Assembly: GCA_035691305.1 (NCBI GenBank)
Contig: DASSJF010000084.1
Location: 1 to 33,469 of the forward strand
Source of the DNA: a bacterium
GTDB lineage: Bacteria; Sysuimicrobiota; Sysuimicrobiia; Sysuimicrobiales; Segetimicrobiaceae
Length of the DNA stretch: 33,469 bases
Direction of reading: 5' to 3'
In this document: in pieces, positions 1 through 33,469 of the stretch
Numbering within the stretch: the stretch's first letter is position 1
Layout of the letters: each line of letters opens with the position of its first letter
Notes under the pieces: model-generated
Databases searched by the model: none
Seen by the model: only the letters and a program-made list of their open reading frames with translations
Told to the model about the DNA's origin: nothing
Program-made: the position numbers and the translations under genes

Positions 1-19
1 CGCACGCCCAACCCTAGGA

Positions 20-952
20 GTGGACGGCCGCCTCATCGTCATCGCCGGGCCGACGGCGGCCGGCAAGACCCAGGCGGCCCTCGTCGTCGCCCGGCGGGCC
101 GGCGCCGAGATCGTCTGCGCCGATTCGCGGACGGTCTACCGGGGCATGGACGTCGGTACCGCGAAACCCTCGCCGGCGGAGCGGGCGCGGGTACCGCATC
201 ACCTGCTCGACGTGGCCGACCCGGCCGAACCATTTGCGCTCGCGGATTACCAGCGGCTGGCGCGGGAGGCGATCGCGGGCATCCACGACCGCGGCCGGAT
301 CGCCATCCTCACCGGCGGCACCGGACTGTACATCCGCGCCGTCGTCGACCGTGTCGCGGTGCCGGCGGTCGCGCCGGACTGGGACCTGCGCGAGCGGCTC
401 GCAGCCGAGGAACGCGCGGGCGGTCCGGGGACATTGCACGGACGGCTCGCGGCCGTTGACCGCGAGGCCGCGGAACGGATTCATCCGCGTAACGTGCGGC
501 GCATCATCCGCGCGCTCGAGGTGTGGCAGGCGACCGGGGCGCCGATGTCGTCGCTCCAAGACCAGGTGCGCGGCCGCCGATGGGCCCCGCGGAGCGCCGG
601 GTCCGAGATGGTCGCCCTCACGATGGACCGCGAACAACTCCGCGCGCGCATCGACCGCCGCATCGACGATCAACTCGCCGCCGGCTTGGTGGAAGAGGTA
701 CGGAGATTGCGCCGAGCCGGGTACGGGCGCGCGCTCCCGTCGATGCAGGGGCTCGGGTACAAGGAGCTCGCCGCGTATCTCGACGGTGAGATGACGTTGG
801 ACGCGGCCGTCGAGCAATTGCGGCGCAACACGCGCCGGTACGCGAAGCGCCAGCTAACGTGGTTCCGCGCGGATCCGCGATACCGGTGGCTCGACGTGGA
901 CGGCGAGCCGGCGGACCGCATCGCGTCGCGTGTTCTCGAGGTCCTGCCGTAG
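20..952 (+). CDS. miaA: tRNA dimethylallyltransferase MiaA
   Basis: Transfers a dimethylallyl group to N6 of A37 in tRNAs that read codons beginning with U, a cytoplasmic tRNA modification. The 310-residue protein has the usual family length. The P-loop GPTAAGKT is at residues 10-17, followed by DSRTVYRGMDVGTAKP (the family usually has Q where R follows DS), the GGTGLYIRA motif, RNVRRIIRALEV, GLGYKEL and the C-terminal RRYAKRQLTWFR signature. The GTG start at 20 places the P-loop where the family has it, but the frame stays open to the window edge and AGGAG directly abuts the GTG, so an upstream start cannot be excluded. dapL and hflX follow on the same strand with small gaps, suggesting a housekeeping operon. 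Confidence 0.96.
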   Translation: MDGRLIVIAGPTAAGKTQAALVVARRAGAEIVCADSRTVYRGMDVGTAKPSPAERARVPHHLLDVADPAEPFALADYQRLAREAIAGIHDRGRIAILTGGTGLYIRAVVDRVAVPAVAPDWDLRERLAAEERAGGPGTLHGRLAAVDREAAERIHPRNVRRIIRALEVWQATGAPMSSLQDQVRGRRWAPRSAGSEMVALTMDREQLRARIDRRIDDQLAAGLVEEVRRLRRAGYGRALPSMQGLGYKELAAYLDGEMTLDAAVEQLRRNTRRYAKRQLTWFRADPRYRWLDVDGEPADRIASRVLEVLP

Positions 953-990
953 CATGTTATGATGGCGCTAGAGCCCGCGGGAGGTGCTGG

Positions 991-2205
991 ATGCGCGTAG
1001 CGCGCCGGATGGAACGGATTCCGCCGTATCTGTTTGCCGACATCGACAAGAAGCGCGCGGCGCTGCGCGCGCGCGGTGTCGACGTCATCAACATCTCGAT
1101 CGGCGATCCGGACCTCCCGACGCCGGACCACATCGTCGAGGCGCTGACCCGCGCGGCCCGCGATCCACGCACGCACGTCTATCCGCCGTACGAGGGCACG
1201 AAGGAGTTTCGCGAGGCGGTGGCCGCCTGGTACGCGCGGCGCTTCCACGTGACGCTCGACCCGGGGAGCGAGGTGCTGGCGCTGATCGGTTCCAAGGAGG
1301 GCCTCGCCCACGTGCCGTGGGTGTTCGTCAACCCGGGCGACGTAGCGCTTGTGAGCGATCCCGGCTACCCCGTCTACAACGTCGCGACGCTCATGGCCGG
1401 CGGCGAGGTCTGTCCCGTGGCCATGACCCGCGAACAGGGATGGGTGCCGGATCTGTCCCGCATCCCCGAGGACGTGCTGCGGCGCGCGCGCGTCCTCTTC
1501 CTCAACTATCCGAACAACCCCACGGGCGCGACGGCGGATCCCGCGTTCTTCGGCCGCGTCGTGGACCTGGCCAAGCGCTGGAACATCCTGGTCGTCCACG
1601 ACAACACCTACTCCGAGATCGCCTACGACGGTTACCGGCCGCCGAGCTTCCTCGAAGCCCCGGGTGCGCGGGAGATCGGGATCGAGTTCCATTCGCTCAG
1701 CAAGACATTCTGCATGACGGGTTGGCGGATGGGGTTCGTCGTCGGCAACAAGGATGCGGTGCAGGCGCTCGCCACGCTCAAGACCAACATCGACAGCGGC
1801 CAGTGGGTGGCGATCCAGGACGCCGCGGTCGCCGGTCTGAACGGGCCCGAGGCGCCGATCCGCGAGCGCGTCGCGATTTGGCAGCGGCGGCGCGATACGG
1901 TGGTGCGGGGCCTCCGGGCGATCGGCCTGGACGTGCCGTCGCCGAAGGCGACGTTCTATCTGTGGATCCCGGTTCCACGCGGCCACACGTCCGTCTCGTT
2001 CACGACGGACCTGCTCGAGCACACCGGCGTGATCGTCACCCCGGGCAACGGCTACGGCGCGCACGGCGAGGGCTACGTGCGCATCTCGCTCACCGCTCCC
2101 GACGCGCGCTTCGAGGAGGCCGTGCGCCGGATCGGCGATCACCTGCGGGCGGCGTCCCCCCCTTCGGGGACCGGCCGGCGGGAAGCGCCGGCGTCACCGC
2201 GATAG
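991..2205 (+). CDS. dapL: LL-diaminopimelate aminotransferase (class I/II PLP aminotransferase)
   Basis: A fold-type I PLP aminotransferase of 404 residues. DapL converts tetrahydrodipicolinate directly to LL-diaminopimelate for lysine and peptidoglycan. Visible features are GIGDPDLPTP-like SIGDPDLPTP near residue 36, IGSKEGLAH near 99, YPNNPTGA near 173, D204 and Y207 of the cofactor pocket, and the Schiff-base lysine K238 in SLSKTFCMTGWRMGF. These resemble the bacterial DapL group more than aspartate aminotransferases. The ATG at 991 is chosen over the longer open frame because GGGAGG lies about 8 bases upstream and the family N-terminus RMERIPPYLFADIDKK follows at once. hflX starts 6 bases after its stop. 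Substrate specificity is inferred from sequence resemblance; another branched or aromatic aminotransferase is possible but less likely. Confidence 0.88.
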   Translation: MRVARRMERIPPYLFADIDKKRAALRARGVDVINISIGDPDLPTPDHIVEALTRAARDPRTHVYPPYEGTKEFREAVAAWYARRFHVTLDPGSEVLALIGSKEGLAHVPWVFVNPGDVALVSDPGYPVYNVATLMAGGEVCPVAMTREQGWVPDLSRIPEDVLRRARVLFLNYPNNPTGATADPAFFGRVVDLAKRWNILVVHDNTYSEIAYDGYRPPSFLEAPGAREIGIEFHSLSKTFCMTGWRMGFVVGNKDAVQALATLKTNIDSGQWVAIQDAAVAGLNGPEAPIRERVAIWQRRRDTVVRGLRAIGLDVPSPKATFYLWIPVPRGHTSVSFTTDLLEHTGVIVTPGNGYGAHGEGYVRISLTAPDARFEEAVRRIGDHLRAASPPSGTGRREAPASPR

Positions 2206-2211
2206 GACCCG

Positions 2212-3579
2212 ATGCGCACCACCGGCACCCCGCTCGGGCATAAGCTGCGACGCGGCCTGGCCGCGGAGGGCGCGGAGGCGGGCGGCCGCCCGCTTACCGA
2301 GGGTCTGCCGCACAGCGGGCCCGAGCGCGCGCTGCTCGTCGGTATGCTCGGCGCCCGGGAGGACGCGGGCGAGGAGGCCTGCCAAGAATTGGCCCGGCTC
2401 GCCGAGACCGCCGGCGCCGCGGTCGCCGGTGTCGTGGTCCAGCACCGGACGCGCCCCGATCCCGCGACCGCTGTCGGCGCGGGCAAGGTGGAAGAGATCC
2501 GGTCGCGCGTGCGCTCGTCCGGTGCCGACGTGGTGATCTTCGACCACGAACTCACGCCGGCGCAGCAGCGCAATCTCGAGCGCGCGCTCGACACCAAAGT
2601 CCTCGACCGCACCGCGCTCGTGCTCGACATCTTCGCCCAGCGCGCCCGAACCCGGGAGGGCCGCCTGCAGGTCGAGCTGGCACAGATGACCTATCTGCTG
2701 CCGCGGCTCGCCGGGCGGGGCGTGCTGCTCTCCCGGCTCGGCGGCGGGATCGGCACCCGGGGTCCCGGCGAGACGAAGCTCGAGGTCGATCGCCGCCGGA
2801 TCCGCACCCGGATCACCGCGCTCGGCCGCGAGATCAACGCGATGCAGCGGCACCGCCAGCGCGAGCGGCAGTCGCGCAAGGACGCGGCGCTGCCGGTCGC
2901 GGTGCTGGTCGGCTATACCAACGCGGGCAAGTCGACGCTGCTCAACGCCCTGACGCGCGCGCACGTGCTGACCGCGGACAAGTTGTTCGCGACGCTCGAT
3001 CCGACGACGCGGCGCGTCGTCCTGCCGAACCGGCGCACCCTGCTGCTCGTGGATACCGTCGGCTTCATCCAGAAGTTGCCCCACGATCTCGTCGCGGCAT
3101 TCCGCGCGACGCTCGAAGAGGTGACCGAGGCGGATCTCCTGATCCACGTGATCGACGCCGGCCACCCGCGGTGGACCGCCCAGCGCGAAGCGGTGGAGCA
3201 GGTGTTGCGCGATCTCGGCGCGTCCGGCACTCCGCGCGTCACGGTGCTGAACAAGGCGGATCGGCTGTCGCCGGAGGCCCTGCGCGACGTCACCGCCGAG
3301 GAACCGGACGGCATCCTCATCTCCGCCGTCCGCGGCGTCGGCCTCGCGAATCTGCTGCGCCGCGTCGCCGCGGCGCTGCCCGGACCGGTGGAGCGGGTGC
3401 GGCTCGTGATTCCGTACCAGCGCCTCGCGGTGTTGTCGCGGCTGTACGGCGCGGGGCGCGTCGTGCGACGCGAGGACGGGGCCGCCGGCATCGTCGTCGA
3501 GGCCGAGATCCCGGCGGCCGGCCTCGGGCCGTTCCGGCCGTATTTGGACGGGCGGGCGGCGCGGACGGCGGCTAACTGA
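2212..3579 (+). CDS. hflX: GTPase HflX
   Basis: A ribosome-associated GTPase that splits stalled or stress-inactivated 70S ribosomes. The 455-residue chain has the HflX N-terminal domain with the glycine-rich motif GRGVLLSRLGGGIGTRGPGE around 168-187, a coiled linker, then the G domain: G1 GYTNAGKST at 234-242, switch region FATLDPTT near 259, G3 DTVGF at 281-285 and G4 NKAD near 348. A further C-terminal domain ends at residue 455. The ATG lies 6 bases after the dapL stop with no strong Shine-Dalgarno sequence, so translation may depend on dapL. It is convergent with lexA; a hairpin lies between the two stops. Confidence 0.95.
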   Translation: MRTTGTPLGHKLRRGLAAEGAEAGGRPLTEGLPHSGPERALLVGMLGAREDAGEEACQELARLAETAGAAVAGVVVQHRTRPDPATAVGAGKVEEIRSRVRSSGADVVIFDHELTPAQQRNLERALDTKVLDRTALVLDIFAQRARTREGRLQVELAQMTYLLPRLAGRGVLLSRLGGGIGTRGPGETKLEVDRRRIRTRITALGREINAMQRHRQRERQSRKDAALPVAVLVGYTNAGKSTLLNALTRAHVLTADKLFATLDPTTRRVVLPNRRTLLLVDTVGFIQKLPHDLVAAFRATLEEVTEADLLIHVIDAGHPRWTAQREAVEQVLRDLGASGTPRVTVLNKADRLSPEALRDVTAEEPDGILISAVRGVGLANLLRRVAAALPGPVERVRLVIPYQRLAVLSRLYGAGRVVRREDGAAGIVVEAEIPAAGLGPFRPYLDGRAARTAAN

Positions 3580-3612
3580 TGACCGAGGCGGGCGTCGAGC
3601 CGAAAACGTTTA

Positions 3613-3636
3613 GGGCCGTCTCGTTCGAGGCGGCCC
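3613..3636. terminator. Hairpin between convergent hflX and lexA
   Basis: A ten-pair stem (GGGCCGTCTC / GAGGCGGCCC, one G-T pair) with a GTTC loop sits between the two convergent stop codons. On the minus strand it is followed by TAAACGTTTT, a modest T-rich tail, so it would serve lexA best. On the plus strand there is no T-run. Function as a terminator is inferred from structure and position. Confidence 0.6.
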
Positions 3637-3665
3637 CGGGACGCGGGTCTACGACGCCGGCCGCG

Positions 3666-4280
3666 CTACGACAGCCGGCGGATCAGGGCGACGGCCTTGC
3701 CGATGACCGTGACCTCCCGCGTAATGATCGGCGACATCGTGCTGTTCTCAGGCTGGAGCCGGACATGGTCGCGCTCTTTGTAGAACCGCTTTACGGTCGC
3801 CTCGTCGCCGAGGAGCGCCGCGACGATCTCGCCGTTGGACGCTGTGGCCTGCGGCCGGATAACCACGAAGTCGCCGTCGTAGATGCCGGCCTCGATCATG
3901 CTGTCGCCGCGTACCCTCAGGATAAAGGCCCCGTCCTCGCGCACGAAATCGCGGGGCAGCGGGAAGACGTCCTCGATGTTTTCCTCGGCCAGGAGCGGCG
4001 CACCCGCCGCGATCCGGCCGACGACCGGGACGTTGATCACGCGCTTGGGCGGCTGGCTGGCGCCGTCCTTCAGGACCTCGATCGCCCGGGGCTTGCTCGG
4101 GTCGCGCCGGATGTAGCCCTTCTTCTCCAGCGCCGCGAGGTGGCTGTGAACCGTCGAGCTGCTCGTCAGCCCGAGCGCCGCGCCGATCTCTCGCACCGAC
4201 GGCGGATAGCCCTTGCGCTGCATACTGTCGAGCAGATATCCGAGAATCTCGCGTTGGCGCTTCGTCAAGACTCTGCCCAC
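3666..4280 (-). CDS. lexA: SOS repressor LexA
   Basis: Transcriptional repressor of the SOS response that cleaves itself when RecA is activated by single-stranded DNA. The 204-residue protein has the LexA winged helix at 1-70 (LTKRQREIL, then the recognition region [21 protein letters not shown]) and an S24 peptidase domain with the Ala92-Gly93 cleavage site (RIAAGAP), nucleophile Ser127 in GDSMIEAGI and general base Lys164 in EATVKRFY. The GTG at 4280 is chosen because GGGAGG lies about 8 bases upstream and the family N-terminus follows; the longer reading to 4361 would run through the promoter. An SOS box overlaps the -35 region, so it is very likely autoregulated. Confidence 0.96.
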
Positions 4281-4332
4281 GCGCTGCCTCCCTCGCTTCG
4301 GTTCGGCGTCCGCACGGATGGTGAGCGGACGG

Positions 4333-4372
4333 ATTATAGCACAGGCTTTGACATTACGCAAACACCTGTTCG
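4333..4372 (-). promoter_or_regulatory. lexA promoter with SOS box
   Basis: Reading the minus strand, TTGCGT (4361-4356) and TATAAT (4338-4333) are separated by 17 bases, a good sigma-70-type promoter about 50 bases before the lexA GTG. Overlapping the -35 is CGAACAGGTGTTTG (4372-4359), which fits the Gram-positive LexA operator CGAACRNRYGTTYG exactly. This is the site by which LexA would repress its own gene. Confidence 0.85.
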
Positions 4373-4421
4373 CTCTGACCGGACCGGCACGTCGACCCGG
4401 ACGGAGTTTGCCGGTTCCGTG

Positions 4422-5165
4422 CTAGAGCAGCGCGCCCCCGTCGACCACGATGACCTGGCCGGTAAGGAAGTTGTCGGCGGTGGCGAACGCCACCGCCATG
4501 TGGGCGATATCCTCCGGGCGGCCGATGCGCTTCACCGGAAAGCGGGCGGCGCGGGCGGCGTTTTCCGTCTCGTGCCCGCCGTGCCACCGAGTCTCGATGA
4601 GCCCGGGGGCGATGGCGTTCACCGTGATCCCGGGCGCGAGCGCTCTCGCCAGCGACAGGGTCATGGTGTGGATCGCGCCTTTGCTCGCGGCGTAAGCGAT
4701 CGAGCTGCCGTTGCCGCGGACGCCGGCGACCGAGCCGATGTTGATGATGCGGCCGCCGCCGGTCATGGCCCGCGCGGCCGCGCGGCAGCAGAAGAACGTG
4801 CCTTTGACGTTCACCGCGAGGATACGGTCCCACACGTCCGCGGTGAGGGCGTCCAGGTTGCGGTGATCGATGAACTTCGTCGTGCCGGCGTTGTTGACCA
4901 ATACGTCGAGGCGGCCGAGACCGCTCGCGACGCGGTCGACCATGGCTTCGACGCCGCGCTCGTCGGAGATGTCGCAGGCAACGGTGATCGCCCGGCCGCC
5001 GCGCGATGTGATTTCGGACGCCGTCTCCTCCGCGTCGCCGCGCGAACGGCTGTAGTTCACCGCGACCGCGGCGCCCTCGGCCGCGAGCGCGAGCGACGTG
5101 GCGCGCCCGATGCCGGTTCCGCCCCCTGTGACCAGCGCGACCTTGCCGGTGAGGTCCCCGCTCAT
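4422..5165 (-). CDS. SDR-family oxidoreductase (FabG-like)
   Basis: A classical short-chain dehydrogenase/reductase of 247 residues. It has the Rossmann motif TGGGTGIG at 13-20, NNAG at 91-94, and the catalytic set Ser145, Tyr158 and Lys162 (YAASK), with the C-terminal GQVIVVDGG typical of 3-oxoacyl-ACP reductase-like enzymes. The basic residues after strand 2 (NYSRSR) favour NADPH. The gene lies directly upstream of lexA on the same strand, but lexA has its own promoter. It is divergent from the Memo-family gene across 77 bases. The ATG at 5165 has no clear Shine-Dalgarno sequence. Substrate unknown; FabG-like names are general for this group. Confidence 0.85.
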   Translation of the reverse strand: MSGDLTGKVALVTGGGTGIGRATSLALAAEGAAVAVNYSRSRGDAEETASEITSRGGRAITVACDISDERGVEAMVDRVASGLGRLDVLVNNAGTTKFIDHRNLDALTADVWDRILAVNVKGTFFCCRAAARAMTGGGRIINIGSVAGVRGNGSSIAYAASKGAIHTMTLSLARALAPGITVNAIAPGLIETRWHGGHETENAARAARFPVKRIGRPEDIAHMAVAFATADNFLTGQVIVVDGGALL

Positions 5166-5242
5166 GGCACCGGTACATACGGGACGACGGCGGCGCCTTC
5201 CTTTGCCGACCGCCCGCCGGCCGGCCAGTTGGCAGTCACCGC

Positions 5243-6502
5243 GTGAGCCGTCACGACCCTGGGCGCGCGTCGGGCGGCCGCGCCGGCCGGAAGCCCCTGC
5301 CGAAGCTCCGCTCGCTCGACTTCGTAACGGCCGAGTGGGACGGCGAGCGCGTCGTCTGCGCGCGTGACTATGAGGGTCTGCTCGACGGCCCGGTGCTGCT
5401 GCCGCTCCCGATCGTGCTGGTGGCGCTGCTCCTAGACGGGCGGCGGGACGCCGCCGCGGTGCAGGTGGAGTACGCGCGGCTCTCCGGCGGTCTCCTGCTT
5501 GCCCCGGCGGACCTCGACCGCATCGTCGCCGAGCTCGACGCGGCGGGCCTCCTTGACAGTCCCGCCCTGATCGCGCGGCGCCGCGCGGCCGCCGCCGCGT
5601 ACCGGGCGGCGCCGCATCGCGCGATGGCGCACGCGGGCGCCGCGTATCCGGCGGATCCCGCGGCGTGCGCCGCGGCGCTCGAGCGGCACCTCGCGGACGG
5701 CGGCGCGGTCCGCAACGGGGAGGTCGCGGCCGCCCCGCGCGGTATCCTCGCGCCGCACATCGATTTCGCGCGCGGCGGGCTGATGTACGGGCGCGCCTAC
5801 GCGTCCCTCGCCTCCCTTCCGGCCGGCTGCTGCGTCGTGGTGGTCGGCGTAGCCCACGCCGGTTCCGAGGCGCCGTACGTCCTCACGACCAAGGGCTACG
5901 AGACCCCGTTTGGGGTCGTCGACGTTGACCGGCGGCTGCTCGACGCCGTGGTGGCCCGCGCGCCGTTCGATCCGCTCGACGAGGAGCCGGTCCACCGCGG
6001 AGAGCACTCCGTCGAGTTCCAGGTGCTGTGGGTTGCCCACATGCTGCGCGGCCGGCCGTTCACGGTATTGCCGGTGCTCACGGGCCCCCTCGACGCCTAT
6101 ACGACGAACGGGAGCCCGGCGTCGGTGCCGGAGATCGAAGCGTTTATCGGCGCGCTACGCGACGCCGTGGCGGCCGAGGACCGTCCGGTGTGCGTCATCG
6201 GCGGCGTTGACCTCAGCCATGTCGGCCCGCGTTTCGGCGATCAGGAGGCGGTGGGGCCGGCGCTGGCACAGCGCGCGTCGAGCGCCGACCGGGCCGCCCT
6301 CCGCCACGTGGAGGCCGGGGATGCGGAGGGGTGGTGGCGGACCGTCGCAGCCGACGGCAACCGCTGCCACGTCTGCGGGCTCGGCGCCGTCTACACCGTC
6401 CTGCGGCTGCTCGCGCCCGTCAGGGGCCGCGTGCTGGGATACGACCAGGGCGTGGATCCCGCCGGCGGCCTCGTCGGCTTCTCCGCGGTCACCCTCGGCT
6501 AA
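5243..6502 (+). CDS. Memo-family protein (AmmeMemoRadiSam system protein B) with an extra N-terminal domain
   Basis: Residues about 126-419 match the Memo family: HAGAAYPADP near 130, GILAPHIDFARGG near 168, VGVAHAG near 202, ETPFGVVDVD near 220, EHSVEFQ at 254-260, GGVDLSHVGPRFGD near 323 and a late CHVCGLGA. His172, His205 and the late Cys match the presumed metal ligands of Memo. Residues about 18-110 form an additional domain (KLRSLDF, then LLDGRRD and a helical ELDAAGLLDS end) resembling the PqqD-like segment seen in some bacterial Memo proteins. The usual AMMECR1 and radical-SAM partners are not next to it here. GTG start at 5243 without a strong Shine-Dalgarno sequence. Its biochemical role is unknown; Memo proteins have been linked to copper-dependent redox chemistry and to 2,3-dioxygenase folds. 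Confidence 0.85.
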   Translation: MSRHDPGRASGGRAGRKPLPKLRSLDFVTAEWDGERVVCARDYEGLLDGPVLLPLPIVLVALLLDGRRDAAAVQVEYARLSGGLLLAPADLDRIVAELDAAGLLDSPALIARRRAAAAAYRAAPHRAMAHAGAAYPADPAACAAALERHLADGGAVRNGEVAAAPRGILAPHIDFARGGLMYGRAYASLASLPAGCCVVVVGVAHAGSEAPYVLTTKGYETPFGVVDVDRRLLDAVVARAPFDPLDEEPVHRGEHSVEFQVLWVAHMLRGRPFTVLPVLTGPLDAYTTNGSPASVPEIEAFIGALRDAVAAEDRPVCVIGGVDLSHVGPRFGDQEAVGPALAQRASSADRAALRHVEAGDAEGWWRTVAADGNRCHVCGLGAVYTVLRLLAPVRGRVLGYDQGVDPAGGLVGFSAVTLG

Positions 6503-6511
6503 CGGGTGCCT

Positions 6512-7348
6512 CTACCACGAGCGCCGCGCCCGGCCCCGGAACAGGCGGCGCTCGAGCGCGGCGAGCCCCGTGGTGGAGAGCAGGCCGAGGATCGAGAGCA
6601 CCACGATGCCCGCGAGCAGGCGCGACGTCTGCATGAGGTCGCCCGCATAGAGGATCAGATAACCGATCCCGGCGGTCGCCGCGATCATCTCCGCGGAGAC
6701 GACCAGCAGCAGCGACATCCCGGCGGCGAGCCGCAGGCTCGCGAACACCGCGGGCACCGCCGCCGGCAGCTGCACCTTCGTGACGACCTGCGCGTGGTCC
6801 GCACCGAAGCTCCGCGCCGCTCGAATCAGCAGCGGGTCCACGTCGCGGATGGCGGTCGCGGTACCGACGGCGACGGGGAAGAAGGCGCCGACCGCGATGA
6901 GCACCACCTTGGGCGTCTCGCCGATGCCGAGCCAGAGAATAAGGAGCGGCAGCAGCGCGATCTTGGGTATCGGGTAGACCGCGGCGATCAGCGGGTCCGC
7001 GATCGCCTCCGCGCGCGGCGAAATGCCCGCGAGGATGCCGACGATGAGGCCCGCGGCGCTGCCCAAGACGAACCCCGCGCCGATGCGCCCGAGGCTCGCG
7101 CCGGTGCTGCGCCAGAGGTCGCCGGTCTGCGCGAGATGCGCGAGCTCCGCGGCGACCGTCTCGGGGGAGGGGAGGAAGACGGCCGGTACCGCGCGCGTGC
7201 GGCTCAGGATCTCCCAGATCGCGAGCACCGCGAGGATCGTGCCGGCCCGGAGGCCGCGGTACGCCGCGCGCCGCGGCGCGGGCGAGGGGCGGGCGTCGAG
7301 TGTGATCGTCTCCGCCGCGGCGGCGGCGCGCGCGAGGGTTTCGCTCAT
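6512..7348 (-). CDS. ABC transporter permease, SsuC/TauC type
   Basis: Inner-membrane permease of a nitrate/sulfonate/taurine-type importer. The 278-residue protein has about six hydrophobic helices, a proline-containing periplasmic entry FLPSPETV near 78, and the conserved permease loop RAARSFGADHAQVVTKVQLPAA that contacts the ATPase (EAA-like motif), followed by GIGYLILYA. The ATG lies 9 bases after the ATPase stop. With the ATPase and binding protein upstream on the same strand it forms a full importer, last gene in the operon, convergent with the Memo-family gene. Substrate cannot be told from sequence. Confidence 0.93.
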   Translation of the reverse strand: MSETLARAAAAAETITLDARPSPAPRRAAYRGLRAGTILAVLAIWEILSRTRAVPAVFLPSPETVAAELAHLAQTGDLWRSTGASLGRIGAGFVLGSAAGLIVGILAGISPRAEAIADPLIAAVYPIPKIALLPLLILWLGIGETPKVVLIAVGAFFPVAVGTATAIRDVDPLLIRAARSFGADHAQVVTKVQLPAAVPAVFASLRLAAGMSLLLVVSAEMIAATAGIGYLILYAGDLMQTSRLLAGIVVLSILGLLSTTGLAALERRLFRGRARRSW

Positions 7349-7357
7349 GCCGGCCCG

Positions 7358-8134
7358 TCAGGCGCCTTCTTGCATCGCGGTGCGGGCCTCGTCGCGGATC
7401 ATCGCCCAAACCTCGTTGGTGAACCGGCCGAAGGCCGCGTCGGCCAGCAGCGCGTCACGGCGGGGACGCTCAAACGGCACCTGGAGGACGGTCCGGATGC
7501 GGCCCGGCCGGCGCGACAGCACGGCGATGCGGTCGCCGAGGTAGGCGGCTTCGTGGATGTTGTGGGTGACGTAGAGCACCGTCTTGTGGGTCCGTTCCCA
7601 GATCCCGACGATCTCGTCCTGCATCAACTGCCGTGTCTGAGCGTCGAGCGCCGAGAGCGGCTCGTCCATCAAGAGCACCGCGGGATCGACCGAGAGCGCC
7701 CGGGCGATGCCGACCCGCTGCCGCATCCCGCCCGACAACTCCGACGGGTACCGGCCCTCGAAGCCGTCGAGTCCGACCAGACGGATGTACTCGTGCGCGA
7801 GCCGGTCGCGCTCGACGGGCGGCACGCGCCGCACCTCGAGGCCGAAGGCCACGTTCTGGAGCACCGTGCGCCATTCGAAGAGCGCGAACTCCTGAAACAC
7901 CACCGCGGTCAGCGGCCGGCCGGCGCGCTCTCCGTCGAAGACGATCCGGCCGCCCGAGGCGGGAATGAGCCCGGCCGCGAGCTGGAGCAGCGTCGACTTG
8001 CCGCAGCCGCTCGGGCCGACGATGGCGAGGAACTCGCCGCTGGCGACGGTGAGGTCGATGCCGGCGAGCGCCACGAGTGCCTCGCCCTCCGGCCGCGTGT
8101 ATTCCTTCGAGGTGCCCTCGAAGCGGACTCGCAC
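7358..8134 (-). CDS. ABC transporter ATP-binding protein, SsuB/TauB type
   Basis: The 258-residue cytoplasmic ATPase that drives the importer. Walker A GPSGCGKST is at 40-48, the Q-loop in VVFQEFALFEW, signature LSGGMRQR, Walker B VLLMDEPLSALD and the switch histidine in YVTHNIHEA. The Q-loop and D-loop sequences are those of nitrate/sulfonate/taurine importers. A GTG start at 8134 lies 12 bases after the binding-protein stop. Confidence 0.95.
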   Translation of the reverse strand: MRVRFEGTSKEYTRPEGEALVALAGIDLTVASGEFLAIVGPSGCGKSTLLQLAAGLIPASGGRIVFDGERAGRPLTAVVFQEFALFEWRTVLQNVAFGLEVRRVPPVERDRLAHEYIRLVGLDGFEGRYPSELSGGMRQRVGIARALSVDPAVLLMDEPLSALDAQTRQLMQDEIVGIWERTHKTVLYVTHNIHEAAYLGDRIAVLSRRPGRIRTVLQVPFERPRRDALLADAAFGRFTNEVWAMIRDEARTAMQEGA

Positions 8135-8146
8135 CGGTCACACGAC

Positions 8147-9157
8147 CTACGGGCCGAGCGATTGGACGGCGTTGTTCACGAAGCTCGAGTCGACGAACTG
8201 ATCGAGGGGCACGTACCGCGAGGTCATGCCGTTCTGCACGTACCACGCCTCTTGCCGCTCCAGGTCGAGCAGGTAGAGCCGGGCGTTCCGGTCGATGTAC
8301 GGCAGCGACTTGGCGACCGCCGCCTCCGGCTGATCGATCGTCCGCGCGGTGAGGGCGACGATCGGCCGGCACTCGCCGCGGGGCGGCCGGCGCAGGCACG
8401 CGTCGAAGTAGTCGCGCGTCGCGCGGACGTAGCCGCGCATGAAGCGGTCGCCGAGGTCGTGGTCGTTGTGCAGGCGGGCGCCGTAGAAGACGCCGGTCAC
8501 CTGGTTGACGATGCGGTCCCCGGCGTAAAAGAGTATCTTGCCCCAGCCTTCCTGCTCCGCGGCGGCGCCCCAGGGCGGCGAGAGCAGCGCCGCGGCGATC
8601 TGGCCGGTCCGCAGCGCCTCGTCGACGAGGGTCACTTCGCGCAGCGGCACGAGCTGGACGTCCTGGAGCGTCATCGACTCGCGCTCGAGCAGTTTCGCGA
8701 TCTGGTAGTGGAACGTCGAACCGAGCGTCGTGATGCCGATGCGCCTGCCCCGCAGGTCCCGGAGCGACCGGACGCCGGAAGCGTAGGTCTGCTTCGTGAC
8801 GACGACCGCGTTCAGCGGGTAGCCGGGCCGCTCCTGACCGCGGTCGGCGACGAGGTAGATTTTCCCGCCGCCCGCCGCCAGGTTGAAGAGCGTGCCGGTG
8901 ATCCCGGTCGCGCCGACGTCCACGTCGCCGGTCACGGTCGCGGTGGCGACCGGCGCCGCGGCGCCGAAGTATACGAACTGGATCTGGAGGCCCTCCCGGC
9001 TGAAATACCCGCGGTTGACGCCCCAGAAGAGCGGTGCTCCGCCGACGAGCTTCAACGTTCCAACGCGAACGACCGTGGGCGCTTGGGCGGCGGTCTCGGC
9101 CGAGACGGCGAGGCACAGCAACGCCGCGATCACGACCGGCAGGAGGCGCGAATGCAC
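8147..9157 (-). CDS. ABC transporter substrate-binding protein, SsuA/NMT1 type
   Basis: Periplasmic or lipid-free exported binding protein of the importer. With the GTG at 9157 it has 336 residues and a compact signal peptide (HSRLL, then a hydrophobic run PVVIAALLCLAVSA, then AETAAQA). The mature part has the NMT1/SsuA pattern: KLVGGAPLFWGVNRGYF, GDVDVGATGITGTLFNLAAGG, LRDLRGRRIGITTLGS, VDEALRTGQIAAALLSPP. The frame is open upstream, and an ATG at 9202 would add 15 residues before the signal. The GTG is preferred because it gives a normal signal peptide and has AGGA at -10 to -7. Unusually, both the AGGA and the GTG lie inside copy 1 of the intergenic palindrome. Confidence 0.87.
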   Translation of the reverse strand: MHSRLLPVVIAALLCLAVSAETAAQAPTVVRVGTLKLVGGAPLFWGVNRGYFSREGLQIQFVYFGAAAPVATATVTGDVDVGATGITGTLFNLAAGGGKIYLVADRGQERPGYPLNAVVVTKQTYASGVRSLRDLRGRRIGITTLGSTFHYQIAKLLERESMTLQDVQLVPLREVTLVDEALRTGQIAAALLSPPWGAAAEQEGWGKILFYAGDRIVNQVTGVFYGARLHNDHDLGDRFMRGYVRATRDYFDACLRRPPRGECRPIVALTARTIDQPEAAVAKSLPYIDRNARLYLLDLERQEAWYVQNGMTSRYVPLDQFVDSSFVNNAVQSLGP

Positions 9158-9171
9158 CGGAGGTCCTGCGG
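9139..9171. repeat. Palindromic repeat, copy 1
   Basis: A 33-base element beginning GCAGGAGGCGCGAATGC and ending GGAGGTCCTGCGG. Ends GCAGGA/TCCTGC are inverted. It differs from copies 2 and 3 at three internal positions in its first 31 bases. Read on the minus strand it supplies the AGGA and GTG at the start of the binding-protein gene. On the plus strand it holds AGGAG, then ATG, then GGAGGT. Confidence 0.85.
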
Positions 9172-9289
9172 AAAGGCCACGAAGGCGGCCGAGACAGGGC
9201 ATGAGGAACGAACGGTGCAACCGAATCCCCCCGAAGCGGGACATAAGTGATGACGGCAACATCGTTCGGCGCACCGCGAAAGCGCGCCT

Positions 9290-9320
9290 GCAGGAGCCGC
9301 GAATGCGGCGGAGGTCCTGC
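9290..9320. repeat. Palindromic repeat, copy 2
   Basis: A 31-base copy identical to copy 3, with inverted ends GCAGGA/TCCTGC and core GAATGCGGCGGAGG. It begins a tandem pair with a 40-base period (nine bases separate copies 2 and 3). It lies in the divergent region between the ABC importer and the dienelactone hydrolase. Confidence 0.9.
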
Positions 9321-9329
9321 CTGGACAGG

Positions 9330-9360
9330 GCAGGAGCCGCGAATGCGGCGGAGGTCCTGC
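9330..9360. repeat. Palindromic repeat, copy 3
   Basis: Identical over 31 bases to copy 2. It ends 30 bases before the dienelactone hydrolase ATG. AGGAG-7 bases-ATG within it could open a frame that runs in phase into that gene, giving an 18-codon extension, but the gene has its own better start at 9391. Confidence 0.9.
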
Positions 9361-9390
9361 GGAGACTGGGCACAGGGCGGGGAGGACGTC

Positions 9391-10335
9391 ATGACCGATC
9401 TGGGACGCTATATTCTCGAGGAATGGGCGGAGGAGTACCGCGAGGGCCGGCTGGGCCGCCGCGAGTTCCTCCGGCGCATTACCGTCTTCGCCGGCGGCGC
9501 CGCGGCCGGGACGGCGCTACTTGCGACGCTCGGCGTCACCGCATCTTCCGACGAAGTGCGCGCCGCGGCGGCTTCGCCCGCGCCCCCGCCGGCGCTGACC
9601 GCGCAGCCCGTCGTGCCGCCCGACGATCCGTCGCTCGACGCGCGGATGGTGTCGTTTCCCGGTACCGCGCCCGGGCCGCAGACGGTCTTCGGCTACCTTG
9701 CTCAGCCGAAGGGAGCGGGGCGCCTGCCCGCCGTGACCGTGATTCACGAGAACCGCGGGTTGGTGGACCACATCAAAGATGTCGCGCGCCGCGTCGCCAA
9801 GCTCGGTTATGCTGCCCTTGCGGTGGATCTCGTGTCGGGCGCCGGCGGCACGGACAAGTTACCCGATCCCGCCCAGGCCTCGTCGATACTCGGTCAGACA
9901 CCTCCGGAACAGCTCGTCGCGACGGCGTCCGCGGGCGTCCGCTACGCGGGGTCGCTCCCACGCGCACGTCCGGACCGCCTCGGCGTGATGGGCTTCTGTT
10001 TCGGCGGCGCGGTGACGTGGCGAGTGGCGACGGCGGTGCCGGAGCTCCGCGCCGCGATGCCGTTCTACGGCTCGAACCCGCCGCTCGAGGACGTGTCCAA
10101 GATCCGGGCGGCGGTGCTGGCCTTCTACGGCGCGCTCGACGAGCGGGTCGACGCCGGTATCCCCGCGATGCGCGAGGCGCTGGATCGTGCCACGGTTGTC
10201 TACGACATGGTGGTAGAACCCAACTGCGGGCACGCGTTCTTCAACAACACCGCGTCGAGCTATAATGCCTCGGCCGCGCAGGACGCGTGGGCCCGGCTGC
10301 AGACCTGGTTCGGGCGGTATCTGAAGACGGCCTAG
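9391..10335 (+). CDS. Tat-exported dienelactone hydrolase family protein
   Basis: An alpha/beta hydrolase of 314 residues. The N-terminus has a twin-arginine motif RREFLRR (24-30 region) followed by a hydrophobic stretch VFAGGAAAGTALLATLGV, so export by Tat is likely. The hydrolase domain (about 90-314) carries the dienelactone hydrolase set: Glu120 in HENRGL, nucleophile Cys203 in GFCFGG, Asp250 in GALDERV and His281 in CGHAFF. The ATG at 9391 follows GGGGAGGA with good spacing; the frame is open further upstream through the repeats. It ends on a CTAG shared with the stop of the convergent PIN toxin gene. The natural ester or lactone substrate is unknown. Confidence 0.9.
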   Translation: MTDLGRYILEEWAEEYREGRLGRREFLRRITVFAGGAAAGTALLATLGVTASSDEVRAAAASPAPPPALTAQPVVPPDDPSLDARMVSFPGTAPGPQTVFGYLAQPKGAGRLPAVTVIHENRGLVDHIKDVARRVAKLGYAALAVDLVSGAGGTDKLPDPAQASSILGQTPPEQLVATASAGVRYAGSLPRARPDRLGVMGFCFGGAVTWRVATAVPELRAAMPFYGSNPPLEDVSKIRAAVLAFYGALDERVDAGIPAMREALDRATVVYDMVVEPNCGHAFFNNTASSYNASAAQDAWARLQTWFGRYLKTA

Positions 10336-10766
10336 CGGGTTCGCGGCCGCGGGCGTCGCGCCGGCGCCGCCTCAATCTTCGCGAAACCGAGGGCCGACGC
10401 GGCGGCCTGCTGACGGGGGTCCAGCGTCAGAAAGTCCAGCCCCGTGCCGTCCGGGGCGAGGTACAGGGCGTGGGCGAGGTGCCACATCGCGGCGCCGCTC
10501 AGCGGACCGGCCGCGGCGATGCGCCACAACTCCCGGCTCAAGGGGCGGTCCGGTTGCACCCAGGCGATCGAAGACAGGAGCGAGTCCGGATCGCCGGCCG
10601 CGGGTTCACGAAGGAGCGTGGATCGCAGCTCTGCCTCGAGCAGGTTGGACGCCAGCAGCCACCGGTAGCGCCTCAGCCGGTTGCCGACCCGGCCCGCGCG
10701 TTCGTCCAGCGCGGCGGCGACGAGGTACGAAGTGTCGACGTAGGCGGCTGTGGCCGGCCGCGGCAT
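10332..10766 (-). CDS. PIN-domain toxin, VapC-like
   Basis: A 144-residue PIN-domain protein expected to be an RNase toxin. First acidic residue Asp11 in YVDTSYLVA, Glu46 in NLLEAELRST, and Asp116 in FLTLDPRQ match the PIN active site. In the segment LSGAAMWHLAHAL the residue that is Asp in related proteins (GADLWHLA) appears to be Ala93, so one metal-binding acid may be missing. The ATG overlaps the antitoxin TAA by one base (TAATG), coupling the two. It is convergent with the dienelactone hydrolase gene, sharing four bases. Family assignment is from motifs; activity is uncertain because of Ala93. Confidence 0.82.
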   Translation of the reverse strand: MPRPATAAYVDTSYLVAAALDERAGRVGNRLRRYRWLLASNLLEAELRSTLLREPAAGDPDSLLSSIAWVQPDRPLSRELWRIAAAGPLSGAAMWHLAHALYLAPDGTGLDFLTLDPRQQAAASALGFAKIEAAPARRPRPRTR

Positions 10767-11038
10767 TAGTCGCGCAATTCCAAGAATCGCCTGAGCGCAC
10801 CCGGACGCCGGCCGAGCGACTTCAATCGGCTCGACCCACCACGGCCCGCGCTGATGACGCCGCGGTCCTCGAGTTCGGCCAGCCGCGCCGCGATGTCCGA
10901 GGGCCCGCCCCCGATTCGTGTAATCTGCGCGACGTCCTGACCGCGGTGCGAGATGACGATTCGTTGTCCCGCGCGGACCTTGCGCAGGATTTCGCTGAAG
11001 CGCGCCTTGGCGTCATAGGTGGAGTAGCTGTCCGCCAT
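10766..11038 (-). CDS. Antitoxin, Phd/YefM family
   Basis: A 90-residue protein whose first half has the Phd/YefM pattern: STYDAKARFSEILRKVRAGQRIVISHRGQDVAQI. This part dimerises and binds the operator, while the C-terminal half (RLAELEDRGVISAG onwards) should wrap the toxin. The gene precedes the PIN toxin with a one-base overlap. The ATG at 11038 has no clear Shine-Dalgarno sequence. A promoter with repeated GACTAGT motifs lies just upstream, consistent with autoregulation by the antitoxin-toxin complex. Confidence 0.88.
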   Translation of the reverse strand: MADSYSTYDAKARFSEILRKVRAGQRIVISHRGQDVAQITRIGGGPSDIAARLAELEDRGVISAGRGGSSRLKSLGRRPGALRRFLELRD

Positions 11039-11050
11039 AAGTACATTCTA

Positions 11051-11078
11051 GACTAGTCTGACTAGTGTGACATGTCAA
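11051..11078 (-). promoter_or_regulatory. Toxin-antitoxin promoter and putative operator
   Basis: On the minus strand TTGACA (11078-11073) is followed after 17 bases by TAGTCT, a weak -10. Within and beside the spacer are the palindrome GACTAGTC (11051-11058) and a second GACTAGT (11060-11066), nine bases apart. Repeats of this kind overlapping the promoter are usual for Phd-type autoregulation. The assignment is inferred. Confidence 0.6.
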
Positions 11079-11124
11079 GGGGCACCCGGCGGGCGGGCGA
11101 TCGGGCGCGAATGGAGAGGTTCTC

Positions 11125-12306
11125 TCAGGTGACCTGAACGTGCACGTCGTCGGAGCCGAGGAAGTCTGCGAGCCGCGCGGCTTCTTCACGGACGCCGGCC
11201 ATGGTGCGCCGCGAGAGCGCCGCAAACTTGGTCACGCGCACGAGCAGGCGCCCGCGGTCCCGCGCGTGGCTCCACAGCCCGGCGGCGCGGCCATCGACGA
11301 GGACGACGGGGGAAATCATCCCGGCGGTTCGGTACACGCTGCGGTGGTGTCGGGGGGCGACGAGATGTCCGCGGGCTTCGTGGCCGAGCAGATAGGAGTC
11401 GAAATAGGGAAGGAGGCGAACGGGCAGGGCGCCGCGCCGGGCCGCTGCGAGGCGCCGGGCGTCCTCCGGCAGGATCCCCGCCGTCCATCCTTCGATGCTC
11501 ACCGGGACGAGATCGGGTTCACGGCGCCGCCAGATGGTCCGCGCGTCCGACATCGGCATGCGGGTCCAGGCGGCAAAGTCGGCGGACGTGGCCGGGCCAA
11601 AGGCCCGCAGGTAGCGGCGGAGGAGTTCATCCTCCGCGTCCTCCTGGGGTAGGTCCCGCCATTGCGGGATCCAGGCGTCGGCGCGCACGAAGGTGGGCGC
11701 GGCGCCGCGGCTCGGTCCGTAACAGACGACCGCGCGGGCGCCGAGGACGTGCAGGACGCCGCGGGCGTGCAGCGTGACGCGCCGGCCGAGGGAGATACCC
11801 GGAATTTTCGCGCCGCTACCCCAGCCGCCCCAGCGGAGTCCCCGCACCGGTACGCCCAGGCGCCGGGCGACATCCGCGACGAGCTCGGGCCCGCTCCGGG
11901 GCCGCTCCAGGGCCTCGAGCGCCGCCTCGACAAGCCGGTCCACCAGCCCTTCCCCGACGCCCCGTCCGCGGAGCGACCTGACTTCGCGTTCCGCCCGCCG
12001 CGCGGTGCCTCGGACGAAGACGGCGAGGTCGTCCGAGGGTACGAGGTGCAGGGTCCGGCGCATACACCAGGTCCGGACGACCATCCGCTGTTCGCCCGCC
12101 GCCTGCACGTCACGCCGGCGCATGTCGCGGACTCTGGCCCACAAGGAGATGTAGGCGGCCGGCAGCATTTGCGCCTGCGCACCCCCCATGGCCCCGAGCA
12201 CGCGAACGAGCGCCCCCCGGGGCGCCCGTTCGGTGAGAAAATGCCGCGACAGCCGGAACGCGGCCACCTGGTCCCACGTCAGCCGTCGCGCCGGCGCGGC
12301 GTGCAC
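11125..12306 (-). CDS. AlkZ/YcaQ-like winged-helix DNA glycosylase
   Basis: A 393-residue member of the winged-helix HTH_42 family that includes the glycosylases AlkZ (Streptomyces) and YcaQ (E. coli), which unhook interstrand crosslinks or remove bulky adducts. The N-terminal part contains GAQAQML with Gln44 and Gln46, matching the catalytic Q-x-Q of AlkZ, then LWARV and MRRTLHLVPSDD. Later segments LRAFGPATSADFAAWT, LLPYFDSYLLGH and VVLVDGRAAGLW are also typical. The GTG at 12306 is chosen because the preceding gene ends at 12330 and LTWDQVAAFRL follows immediately; no strong Shine-Dalgarno sequence is seen. It may be co-transcribed with the aminotransferase upstream. Which lesion it acts on is unknown. 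Confidence 0.83.
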   Translation of the reverse strand: MHAAPARRLTWDQVAAFRLSRHFLTERAPRGALVRVLGAMGGAQAQMLPAAYISLWARVRDMRRRDVQAAGEQRMVVRTWCMRRTLHLVPSDDLAVFVRGTARRAEREVRSLRGRGVGEGLVDRLVEAALEALERPRSGPELVADVARRLGVPVRGLRWGGWGSGAKIPGISLGRRVTLHARGVLHVLGARAVVCYGPSRGAAPTFVRADAWIPQWRDLPQEDAEDELLRRYLRAFGPATSADFAAWTRMPMSDARTIWRRREPDLVPVSIEGWTAGILPEDARRLAAARRGALPVRLLPYFDSYLLGHEARGHLVAPRHHRSVYRTAGMISPVVLVDGRAAGLWSHARDRGRLLVRVTKFAALSRRTMAGVREEAARLADFLGSDDVHVQVT

Positions 12307-12329
12307 GTGCGCTTGAAGCCGGCTTCCGG

Positions 12330-13688
12330 TCAGACCTTCGGCAGCGTGTCGCCGGCCCGGGTGATCGCCCGGTCCATCGCGTCGACCGTCCGGCCGATCT
12401 CGGCGTCGCGGTGGGCGATACTGAGGAAGCCGCCGCTGCCGAAGATGTGCACCCCTTCGATCAGCATGCCGAGCGCGATCGCACTGTAGGCGGGCGTGCC
12501 GCGCTGTTCCTTGAGATCCTCGGGGGTCAACGCCGAGATCGAAGACGGATCGCCCGGGCGCAGCCGCGCGTCGAACGCGAGGTGGAACGACGACACGTCG
12601 CCGTACGCGATGCCCCGCACGCCCCGCCTGGCCAAGACCGCGTTGAGCTCGCGGCGGAGCGCCGCACCCATGCGGCTGCAGCCTTCCTGGACGCTCGGAT
12701 CGCGCACGATGTCGAGGCACGCGATACCCGCGGCGGCCGACAGCGGGTTGGCGTTGAACGTGCCGGGGTGACGCAGTTTGCGTTTCGAGCCGCCGCTCAG
12801 CGAGATTAGGTCCAGCAGGTCGCGGCGTCCGGCCACCGCGCCGCCCGGCAGACCGCCGGCGACGATTTTCGCCAGCGTCGTGAGGTCACCGCTGATCCCG
12901 GCCGCCTGCTGCACCCCGCCGGGCGACCAGCGGAATCCGGTGATCACCTCGTCGACGATCAAGAAGACGTCGTGGGCGGCGGTCACCTCGTCGAGGCCGC
13001 GCACGAAGTCGAGCGGCAGCGGCACCGACCCGAACGACGCGCCGCTCGGCTCGACGATCACGGCGGCGACGTCTCGGTCGTGCCGGAGGGTCTCGTCGAG
13101 CACCGCGAGATCCGGCGGCAGGACGACCGTGTCCGACGCGACGGCGGGCGTAACCCCCGGCGGAACCTCGTCGTACGGCGGCGCCAGCCCGGGCGCGACC
13201 GCGTCGTGCCATCCGTGGAAGTGGCCGCGGAACTTGACGAGCTTGTTCTTGCCGCTCGCCGCGCGGGCCACCCGCAGCGCGAGCAGCGTCGCCTCCGTCC
13301 CCGAGCTGGTAAACCGGACCATCTCCGCGCCGGGCACGAGCGCCGTGATCCGCTCGGCCCAGTTGAGCTCGCCCTCGTGGTTCGCGCCGTAATGCGTGCC
13401 GAGGCCGACCTGCTTCCGCACCGCCTCGACCACCGCCGGGTGGGCGTGGCCGAGGATCAGCGCGCCGTGGCCCATCGCGTAGTCGATGTACTCGTGGCCG
13501 TCGACGTCCCATTTGCGCCCGCCCTCGGCACGGACGATGTAGGGCAGGAAGGGCGTGAACTGCCGCGACTCGTGCGTGATCCCGCCCGGCAGCAGCCCGC
13601 CGGCCCGCTCGAACAGGGCGCGCGACTTCGGCCGCGCGTCGATGTACACGGCGGTGAGATCGGTCGACAGGACCTTCGTCTCGGCCAT
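12330..13688 (-). CDS. Class III aminotransferase, glutamate-1-semialdehyde aminotransferase-like
   Basis: A 452-residue PLP enzyme. It shows GGITHESRQFTPF near 35, GHAHPAVVEAV, SSGTEA at 128-133, Asp246 in IVDEVITGF and the Schiff-base Lys274 in LAKIVAGGLPGG. The sequence is of the GSA-2,1-aminomutase (HemL)-like group. No other haem genes are near, and the neighbours are an SDR and a glycosylase, so a secondary amino-acid or amine-metabolising role is as likely as tetrapyrrole synthesis. The ATG at 13688 has GGAG about 9 bases upstream. It is divergent from the SDR at 13843 across 154 bases. Confidence 0.85.
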   Translation of the reverse strand: MAETKVLSTDLTAVYIDARPKSRALFERAGGLLPGGITHESRQFTPFLPYIVRAEGGRKWDVDGHEYIDYAMGHGALILGHAHPAVVEAVRKQVGLGTHYGANHEGELNWAERITALVPGAEMVRFTSSGTEATLLALRVARAASGKNKLVKFRGHFHGWHDAVAPGLAPPYDEVPPGVTPAVASDTVVLPPDLAVLDETLRHDRDVAAVIVEPSGASFGSVPLPLDFVRGLDEVTAAHDVFLIVDEVITGFRWSPGGVQQAAGISGDLTTLAKIVAGGLPGGAVAGRRDLLDLISLSGGSKRKLRHPGTFNANPLSAAAGIACLDIVRDPSVQEGCSRMGAALRRELNAVLARRGVRGIAYGDVSSFHLAFDARLRPGDPSSISALTPEDLKEQRGTPAYSAIALGMLIEGVHIFGSGGFLSIAHRDAEIGRTVDAMDRAITRAGDTLPKV

Positions 13689-13842
13689 TACGCACGCTCC
13701 TTCACGAACGAGGCGGTTGCGCAGCCCCAACGTGCCCTGCGCTCAAGAAGTATTTGTCCCGGCCGTTCTGGAATCCCTGTCCGTCGATTCAGCGCCCGGC
13801 ACCCGCGGGCGCATCCCCGTCGGGGGCAGGGAGGGCCTGAAG

Positions 13843-14634
13843 ATGGACTACGCCTCGATGTTTCGGCTCGACGGGCGGACGGGGCTCGTCGTCGGCGCCG
13901 CCTCCGGCATCGGTCAGGCATCCGCGCAGGCGCTCGCGGCGCTCGGCGCGCACGTCGTCTGCGCCGACGTCGATCGCCAGGGCGCCGAGGCCACCGCGCG
14001 CCTCATCAAGGACGCCGGGGGCCGCGCGGAGGCGGACCAGGTGGACGTGTCCCGAGAGCAGGACGTCGTGCGCATGGTCTCCGGGGTCGGCGAGCGTCAC
14101 ACGGCGCTTGGCGTGTGCGTCGTGACGCCCGCGGTCAACGCCCGCAAACCCGTCCTGAAGTACACGGCCGAGGATCTGGACCGCGTGCTGACCATCAACC
14201 TCAAAGGGACCTTCTACGTGCTGCGCGAGGCCGGTCGGCTCATGGCGGAGCGCGGCGGCGGGAGCATCGTGGCGTTCGCGTCGATCCGCGCGGTGCAGGT
14301 CGAGCCCGGCCAGAGCGTGTATTCCGCGACGAAGGCGGGGATCGTGCAGCTGTGCCGCACGCTCGCGGCGGAATTGGGGCCGCAGGGCGTGCGCGTGAAT
14401 GCAGTCGCGCCGGGCGTCGTCGACACGCCGCTGACGCGGCAGATCAAGAAGGACGAGGCGTGGTACCGCGCGTACGCCGAGCGCAACGCGCTCGGCCGCT
14501 GGGCCTCCCCGGCGGAGATCGCCGGGCCGGTGGCGTTCCTCGCCACGGACGCGGCGCGGTACATCACCGGCTCGGTGCTGTTCGTGGACGGCGGATGGAC
14601 GGCGATCGACGGCCGCTTCACCCCGCCCCTGTAG
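13843..14634 (+). CDS. SDR-family oxidoreductase
   Basis: A 263-residue short-chain dehydrogenase with cofactor motif GAASGIG at 18-24, catalytic Ser147 (FASI), Tyr160 and Lys164 (YSATK), and VLFVDGG near the C-terminus. Acidic residues after strand 2 (ADVDR) favour NAD. The usual NNAG motif is replaced by TPAVN at 95-99, which is odd although the catalytic residues are intact. The ATG at 13843 has GGGAGGG about 8 bases upstream. It is divergent from the aminotransferase; a shared pathway is possible but unproven. Confidence 0.85.
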   Translation: MDYASMFRLDGRTGLVVGAASGIGQASAQALAALGAHVVCADVDRQGAEATARLIKDAGGRAEADQVDVSREQDVVRMVSGVGERHTALGVCVVTPAVNARKPVLKYTAEDLDRVLTINLKGTFYVLREAGRLMAERGGGSIVAFASIRAVQVEPGQSVYSATKAGIVQLCRTLAAELGPQGVRVNAVAPGVVDTPLTRQIKKDEAWYRAYAERNALGRWASPAEIAGPVAFLATDAARYITGSVLFVDGGWTAIDGRFTPPL

Positions 14635-14690
14635 TGGGGTCCGGGGAGCCGGCGCCGCCGCGCCTTGGCGGCACGGAAGGGGGCGCGACC

Positions 14691-15479
14691 GTGGGCGCGG
14701 AGATGAGTTTCCACTGGGAGATGCTCAGCGACGCGCGCCGCAACGAGGCCTACCGCGCGGCGATCGCGGGTTTGGTCCCCGGGAAGGTCGTGTACGACCT
14801 CGGCGCCGGCGTCGGGCCGATGTCCCTGTACGCGGTCCAGGCCGGCGCCCGCCGAGTCTACGGCATCGAGACGGACCGCGACGCGTATCAGTATCTGCGC
14901 CGGCTGGCGCGCCGGTTTCCGCAGTTCGTGCCGATGCGGACCGACGCCGTGCGCGGGCCGCTACCCGAGGAAGCGCCGGAGATCGTCGTCTGCGAGATGT
15001 GGTCCTCATGGCTCACGGACTGGCCGATGGTCCCGGTACTCAACCGGATTCGCCGCAGCGCGCCGCGCTGCGCGGTGATTCCGGCGCGCGCGCATCACGT
15101 TCTGCAACTGGCCTATGCCGACCACCGGGCGGGGGCGGCGCTCGACTTCACGCCGGGGGACTACGCGGCGATCTTCGGCGACCCCGGCGCCGTTGAAGAA
15201 CTGTCGTTGCCGGTCCTCGCCGCCACGACCGATTTTCAGGCCGCGGTCGGGCCGCTCGACACGACCGTCTCGCTGGTGCCGCTGTCCACCGGGACGGTGA
15301 ACAGTCTGCGGCTGTGGAGCTACGAGGAGGTGCGCGACGGCCACCCCTCGCCGCGCGTCGGCACCCGGAGCGACGTGCTGATCCGCTGGATCCGGCCGTT
15401 GCGCGTCAGGCGCGGCCGCCGGGTCCGCGTCCGCATCCGGCACGGCTGGGACGCCCGGCTCCGGCTGACCGTGCTGTGA
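14691..15479 (+). CDS. SAM-dependent methyltransferase, PRMT-like
   Basis: A 262-residue class I methyltransferase. The SAM-binding motif I is VYDLGAGVGPMSLYA, followed by GARRVYGIETD (motif II acidic residue) and the post-motif VVCEMWSSWLTDWPMV, which resembles the glutamate-containing loop of protein arginine methyltransferases. The second half is a beta-rich domain, also as in PRMTs. The GTG at 14691 is preferred for its GGAAGGGGG with 7-base spacing; an ATG at 14703 is the alternative. Its stop overlaps the GTG of the FAD oxidase gene (GTGA), implying coupled translation. The substrate is unknown. Confidence 0.78.
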   Translation: MGAEMSFHWEMLSDARRNEAYRAAIAGLVPGKVVYDLGAGVGPMSLYAVQAGARRVYGIETDRDAYQYLRRLARRFPQFVPMRTDAVRGPLPEEAPEIVVCEMWSSWLTDWPMVPVLNRIRRSAPRCAVIPARAHHVLQLAYADHRAGAALDFTPGDYAAIFGDPGAVEELSLPVLAATTDFQAAVGPLDTTVSLVPLSTGTVNSLRLWSYEEVRDGHPSPRVGTRSDVLIRWIRPLRVRRGRRVRVRIRHGWDARLRLTVL

Positions 15480-16951
15480 GCGAACTGGCCGCGGCACGGG
15501 TCACGATCCGCTCGAGAGCGGTGCTCGTCGCGGAGCTCGCGGAGGCCGTGGGGGCGGAGTACGTCTTTGAGCGCCCCTCCGACGTGCTGGCCTACGAATA
15601 CGATGCGTCGAACATGACCTCGCCGCCCGATCTGGTTGCGGTCCCCGGAAGCGCGGAGGAGGTGGCCGCGGTCGTCCGCATCGCCGCGCGCCACGGCGCC
15701 CCGGTGATCGCGCGCGGCGCGGGGACGGGCATCGCCGGCGGCGCGCTGCCGATCGTCGGCGGGATGGTGGCGTCGCTCGCGCGGCTCGAGCACATCGAGG
15801 CGATCGATCTCGCCGATCGCGTGGCCGTCGTCGAACCGGGCGTCATCAACCTCGACATCACCCGCGCGGTCGCCGCGGACGGCTATTTCTACGCGCCGGA
15901 CCCGTCGAGCCAGTATGCGAGCAGCATCGGCGGCAACGTCGGCCACAACTCCGGCGGCCCGCACACGATCGCCTACGGCGTCACGACCAACCACATCCTG
16001 GCGCTCGACGCGGTGCTGGCCGACGGCACGGTGATCCACACCGGCGGCGCGGCACCGGACGCGCCGGGCCTCGACCTGACGGGACTCCTCGTCGGCAGCG
16101 AGGGCACCCTGGCGGTCGTCACGCGGGTCTGGGTGCGGCTGCTCCACCGCCGCGAGGCGGTTACGACCCTGCTCGCGATCTTCGCCGACCTCGACCGGGC
16201 GAGCGAAGCGGTGACCGACATCATCGGCCGGGGCGTCGGACCGGTTGCGCTCGAGATGCTGGACCGCAATACGATCCGGGCCGTGGAGCCCTTCGTGCAC
16301 GCCGGCTATCCGCTCGACGCCGAGGCGGTGTTGTTGATCGAGGTCGAAGGACTGCGGCCGGTAATGGCGCGGGCCGCCGGCATCATCGACTCGATCTGCC
16401 GGGACCACGGCGCCGTCGAGGTGCGCGCCGCGCGATCCGAGGCCGAGCGCGACGCGCTGTGGCTCGGGCGCAAGGCGGCGTTCGGCACGCTCGGCCGGAT
16501 CGCGATCAATTACTATCTTCACGACGCGATGGTGCCGCGATCCCGGCTGCCCGAGGTGCTGAGGCAGGTGCAGGCCGTCGCAAACCGCGAGGGCCTTACC
16601 GTGGCGAACGTCTTCCACGCCGGCGACGGCAACCTGCACCCGATCATCATATTCGACGCCCGTGTCCCGGGCGAAACGGAGCGGGTGATCCGCGCGGGCG
16701 AGGCGATGCTGCGGCTGTGCGTCGACGCCGGCGGGACGATCTCGGGAGAACACGGCATCGGCTTCGAAAAGAACAACTACATGCCCTGGATCTATTCGAA
16801 CGACGATCTCGGCGCGATGCACCGGGTCAAGGAGACGTTCGATCCCGAAGGGCGGTTGAATCCGTGGAAGATGTTCCCGACGCCCATCTCGAGCGCCGAG
16901 GTGCTGATTCGACCGGCCCGGCTCCCGCCGGGGGGCGCCTCGTGGATCTAG
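15476..16951 (+). CDS. FAD-linked oxidase, GlcD/lactate dehydrogenase type
   Basis: A 491-residue FAD-binding PCMH-type oxidase that would oxidise a 2-hydroxy acid such as glycolate or D-lactate. The FAD domain shows PGSAEEVAAVVRIAARHG, RGAGTGIAGGALP, NVGHNSGGPHTIAYG and LVGSEGTLAVVT. The C-terminal cap has VFHAGDGNLHP and ISGEHGIGFEK. Start GTG at 15476 overlaps the methyltransferase stop. No GlcE/GlcF partner lies in the window, so the electron acceptor is unknown. The exported-protein gene starts inside its last codons. Confidence 0.92.
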   Translation: MSELAAARVTIRSRAVLVAELAEAVGAEYVFERPSDVLAYEYDASNMTSPPDLVAVPGSAEEVAAVVRIAARHGAPVIARGAGTGIAGGALPIVGGMVASLARLEHIEAIDLADRVAVVEPGVINLDITRAVAADGYFYAPDPSSQYASSIGGNVGHNSGGPHTIAYGVTTNHILALDAVLADGTVIHTGGAAPDAPGLDLTGLLVGSEGTLAVVTRVWVRLLHRREAVTTLLAIFADLDRASEAVTDIIGRGVGPVALEMLDRNTIRAVEPFVHAGYPLDAEAVLLIEVEGLRPVMARAAGIIDSICRDHGAVEVRAARSEAERDALWLGRKAAFGTLGRIAINYYLHDAMVPRSRLPEVLRQVQAVANREGLTVANVFHAGDGNLHPIIIFDARVPGETERVIRAGEAMLRLCVDAGGTISGEHGIGFEKNNYMPWIYSNDDLGAMHRVKETFDPEGRLNPWKMFPTPISSAEVLIRPARLPPGGASWI

Positions 16952-17517
16952 CGCGAAAGCGTGCGGCGGCGATCGCCGCGCTGGTGTGCGCCTGCCTGCT
17001 CGCCGCCCCCACGCCGGGCGGGGCGGAGGGCGCGCTCACACCCGGGGCCGCCGCGGGCGGCGTGCCGCTCGACACCACCGTGGACAAGGTCACGACGATC
17101 CTGGGACGGCCGAGCGCGGAGTTCCAGGATCCGACGAATCCCCGCGTCATCATCCAACGCTGGGAGCCGCAGTGCCTCGGCGCGCGCTACAAACCATCAG
17201 GCGAGCTCCTCGCGCTCGACGTGTGGGCCGATCTCGGAGAACAGTGCGGGGCCGCCGGCGCCTACGCCGTGGACGGCGCCGCCGGCCGGCGGATTACGTT
17301 CGAGAGCACGCGCGCGGACGTGAAGGCCGCGTTCGGCTTCACGCCGAGCCGCGTGCTGAAGGGATTCACCTTTACGATCTTCGTGTACGACGACCAGGGC
17401 GTGGCGTTCTACGTGCGGGACGACGGCCTCAGGCGTGGACTCGTCGATGCGATGACGATATTTCCTCGCGGCACCTCGCGCGCGATCTGGGCGCCGGCGT
17501 CATGGGACGCCCGGTAA
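16942..17517 (+). CDS. Secreted protein of unknown function
   Basis: A 191-residue protein not recognised as a known family. The N-terminus DLARKRAAAIAALVCACLLAA followed by PTPGGAEG is a signal peptide, perhaps with a cysteine near the h-region. The rest is a small globular domain with repeated pattern VPLDTTVDKVTTILGRPSAE and FESTRADVKAAFGFTPSRV, each of the form turn-helix followed by G/F, which recalls SmpA/BamE-like or beta-lactamase-inhibitor-like small exported folds. GTG at 16942 with GGGGGG upstream overlaps the oxidase end by ten bases. It overlaps the convergent LOG gene by 18 bases. Confidence 0.72.
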   Translation: MDLARKRAAAIAALVCACLLAAPTPGGAEGALTPGAAAGGVPLDTTVDKVTTILGRPSAEFQDPTNPRVIIQRWEPQCLGARYKPSGELLALDVWADLGEQCGAAGAYAVDGAAGRRITFESTRADVKAAFGFTPSRVLKGFTFTIFVYDDQGVAFYVRDDGLRRGLVDAMTIFPRGTSRAIWAPASWDAR

Positions 17518-18042
17518 GGCCGACCGGATCGCCGGCACCACGTCGTCTACGCGGTCCACGAGCTTCACCAGCTCGATGTCGCCCGCTTCGATCCTGATCG
17601 CCCCGCGAAGGCACTCGAGCGCATCCCGCCACGGCCGCCCCACGAGGACAAGAGGACGGCGCGGAATCGACTCGGTTTGGAAGAGGTTCCAGGTGAGGGC
17701 CACTTCGCCGAGCGTGCCCATCCCGCCCGGCAGCGCCACGTAGGCGTCGGTCGCGGTGAGCCGCGCGATCCGCTGGAACAGATCCGGCATCGCCAGTTCC
17801 TCGCGCACCCACCGGTTCGGAGCATGCCGCGCGGCCCACGTGCTCACCGTCACGCCGATCGCGTGGCCGCCGGCTTCGACCGCGCCGCGGCTGACCGCCT
17901 CCATCACGCCGGCGTACCCGCCCGTGCAGAGGCTAAAGCCCGCCTCGGCGAGCAGGCGTCCAAGCCGGACGGCGTCCGCGTATGCGGGCTCGCCCGGACG
18001 CACCCTCGAGGAACCAAAGACGGTGACGCAGCCGTTCGACAC
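17500..18042 (-). CDS. LOG-family protein (putative nucleotide phosphoribohydrolase)
   Basis: A 180-residue protein of the LOG/'lysine decarboxylase-like' fold. It has FGSSRVRPGEPAY at the start, GGYAGVMEAVSRGA and the signature PGGMGTLGE, which in LOG enzymes binds the phosphate of a nucleoside monophosphate. Such enzymes release the base from cytokinin or AMP-type nucleotides; some are mislabelled lysine decarboxylases. It is convergent with the secreted-protein gene (18 shared bases) and divergent from the gene at 18105. Confidence 0.87.
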   Translation of the reverse strand: MSNGCVTVFGSSRVRPGEPAYADAVRLGRLLAEAGFSLCTGGYAGVMEAVSRGAVEAGGHAIGVTVSTWAARHAPNRWVREELAMPDLFQRIARLTATDAYVALPGGMGTLGEVALTWNLFQTESIPRRPLVLVGRPWRDALECLRGAIRIEAGDIELVKLVDRVDDVVPAIRSALPGVP

Positions 18043-18104
18043 GCCGGAGCCCTCCTCGTGCGGGAACTCCTGGCATAATAGGAAGGCGAAAGGACGGACG
18101 CAAC

Positions 18105-18725
18105 GTGACCAGACCGCACCATCACGTCTTTGCCCTCGCCGCGGCGCTGTGTGTTGCGCTCGCCGGTCTGGCGCCGGCCGGACCGGCCGCCTCCGCCCCC
18201 GTGCCGGTCGCGCCGGCGAGCCGCCCGATCGTCGCGGTCGCCGACTTCTACTCGCCCGGCGCGCAGCCGGTCTCGGTCGTGACCGACCTCGAGCCGTACG
18301 CCGCCGACGTGTTGACGGGCCTGCTCGTGCGGGCCGGCGGCGCCGCCATCACGGTGCTGCCGCGCAGCGAGGTGCAGGCGCAGCAGCGCGCGCTTGGTTG
18401 GCGCGCGCAGGACGCGCTCAATTACAGCCGGCTCGGCGCGCTCGCGCAGGCCCTGCGCGCCGACCGCCTGATGCTCGGCTGGATCTCGCGCGTGTCGACG
18501 TTCCGGCAGGACTTTCTCGCATTCAACGCCGACGTGGCGCTCAACATGCAGATGTTCGACGCACGCGCGGGCCGGCTCGTCTGGCAGCGTGAGACGGACG
18601 GCTTCGGGCTGGCGGGTTTCCCGGACTTCGCCGCGCAGATCGCGCTTGACCGGGCGCTCGGCCGGGGAGCCCCGGCGGCGGCCGCCGCCGCGTCGGCCCC
18701 CGTGGACCGCACGCCGGCGCCCTAG
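18105..18725 (+). CDS. Secreted protein of unknown function (CsgG/LpoB-like?)
   Basis: A 206-residue protein with a signal peptide (HVFALAAALCVALAGLA, cleavage likely after ASA) and a C-terminal alanine-rich tail. The segment PIVAVADFYSPGA, then YAADVLTGLL, ITVLPRSEVQ and LRADRLMLGWISRV has the pattern of CsgG/LpoB-like periplasmic proteins that assemble a small alpha/beta domain; this is a weak resemblance and there is no lipobox. GTG start at 18105. CATAAT at 18074-18079 could be a -10, with GGAAGG and AAAGGA downstream. DinB-like gene follows after 31 bases. Confidence 0.7.
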   Translation: MTRPHHHVFALAAALCVALAGLAPAGPAASAPVPVAPASRPIVAVADFYSPGAQPVSVVTDLEPYAADVLTGLLVRAGGAAITVLPRSEVQAQQRALGWRAQDALNYSRLGALAQALRADRLMLGWISRVSTFRQDFLAFNADVALNMQMFDARAGRLVWQRETDGFGLAGFPDFAAQIALDRALGRGAPAAAAAASAPVDRTPAP

Positions 18726-18756
18726 CGACACGCTTGGGCGGGAGAGGGGAGGATTC

Positions 18757-19236
18757 GTGACGGACGATCAAGATCTCAGACGGCGTCTAGTCGTGATGCT
18801 GCAGGGAGGCAAGGCGCACGTCACGTTCGACCGCGCGGTGGCGCGCCTTGCGGAACCGCTGCGCGGCCGCAAGCCCCGCGGCCTTCCGTACTCGCCCTGG
18901 CAGCAGATCGAGCACATCCGTATCTGCCAGGCCGACATCCTCGGCTACACCCGCGACCCGAAGCATCCGTCGCTGAAGTGGCCGGACGAATACTGGCCCA
19001 AAGACCCCGCGCCGCCGTCGCGCGCCGCGTGGGACCGCGGCCTCAAAGCCTACCGCGCCGACCGGCAGGCGTTCTGCGACCTGGTGATGGATCCCCGGAT
19101 TGACGTGGTCGGGCCGATCGCTCACGACCCTGAGATCAACGTCGTGCACATGGCGCTCCTGACGGCCCAACACACCTCGTACCATCTCGGACAGCTGCTC
19201 GTCATCCGCCGGCTCCTCGGCGCGTGGGCGGGGTAG
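18757..19236 (+). CDS. DinB-fold protein
   Basis: A 159-residue four-helix protein of the DinB/YfiT metalloenzyme-like superfamily. Histidines that would bind metal are in QIEHIRICQADIL and TAQHTSYHLGQLLVIRRLLG, the latter being the family's most recognisable segment. Other members are thiol-dependent S-transferases, but most have no known function. GTG start at 18757 follows GGGGAGGA closely. It overlaps the next gene by 13 bases. Confidence 0.83.
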   Translation: MTDDQDLRRRLVVMLQGGKAHVTFDRAVARLAEPLRGRKPRGLPYSPWQQIEHIRICQADILGYTRDPKHPSLKWPDEYWPKDPAPPSRAAWDRGLKAYRADRQAFCDLVMDPRIDVVGPIAHDPEINVVHMALLTAQHTSYHLGQLLVIRRLLGAWAG

Positions 19237-20096
19237 GCATCGACCTCGCGCGGCAAGACCCGGTGGTGGCCGGGCAGCTGCGGGTTCTCGCGGCAGACGC
19301 GCGGATCGTCTTCGTCACCGGTTTGCCGGGAACGGGGAAGAGCCTCGTCATCCGGGAGTTGGCCCGCACCGCCGCGGCGCGCGGCCGAACGGTCCACACC
19401 GTACAGTGGGACGTGGCGCGGCCCCTGTTCGAGGCGGCGCCCGCCGGCCGTCGCTACCCGCTCGACAACGGCGTGACGCATCCGGCGATCCGCCGGGCGG
19501 CCGGGTTGTGGGTCCGGGATGCCGTGGGGGGGTGGCACGCGGCCCACCCGGGCGCGGCGGACCTGCTGATCGGCGAGGTGCCGCTCGTCGGCGGCCGCTT
19601 CATCGAGCTGGCGAAGCCGGCCCCCGATCCCGCAGAGCCGGTGCTGACGGCCGCGTCGTGCCGGTTCGTGATCCCGGTGCCGTCGCACGAAGTGCGGACG
19701 GTCATGGAGCGGGAGCGCGACCGGCGGATGGCGCAGCCGGTGCACGCGCGCGAGCGCGAAGATGCTCCGAGCCACGTGTTGCGCGCGCTGTGGACCGAAC
19801 TCGCCGGTGTGGCGCGGACGCTGCGGCTGTCGGAGGCGGCGGCCGGCGCGGTCTACGACCCGGCGGTGTACGAGGCGGTCTACCGGCGCGTGCTGCGCCG
19901 CCGGCACGCCGAAACACTTCCGCTGACCCGCGTCCTCGACGTCGGCGACACGTCCGCGTACGATCTGGGCGTCCCGGTGCGCGAACTCCTCCCATCGCCC
20001 GGGGACGTCGAATCCTCGATCCGCGCCGTTGAAGCCCGGTATCCCGACATGGACTGGGTCGCTAAGGAGATGACGCAGTGGTACTCAGTGCCGTGA
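19224..20096 (+). CDS. P-loop NTPase of unknown function
   Basis: A 290-residue protein with a Walker A motif GLPGTGKS at 33-40 just after a hydrophobic strand RIVFVT, then VQWDVARPLFE, and ADLLIGEVPLVGGRFIEL as a probable second acidic strand. The architecture looks like a small nucleoside-kinase or zeta-toxin-like ATPase but no named family is recognised. The C-terminal half has RRVLRRRH and a final EARYPDMDW. GTG at 19224 overlaps the DinB-fold gene by 13 bases, so the two are probably translated together. It is convergent with the nitrilase gene, sharing 12 bases. Confidence 0.75.
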   Translation: MGGVGIDLARQDPVVAGQLRVLAADARIVFVTGLPGTGKSLVIRELARTAAARGRTVHTVQWDVARPLFEAAPAGRRYPLDNGVTHPAIRRAAGLWVRDAVGGWHAAHPGAADLLIGEVPLVGGRFIELAKPAPDPAEPVLTAASCRFVIPVPSHEVRTVMERERDRRMAQPVHAREREDAPSHVLRALWTELAGVARTLRLSEAAAGAVYDPAVYEAVYRRVLRRRHAETLPLTRVLDVGDTSAYDLGVPVRELLPSPGDVESSIRAVEARYPDMDWVAKEMTQWYSVP

Positions 20097-20999
20097 AGGC
20101 GGCCCGACGCGATCGTCTCTCGCCGTCTCGGCCACCGGAGCGGTCATCGCCGCGTAGTGCTCGGGGTGGCGGCGCGCGAAGAAGTTCCATCGGTCCCGCG
20201 CAGCGCGCGCCTCGTCGAGATCGATCGTCGCCGCGACGAGCTCGTCCCCGATCGTAGCGGCGCGCGCCCGCATCTCTCCGAGCGGCGAGATGACGCAGCT
20301 ACCGCCGATGAGTTCCAGTCCGTCTTCGATGCCCGCCTTGGCCGCGCCCACCACGAACAGATGGTTCTCGTACGCGCCGGCCCGCATGACGAGCTCGTTC
20401 AGCTCGAGGGCCCGCGGCCCCGCCGGGGTATTGTAACCGATCAGCGCGATCTCGGCCCCGCCGAGCCCGAGACAGCGGTAGGTTTCGCCGTACCGGCGGT
20501 CCTGGCAGATGGCGATCCCGACGCGCGCGTGGCCGGTCTCGGCGACCCGGTACCCGGTATCGCCGGGATCGAAGTAATACGGCTCGTAGACGCGGCCGGT
20601 GACGCCCGGCTCGACGCGGTTTGTGCCCGGGAGGTGAATCTTCCGGTACCGGATTCGCACGGCGCCACGCTCGTCGAAGAGGGCCGCGGTGTTGAACCGG
20701 CGGCTGCCGTTCCGCTCGCAGAACCCGACGTACCAGACGATCCCGCGGCGGCGCGCCTTTTCAACAAGTGGTGCCAGCGAGGCCGGCGGCACCTCGTGCG
20801 AGAAGAACCGGTCGGCGTCATCGCGGATGCGTTTTGGGAAGTACGGGCTGAGTGCCATCTCGGGGTACGCGAGGACGTGCACGCCGGCGCCGATCGCCTC
20901 GTCCATCAGCCGGTCCATCCGCGCGACGATCGTCTCGACGGGCGTCCCGTCGTTGTTCGGGCCGAGTTGGGCGGCGGCGATCGTGATTTGTCGTGCCAT
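20085..20999 (-). CDS. Carbon-nitrogen hydrolase, N-carbamoyl-D-amino-acid hydrolase-like
   Basis: A 304-residue nitrilase-superfamily enzyme with catalytic Glu47 (YPEMALSPYFP), Lys120 (YRKIHLPG) and Cys165 (ICQDRRYGE). The opening MARQITIAAAQLGP, the residues around the Cys, LGGAEIALIGYNTP and the ending RWNFFARRHPEHY match D-carbamoylases, which hydrolyse N-carbamoyl-D-amino acids to the amino acid, ammonia and CO2. No hydantoinase gene is near, so the physiological substrate may differ. The ATG at 20999 is chosen over upstream starts because the family N-terminus begins there. It is divergent from the ArsR-type regulator. Confidence 0.88.
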   Translation of the reverse strand: MARQITIAAAQLGPNNDGTPVETIVARMDRLMDEAIGAGVHVLAYPEMALSPYFPKRIRDDADRFFSHEVPPASLAPLVEKARRRGIVWYVGFCERNGSRRFNTAALFDERGAVRIRYRKIHLPGTNRVEPGVTGRVYEPYYFDPGDTGYRVAETGHARVGIAICQDRRYGETYRCLGLGGAEIALIGYNTPAGPRALELNELVMRAGAYENHLFVVGAAKAGIEDGLELIGGSCVISPLGEMRARAATIGDELVAATIDLDEARAARDRWNFFARRHPEHYAAMTAPVAETARDDRVGPPSRH

Positions 21000-21106
21000 G
21001 CCTGGTGGTTTCTGGCCCCGCCGTGCGCGACCTTCCCCGGGGGACCGTGCCGGGATGGGCCCGCCGATCGCGCCTCGGCACGTCGACATTTCACGCCACA
21101 ATGTAC

Positions 21107-21123
21107 TATCGATACGCTAGAAT
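21107..21123 (+). promoter_or_regulatory. Promoter and palindrome upstream of the ArsR-type gene
   Basis: TAGAAT (21118-21123) is a good -10, and the GTG start at 21130 lies only six bases beyond it, so the transcript would be leaderless. The perfect 8-base palindrome TATCGATA (21107-21114) occupies the promoter spacer and could be an operator for the regulator. No convincing -35 is seen. Confidence 0.5.
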
Positions 21124-21129
21124 CACGTC

Positions 21130-21864
21130 GTGGCGACGCTCCGCCAGAGATCCCACGCGGCCGATCCGGACGTCGCGGCCATCGCGGCGCTCATCGGCGA
21201 CCCGGTTCGGGCCGCGATGCTGCTCGCGCTGCTCGACGGGGCCGCGCTGCCGGCCACCGAACTTGCCTGCCGCGGCGGCGCGTCGCCCCAGGCTGCGAGC
21301 GCGCACCTCCGGAAACTCGTGGACGGCCGGCTGCTGACCGTCTCGGCCGCCGGGCGGCAGCGCCGGTACCGGCTGGCCGGCCGCGAGGTCGCGCACGCGA
21401 TCGAAGCCTTGCTCTCGGTCGCGCCGCCTCGATCCGTCGTCGCGCTGACCCAGAGCCTCGCGATGGACCGGCTGCGGGCCGCGCGGACCTGCTACGACCA
21501 TCTGGCGGGGCGTCTCGGCGTGGCGGTCACCGACGCGCTCGTGACCCGCGGGGCGATCCATCCGGCGAACGGGGAGTTCGAGATGACCGGGCGGGGGAGA
21601 GGGCTCTTCCGCGGCCTCGGGATCGATGTCGACGCGCTGCGGCAGGCCCGTCGGGCATTCGCGAGGGCGTGCACGGACTGGACGGAACGGCGGCCGCACC
21701 TGGCGGGAAGTCTCGGCAAGGCGCTCCTCGACCAGTTCGTCGCGCACACGTGGCTGGTCCGGTCGTCCGCCGACCGGTCGGTGCGGCTCACGCCCCGCGG
21801 CGAGCGGGCGCTCGGCCGCCTTCTCGGGGTGCAGCCGTGGACCCAGTCCTCGACGCTGCCGTAG
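21130..21864 (+). CDS. ArsR-type winged-helix regulator
   Basis: A 244-residue transcriptional regulator, larger than usual ArsR proteins. Residues about 15-100 form the winged helix: LIGDPVRAAMLLALLDG, the recognition helix SPQAASAHLRKLVDG and the wing AAGRQRRYRLAG. The C-terminal half (CYDHLAGRLGVAVTDALV onwards) has the CxDHLAG segment often found in this group of ArsR proteins and may bind a ligand. Start GTG 21130 is probably leaderless. Its last 28 bases overlap the PLP decarboxylase gene, indicating a bicistronic unit; the divergent nitrilase may be a target. Confidence 0.85.
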   Translation: MATLRQRSHAADPDVAAIAALIGDPVRAAMLLALLDGAALPATELACRGGASPQAASAHLRKLVDGRLLTVSAAGRQRRYRLAGREVAHAIEALLSVAPPRSVVALTQSLAMDRLRAARTCYDHLAGRLGVAVTDALVTRGAIHPANGEFEMTGRGRGLFRGLGIDVDALRQARRAFARACTDWTERRPHLAGSLGKALLDQFVAHTWLVRSSADRSVRLTPRGERALGRLLGVQPWTQSSTLP

Positions 21865-23219
21865 CGCACGCCGCCGAGTACCTGGCGGCAGGAGGCGCTC
21901 GCCCGGTCGGACCCACGGCGACTGTGGGTGAGCTGCGGGGCCGGCTGGCGAGACCGCTGGCTCGGTGGGGCGTGCCTGCCGAGGACGTCATCAACGACCT
22001 CGTTCGCGATGCAGACGGCGGTCTCGTCGGATCGACCACCGGTCGCTTCTTCGGCTGGGTGATCGGCGGCACGCTGCCGGTCGCGCTCGCGGCCGACTGG
22101 CTGACCTCCACGTGGGATCAGAACGCCGCGTCCAACCTGACGTCCCCGGCCGAAGCGGTGGTCGAGGAGGTCTGCGGCGGGTGGCTGCGCGAGCTTCTCG
22201 GTATCCCACCCACCGCGTCGTTCGCGTTCGTGACCGGCTGCCAGATGGCGCACACGACGGCGCTCGCGGCGGCCCGCCACCGGTTGCTGCGCGACCGCGG
22301 CTGGGATGTGGAGCAGTTGGGCCTGGCGGCCGCGCCCGCGCTGCGCGTCCTCGCCGCGGACAGCGCGCACGAGTCGCTTATCCGGTCCGTGCGTCTGCTC
22401 GGGCTCGGTGCCCGCTCGATCGTGCGGGTCCCGACCGGCGGCGCCGGCCAAATGGATCTGGCGGCGCTCGCGGACACGCTGAATCAACGTGACGGGCGGC
22501 CGGCGATCGTGTGCCTGCAGGCGGGAGAGCTCCACACCGGGGCCTTCGATCCGATCCGGCGCGCGTGCGAGATCGCGCACGACGCGGGCGCCTGGGTCCA
22601 CGTGGACGGCGCGTTCGGCCTGTGGGTGGCCACGACCGACCGGTACCGGCGCCTGCTCGACGGCGCGGACCTCGCTGACTCGTGGGCCACCGACGCCCAC
22701 AAGTGGCTGAATGTGCCGTTCGATTCCGGCCTGGTATTCGTCGCGGATCCCGAGGCGCACCGCGCCGCCTTTGCGCAGGGCGCGAGTTACTCGGTGCCGC
22801 ACGCGGAATTGCGCAATCAAAAAGACTGGAACCCCGAGTGGTCGCGCCGCGGCCGGGCGTTTCCGGTGTACGCGGCGATCCGGGCGTTGGGTCGCGCCGG
22901 GATCGCCGCGATCGTCGAGCGCTGCTGCGCACACGCCGCGGAATTGGTGGCCGCGATCGGCGGACTGCCTGGCGCCGAGGTCGTGGCCGCGCCAGTGATC
23001 AATCAGGGCTTGGTGCGGTTTCTCGACCCGGACGGCGACCACGACCGCGCGACCGACGCCGTGATCCGCCGCATTCAGGCCGGCGGCGAGGTTTGGTTCG
23101 GCGGCGCAACCTGGCGGGGCATGCGCGTGATGCGGGTCTCGGTCTGCAACTGGTCGACCACCGCGGAGGATCTGGACCGGGCGGTAGCCTGCGTCTGGAC
23201 GGCGCTCGCAGAAAGCTAG
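21837..23219 (+). CDS. PLP-dependent group II-type decarboxylase
   Basis: A 460-residue fold-type I enzyme of the glutamate/aromatic-amino-acid decarboxylase family. It shows GRFFGWVIGGTLP near 70, LTSPAEAVVEEV, FVTGCQMAHTTAL (cofactor phosphate region), Asp257 in VHVDGAFGLW and the Schiff-base Lys289 in TDAHKWLNVPFDSG. The C-terminal end RGMRVMRVSVCNWSTT is typical of this family. The GTG at 21837 has no strong Shine-Dalgarno sequence and starts within the ArsR-type gene, so translation is probably coupled. Substrate not determined; some members are amino-acid decarboxylases, others lyases or aldehyde synthases. Confidence 0.88.
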   Translation: MDPVLDAAVAHAAEYLAAGGARPVGPTATVGELRGRLARPLARWGVPAEDVINDLVRDADGGLVGSTTGRFFGWVIGGTLPVALAADWLTSTWDQNAASNLTSPAEAVVEEVCGGWLRELLGIPPTASFAFVTGCQMAHTTALAAARHRLLRDRGWDVEQLGLAAAPALRVLAADSAHESLIRSVRLLGLGARSIVRVPTGGAGQMDLAALADTLNQRDGRPAIVCLQAGELHTGAFDPIRRACEIAHDAGAWVHVDGAFGLWVATTDRYRRLLDGADLADSWATDAHKWLNVPFDSGLVFVADPEAHRAAFAQGASYSVPHAELRNQKDWNPEWSRRGRAFPVYAAIRALGRAGIAAIVERCCAHAAELVAAIGGLPGAEVVAAPVINQGLVRFLDPDGDHDRATDAVIRRIQAGGEVWFGGATWRGMRVMRVSVCNWSTTAEDLDRAVACVWTALAES

Positions 23220-23244
23220 GGCGCCAGCCTCGCATCCATTTACA

Positions 23245-23817
23245 TCACTTCACGCGCGCGTAGCACAGGCAGTCCCGGGGCTCGGCGCCGGCGTTCGGGT
23301 GTACCGTCCAGCGGCGCAAGACGCCTTCTTGTCGGAATCCGGCCTTCTGAAGCACCCGGGCGCTCGCCCGATTGTCCACGTCGCAGACTGCCCAGACCCG
23401 GTAGATCCGGGGCTGGTCCAGGAGCCACGCCGCAACGGCCTGCACAGCCTCGGTCATGTATCCGTGATTCCAGTACGCTCGGCCGAGCACGTATCCAAGT
23501 TCGATGCCGTGCGGTCCCGGACGGACATCGAGCATGCCAACAGGCGACCCGTTGCCTGTAAGCGTCAGCACCCACGCCATGCCGTTTCCCGACTCGCGAA
23601 CCGTCTGGCAGCGGCGGAGAAATTCGTACACCGTGTCAACGGAATCGTGCGGGCCCCACGTCAGATACCTGACGACGTCCGGATCGCGCGCCCACCGCTC
23701 GAAGATCGCCGGCCCATCGCCCATGGTCGGCGCGCGCAGCATGAGGCGCGCAGTCTCGAGGCCATCGGGAAGGCTCACCTTCATCACTGGCGCGACACCG
23801 GTGAGGTGCACCCTCAT
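23245..23817 (-). CDS. GNAT-family N-acetyltransferase, RimJ/RimL type
   Basis: A 190-residue acetyltransferase. It opens with LETARLMLRAPTMGD and has WARDPDVVRYLTWGP, ELGYVLGRAYWNHGYMTEAV (acetyl-CoA binding strand-helix) and NRASARVLQKAGFRQEGVLRRW, the classical RimJ/RimL-like end. Such enzymes acetylate N-terminal alpha-amino groups of ribosomal or other proteins, or small molecules. The ATG at 23817 is chosen because a TATAAT -10 lies six bases before it, giving a leaderless message; an internal ATG at 23784 is the alternative. It is convergent with the decarboxylase gene. Confidence 0.9.
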   Translation of the reverse strand: MRVHLTGVAPVMKVSLPDGLETARLMLRAPTMGDGPAIFERWARDPDVVRYLTWGPHDSVDTVYEFLRRCQTVRESGNGMAWVLTLTGNGSPVGMLDVRPGPHGIELGYVLGRAYWNHGYMTEAVQAVAAWLLDQPRIYRVWAVCDVDNRASARVLQKAGFRQEGVLRRWTVHPNAGAEPRDCLCYARVK

Positions 23818-23823
23818 AGGGCA

Positions 23824-23829
23824 ATTATA
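23824..23829 (-). promoter_or_regulatory. -10 element of the leaderless GNAT gene
   Basis: A perfect TATAAT on the minus strand ends six bases before the ATG at 23817, so transcription should start at or next to the start codon. No clear -35 is visible at 17 bases. Confidence 0.6.
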
Positions 23830-23936
23830 GATTTTTCCGGAGGCGAAGGGGGCCCGCGTCGCCGCTCCGGCAAATCGTGAGATCCGGCACCAAGCGGGTG
23901 CCGTTTCGGTCCGAATTCTAGACTGTATAATCACCG

Positions 23937-24253
23937 TTATGTGAAGTAAGCGGCTATTGTCCGTCCCTTCGAGGGGCGGGCTGTTTGGCGGCCGTGTTGT
24001 AGGTTAGATAACGACCGCTCCCCTGTCAGACTTAGCAACGGGTCAAACGTGGGGATCAGGTTGTCGATGAAATCCGCCATTTGCCGGCGATAGTAGGAAT
24101 TGCCGGAAGTGTATCGCGGACGCTGACTACGCAATAGATCACCTGTCGCGTATCCGGATTGCGCTTGGTCCCGACTACGTAGGGATCAGTATCGAAGAAG
24201 GCTTGGGTCGTGGTATCCGGGTCACGGATGTGCTGTTAGAATGGCGGTGTCAT
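23937..24253 (-). pseudogene. Broken ORF resembling the 'GD-x-x-HNLRSALDHL' hypothetical family
   Basis: On the minus strand, codons from an ATG at 24253 read five residues then a TAA (24238-24236), then an open stretch containing AFFDTDPYVVGTKRNPD, RQVIYCVVSV and IPTIAG, which ends at 24056. The neighbouring frame continues with ADFIDNLIPTFDPLLSL down to 23937. Together they resemble the first part of a common family of bacterial proteins of unknown function, whose hallmark is a GD..HNLRSALDHL segment. The frame change at this very segment, the nonsense codon and the missing remainder indicate a decayed gene. G+C is about 52% in the 60 bases counted here, well below neighbours. Family assignment is from memory of the pattern. 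Confidence 0.5.
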
Positions 24254-24440
24254 GGCCGCGAAAAAACGCAAATCCCGTTCACTCGTTCGCGAAGGCGAAC
24301 CCTCACAGAAAACACGCGGGGGACTGGAGATCCCAGTCCCCACGCAACGCGAACTCTCAGGATTTTTCCGCAAGGTTATTCGGAAGCGGTCTACCGAGCC
24401 TGCGCCTTCTCGTTCCCGACGAGGGAAAGCCACGCATTGA
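24252..24440 (+). CDS. Small ORF, possibly truncated by the IS remnant
   Basis: A 62-codon frame starting ATG at 24252. The first 40 residues are highly basic then contain KTRGGLEIPVPTQREL, a pattern (KT..GLEIPVP.R..F) that I recognise from many small bacterial proteins of unknown function. The last third, RKRSTEPAPSRSRRGKATH, overlaps the transposase remnant (from 24391) on the other strand and looks unrelated, so the original end may have been replaced when the IS inserted. TAGAAT at 24237-24242 lies nine bases before the ATG and could be a leaderless -10; there is no Shine-Dalgarno sequence. Its ATG is back to back with that of the broken ORF on the other strand. Confidence 0.45.
   Translation: MAAKKRKSRSLVREGEPSQKTRGGLEIPVPTQRELSGFFRKVIRKRSTEPAPSRSRRGKATH
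24319..24341 (-). terminator. Perfect hairpin at the end of the IS remnant
   Basis: A nine-pair perfect stem (GGGGACTGG / CCAGTCCCC) with a five-base loop, followed on the minus strand by CGCGTGTTTTCTG. It lies 50 bases after the transposase stop and could end its transcript. It also lies within the 62-codon ORF on the other strand. A second, shorter hairpin (GTTCGC / GCGAAC) is at 24285-24300. Confidence 0.45.
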
Positions 24441-25124
24441 ACACCCCTTTGGGGTGCTTCCGGTTGTTGTAGCGGAATGCGTATTCGTCGAGGTATTTCT
24501 GAAGGTGCCTCGTCGGAACCCCCGTGATAGACCCCCGCCAATTCCGTTCTTTACCAACGCCTTCAGACTGTGGTAAATGCGGAGGTTTGTCTCCGCGCTT
24601 CCGTTGCGTCATGCTAAAGACTGGGACATCGTGTCGCGGTCCGGTCCGAGGTAGGTCTCGTCCATTTCGACGGATTCGCCAAGTCCACCGAGCGGCGGTG
24701 CGGTCTGTTCAGACGCCGACGCCAGTGTGCGAATCCGATCGAACATGCGCCATGCGGTCTTGTACGTGACGCCCAATTCCCGTTCCAGTTGTTTCGCGGA
24801 GATTCCGCACCGAGTGCTGGCCATCAGGTACATGGCATAGAACCACAGTTTGAGGGACGTAGCGGAATCCTGAAAGATCGTCCCGACCATCGGGTGTTCG
24901 TGATGCCCGCAGAACTGGCAGGAGTACGACGGACGTCCGTTGTTCCGATGGTGTTTCGTAACCTTCTGACACTTTGGGCAGTAAATCCCGTTGGGATACA
25001 GCGTCTTGACGAGGTACTCAAGACACGTCGCGTCGTCGGGGAACTGCCGTTCGAACTCCATCAGCGACGTGCGCGAGTCCGAGGACTTTGCCCGTTTCGG
25101 ACCGTTTCGGTTAACTTTCGACAT
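24391..25124 (-). pseudogene. IS1595-family transposase remnant
   Basis: The 5' part (25124-24609) encodes 171 residues: a zinc ribbon (YCPKCQKVTKHH, YSCQFCGHHEHP), the helical segment TIFQDSATSLKLWFYAMYLMA, the helix-turn-helix-like ISAKQLERELGVTYKTAWRM and the first catalytic acid in ESVEMDETYLG. It then breaks off at SQSLA-stop. The 3' part restarts in another frame and encodes WRGSITGVPTRHLQKYLDEYAFRYNNR, the usual end of these transposases, finishing at 24391. The central part with the second catalytic Asp is missing, and a further frame change lies near 24560. I found no terminal inverted repeats. The element is non-functional. Confidence 0.85.
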
Positions 25125-25210
25125 TTGTCATCCCGTCCCAGTTGGTGCGAGAATGCTCCGCAATGAAAGCCGAGTCAATCGAGGGAGATATGATCCGCGA
25201 AGAAGATGAA

Positions 25211-25429
25211 TCATGACCGCTTGGGGAAATGAGCCGACTGCGCGGCTTCGGTAAGAATCTTTGCTTGAACATCGTAAACAATGTCATGCGCCTTACTCAA
25301 GAACGTGACGATTTGCGGAAGTGATTTCTCCAACTGGTCAAGGCCGGTCATTCCTCTTACCGCGTGGGTGTGAACGACCATCTGGGTAACAACATCTCTC
25401 AGTTCATCCTGGCTCAGTCGCGTTACCAT
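25211..25429 (-). CDS. Small helical protein of unknown function
   Basis: A 72-residue protein, not recognised. It is predicted from sequence to be mostly helical (LSQDELRDVVTQMVVHTHAV, LEKSLPQIVTFLSKAHDIVYDV) with no membrane segment. The ATG at 25429 is chosen because a perfect AGGAGG lies 8 bases upstream; the GTG at 25438 abuts this Shine-Dalgarno sequence. A good promoter precedes it. These signals suggest a real expressed gene despite its place in a decayed, lower-G+C island next to a transposase remnant. A role with the mobile element or as a small regulator is possible but not shown. Confidence 0.65.
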   Translation of the reverse strand: MVTRLSQDELRDVVTQMVVHTHAVRGMTGLDQLEKSLPQIVTFLSKAHDIVYDVQAKILTEAAQSAHFPKRS

Positions 25430-25453
25430 TCGAATCACCTCCTGCTAACGAAA

Positions 25454-25482
25454 AATATACTACAAGGCCGTACGTCCGTAAA
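25454..25482 (-). promoter_or_regulatory. Promoter of the 72-residue gene
   Basis: On the minus strand TTTACG (25482-25477) and TATATT (25459-25454) are spaced by exactly 17 bases and lie about 25 bases before the ATG at 25429, with AGGAGG between. Confidence 0.65.
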
Positions 25483-25610
25483 GGGGATAATAGCCAAGTA
25501 GGCGGCGCCTACCCCTTAAGACGGAAAGGTGCTGAGTGGTGCGGGTATCCGTAATCGAGCCGCAAGCCAAGACACCCGGAGAGGCGGTGGCAGACGGTGC
25601 CGCCGCTCCC

Positions 25611-25847
25611 CTACCCGTCGGACGCCTGCGGGCGCGGCGCGAAGAACAGCAGGTATGCGATCTCGAGAAGTCCCGCGGTATTGACGGCGAGCAGCACGAC
25701 ATACCACGCAAGCTGGTCTGCGCGGGCGGCCCGCCACAGGGCGAAGCCCTTCCAGACCAGCGACCAGAGAATCAGGGCCGTAAGCAGCCACGGGTGCATG
25801 TGCAGCGCGGTAAGCGGAAAACCCGGCAGGCCAATCCCACGAAGCAT
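25611..25847 (-). CDS. Two-helix membrane protein, DUF5652-like
   Basis: A 78-residue protein with two hydrophobic helices: LLTALILWSLVWKGFALW and WYVVLLAVNTAGLLEIAYLLFF. The pattern PWLLTALILWSLVWKGFALWRAA followed by NTAGLLEIAYLLFF resembles the DUF5652 family of unknown function. The ATG at 25847 has GGAAG about 8 bases upstream; an internal ATG at 25799 would omit 16 residues. It is divergent from the EamA gene. Confidence 0.75.
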   Translation of the reverse strand: MLRGIGLPGFPLTALHMHPWLLTALILWSLVWKGFALWRAARADQLAWYVVLLAVNTAGLLEIAYLLFFAPRPQASDG

Positions 25848-25964
25848 CGCGATCTTCCGTCCTTTCCGACGAGGCGCTTGCTGTGCTGCCGCCGAACACA
25901 GTCGCCCGGCCGTGAGCGCGCGCCGTCGTAGATCCTCATCCTATCTTAGAGCATCGAGAAATCG

Positions 25965-26873
25965 ATGGCCGCCGTCCTCATTCTGATCGCCGCCTGCCTC
26001 TACGGGATCTCGCCGATTCTGGCGAAGGTCGCCTACGGCTACGGGATCACGCCGCTCGTACTCATGACGTGGCGCGTGAGCATCGCGGCCGGGCTGTTTT
26101 GGACCGCGGCGTTCGCGTTTCGGCGGGTCGCGGCGGTCGAGCGCCGGATGCTCGGCACGCTCGTGGCGCTCGGGACGACGTTCGTCCCGATTCAAGTCTA
26201 CTCGTACTTCTACGCGCTCTCGCTGCTGCCGGCGTCGACCGCGTCGGTGATCGTCAACACGTCGCCGGTGCACGTCGCGTGGATGGAGCGCCTCGCGCTC
26301 GGCGAGCAACTCGCCGGTTCGGACCTCGCCATCCTGGGCGTGATCGTGGCCGGCGCGATCCTCGTCGGCGGCGCGACTCCGCACGTCGTCCATCCCGTCG
26401 GTTTTGCCGTGCTCGGCGTGGCGACGCTCGCCTCGGCCTTCTATCTCGTCATGCAGCGCCGCGTGGTGCGCGACGTGCCGCCGCTGATGATCCTGGCGGT
26501 CATCCAGCTGAGCTCGGCGGGCGTCTACTGGGCCGCGGTCGCGGTCACCCGACAGGCGGTGCTGCCGGTACCCGCTGCCGCGCTCGCCGCGATCGTCGGG
26601 TCGGCCTTCGCGGCGTCGGTCGCCTCGTTTCTCGTGCTGCTCGCGCTGCGGACGCTCGCCGCGACCCGCACGGCGATGCTCGGCATGCTCGAACCGGTGG
26701 TGACAGTCGTGCTGAGTGTCGCACTGCTGGCGGACACGATGACCTGGTTGCGCCTGGCCGGAATCGTCACCGTACTGGCCGGCATCACCACTTTCTACTG
26801 GCGCCTGCGGCAGGTTCCCGCCCCGGTTTTCGCTCGGGATCGGTCTGAGCCGGGAGATTCTGGGGCATTATGA
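25965..26873 (+). CDS. EamA-family (DMT) transporter
   Basis: A 302-residue inner-membrane protein with about ten hydrophobic helices arranged as two EamA repeats. It shows the family features: an initial AACLYGISPILAKVAY helix with the conserved PI.AK, LTLVLMTWR-like PLVLMTWRVSIAAGLF, ALSLLPASTASVIVNTSPVHVA at the end of the first repeat and LAATRTAMLGMLEPVVTVVLS in the second. EamA proteins export metabolites such as amino acids or take up various solutes; substrate cannot be told. The ATG at 25965 has no strong Shine-Dalgarno sequence. Its stop overlaps the GGDEF gene start (ATGA), so the two are coupled. Confidence 0.9.
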   Translation: MAAVLILIAACLYGISPILAKVAYGYGITPLVLMTWRVSIAAGLFWTAAFAFRRVAAVERRMLGTLVALGTTFVPIQVYSYFYALSLLPASTASVIVNTSPVHVAWMERLALGEQLAGSDLAILGVIVAGAILVGGATPHVVHPVGFAVLGVATLASAFYLVMQRRVVRDVPPLMILAVIQLSSAGVYWAAVAVTRQAVLPVPAAALAAIVGSAFAASVASFLVLLALRTLAATRTAMLGMLEPVVTVVLSVALLADTMTWLRLAGIVTVLAGITTFYWRLRQVPAPVFARDRSEPGDSGAL

Positions 26874-29263
26874 TGGCAAAATCTCGCCTGAAGTTTGAGA
26901 AGCATTCAGGCGCGACTCCGGGGGCAGATGGCGCCGGCGTGAGCCATTTTCTCAATCGGACCATCGTATACGGGGCCACCCGCTGGGGGACGCTTGTCGC
27001 GGCCGTGGTGCTCACGGCGCTGGCCGTGGCCGCGGAGCCGGCGCCGTTCCCCCTTCTGCTCGGGCTCTTTGCGCTCGCCAGCCTCGCGGCGGAATCTGGG
27101 AACCTCACCCTGCCCTACTCCGGCTCGGTCTCGTTCGGGACGGTCGCCACGCTACCGGCGATTGTATTCCTCGGCGGCGGCTACGCGGCCCTCTGCGGTG
27201 CCGCTGGTCAGCTGCTGATTCACCTGCGGCACCGGCGGCCTCTCGCGACTCTCATTTTCAACGGGAGCCAGCGCGCCGTCTCGATCGTCCTCGCAAGCGT
27301 CGCCTGGTTCTGGATCGCAACGGGCCGCGCCGCGTTTACGAACGCGGGCGCCGCATTTGCGCCGGAGCGCGTCATCCCGGCCGCGCTGGGGTGCGTGACG
27401 GTATACGCGCTCGCGACCCACGTGCTCGTGAGCTTCTACTCCGCAACGCGGCGCAAGGTGGCGGTCTGGACGGTGCTTGTCGGCAACGCGCCGACCCGCC
27501 TCGCCGCGACGGCCGCGCTTGGCTCAGTCGGCTTATTCGTCGCCATAATCGCGCGCGCGCTCCCGATCGCGCCCGACAATCTTCAGTACGTCCTGCTCCT
27601 GCCCGCGATCGCGGGCGTGACATTTCTCATCTACGACGGACGTCGCGAAACGAACCGGCAGCTCTTCCACCTCTACTCGGCCGTCACCGATCTCGTCCAA
27701 GCGATCGACCTCGATCAACTGCTGCAGCGGCTCGCGGGACAGCTCGATCGCATCGCCACTCCGGCCGGCCTATGGGTGGCGCTGCGCGATGGGCACAACC
27801 GCTTCGAGGTGGCCGTGTCGCGCGGCCTCGAAGCTCCGGTGGCGCAGCGCCTCGCCGACACGGTGATGCGCGACCTGTGGGGTCCCCGCCCCGACATCTC
27901 GGTGCGCCTCACGCGCATCGCCGACTACGCCCGCAACGCGCCGGAAGCGCTCGCGGTGTCCGGCGAGCCGCTGCGCAGCGTGATGCTCGCGCCGCTGGCG
28001 GCCGGGCCGGATCTCATCGGCGTCGTCGGGATGGTGCACCCGATCGCAGACTATTTCATCCCGGCGGAAGAGCGCGCAGTCGCAATGCTGGCCGCGGAGA
28101 CCGCGTTCGTCGTCAACTATCTGCGGCTGTACCGCGAGTCTCAGCAGAACCTCGCGCGCGCGGAGGGACTGCAGACACGCAACGCCGAGCTGCTGCGTGA
28201 TTCCCAGCGCCGTGCCCATCAACTCGTGCTGCTCAACCGGGCGTTCATGCGGGTCGCGGCGTCGCTCGCGGCGGACGAGGTGTTCTCCGCGCTCGTCGAC
28301 GAGCTCCACTCCTCGCTCGGCTACCCGCGGGTCTCGCTGCGCCTGCTCGAGGGCGAGACCCTGCGCCTCGCCGCCGAGCGCGGCTACGCCGGAGCGGCCG
28401 AGCGCGTCCCCATCAGCCGCGGGATCACCGGCCGCGTCGCGCGCACCGGGCAGCCGGCGCTGGTTCTCGACGTCCGCCGGGATCCGGACTACGTGGCCTC
28501 CCACCCTATGGTTACGCAACTGGCGGGCGCGCCGATCACCCGGCGGGGCGCCGTCGCCGGGGTGATCACGATCGAGAGCGTGGAGCCCGTGCTGGCGTCC
28601 GCGGACCTCGAGCTGCTGACGACGCTGGCCGGCTACGCGACGCTCGCGATCGAGAACGCCCGGAACTACGAGGAGGCCCGGACGCTCGCGACGACCGACG
28701 GCCTGACCGGGCTGCCGAACCGCCGCATGCTGTGGGCGGCGTTCGAGCGCGAACTGGCCCGGTCGAGCCGGTACGACACCCCGCTCTCCGCGATCATGGT
28801 GGAGGTCGATCGCTTCAAGCTCTACAACGACACGCACGGCCATCTGCGCGGGGACGCGGCGCTGCAGGACGTGGCCCGGCTGCTCGTCCGGGAGCACCGC
28901 GCGAACATCGACGTCGTGGCGCGCTACGGCGGGGACGAGTTCGTGACGCTGCTGCCGCAGACCGGGAAGGCCGAGGCGGCGGCCGTGGCGGAGCGGATCC
29001 GCCGGGTCATCGGCGGCGCCGGCGTGGGAGGCCCGGCGGGAGGCGCCGCGCCCGGGACCCCTGCGCTCGTGACCGTCAGCCTCGGTGTAGCGACCTTTCC
29101 CGAAGACGGACGAACGATCGAAGCCCTGCTGCGGGCGGCGGACCGGTCGATGTACGAGGTGAAGGCCGCCGGCGGGGACGCCGTGGCCGTCGCGCCGGGT
29201 CGCGGCCGGTCCCGACCGTTGGCCGCTAGCGGCCCTCCCGCATCATCGCCAGCGACTGATTGA
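26870..29263 (+). CDS. Membrane-bound diguanylate cyclase with two GAF domains
   Basis: A 797-residue sensor that would make cyclic di-GMP. Residues about 35-255 hold seven or so membrane helices. Two GAF domains follow (roughly 275-420, with LYSAVTDLVQAIDLDQLL, and 455-605, with FMRVAASLAADEVFSALV), joined by a short coiled coil, then a GGDEF domain (about 620-780) with TTDGLTGLPNRRM, VDRFKLYNDTHGH and the intact active-site RYGGDEF at 685-691. The product-inhibition I-site (RxxD five residues before GGDEF) reads ANID, so feedback inhibition is probably absent. The ATG overlaps the EamA stop. Its last 38 bases overlap the convergent STAS gene. Confidence 0.92.
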   Translation: MMAKSRLKFEKHSGATPGADGAGVSHFLNRTIVYGATRWGTLVAAVVLTALAVAAEPAPFPLLLGLFALASLAAESGNLTLPYSGSVSFGTVATLPAIVFLGGGYAALCGAAGQLLIHLRHRRPLATLIFNGSQRAVSIVLASVAWFWIATGRAAFTNAGAAFAPERVIPAALGCVTVYALATHVLVSFYSATRRKVAVWTVLVGNAPTRLAATAALGSVGLFVAIIARALPIAPDNLQYVLLLPAIAGVTFLIYDGRRETNRQLFHLYSAVTDLVQAIDLDQLLQRLAGQLDRIATPAGLWVALRDGHNRFEVAVSRGLEAPVAQRLADTVMRDLWGPRPDISVRLTRIADYARNAPEALAVSGEPLRSVMLAPLAAGPDLIGVVGMVHPIADYFIPAEERAVAMLAAETAFVVNYLRLYRESQQNLARAEGLQTRNAELLRDSQRRAHQLVLLNRAFMRVAASLAADEVFSALVDELHSSLGYPRVSLRLLEGETLRLAAERGYAGAAERVPISRGITGRVARTGQPALVLDVRRDPDYVASHPMVTQLAGAPITRRGAVAGVITIESVEPVLASADLELLTTLAGYATLAIENARNYEEARTLATTDGLTGLPNRRMLWAAFERELARSSRYDTPLSAIMVEVDRFKLYNDTHGHLRGDAALQDVARLLVREHRANIDVVARYGGDEFVTLLPQTGKAEAAAVAERIRRVIGGAGVGGPAGGAAPGTPALVTVSLGVATFPEDGRTIEALLRAADRSMYEVKAAGGDAVAVAPGRGRSRPLAASGPPASSPATD

Positions 29264-29585
29264 CGCTCGTATCAAGCGGCACCACCGCGTCCACATGGGT
29301 CAGCAGTAGAATCCGGCGGATCAGGGACTTCTCCGGCATCGCCACACGGAACTTGAGATGCCGCATCTTCAGGCGCTCGGCGAGCTCGAGGATTAGCTGC
29401 ACGCCGCGGCTGTCGAGGTAGGTCACGCCGCTCAGGTCGAGGATCAGGCCGGGCGCGGTGTTCGAGACCATCCCGAAGATTTGCGTGCGGACCTCGGCCG
29501 CGTTCGCAAGGTCGATCTCCCCGTCCAGCGCGGCGACGGGAATGCCCGCGTCCTCGATCATACGGACTTCCGCGGCAGTCGTCAT
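29226..29585 (-). CDS. STAS-domain anti-sigma factor antagonist
   Basis: A 119-residue single STAS domain of the SpoIIAA/RsbV type. It has GEIDLANAAEVRTQI and DLSGVTYLDSRGVQLI, where Ser59 is the residue usually phosphorylated by an RsbW-like kinase and dephosphorylated by a SpoIIE-type phosphatase. The ATG at 29585 has GGAGG about 9 bases upstream and overlaps the stop of the multidomain phosphatase gene (ATGA). It is the last gene of the signalling operon. No sigma factor gene lies in the window. Confidence 0.92.
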   Translation of the reverse strand: MTTAAEVRMIEDAGIPVAALDGEIDLANAAEVRTQIFGMVSNTAPGLILDLSGVTYLDSRGVQLILELAERLKMRHLKFRVAMPEKSLIRRILLLTHVDAVVPLDTSVNQSLAMMREGR

Positions 29586-31654
29586 ACTCGAACCCCTCCC
29601 GGCTGGGCAACCCGTTTGCGCATCCGCACCTCGGTGCCGGCGGACGTCGCCTCGACTTCGACTTCTCCCATCAGCGCCTCTATCAGCTTCAGCCCGTGAC
29701 CGCGGTACCGGCCGCGCGACGACCGCCACCGCCCGATGTCCCGGACGGTGGCCGTGAGCACGTTGCCGGCGAGCGAGACTTGGCATTCGAAGAGGCCGTC
29801 GGTCGGGCCGTACGCGTGCTCGATCGAGTTGGCGCAGGCCTCGTTGATCGCCGTCATGGCGTCGTAGGCCTCTTCCGCCGCGAGGTCGACCGATTTGAAC
29901 CAGCGCCGCAGCGTCTGTCGCATCTGGGCCAGCGACGCGGGGACCGCGGGCAGCCGGATCTCGAGCCGCCCGGGGCTGAGCGGCGCGAGGCGCAGCGCGA
30001 CGAGCGCGATGTCGTCCTCCGCCGTCCGGCCTTCGAGGGCCGCCGCGACCACCCGGTCGACCAGGTCGTCGACCGGAATCCCGTGGTCGCGGCGCAGCAC
30101 CTCGGTGACGCGCTCGAACCCTTCGTCGATGCTCCGGCCGCGCACTTCGAGCAGGCCGTCCGTATAGACCATGACGGTCGACCGGGGCGGCAGGATGGCC
30201 CGTTGCTCCGTGTACGCGACCCCGCGCACGCCGAGGGGCGGGGCGCCCCCGTCGAGGCTGGTCACCCCGCCCGGCCCGACGACCAGCGGCGGCAGGTGCC
30301 CGAGGTTCAGATACCGTGCCTCCCGGCTCTCCGGGTCGATCACCAGGTAGACGAGCGTCGCCATCGTGCGGTCGTCGACGAGCCGGGTGAGACGTTCGGC
30401 GATCAGCGCCGGCGGGTTGCCCTCGAGGGCGTACGCGCGCAGGGCGTTGCGCAGTTGCCCCATCACGGCCGCCGCCCACACCCCTCGTCCCGCGACGTCG
30501 CCGATCACGAGACCGATGTGGCCGTTCGGAAGCGTCATGACGTCATACCAGTCGCCGCCGACAGCCTCGTGGTTGCCGGGCAGGTACCGCGCCGAGAGCG
30601 TGAGCCCCGGGATCTCCGGCAGGCGCTCCGGCAGCAGGCTGCGCTGCAACGTCTCGGCGGTGCCGCGGGCCCGCTCGTAGAGGAGCGTGTTCTCAAGCGC
30701 CACCGCCACCTGCAGCGCGAGCGCCTCGATCTGGACGCGTACCTCCGGCGAGAACGCGTGTCCCGCCCGCCGCGCGAGGACCATCGCGCCGAGCGGCTGT
30801 CCGAGCCGTCCGCGGACCCGCAGCGCGAAGAACGACGACCAGGGTCCGTCGCCGTTCACGGCCGCCTCGGCGAGCGGTTCAAAGGTCGCGTTCGGAAGAT
30901 CGGCCGGGTTGCGCTCCGCGGCCCAGACGGCCGCGAAGATGCCGGCGATGTCTTCCCGCGGCACGCGGAGCCCGACCGCCTCGGGCGCGACCGCGACGGC
31001 CCAGCGCGCGGGATCGTTCGGTACCGCCGGACCGCCGTCGCCTCGGTAGAATCCGGCCGCCGCGACCGCGGCGCCGGCGAGACGGCAGGCCGCGTCGACG
31101 ACGGACCGCAGCACCTCGTCGGCGCCGCGCGCGGCGTGAATCGCGGTGGCCACGTCGGTCAGCGCGCGCAGCTGCTGGACGGTCTGCCGAAGTTCGGTGG
31201 TGCGTTCGTGGACGGTTTCTTCGAGGCGCCCCGCGTGGCGCGCCAGCGCCTGCTGCTGGTCGGCGATCTGCCGCCGCAGCTGCCGCACCTGCACGGCGCG
31301 GCCGAGCGACGCGGTGAAGTACTCCCGATCGATCGGTTTCTGCACGTAGTCGTAGGCGCCGGCCCGCAGCGATCGGATCGCGAGGTCGTGCTCGCCGTGG
31401 CCGGTGATCAGGAGAACCGGCGTGTCGGGCCGCACCGCCCGGATGTGGGACAGCAGCGCGAGCCCGTCCATGCCCGGCATCTTGATATCGCTGACGATCG
31501 CGTCGTAGTCGACGGCGCCGATCTGTGCGAGCGCCGGGGCGGCCGAGGAGCACGTTTCCACGGCCACCCCGGGCATGCGCAGGCAAATCGTCTCGGGCAG
31601 CGCTTCGAGCAGCGCCGGATCGTCGTCGACGACGAGCACGCGGGGCCGCATCAT
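29582..31654 (-). CDS. Response regulator-GAF-SpoIIE phosphatase-RsbW-type kinase fusion
   Basis: A 690-residue protein joining a whole partner switch. Receiver domain 1-125: acidic pocket D10-D12, phosphoacceptor Asp56 (SDIKMPG), Thr84 and Lys106 (VQKPID). Coiled linker about 125-165. GAF about 165-325. PP2C/SpoIIE phosphatase about 350-560 with metal-binding GGDWYD (366-371), Asp386 in GDVAGRG, TDG (498-500) and DDI (547-549). RsbW-like HATPase about 570-685 with NEACANSIEHAY (N-box), Asp639 in RDIGRW and RGHGLKLI. Receiver phosphorylation by the upstream kinase should set the balance between phosphatase and kinase acting on the downstream STAS protein. ATG at 31654 overlaps the kinase stop (ATGA). 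Confidence 0.92.
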   Translation of the reverse strand: MMRPRVLVVDDDPALLEALPETICLRMPGVAVETCSSAAPALAQIGAVDYDAIVSDIKMPGMDGLALLSHIRAVRPDTPVLLITGHGEHDLAIRSLRAGAYDYVQKPIDREYFTASLGRAVQVRQLRRQIADQQQALARHAGRLEETVHERTTELRQTVQQLRALTDVATAIHAARGADEVLRSVVDAACRLAGAAVAAAGFYRGDGGPAVPNDPARWAVAVAPEAVGLRVPREDIAGIFAAVWAAERNPADLPNATFEPLAEAAVNGDGPWSSFFALRVRGRLGQPLGAMVLARRAGHAFSPEVRVQIEALALQVAVALENTLLYERARGTAETLQRSLLPERLPEIPGLTLSARYLPGNHEAVGGDWYDVMTLPNGHIGLVIGDVAGRGVWAAAVMGQLRNALRAYALEGNPPALIAERLTRLVDDRTMATLVYLVIDPESREARYLNLGHLPPLVVGPGGVTSLDGGAPPLGVRGVAYTEQRAILPPRSTVMVYTDGLLEVRGRSIDEGFERVTEVLRRDHGIPVDDLVDRVVAAALEGRTAEDDIALVALRLAPLSPGRLEIRLPAVPASLAQMRQTLRRWFKSVDLAAEEAYDAMTAINEACANSIEHAYGPTDGLFECQVSLAGNVLTATVRDIGRWRSSRGRYRGHGLKLIEALMGEVEVEATSAGTEVRMRKRVAQPGGVRV

Positions 31655-32943
31655 GTGGCGGCGGCCTCGGGCACGGCCGTTTCCAGCAGCGGGAGCTGCA
31701 GGAGGAACGCCGCGCCGGGCTCGGTCCGGCGCACGAGGGCGATCGAACCTCCGTGGTCCTTCAAAATGCCGTATGTGATCGCGAGGCCGAGGCCGGTCCC
31801 CTTCCCCACGACCTTCGTGGTGAAGAACGGGTCGAAGATGCGTCGCTCGAGGCCGGCCGGGATGCCGGGTCCCGTGTCCCGCACCAGCACCTCGGCCCAT
31901 CCCGGGCGCACGCTGCTGCGGATCTCGATCCGCCGCGGGCCGGGTACGCCGGCCGCATCCGGCACGACGTCCGCCAGTGCGTCGCGGGCGTTGGTGAGCA
32001 GGTTGATGAAGACCTGCTCGAGCTGGATCGGGCTGGCGGCGACCGTCGGATCCTCCGGCGCGAGGTCCAACACCACGTCGATGTCGCGCAGGCGCAGCTG
32101 TTCCTGCATCAGCGAGAGCGAGTGCCGCACCACGTCGTTGATCGCCACCGGCTCGCGACTGACCGGGGCGGTCCGTCCGAACGTCCGGAGGTGCGAGATG
32201 ATCTCTGTCGCCTTGCGGACCTGGGCGGTCGCCTTGTCGAGGTCGCGCGTGATGCGCTCAAGGTCCACGTCCCGCGAGATGCCGACGATGCGGATCTGGT
32301 CGATCACGTTGCCGATGAACAGGCCGATGTTGTTGAGGGGGTTGTTGAGCTCGTGGGCGACGCCGGTGGTGAGCTCGCCGAGCGTGGCGAGCTTGCCGGC
32401 CTGCACGAGCTGCTCCTGCTTGTCGCGCAGATCCTGCTCGCGGCGCTGCATCTCCATCGTCATCTCGTGCAGGTCGCCCATGATGTGGATCATGGCGCTC
32501 CGTGCCTGGCCGAGCCGGAGGTTGGAACGGTGCGAGTCCTGGAGGATGTGCAGCAGCGCGCGCCGCGAGTTGTCGAGGCGCTCGGTCTGCTGGGCGAGGC
32601 GGCGGCGGTCCTGCTCGTAGTCGACCAGAATGTGCAGCATCGCTTTGCGCTGGTCGCCGAGCCGGCGGTTCACGTCGTGGAGGTCGGCCATGATGTGCAG
32701 CATCGCACGGCGCTGCTCGTCGCGCTGGCGCAGGCGCCCTTCCAGGTCGGCGATCCGTTCGAGGAGGCGCGCGTGCTCCGCCGCGGATAGCGCCGGCGGC
32801 GTCCCGTCCGGCGGAGGACCTCCGGCCGCTCCTGGGCCTGCGGTGCGGGCCAAAGATGCCCCTCCTGCCTGCCAGGAGGCTTTGCCGTTGCCCCCCGGGA
32901 CGGCGGGCGCGGCCGATTGTGGCGCTGCCGGGCGGGCGTCCAC
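31651..32943 (-). CDS. Cytosolic sensor histidine kinase with repeated coiled-coil input region
   Basis: About 430 residues from the GTG at 32943. The N-terminus is Ala/Pro/Gly-rich, then a long coiled coil holds four copies of A-M/L-L/I-H-I-M/L-x-D at 80, 101, 129 and 150 (spacings 21, 28, 21). The dimerisation domain has the phosphoacceptor His197 in GVAHELNNP, then NINLL-type N-box (INLLTNARDAL), RDTGPGIP, FDPFFTTK and GKGTGLGL of the ATPase domain. No membrane helix. The likely partner is the receiver of the next gene, whose ATG overlaps this stop. Alternative starts: GTG 32991 (inside the PAS gene) or TTG 32853, which has the best Shine-Dalgarno sequence (AGGAGG, 7 bases). Confidence 0.9.
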   Translation of the reverse strand: MDARPAAPQSAAPAVPGGNGKASWQAGGASLARTAGPGAAGGPPPDGTPPALSAAEHARLLERIADLEGRLRQRDEQRRAMLHIMADLHDVNRRLGDQRKAMLHILVDYEQDRRRLAQQTERLDNSRRALLHILQDSHRSNLRLGQARSAMIHIMGDLHEMTMEMQRREQDLRDKQEQLVQAGKLATLGELTTGVAHELNNPLNNIGLFIGNVIDQIRIVGISRDVDLERITRDLDKATAQVRKATEIISHLRTFGRTAPVSREPVAINDVVRHSLSLMQEQLRLRDIDVVLDLAPEDPTVAASPIQLEQVFINLLTNARDALADVVPDAAGVPGPRRIEIRSSVRPGWAEVLVRDTGPGIPAGLERRIFDPFFTTKVVGKGTGLGLAITYGILKDHGGSIALVRRTEPGAAFLLQLPLLETAVPEAAAT

Positions 32944-32945
32944 CC

Positions 32946-33469
32946 CTACTGCTGCGTCTCGCCCCGCAGCCGCTCCACTTCGCTCTGCCACCGCTCCACC
33001 TCTTTTTCGAGCGCGATCATCTTGATCTCGCGGCCGACGACGACCTCTTCGAACTTCTCGAGCTCGAGGATCTTCTCTTGGAGCTCGAGCTTCGACTTTT
33101 CGAGGTCGCGGACAACGCGCTCATAGGCGCGCATGTCACGAAGGATGCCGATCACGCCGATCGCTTTGCCGTCCGAGTCGCGGAGCGCGGACGCGTTGAG
33201 GCTCGTCGGGATGACTTCGCCGGTGGCGGCACGCGGGTTGAGGCGGACGTTCCGCGTCACGCCGCGCTCGACGACCTCGCGGACCGCCGCGAGGAACTCG
33301 CGCGTTTCCTGAGGGGAGATGAACCGGGAGAGCGACTGCTCGATCACCTCGTCTCGGCGGAAGCCGAGCACTTCGGACACCGCGTCGTTGGTGTGCAGGA
33401 TCTTGCCTTCGAGGTCGGAGACGAACACCGGGTCCGGGGCGTTCTTGATCAGGCTTTCCGCGTAGGCGC
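32946..33469 (-). CDS. PAS-domain protein, start cut off by the window edge
   Basis: The visible 174 codons begin inside a PAS domain (SLIKNAPDPVFVSDLEGKI, LHTNDAVSEVLGF, then GVIGILRDM) that would sense a ligand or redox state. A coiled coil follows (DLEKSKLELQEKILELEKFEEVVVGREIKMIALEKEVERW), the linker usual at the end of PAS-containing signalling proteins. It stops (TAG) two bases before the GTG of the histidine kinase, so it belongs to the same operon. There is no output domain after the linker; what lies upstream of the window cannot be seen. Confidence 0.85.
   Translation of the reverse strand, partial: AYAESLIKNAPDPVFVSDLEGKILHTNDAVSEVLGFRRDEVIEQSLSRFISPQETREFLAAVREVVERGVTRNVRLNPRAATGEVIPTSLNASALRDSDGKAIGVIGILRDMRAYERVVRDLEKSKLELQEKILELEKFEEVVVGREIKMIALEKEVERWQSEVERLRGETQQ

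Follow-up and report, generated by a model that had tools for sequence, protein, structure and literature searches.

Palindromic repeats in a 33,469-nucleotide stretch of DNA (the window) from an uncultured soil bacterium of the phylum Sysuimicrobiota (CSP1-3; name from PMC11604079) very probably represent a genus-restricted family of mobile hairpins, 40–42 nt long with a rarer 66-nt form, that is kept 5' of Shine–Dalgarno (SD) sequences or in frame within genes. The family is previously undescribed, and its recent spread took in three related bacteria from soil, all uncultured, namely the host of the window (G000; 3.58 Mb in 87 contigs) and two congeneric sister species (G001 and G002). The best TruB matches in named genomes place the host in this phylum, nearest to a Centralia soil MAG and to ANGP1 MAGs and at a greater distance from the CSP1-3 genome. 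All genomes are draft assemblies, and copy counts are lower bounds, with 150 first-look candidates scored per genome.

Palindromes in the Window

Three 31-bp palindromes occupy positions 9139–9169, 9290–9320, and 9330–9360, and the pattern GCAGGAG-N8-25-GGTCCTGC has three matches in the window and none in 100 dinucleotide shuffles; the chance expectation for three such palindromes is none. The first-pass annotation had read the second and third copies as identical with a 40-nt period, which holds at 31 of 31 nt, and had given the first copy three differences, which is also correct, but copy 1 is 31 nt long (9139–9169) and not the 33 nt claimed. The features of the window are as follows.

8147–9157, minus strand: ABC-type (NMT1-like) substrate-binding gene (Pfam NMT1_2, 2e-13), with its GTG start inside copy 1
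9139–9169, plus strand: copy 1, a subtype with the inner stem GGCGC/GCGCC
9175–9198, plus strand: degenerate half-element GGCCACGAAGGCGGCCGAGACAGG after copy 1, read in the sequence
9290–9329, plus strand: copy 2, the 31-nt palindrome plus a 9-nt tail ending in GGACAGG (63.2 bits)
9330–9369, plus strand: copy 3, head-to-tail with copy 2 (67 bits)
9391–10335, plus strand: dienelactone-hydrolase-family gene (Pfam DLH, 7e-48), downstream of copies 2 and 3
31651–32991, minus strand: histidine-kinase gene carrying the long-form copy, aligned with L116 / G002:C15
32803–32868, minus strand: fourth, long-form (66-nt) copy, in frame in the kinase gene and encoding AGGASLARTAGPGAAGGPPPDG

Copy 3 ends about 21 nt 5' of the hydrolase ATG, and the hydrolase's own SD, GGGGAGG, lies in between. 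Half-units like the one that follows copy 1 also trail elements at loci L025 and L028.

Architecture of the Repeat Unit

Most copies share a 3' tail, N2-4-GACRGG, so the full unit measures 40–42 nt and consists of GCAGGA, an inner hairpin, the bulge GGAGG, TCCYGC, and this tail. The consensus folds as GCAGGA-GCCGC-(GAAT)-GCGGC-[GGAGG]-TCCTGC, with a stem of 6 + 5 bp that opens with G-C and C-G pairs and is interrupted by a one-sided 5-nt bulge. The bulge is a perfect SD sequence, and antisense copies present the anti-SD CCTCC. The predicted RNA fold of the consensus has an energy of −17.2 kcal/mol (z = −3.1; z = −4.1 for the minus strand), and all six reading frames are open in consensus units.

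Across 77 distinct rows of an alignment fitted to the model, 93.5% of the stem cells are paired, and 47 cells carry double changes, compared with 23 in shuffles and 1–5 in slid controls, all counts that take in related copies. This covariation supports a palindrome that is kept up at the DNA or the RNA level, between which it does not discriminate. The CCYG of the right arm can pair with the CRGG of the tail in 52 of the 54 copies tested; an apparent preference for this tail pairing (p = 1e-4) was set aside, since subfamily structure and the relatedness of the copies confound it. Variants of 66–67 nt with a larger inner arm (GCATCTTTGG...GCCCAGAAG) occur at three loci of G002 (L090, L092, and L093) and apparently form a second subfamily. 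None of the Rfam 15 covariance models matches the window at gathering scores, and a search of four element loci with the threshold relaxed to E = 1 returned one chance-level match, away from the element.

Units often stand head-to-tail, in arrays of two to five with a period of 40–42 nt and partial trailing copies. Such arrays are what a local minisatellite would produce, its tandem copies arising by slippage of local sequence at loci unrelated to one another. Slippage accounts for the arrays but not for the dispersal, as near-identical units lie at tens of unrelated loci and 49 of the 62 arrays are single copies. Single copies with clean empty sites refute slippage as the sole cause, and the likelihood of this explanation is close to negligible.

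Distribution across Genomes

A search of the host genome with the 31-mer returns nine sites, and the covariance model R1 finds at least about 27 copies there, spread over about 22 loci, at least 44 in G002, and at least two in G001. A pattern built on the right arm and tail has at least 48 matches in G002 and at least 14 in G001, and a reversed control pattern has zero matches in any genome examined. The repeat thus lies at many unrelated loci of the host and its two congeners, in agreement with the dispersed small element that had been suggested from the window alone.

The family is concentrated in one genus: of the 68 matches that the tail pattern has in 43 genomes of the order, 66 fall within it, and the remaining 40 genomes hold two isolated matches. 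A 31-mer scan of 84,980 species genomes, a collection that may omit the host and its close relatives, found none, and BLAST among four to five loci per sister genus recovered no dispersed repeat of this kind, the positive controls from the genus being detected. A match in G012 (locus L096), un-element-like and outside the genus, was taken as chance, and loci L041, L044, and L046 were set aside as chance coding matches. The sister-genus locus L161 (G008) carries a different tandem repeat, CGGGAGGGATCACTGAGC..., at about 1318–1408, near the hydrolase orthologue.

Presence, Absence, and Empty Sites

The window is syntenic with contigs G002:C15 and G001:C103. The divergent hydrolase and binding-protein genes are kept in both sister species, and the number of intergenic copies is zero in either. 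This bears on the other proposal of the first-pass annotation, an operator array in which a dimeric regulator would bind the palindromes and control the divergent importer and hydrolase genes. The inverted-repeat ends, the 40-bp tandem spacing (about four helical turns), and the location in a divergent promoter region would suit such an array. However, both genes persist in both sisters without any copy between them, and copies absent from the syntenic divergent promoter of two sisters are hardly its operators. The unit, moreover, is held by about 20 functionally unrelated loci and by coding sequences, and precedes tRNA-proximal, ribosomal, biosynthetic, and other genes that have no evident common regulation; its asymmetric bulge is also unlike a dyad operator. 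An operator role is highly improbable on these grounds. Two observations had been named beforehand as decisive, the repeat elsewhere and a copy in the same intergenic region of relatives; the repeat was found widely elsewhere, but that region of the relatives is without a copy. Elsewhere in the window, a truncated IS1595-like transposase ORF (24609–25124, minus strand; identity from reading the sequence) lies within a segment of about 21.0–25.6 kb that is unmatched in the syntenic contigs of the sister species.

At 21 further loci of the host, the downstream genes were traced to their orthologues in both congeners. The element occupies the same place at four of them in G002 (rbfA, a gene labelled lytR here, L039, and L023) and at none in G001; the nearest species thus lacks a copy at 17 of the 21 host sites and has nothing there to compensate for it. 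The four shared sites show some persistence, but presence or absence between species is the rule, so the copies move and behave as mobile DNA, which points to active transposition.

Besides the kinase gene, clean empty sites are found at a 71-aa ORF after tRNA-His, rpsM, ridA, L035, rseP, and etfB. Insertions at these six loci adjoin the SD or lie directly 5' of it, and in clear alignments the insert ends at the SD, as at the 71-aa ORF, where the boundary falls between CACCGGC and GGAGGGTCCTC-ATG. At etfB, the stop/start overlap with the upstream gene (acyl-CoA-dehydrogenase-like, a name from sequence reading) is retained despite the insertion, and the upstream gene gains a C-terminal extension. 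A uniform target-site duplication was sought in 15 empty/filled alignments, and no consistent one was found; exact comparison was feasible at the kinase site alone, as divergent flanks obscure the other sites. An element array lies upstream of thrS in G002 (G002:C13:1-149 and G002:C72:1-216; L065 and L066) and appears to split the assembly, with a T-box-like leader and thrS on separate contigs.

In the kinase gene, the host and G002 differ in their element content at two places. The long-form copy of the host, whose R1 score is only 14.6 bits, matches at all but 6 of 66 positions an in-frame copy that G002 carries in an MBL-fold-like gene, and the kinase of G002 has only a 24-nt remnant at the corresponding place. 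The exact empty site lies between 32930 and 32929, where the host reads GCCCGCCC directly followed by GGCAGCGCC and G002 carries an in-frame insert of exactly 42 nt, VDARP[AGGRAVAGGPAPDG]AAPQ, between nearly identical flanks. The insert has GGCAG at both ends, which could be microhomology. Elsewhere on the contig, identity amounts to about 80%, compared with the nearly identical flanks here, which suggests local gene conversion or strong conservation.

In-Frame Copies within Genes

Eleven coding copies are placed confidently by reading frame, and all of them are sense, about five further crude calls of antisense copies inside genes lying outside this set. The usual coding frame is GCA-GGA-GG (Ala-Gly-Gly...), and one in-frame 42-nt unit adds a Gly/Ala-rich peptide of 14 residues. 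Three tandem units stand in frame at the N-terminus of ThrS in G002, ValS has an in-frame copy in two species, and TruB has one mid-protein; further in-frame copies occur in PurE, SufD, an oxidoreductase, a TPP enzyme, an ABC-permease-like protein, the kinase (two), and the MBL-fold-like protein. The PurE, permease, and MBL names come from sequence reading, and the others from Pfam or orthologue alignment. Translation of in-frame copies would place peptides such as AGGREAAGGPARDG at the N-terminus of such proteins as ThrS, ValS, and PurE, and orthologues of valS, truB, and the kinase without the insert exist.

Rickettsia palindromic elements (RPEs; Ogata et al. 2000, 2002; reviewed in PMC10969869), first described at about 150 bp, are palindromic, dispersed intergenically, and found in frame in unrelated housekeeping genes, and their presence varies between species (PMC10969869). 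The present element shares with them the hairpin palindrome at dispersed loci, the presence or absence that differs between species, and the in-frame insertion in genes that have insert-free orthologues (valS, truB, and the kinase, with the purE and thrS copies also in frame). It differs from them in its much smaller size (42 nt, 14 aa), its GC-richness, its head-to-tail arrangement, its strong sense orientation on the 5' or SD side of genes, and its phylum. By analogy, the element would work as RPEs do, a likeness drawn from the descriptions of RPEs and not from their sequences.

Orientation and Proximity to Shine–Dalgarno Sequences

Most copies are in sense orientation and closely precede an SD and a start codon. 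With gene calls from a home-made codon-usage ORF scorer, co-directional gaps hold 22 sense and three antisense arrays (22/25), or 17 and three (17/20; p = 0.0026) once shared sites are removed, and 10 divergent gaps are occupied as against zero convergent ones. Of the 62 arrays, 30 are followed by an SD-like tetramer within 25 nt, compared with a background of 21% (p = 1.6e-6), and no excess of such tetramers is present upstream of the same 62 arrays. The sense and 5' bias could come from insertion at G-rich SD-like sites or from selection against antisense copies, which the data do not separate; sense copies in mid-gene slightly favour the former, a preference of the element for G-rich SD-like targets.

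The strong sense orientation at 10–40 nt before start codons would also fit a functional 5'-UTR element, an RNA hairpin with a GGAGG bulge that serves as a ribosome standby site or as a translation or stability element under selection. The stem covariation, the alternative CCYG/CRGG pairing kept in nearly all copies tested, and the four sites conserved between species agree with such a role. Nothing compensates for the element at the 17 sites that are empty in the nearest species, however; the copies within the truB, purE, and thrS coding sequences cannot act in this way, and Rfam offers no match. A general 5'-UTR function is rather unlikely, and some individual copies may have been co-opted, as copy 1 has been.

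The size class (20–40 bp), hairpin, high copy number, and intergenic location also recall REP/BIME elements mobilised by a RAYT (Y1 HUH) transposase, and the minus-strand tail YGTC resembles, weakly, the CGTC/TGTC tag of one REP superfamily (PMC3733652). The CGTC-tagged REPs (Di Nocera et al. 2013, PMC3733652), which include RPE-4, RPE-6, and dRS3, have an 8–9-bp stem that opens with A-T pairs and a 4–5-nt loop; their CGTC/TGTC motif stands unpaired at one end, head-to-head dimers predominate with negligible head-to-tail ones, and most of these REPs are located on the 3' side of ORFs, in gaps that are convergent or unidirectional (PMC3733652). The present element resembles them as a short hairpin that also occurs within genes and has no associated transposase. 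Its YGTC, the complement of GACR in the tail, can pair with the right arm and lies a few nucleotides off the stem. In contrast, its stem opens with G-C and C-G pairs and is broken by the 5-nt bulge, its arrays are direct head-to-tail repeats, and it lies 5' of starts, with no convergent gap occupied. Judged as Di Nocera et al. 2013 (PMC3733652) define REPs, the element is not one in its stem, arrays, or location. With GTAG REPs and REPINs, it shares size, hairpin, and dispersed copies, but it has no GTAG tag and the opposite position relative to genes. The Y1/RAYT domain (PF01797) is absent from G000, G001, and G002, with positive controls detected, and mobilisation as a REP/BIME is improbable.

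Reverse transcriptase (PF00078) is also absent from all three genomes. It is conceivable, if doubtful, that the family represents a new class of mobile palindromes that inserts selectively and with one polarity at sense SD-like (GGAGG/GGCAG) sites, can seed new ribosome-binding sites (RBSs), starts, and in-frame peptides because its hairpin bulge brings along a GGAGG, and relies on a mobiliser other than a RAYT or a reverse transcriptase. For the mobile hairpin family as such, units would enter a genome and then expand head-to-tail, being kept mainly where they are least harmful, that is, in sense directly 5' of an SD or in frame within a gene. In the window, two units stand before the hydrolase RBS, and the third supplies the RBS and start of the ABC gene; in such positions, the element may affect translation.

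Copy 1 and the Start of the ABC Substrate-Binding Gene

Both the AGGA and the GTG (9157–9155) of the ABC binding-protein gene lie within the minus-strand sequence of copy 1, as had been noticed at first reading, and the position of this GTG agrees with the signal peptides of the orthologues in the two sister species. A single base sets copy 1 apart from a perfect subtype-2 hairpin (GCAGGAGGCGCGAATGCGCCGGAGGTCCTGC), and this base, 9156, is the central one of the GTG start. The simplest reading is that the GTG arose by mutation of an inserted copy: the element would have landed over the old start region of the ABC gene, inverted relative to that gene, and a point mutation in the inserted stem would have created the GTG, turning copy 1 into an RBS and start codon. 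As the predicted mRNA hairpin of copy 1 pairs the SD and GTG alike, translation of the ABC gene may be damped.

Significance

Rickettsia provides the best-known protein-coding palindromes, whose means of spread is, to our knowledge, unsolved. The family described here, smaller and GC-rich, is their analogue in an unrelated phylum of uncultured soil bacteria (Sysuimicrobiota/CSP1-3), and a new example of protein-coding mobile DNA with clear empty and filled sites between congeners, whose in-frame copies reach essential translation genes. The window itself holds a likely case of a mobile hairpin turned into the RBS and start codon of a gene. Comparison of strains can test both movement without a known transposase and the creation of new N-termini.

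Follow-up and report, generated by a model that had tools for sequence, protein, structure and literature searches.

A predicted two-component system with a receiver-phosphatase-kinase fusion and a STAS partner in Sysuimicrobiota

A four-gene operon at the contig end

The minus strand of positions 29226-33467 of the window (the whole 33,469-nucleotide stretch of DNA analysed) encodes a PAS protein, a soluble histidine kinase (HK), a REC-GAF-SpoIIE-RsbW chain and a STAS protein, in that order (Table 1). A 2-bp gap separates the stop of the PAS gene from the HK start, and ATGA overlaps join HK to the fusion and the fusion to the STAS gene, while the 5' part of the PAS gene is missing because contig C84 ends where the window ends. 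The sequence-only reading had recognized the four consecutive genes with this spacing, leaving the minus strand unsaid, and its proposal that the operon couples a two-component pair with a STAS switch is borne out by four adjacent genes conserved in 10 loci, which also rule out that the open frames overlap merely by chance. The operon itself contains no gene for a sigma or anti-sigma factor.

Table 1. Positions of the genes, domains and predicted functional residues (window coordinates)
Feature	Position	Strand	Basis or remark
PAS-array sensor protein, C-terminal 173 aa	32946..33467	-	last PAS unit and predicted coiled coil; remainder off contig
Soluble HK, 430 aa, HisKA + HATPase_c	31651..32943	-	GTG start
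Four R-x-A-[ML]-[LI]-H-I repeats, HK N-terminal part (His 83, 104, 132, 153)	32470..32712	-	sequence motif
HK H197, predicted phospho-acceptor (HELNNP)	32353..32355	-	motif; invariant 10/10
REC-GAF-SpoIIE-RsbW fusion, 690 aa	29582..31654	-	Pfam, alignment, structure model
Receiver domain (REC), residues 1-118, predicted phospho-acceptor D56 (31487-31489)	31301..31654	-	Pfam, alignment, motif
Predicted 65-residue helix 110-174, REC into GAF; conserved linker, output beyond it differs between phyla	31133..31327	-	alignment, AlphaFold model
GAF domain, poorly conserved	30692..31126	-	Pfam; region absent in ortholog L069
SpoIIE/PP2C phosphatase domain	29987..30526	-	Pfam, structure match
RsbW-type HATPase_c_2 domain, N609, short ATP lid	29615..29950	-	Pfam, alignment
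STAS protein, 119 aa	29226..29585	-	predicted phospho-Ser59 at 29409-29411

The PAS protein has a Pfam PAS match (2.1e-20), and its complete relatives within Sysuimicrobiota have three or four PAS units. HK matches HATPase_c (4.1e-20) and HisKA (24.7 bits, just below the 26.9 cut-off), and no hydrophobic segment was found in it. The HisKA His and HATPase_c domain of HK and the REC Asp of the fusion are as in two-component systems, with H197 and D56 invariant. The operon had been described as a phosphorelay, but Pfam found neither an Hpt domain nor a second REC in the four proteins (the PAS protein being incomplete), so that a His-Asp-His-Asp relay is not supported and the system looks like one-step His-to-Asp signalling.

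Receiver, SpoIIE-type phosphatase and RsbW-type kinase domains do lie on one 690-residue chain, as had been proposed (Pfam Response_reg 1.2e-27, GAF_2 1.2e-7, SpoIIE 9.1e-45, HATPase_c_2 1.1e-19). The motif residues include D10-D12, D56, T84 and K106 in REC, GDWYD (367), GDVAGRG (385), TDGL (498) and EDD (546) in SpoIIE, and EACAN (605-609) in the RsbW domain. Residues D56, D368, D386, D499, D547/D548 and N609 show no variation among the 9 aligned fusions of the 10 loci, the tenth copy (genome G020), split by a frame shift, having been left broken. The PP2C acidic motifs are thereby all present (D368, D386, D499 and D547/D548), and we take their role in SpoIIE and RsbU to be metal binding. The region between REC and SpoIIE is present in 9/10 loci, and Pfam identified a GAF domain in both copies tested (window and L061). 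In the AlphaFold model of the fusion (pTM 0.52), single helices at 110-174 and 303-340 connect the domains; the closest PDB structures to this model are Rv1364c RsbU-RsbW (2.1e-25) and RssB, and Rv1364c is also the best sequence match (9.6e-37). A plasmid search for a full-length relative returned 54 records, each of which covered less than 80% of the query.

The STAS protein (Pfam STAS 3.5e-14) carries the motif LDSRG at 57-61. Its S59, earlier named as the candidate phosphorylation site, is present in 10/10 STAS proteins, and in 10/10 loci the STAS gene has a 4-base overlap with the fusion gene.

Distribution of the operon and of its input genes

The PAS, HK, REC fusion and STAS genes occur together in at least 10 of 43 genomes of the Sysuimicrobiota, which the available text of PMC11604079 describes as an uncultivated phylum. 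This co-occurrence is new. Gene order is identical in 10 loci of 10 genomes, window included, some of the loci ending at contig ends; the four genome surveys scored the best candidates per genome (27, 37, 7 and 18 of them where genomes were larger). SpoIIE-RsbW with STAS also exists in this phylum without REC, and 8 of the 9 REC-less loci fetched have an adjoining STAS gene. On the SpoIIE-RsbW tree the REC label requires three changes, of which the starred branches force only one. On the HK tree the SpoIIE-output group has support of 76/88 and recurs in 80% of 200 bootstrap trees; a single origin of this group is not firmly supported. The HK tree used 48 of 52 rows after removal of four identical ones; second views (L168-L170, L172, L174-L176, L179), partial HKs (L167, L177, L180) and loci with no full HK match (L087, L088, L090, L091) had been left out beforehand, and L094 lay outside the set.

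Among the matches listed, PAS, HK and REC are also found in Ktedonobacteria, Rokubacteria, Acidobacteria, Gemmatimonadetes and an actinomycete bin, where REC is linked to a histidine kinase or sigma-54 activator output. REC adjoins HK in 28 of 30 HK loci of Ktedonobacteria (2/30 being without an adjoining REC) and in 5/5 of Rokubacteria; the Acidobacteria sample omitted genome G048 (L089), which carries the HK. In Rokubacteria, long HK frames gave the impression of fused PAS-HK proteins, but PAS and HK lie in different reading frames and are separate genes. The contig scan for REC relatives used two REC patterns and thus captures a sample of those relatives but no REC-less systems; at least 80 REC loci were scanned with the domains of the window, and outputs were classed for L078-L093 and later loci, not for the distant L095-L155.

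Across the four phyla compared, the PAS units share 80-93% identity, and REC with a helix of about 40 residues is conserved between outputs, beyond which similarity stops. Identity to the window across REC, linker and the region after it is 66/55/13% in 35 REC-histidine-kinase rows (including L087, L088, L090 and L091) and 64/52/9% in 3 sigma-54 rows; two rows of unclassed output (61/48/3%) were kept out of the main figures. Second views, as for the HK tree, and identical rows were left out of this comparison, and the Rokubacteria rows (L082, L228) were printed without most of the linker, their identity being taken over aligned residues only. PAS/HK/REC is a cross-phylum input cassette with exchanged outputs, which is new here.

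A broader reading, which we hold tentatively and consider somewhat improbable as a whole, is that an interchangeable cassette of PAS array, His-repeat HK and REC responds to a single shared signal across six phyla (by record titles), with the output after the REC linker replaced, and that the partner switch of Sysuimicrobiota is split, STAS phosphorylation being left to the SpoIIE-RsbW fusions because the sigma-adjacent RsbW-like proteins would have lost the catalytic Asn. The latter proteins have no Asn at the N609 column in 22/22 loci of Sysuimicrobiota, and one is encoded beside a sigma gene on contig C87 of the window's genome. The C87-type gene occurs in 9/10 genomes with the module vs 12/33 without it (Fisher p 0.0039, uncorrected for kinship).

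Published relatives and possible alternative roles of the fusion

The arrangement is one of two joined modules, and a chain of kinase, phosphatase and REC with a STAS partner is already published. The statement that phosphatase and kinase are normally separate proteins does not hold for HsbR, CrsR, SypE and Rv1364c, all single chains in the accessible parts of the literature; that the fusion type is known from some bacteria agrees with HsbR and CrsR, which are REC-PP2C-kinase chains. As described in the available text of PMC6482189, HsbR-HsbA of Pseudomonas aeruginosa and CrsR-CrsA of Shewanella oneidensis share with the window the order REC, PP2C and kinase/anti-sigma domain on one chain and a small STAS partner, and in HsbR the REC state decides whether kinase or phosphatase acts on HsbA Ser56. 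The window fusion likewise has REC, PP2C and a GHKL kinase domain on one chain by Pfam, with GAF in between (ortholog L069 being without GAF), and a single-domain STAS partner with a putative phosphorylatable Ser. However, HsbR receives its input through HptB from three hybrid kinases, whereas the window has a dedicated non-hybrid HisKA-type kinase and a PAS protein in the operon; the region between REC and SpoIIE further sets the systems apart, and the targets in the published systems are RpoS, FlgM and HsbD.

In SypE-SypA of Vibrio fischeri, too, a single polypeptide with kinase, REC and PP2C domains controls the STAS protein, although in the order kinase-REC-PP2C, and the SypE kinase is reported to require N52 (PMC3610818, in part). 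Rv1364c of Mycobacterium tuberculosis has PP2C followed by RsbW as in the window, but it carries PAS where the window has REC, and its STAS domain is part of the same polypeptide (PMC9138534, in part), an architecture (PAS-PP2C-RsbW-STAS) that the window fusion does not have. RsfS-RsfR and RsbK-RsbY likewise pair a histidine kinase with a REC-PP2C protein acting on a STAS protein, although the text available from PMC10950880 describes no kinase domain on the REC-PP2C chain. In the RsbQ-PAS module a conserved input is combined with an output that can be PPM, histidine kinase or cyclase (PMC3183031, as far as accessible); here it is the whole PAS/HK/REC cassette that is exchanged, between histidine kinase, sigma-54 activator and PPM-RsbW outputs.

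Kinase activity of the RsbW-type domain is unproved, and a doubtful but serious alternative is that this domain does not phosphorylate STAS but binds it or regulates the phosphatase, a separate RsbW (C48 or C67, two of the standalone RsbW-like genes in the genome) being the kinase and the fusion no more than a phosphatase under REC control, as in RsfR or RsbY. The ATP lid, from the G1 Asp to G2, measures 12-14 residues in the SpoIIE-fused domains (27 different ones in 28 rows, since one locus was viewed twice; 4 further rows unmeasured by the script) vs 22 in C48, the sole standalone protein measured, and in alignment it also falls short of the lids in the solved structures of RsbW and SpoIIAB. 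The G1 Gly is replaced by Trp (D-x-G-x-W), which together with the short lid is shared by Rv1364c, for which a reference title cited in PMC9138534 reads 'Loss of kinase activity'. On the other hand, N609, E605, D639 and G641, with the catalytic N-box Asn among them, are kept in 10/10 aligned RsbW domain copies even though the sigma-adjacent proteins are without the Asn, and available text of PMC9138534 and PMC10950880 reports phosphorylation of Rv1364c Ser600 by the protein's own kinase domain. The earlier wording 'all key motifs intact' is overstated for the RsbW domain, given its short lid. A phmmer search of the PDB with the RsbW domain alone returned nothing at 0.01; a profile search did find matches.

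Somewhat less probable still is that the RsbW domain is itself the anti-sigma factor, unphosphorylated STAS displacing a held sigma factor. The third domains of CrsR and HsbR are reported to bind RpoS (PMC6482189, in part), and the genome has 12 sigma-70 region 2 matches, although none of the 12 is on contig C84 and the module has no sigma gene. It is very unlikely that STAS acts on the product of the adjoining convergent diguanylate cyclase gene (26870-29263, plus strand) as HsbA does on HsbD. The product has a GGDEF domain and hydrophobic segments, and phosphorylated HsbA binds the cyclase HsbD in the accessible text of PMC6482189, but this gene lies on the opposite strand and neighbours the module in only 2/10 loci (the window and L056 of genome G023), several loci ending at contig ends.

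Proposed signalling mechanism

The reading we prefer, at a probability of roughly 0.6, is that the four genes specify a cytosolic two-component system in which the response regulator would act on STAS as a two-way enzyme, with the two modules joined at the REC linker. The PAS protein would sense a signal and act on the separate HK via coiled-coil contact, and HK would autophosphorylate at H197 and then phosphorylate D56 of the fusion, as the motifs and strict gene pairing suggest. Phosphorylation may alter the long helix running from REC through GAF to SpoIIE and thereby shift phosphatase dimerization, a principle reportedly described in RsbU and RssB. The state of STAS Ser59 would then depend on the balance between SpoIIE phosphatase and RsbW kinase. 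In the weakest step, unphosphorylated STAS may bind an anti-sigma partner encoded elsewhere and free a sigma factor; by co-occurrence, a candidate partner is the Asn-less RsbW-like protein of C87. In evolutionary terms, the PAS/HK/REC cassette would have joined a SpoIIE-RsbW and STAS module of Sysuimicrobiota at the REC linker helix.

It had been claimed that receiver phosphorylation switches the sign of action on Ser59. Such a switch is published as the model for HsbR, but the sign is not deducible from sequence because in RsfR REC phosphorylation lowers phosphatase activity (PMC10950880, in part); we slightly favour phosphorylated REC turning the phosphatase on, as modelled for HsbR, over the reverse.

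The findings extend kinase-plus-phosphatase response regulators to Sysuimicrobiota. The strong conservation of the PAS units suggests a common signal, and the cassette also occurs in named Ktedonobacter strains. A single sensor/kinase/receiver cassette with three kinds of output in different phyla is a natural series, which makes the coiled-coil 'exchangeable toolkit', a linker-based exchange proposed in the available text of PMC12143880, directly testable using native proteins.

Gene unit and its distribution in Sysuimicrobiota

The window is the complete contig C84 of a draft genome (3.58 Mb, 87 contigs, 96% complete, 3.15% contaminated), and its minus strand carries the genes for a PAS protein, a histidine kinase (HK), a REC-GAF-SpoIIE-RsbW fusion, and a STAS protein. 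The PAS gene extends past the contig end, leaving the C-terminal 173 residues visible; the HK start lies 2 bp past its stop codon, and ATGA overlaps occur at the start of the fusion and STAS genes. The domains and motifs that the sequence-only reading had assigned to the four proteins were borne out by Pfam profiles and motif inspection. The pathway looks cytosolic, because no 19-residue window with a mean hydropathy >1.6 was found in the four proteins (for PAS, in the visible part).

Among the 43 genomes of the phylum, the HK (threshold 1e-70), the PAS protein (1e-25), and REC-bearing fusions were found in the same 10. All 10 loci keep the order PAS-HK-fusion-STAS and the 4-base overlap of the fusion and STAS genes, with a frame-shifted fusion in genome G020. 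The region from REC to SpoIIE is variable: a Pfam GAF domain is present in both loci tested (the window and L061), and locus L069 lacks the region altogether, giving REC-SpoIIE-RsbW, the layout of HsbR. A further PAS-HK stretch in the window's bin, on contig C50, is either a second copy or sequence of another strain that was binned together with this genome.

Coordinates of the module and of features discussed in the text
Feature	Contig or locus	Position	Strand	Remark
PAS gene	C84	32946-33467	-	
HK gene	C84	31651-32943	-	
Four R-x-A-[ML]-[LI]-H-I repeats	C84	32470-32712	-	HK residues 78-158; motif inspection
Fusion gene	C84	29582-31654	-	
STAS gene	C84	29226-29585	-	
GAF-GGDEF gene	C84	26870-29263	+	hydrophobic segments; convergent to STAS gene, overlapping its end by 38 bp
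Low-G+C stretch	C84	24001-26000		G+C falls to 57.5%
Small gene	C84	24609-25061	-	inside low-G+C stretch; presumably resembles an IS transposase fragment
PAS(4 units)-HK stretch	L167, C50 (window's genome)	2-2493		HK 86% identical; stops at contig edge
RsbW-like gene	L074, C87 (window's genome)	3106-3549		
Sigma factor gene	L074, C87 (window's genome)	3555-4349		directly follows RsbW-like gene
Short stand-alone REC	L093 (Gemmatimonadetes)	1896-2393		same kind of linker; between HK and REC-sigma-54 gene

Input cassette in other phyla

When named genomes were scanned with the fusion, two loci of the window's phylum came first among the matches listed, followed by loci L078-L094 of Ktedonobacteria, Rokubacteria, Acidobacteria, Gemmatimonadetes, and an actinomycete bin, with receivers 57-69% identical. 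Among these listed matches, PAS, HK, and REC genes occur together in 12 of the 17 loci; REC lacks the PAS/HK pair at L087, L088, L091, and L094, and L090 contains the HK end and REC, with a PAS-HK stretch at another contig end of that genome (L177). The HK is present in at least 27 of 47 Ktedonobacteria genomes (1e-60), at least 5 of 95 genomes of the Rokubacteria phylum, and at least 1 of 247 genomes sampled from the Acidobacteria phylum (1e-70), all lower bounds as the best candidates of each genome were scored. The cassette thus looks patchy outside Ktedonobacteria.

In the sensor, comparison of Sysuimicrobiota, Ktedonobacteria, Rokubacteria, and Acidobacteria gives 80-93% identity for the last PAS units, higher than for REC or HK (HK 59-66% identical to the window at L078, L085, and L082), and units of one protein are 77-96% identical to each other. 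Contig ends fall within the PAS gene in five of the 10 Sysuimicrobiota loci (the window, L056, L058, L061, and L063, the last four in genomes G023, G028, G012, and G022), as would be expected if near-identical repeats break assembly. The absence of Cys and Trp and of any conserved His in eight units compared speaks against a His-bound heme or a LOV-type flavin. In the HK, the repeat histidines (83, 104, 132, and 153; spacing 21, 28, and 21) are invariant in 10 HKs from four phyla (alignment A5, short forms left out), and three short relatives (L059, L063, and L071) keep only the last two repeats.

Probable joining of the two halves

The output attached to this cassette differs between loci. 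REC is fused to HisKA-HATPase in 27 of 30 Ktedonobacteria HK loci, one has REC with an unmatched output, two have no REC adjoining the HK, and SpoIIE lies beside the HK in none of the 30. Outputs in the Rokubacteria phylum are REC-histidine kinase (four) and REC-sigma-54 activator (one); REC-sigma-54-Fis occurs at L085 (Acidobacteria) and L093, L090 has REC-PAS-HisKA-HATPase, and L089 reaches a contig end after REC. All 10 Sysuimicrobiota loci have SpoIIE-RsbW and STAS. On the HK tree, the output labels require 5 changes against a minimum of 4 and a shuffled mean of 15.9. The SpoIIE-output group likely, not certainly, has a single origin, since the branch with these rows on one side has a support of 76/88 and recurs in 80% of the 200 bootstrap trees.

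Across REC, the next 40 residues, and the following 40, identity to the window averages 74/62/33% for nine other SpoIIE rows, 66/55/13% for 35 REC-histidine-kinase rows, and 64/52/9% for three sigma-54 rows, and the conserved stretch after REC ends close to ERTREL. In an AlphaFold model of the fusion (mean pLDDT 81, pTM 0.52; domain placement uncertain), residues 110-174 form one helix, and a further helix, residues 303-340, runs into SpoIIE. The conserved linker and predicted helices fit the published proposal that coiled-coil linkers permit exchange of sensors and effectors (PMC12143880). A STAS gene adjoins eight of nine REC-less SpoIIE-RsbW loci fetched, and a tree of 33 SpoIIE-RsbW sequences of the phylum (10 with REC, one partial) places REC forms among REC-less forms. 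So a cross-phylum input was probably joined with an output of Sysuimicrobiota, in one or more events and in either direction.

This type of switch is already published for HsbR/CrsR (PMC6482189), SypE (PMC3610818), Rv1364c (PMC9138534), and RsfSR (PMC10950880), and the RsbQ-PAS module is a precedent for a single input with several outputs (PMC3183031). Among the top-listed titles and abstract openings of literature searches in a partial library, none described this PAS/HK/REC cassette or a Sysuimicrobiota partner switch.

Proposed kinase assignment and candidate targets

The N-box Asn (N609) of the RsbW-type domain is present in all copies aligned, and the module's 10 copies have D-x-G-x-W as G1 motif. 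Across 27 distinct SpoIIE-fused domains, the G1 Asp and G2 lie 12-14 residues apart (four further rows gave no value), and alignments give RsbW and SpoIIAB of solved structures a longer ATP lid. Rv1364c has the same short lid and D-x-G-x-W as the fusion. A review states that the Rv1364c kinase domain phosphorylates Ser600 (PMC9138534), while the title of one work it cites names loss of kinase activity. We tentatively favour a kinase as the role of the fusion's domain.

STAS matches number 14 in the window's genome, seven of them above the family cut-off, and sigma region 2 matches number 12. Relatives of the RsbW-like protein on contig C87, which itself has no Asn at the N-box column, occupy 22 loci in 21 of the 43 genomes; none has Asn at the N-box column, although four have it one residue earlier. 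A strong sigma match adjoins 19 of these loci, two others are at contig ends, and one match is weak. Such a gene is found in 9 of the 10 genomes that carry the module and in 12 of the 33 that lack it (p 0.0039, kinship uncorrected). We hypothesize that this Asn-less sigma partner would be unable to phosphorylate a STAS protein and would therefore need a kinase such as the fusion.
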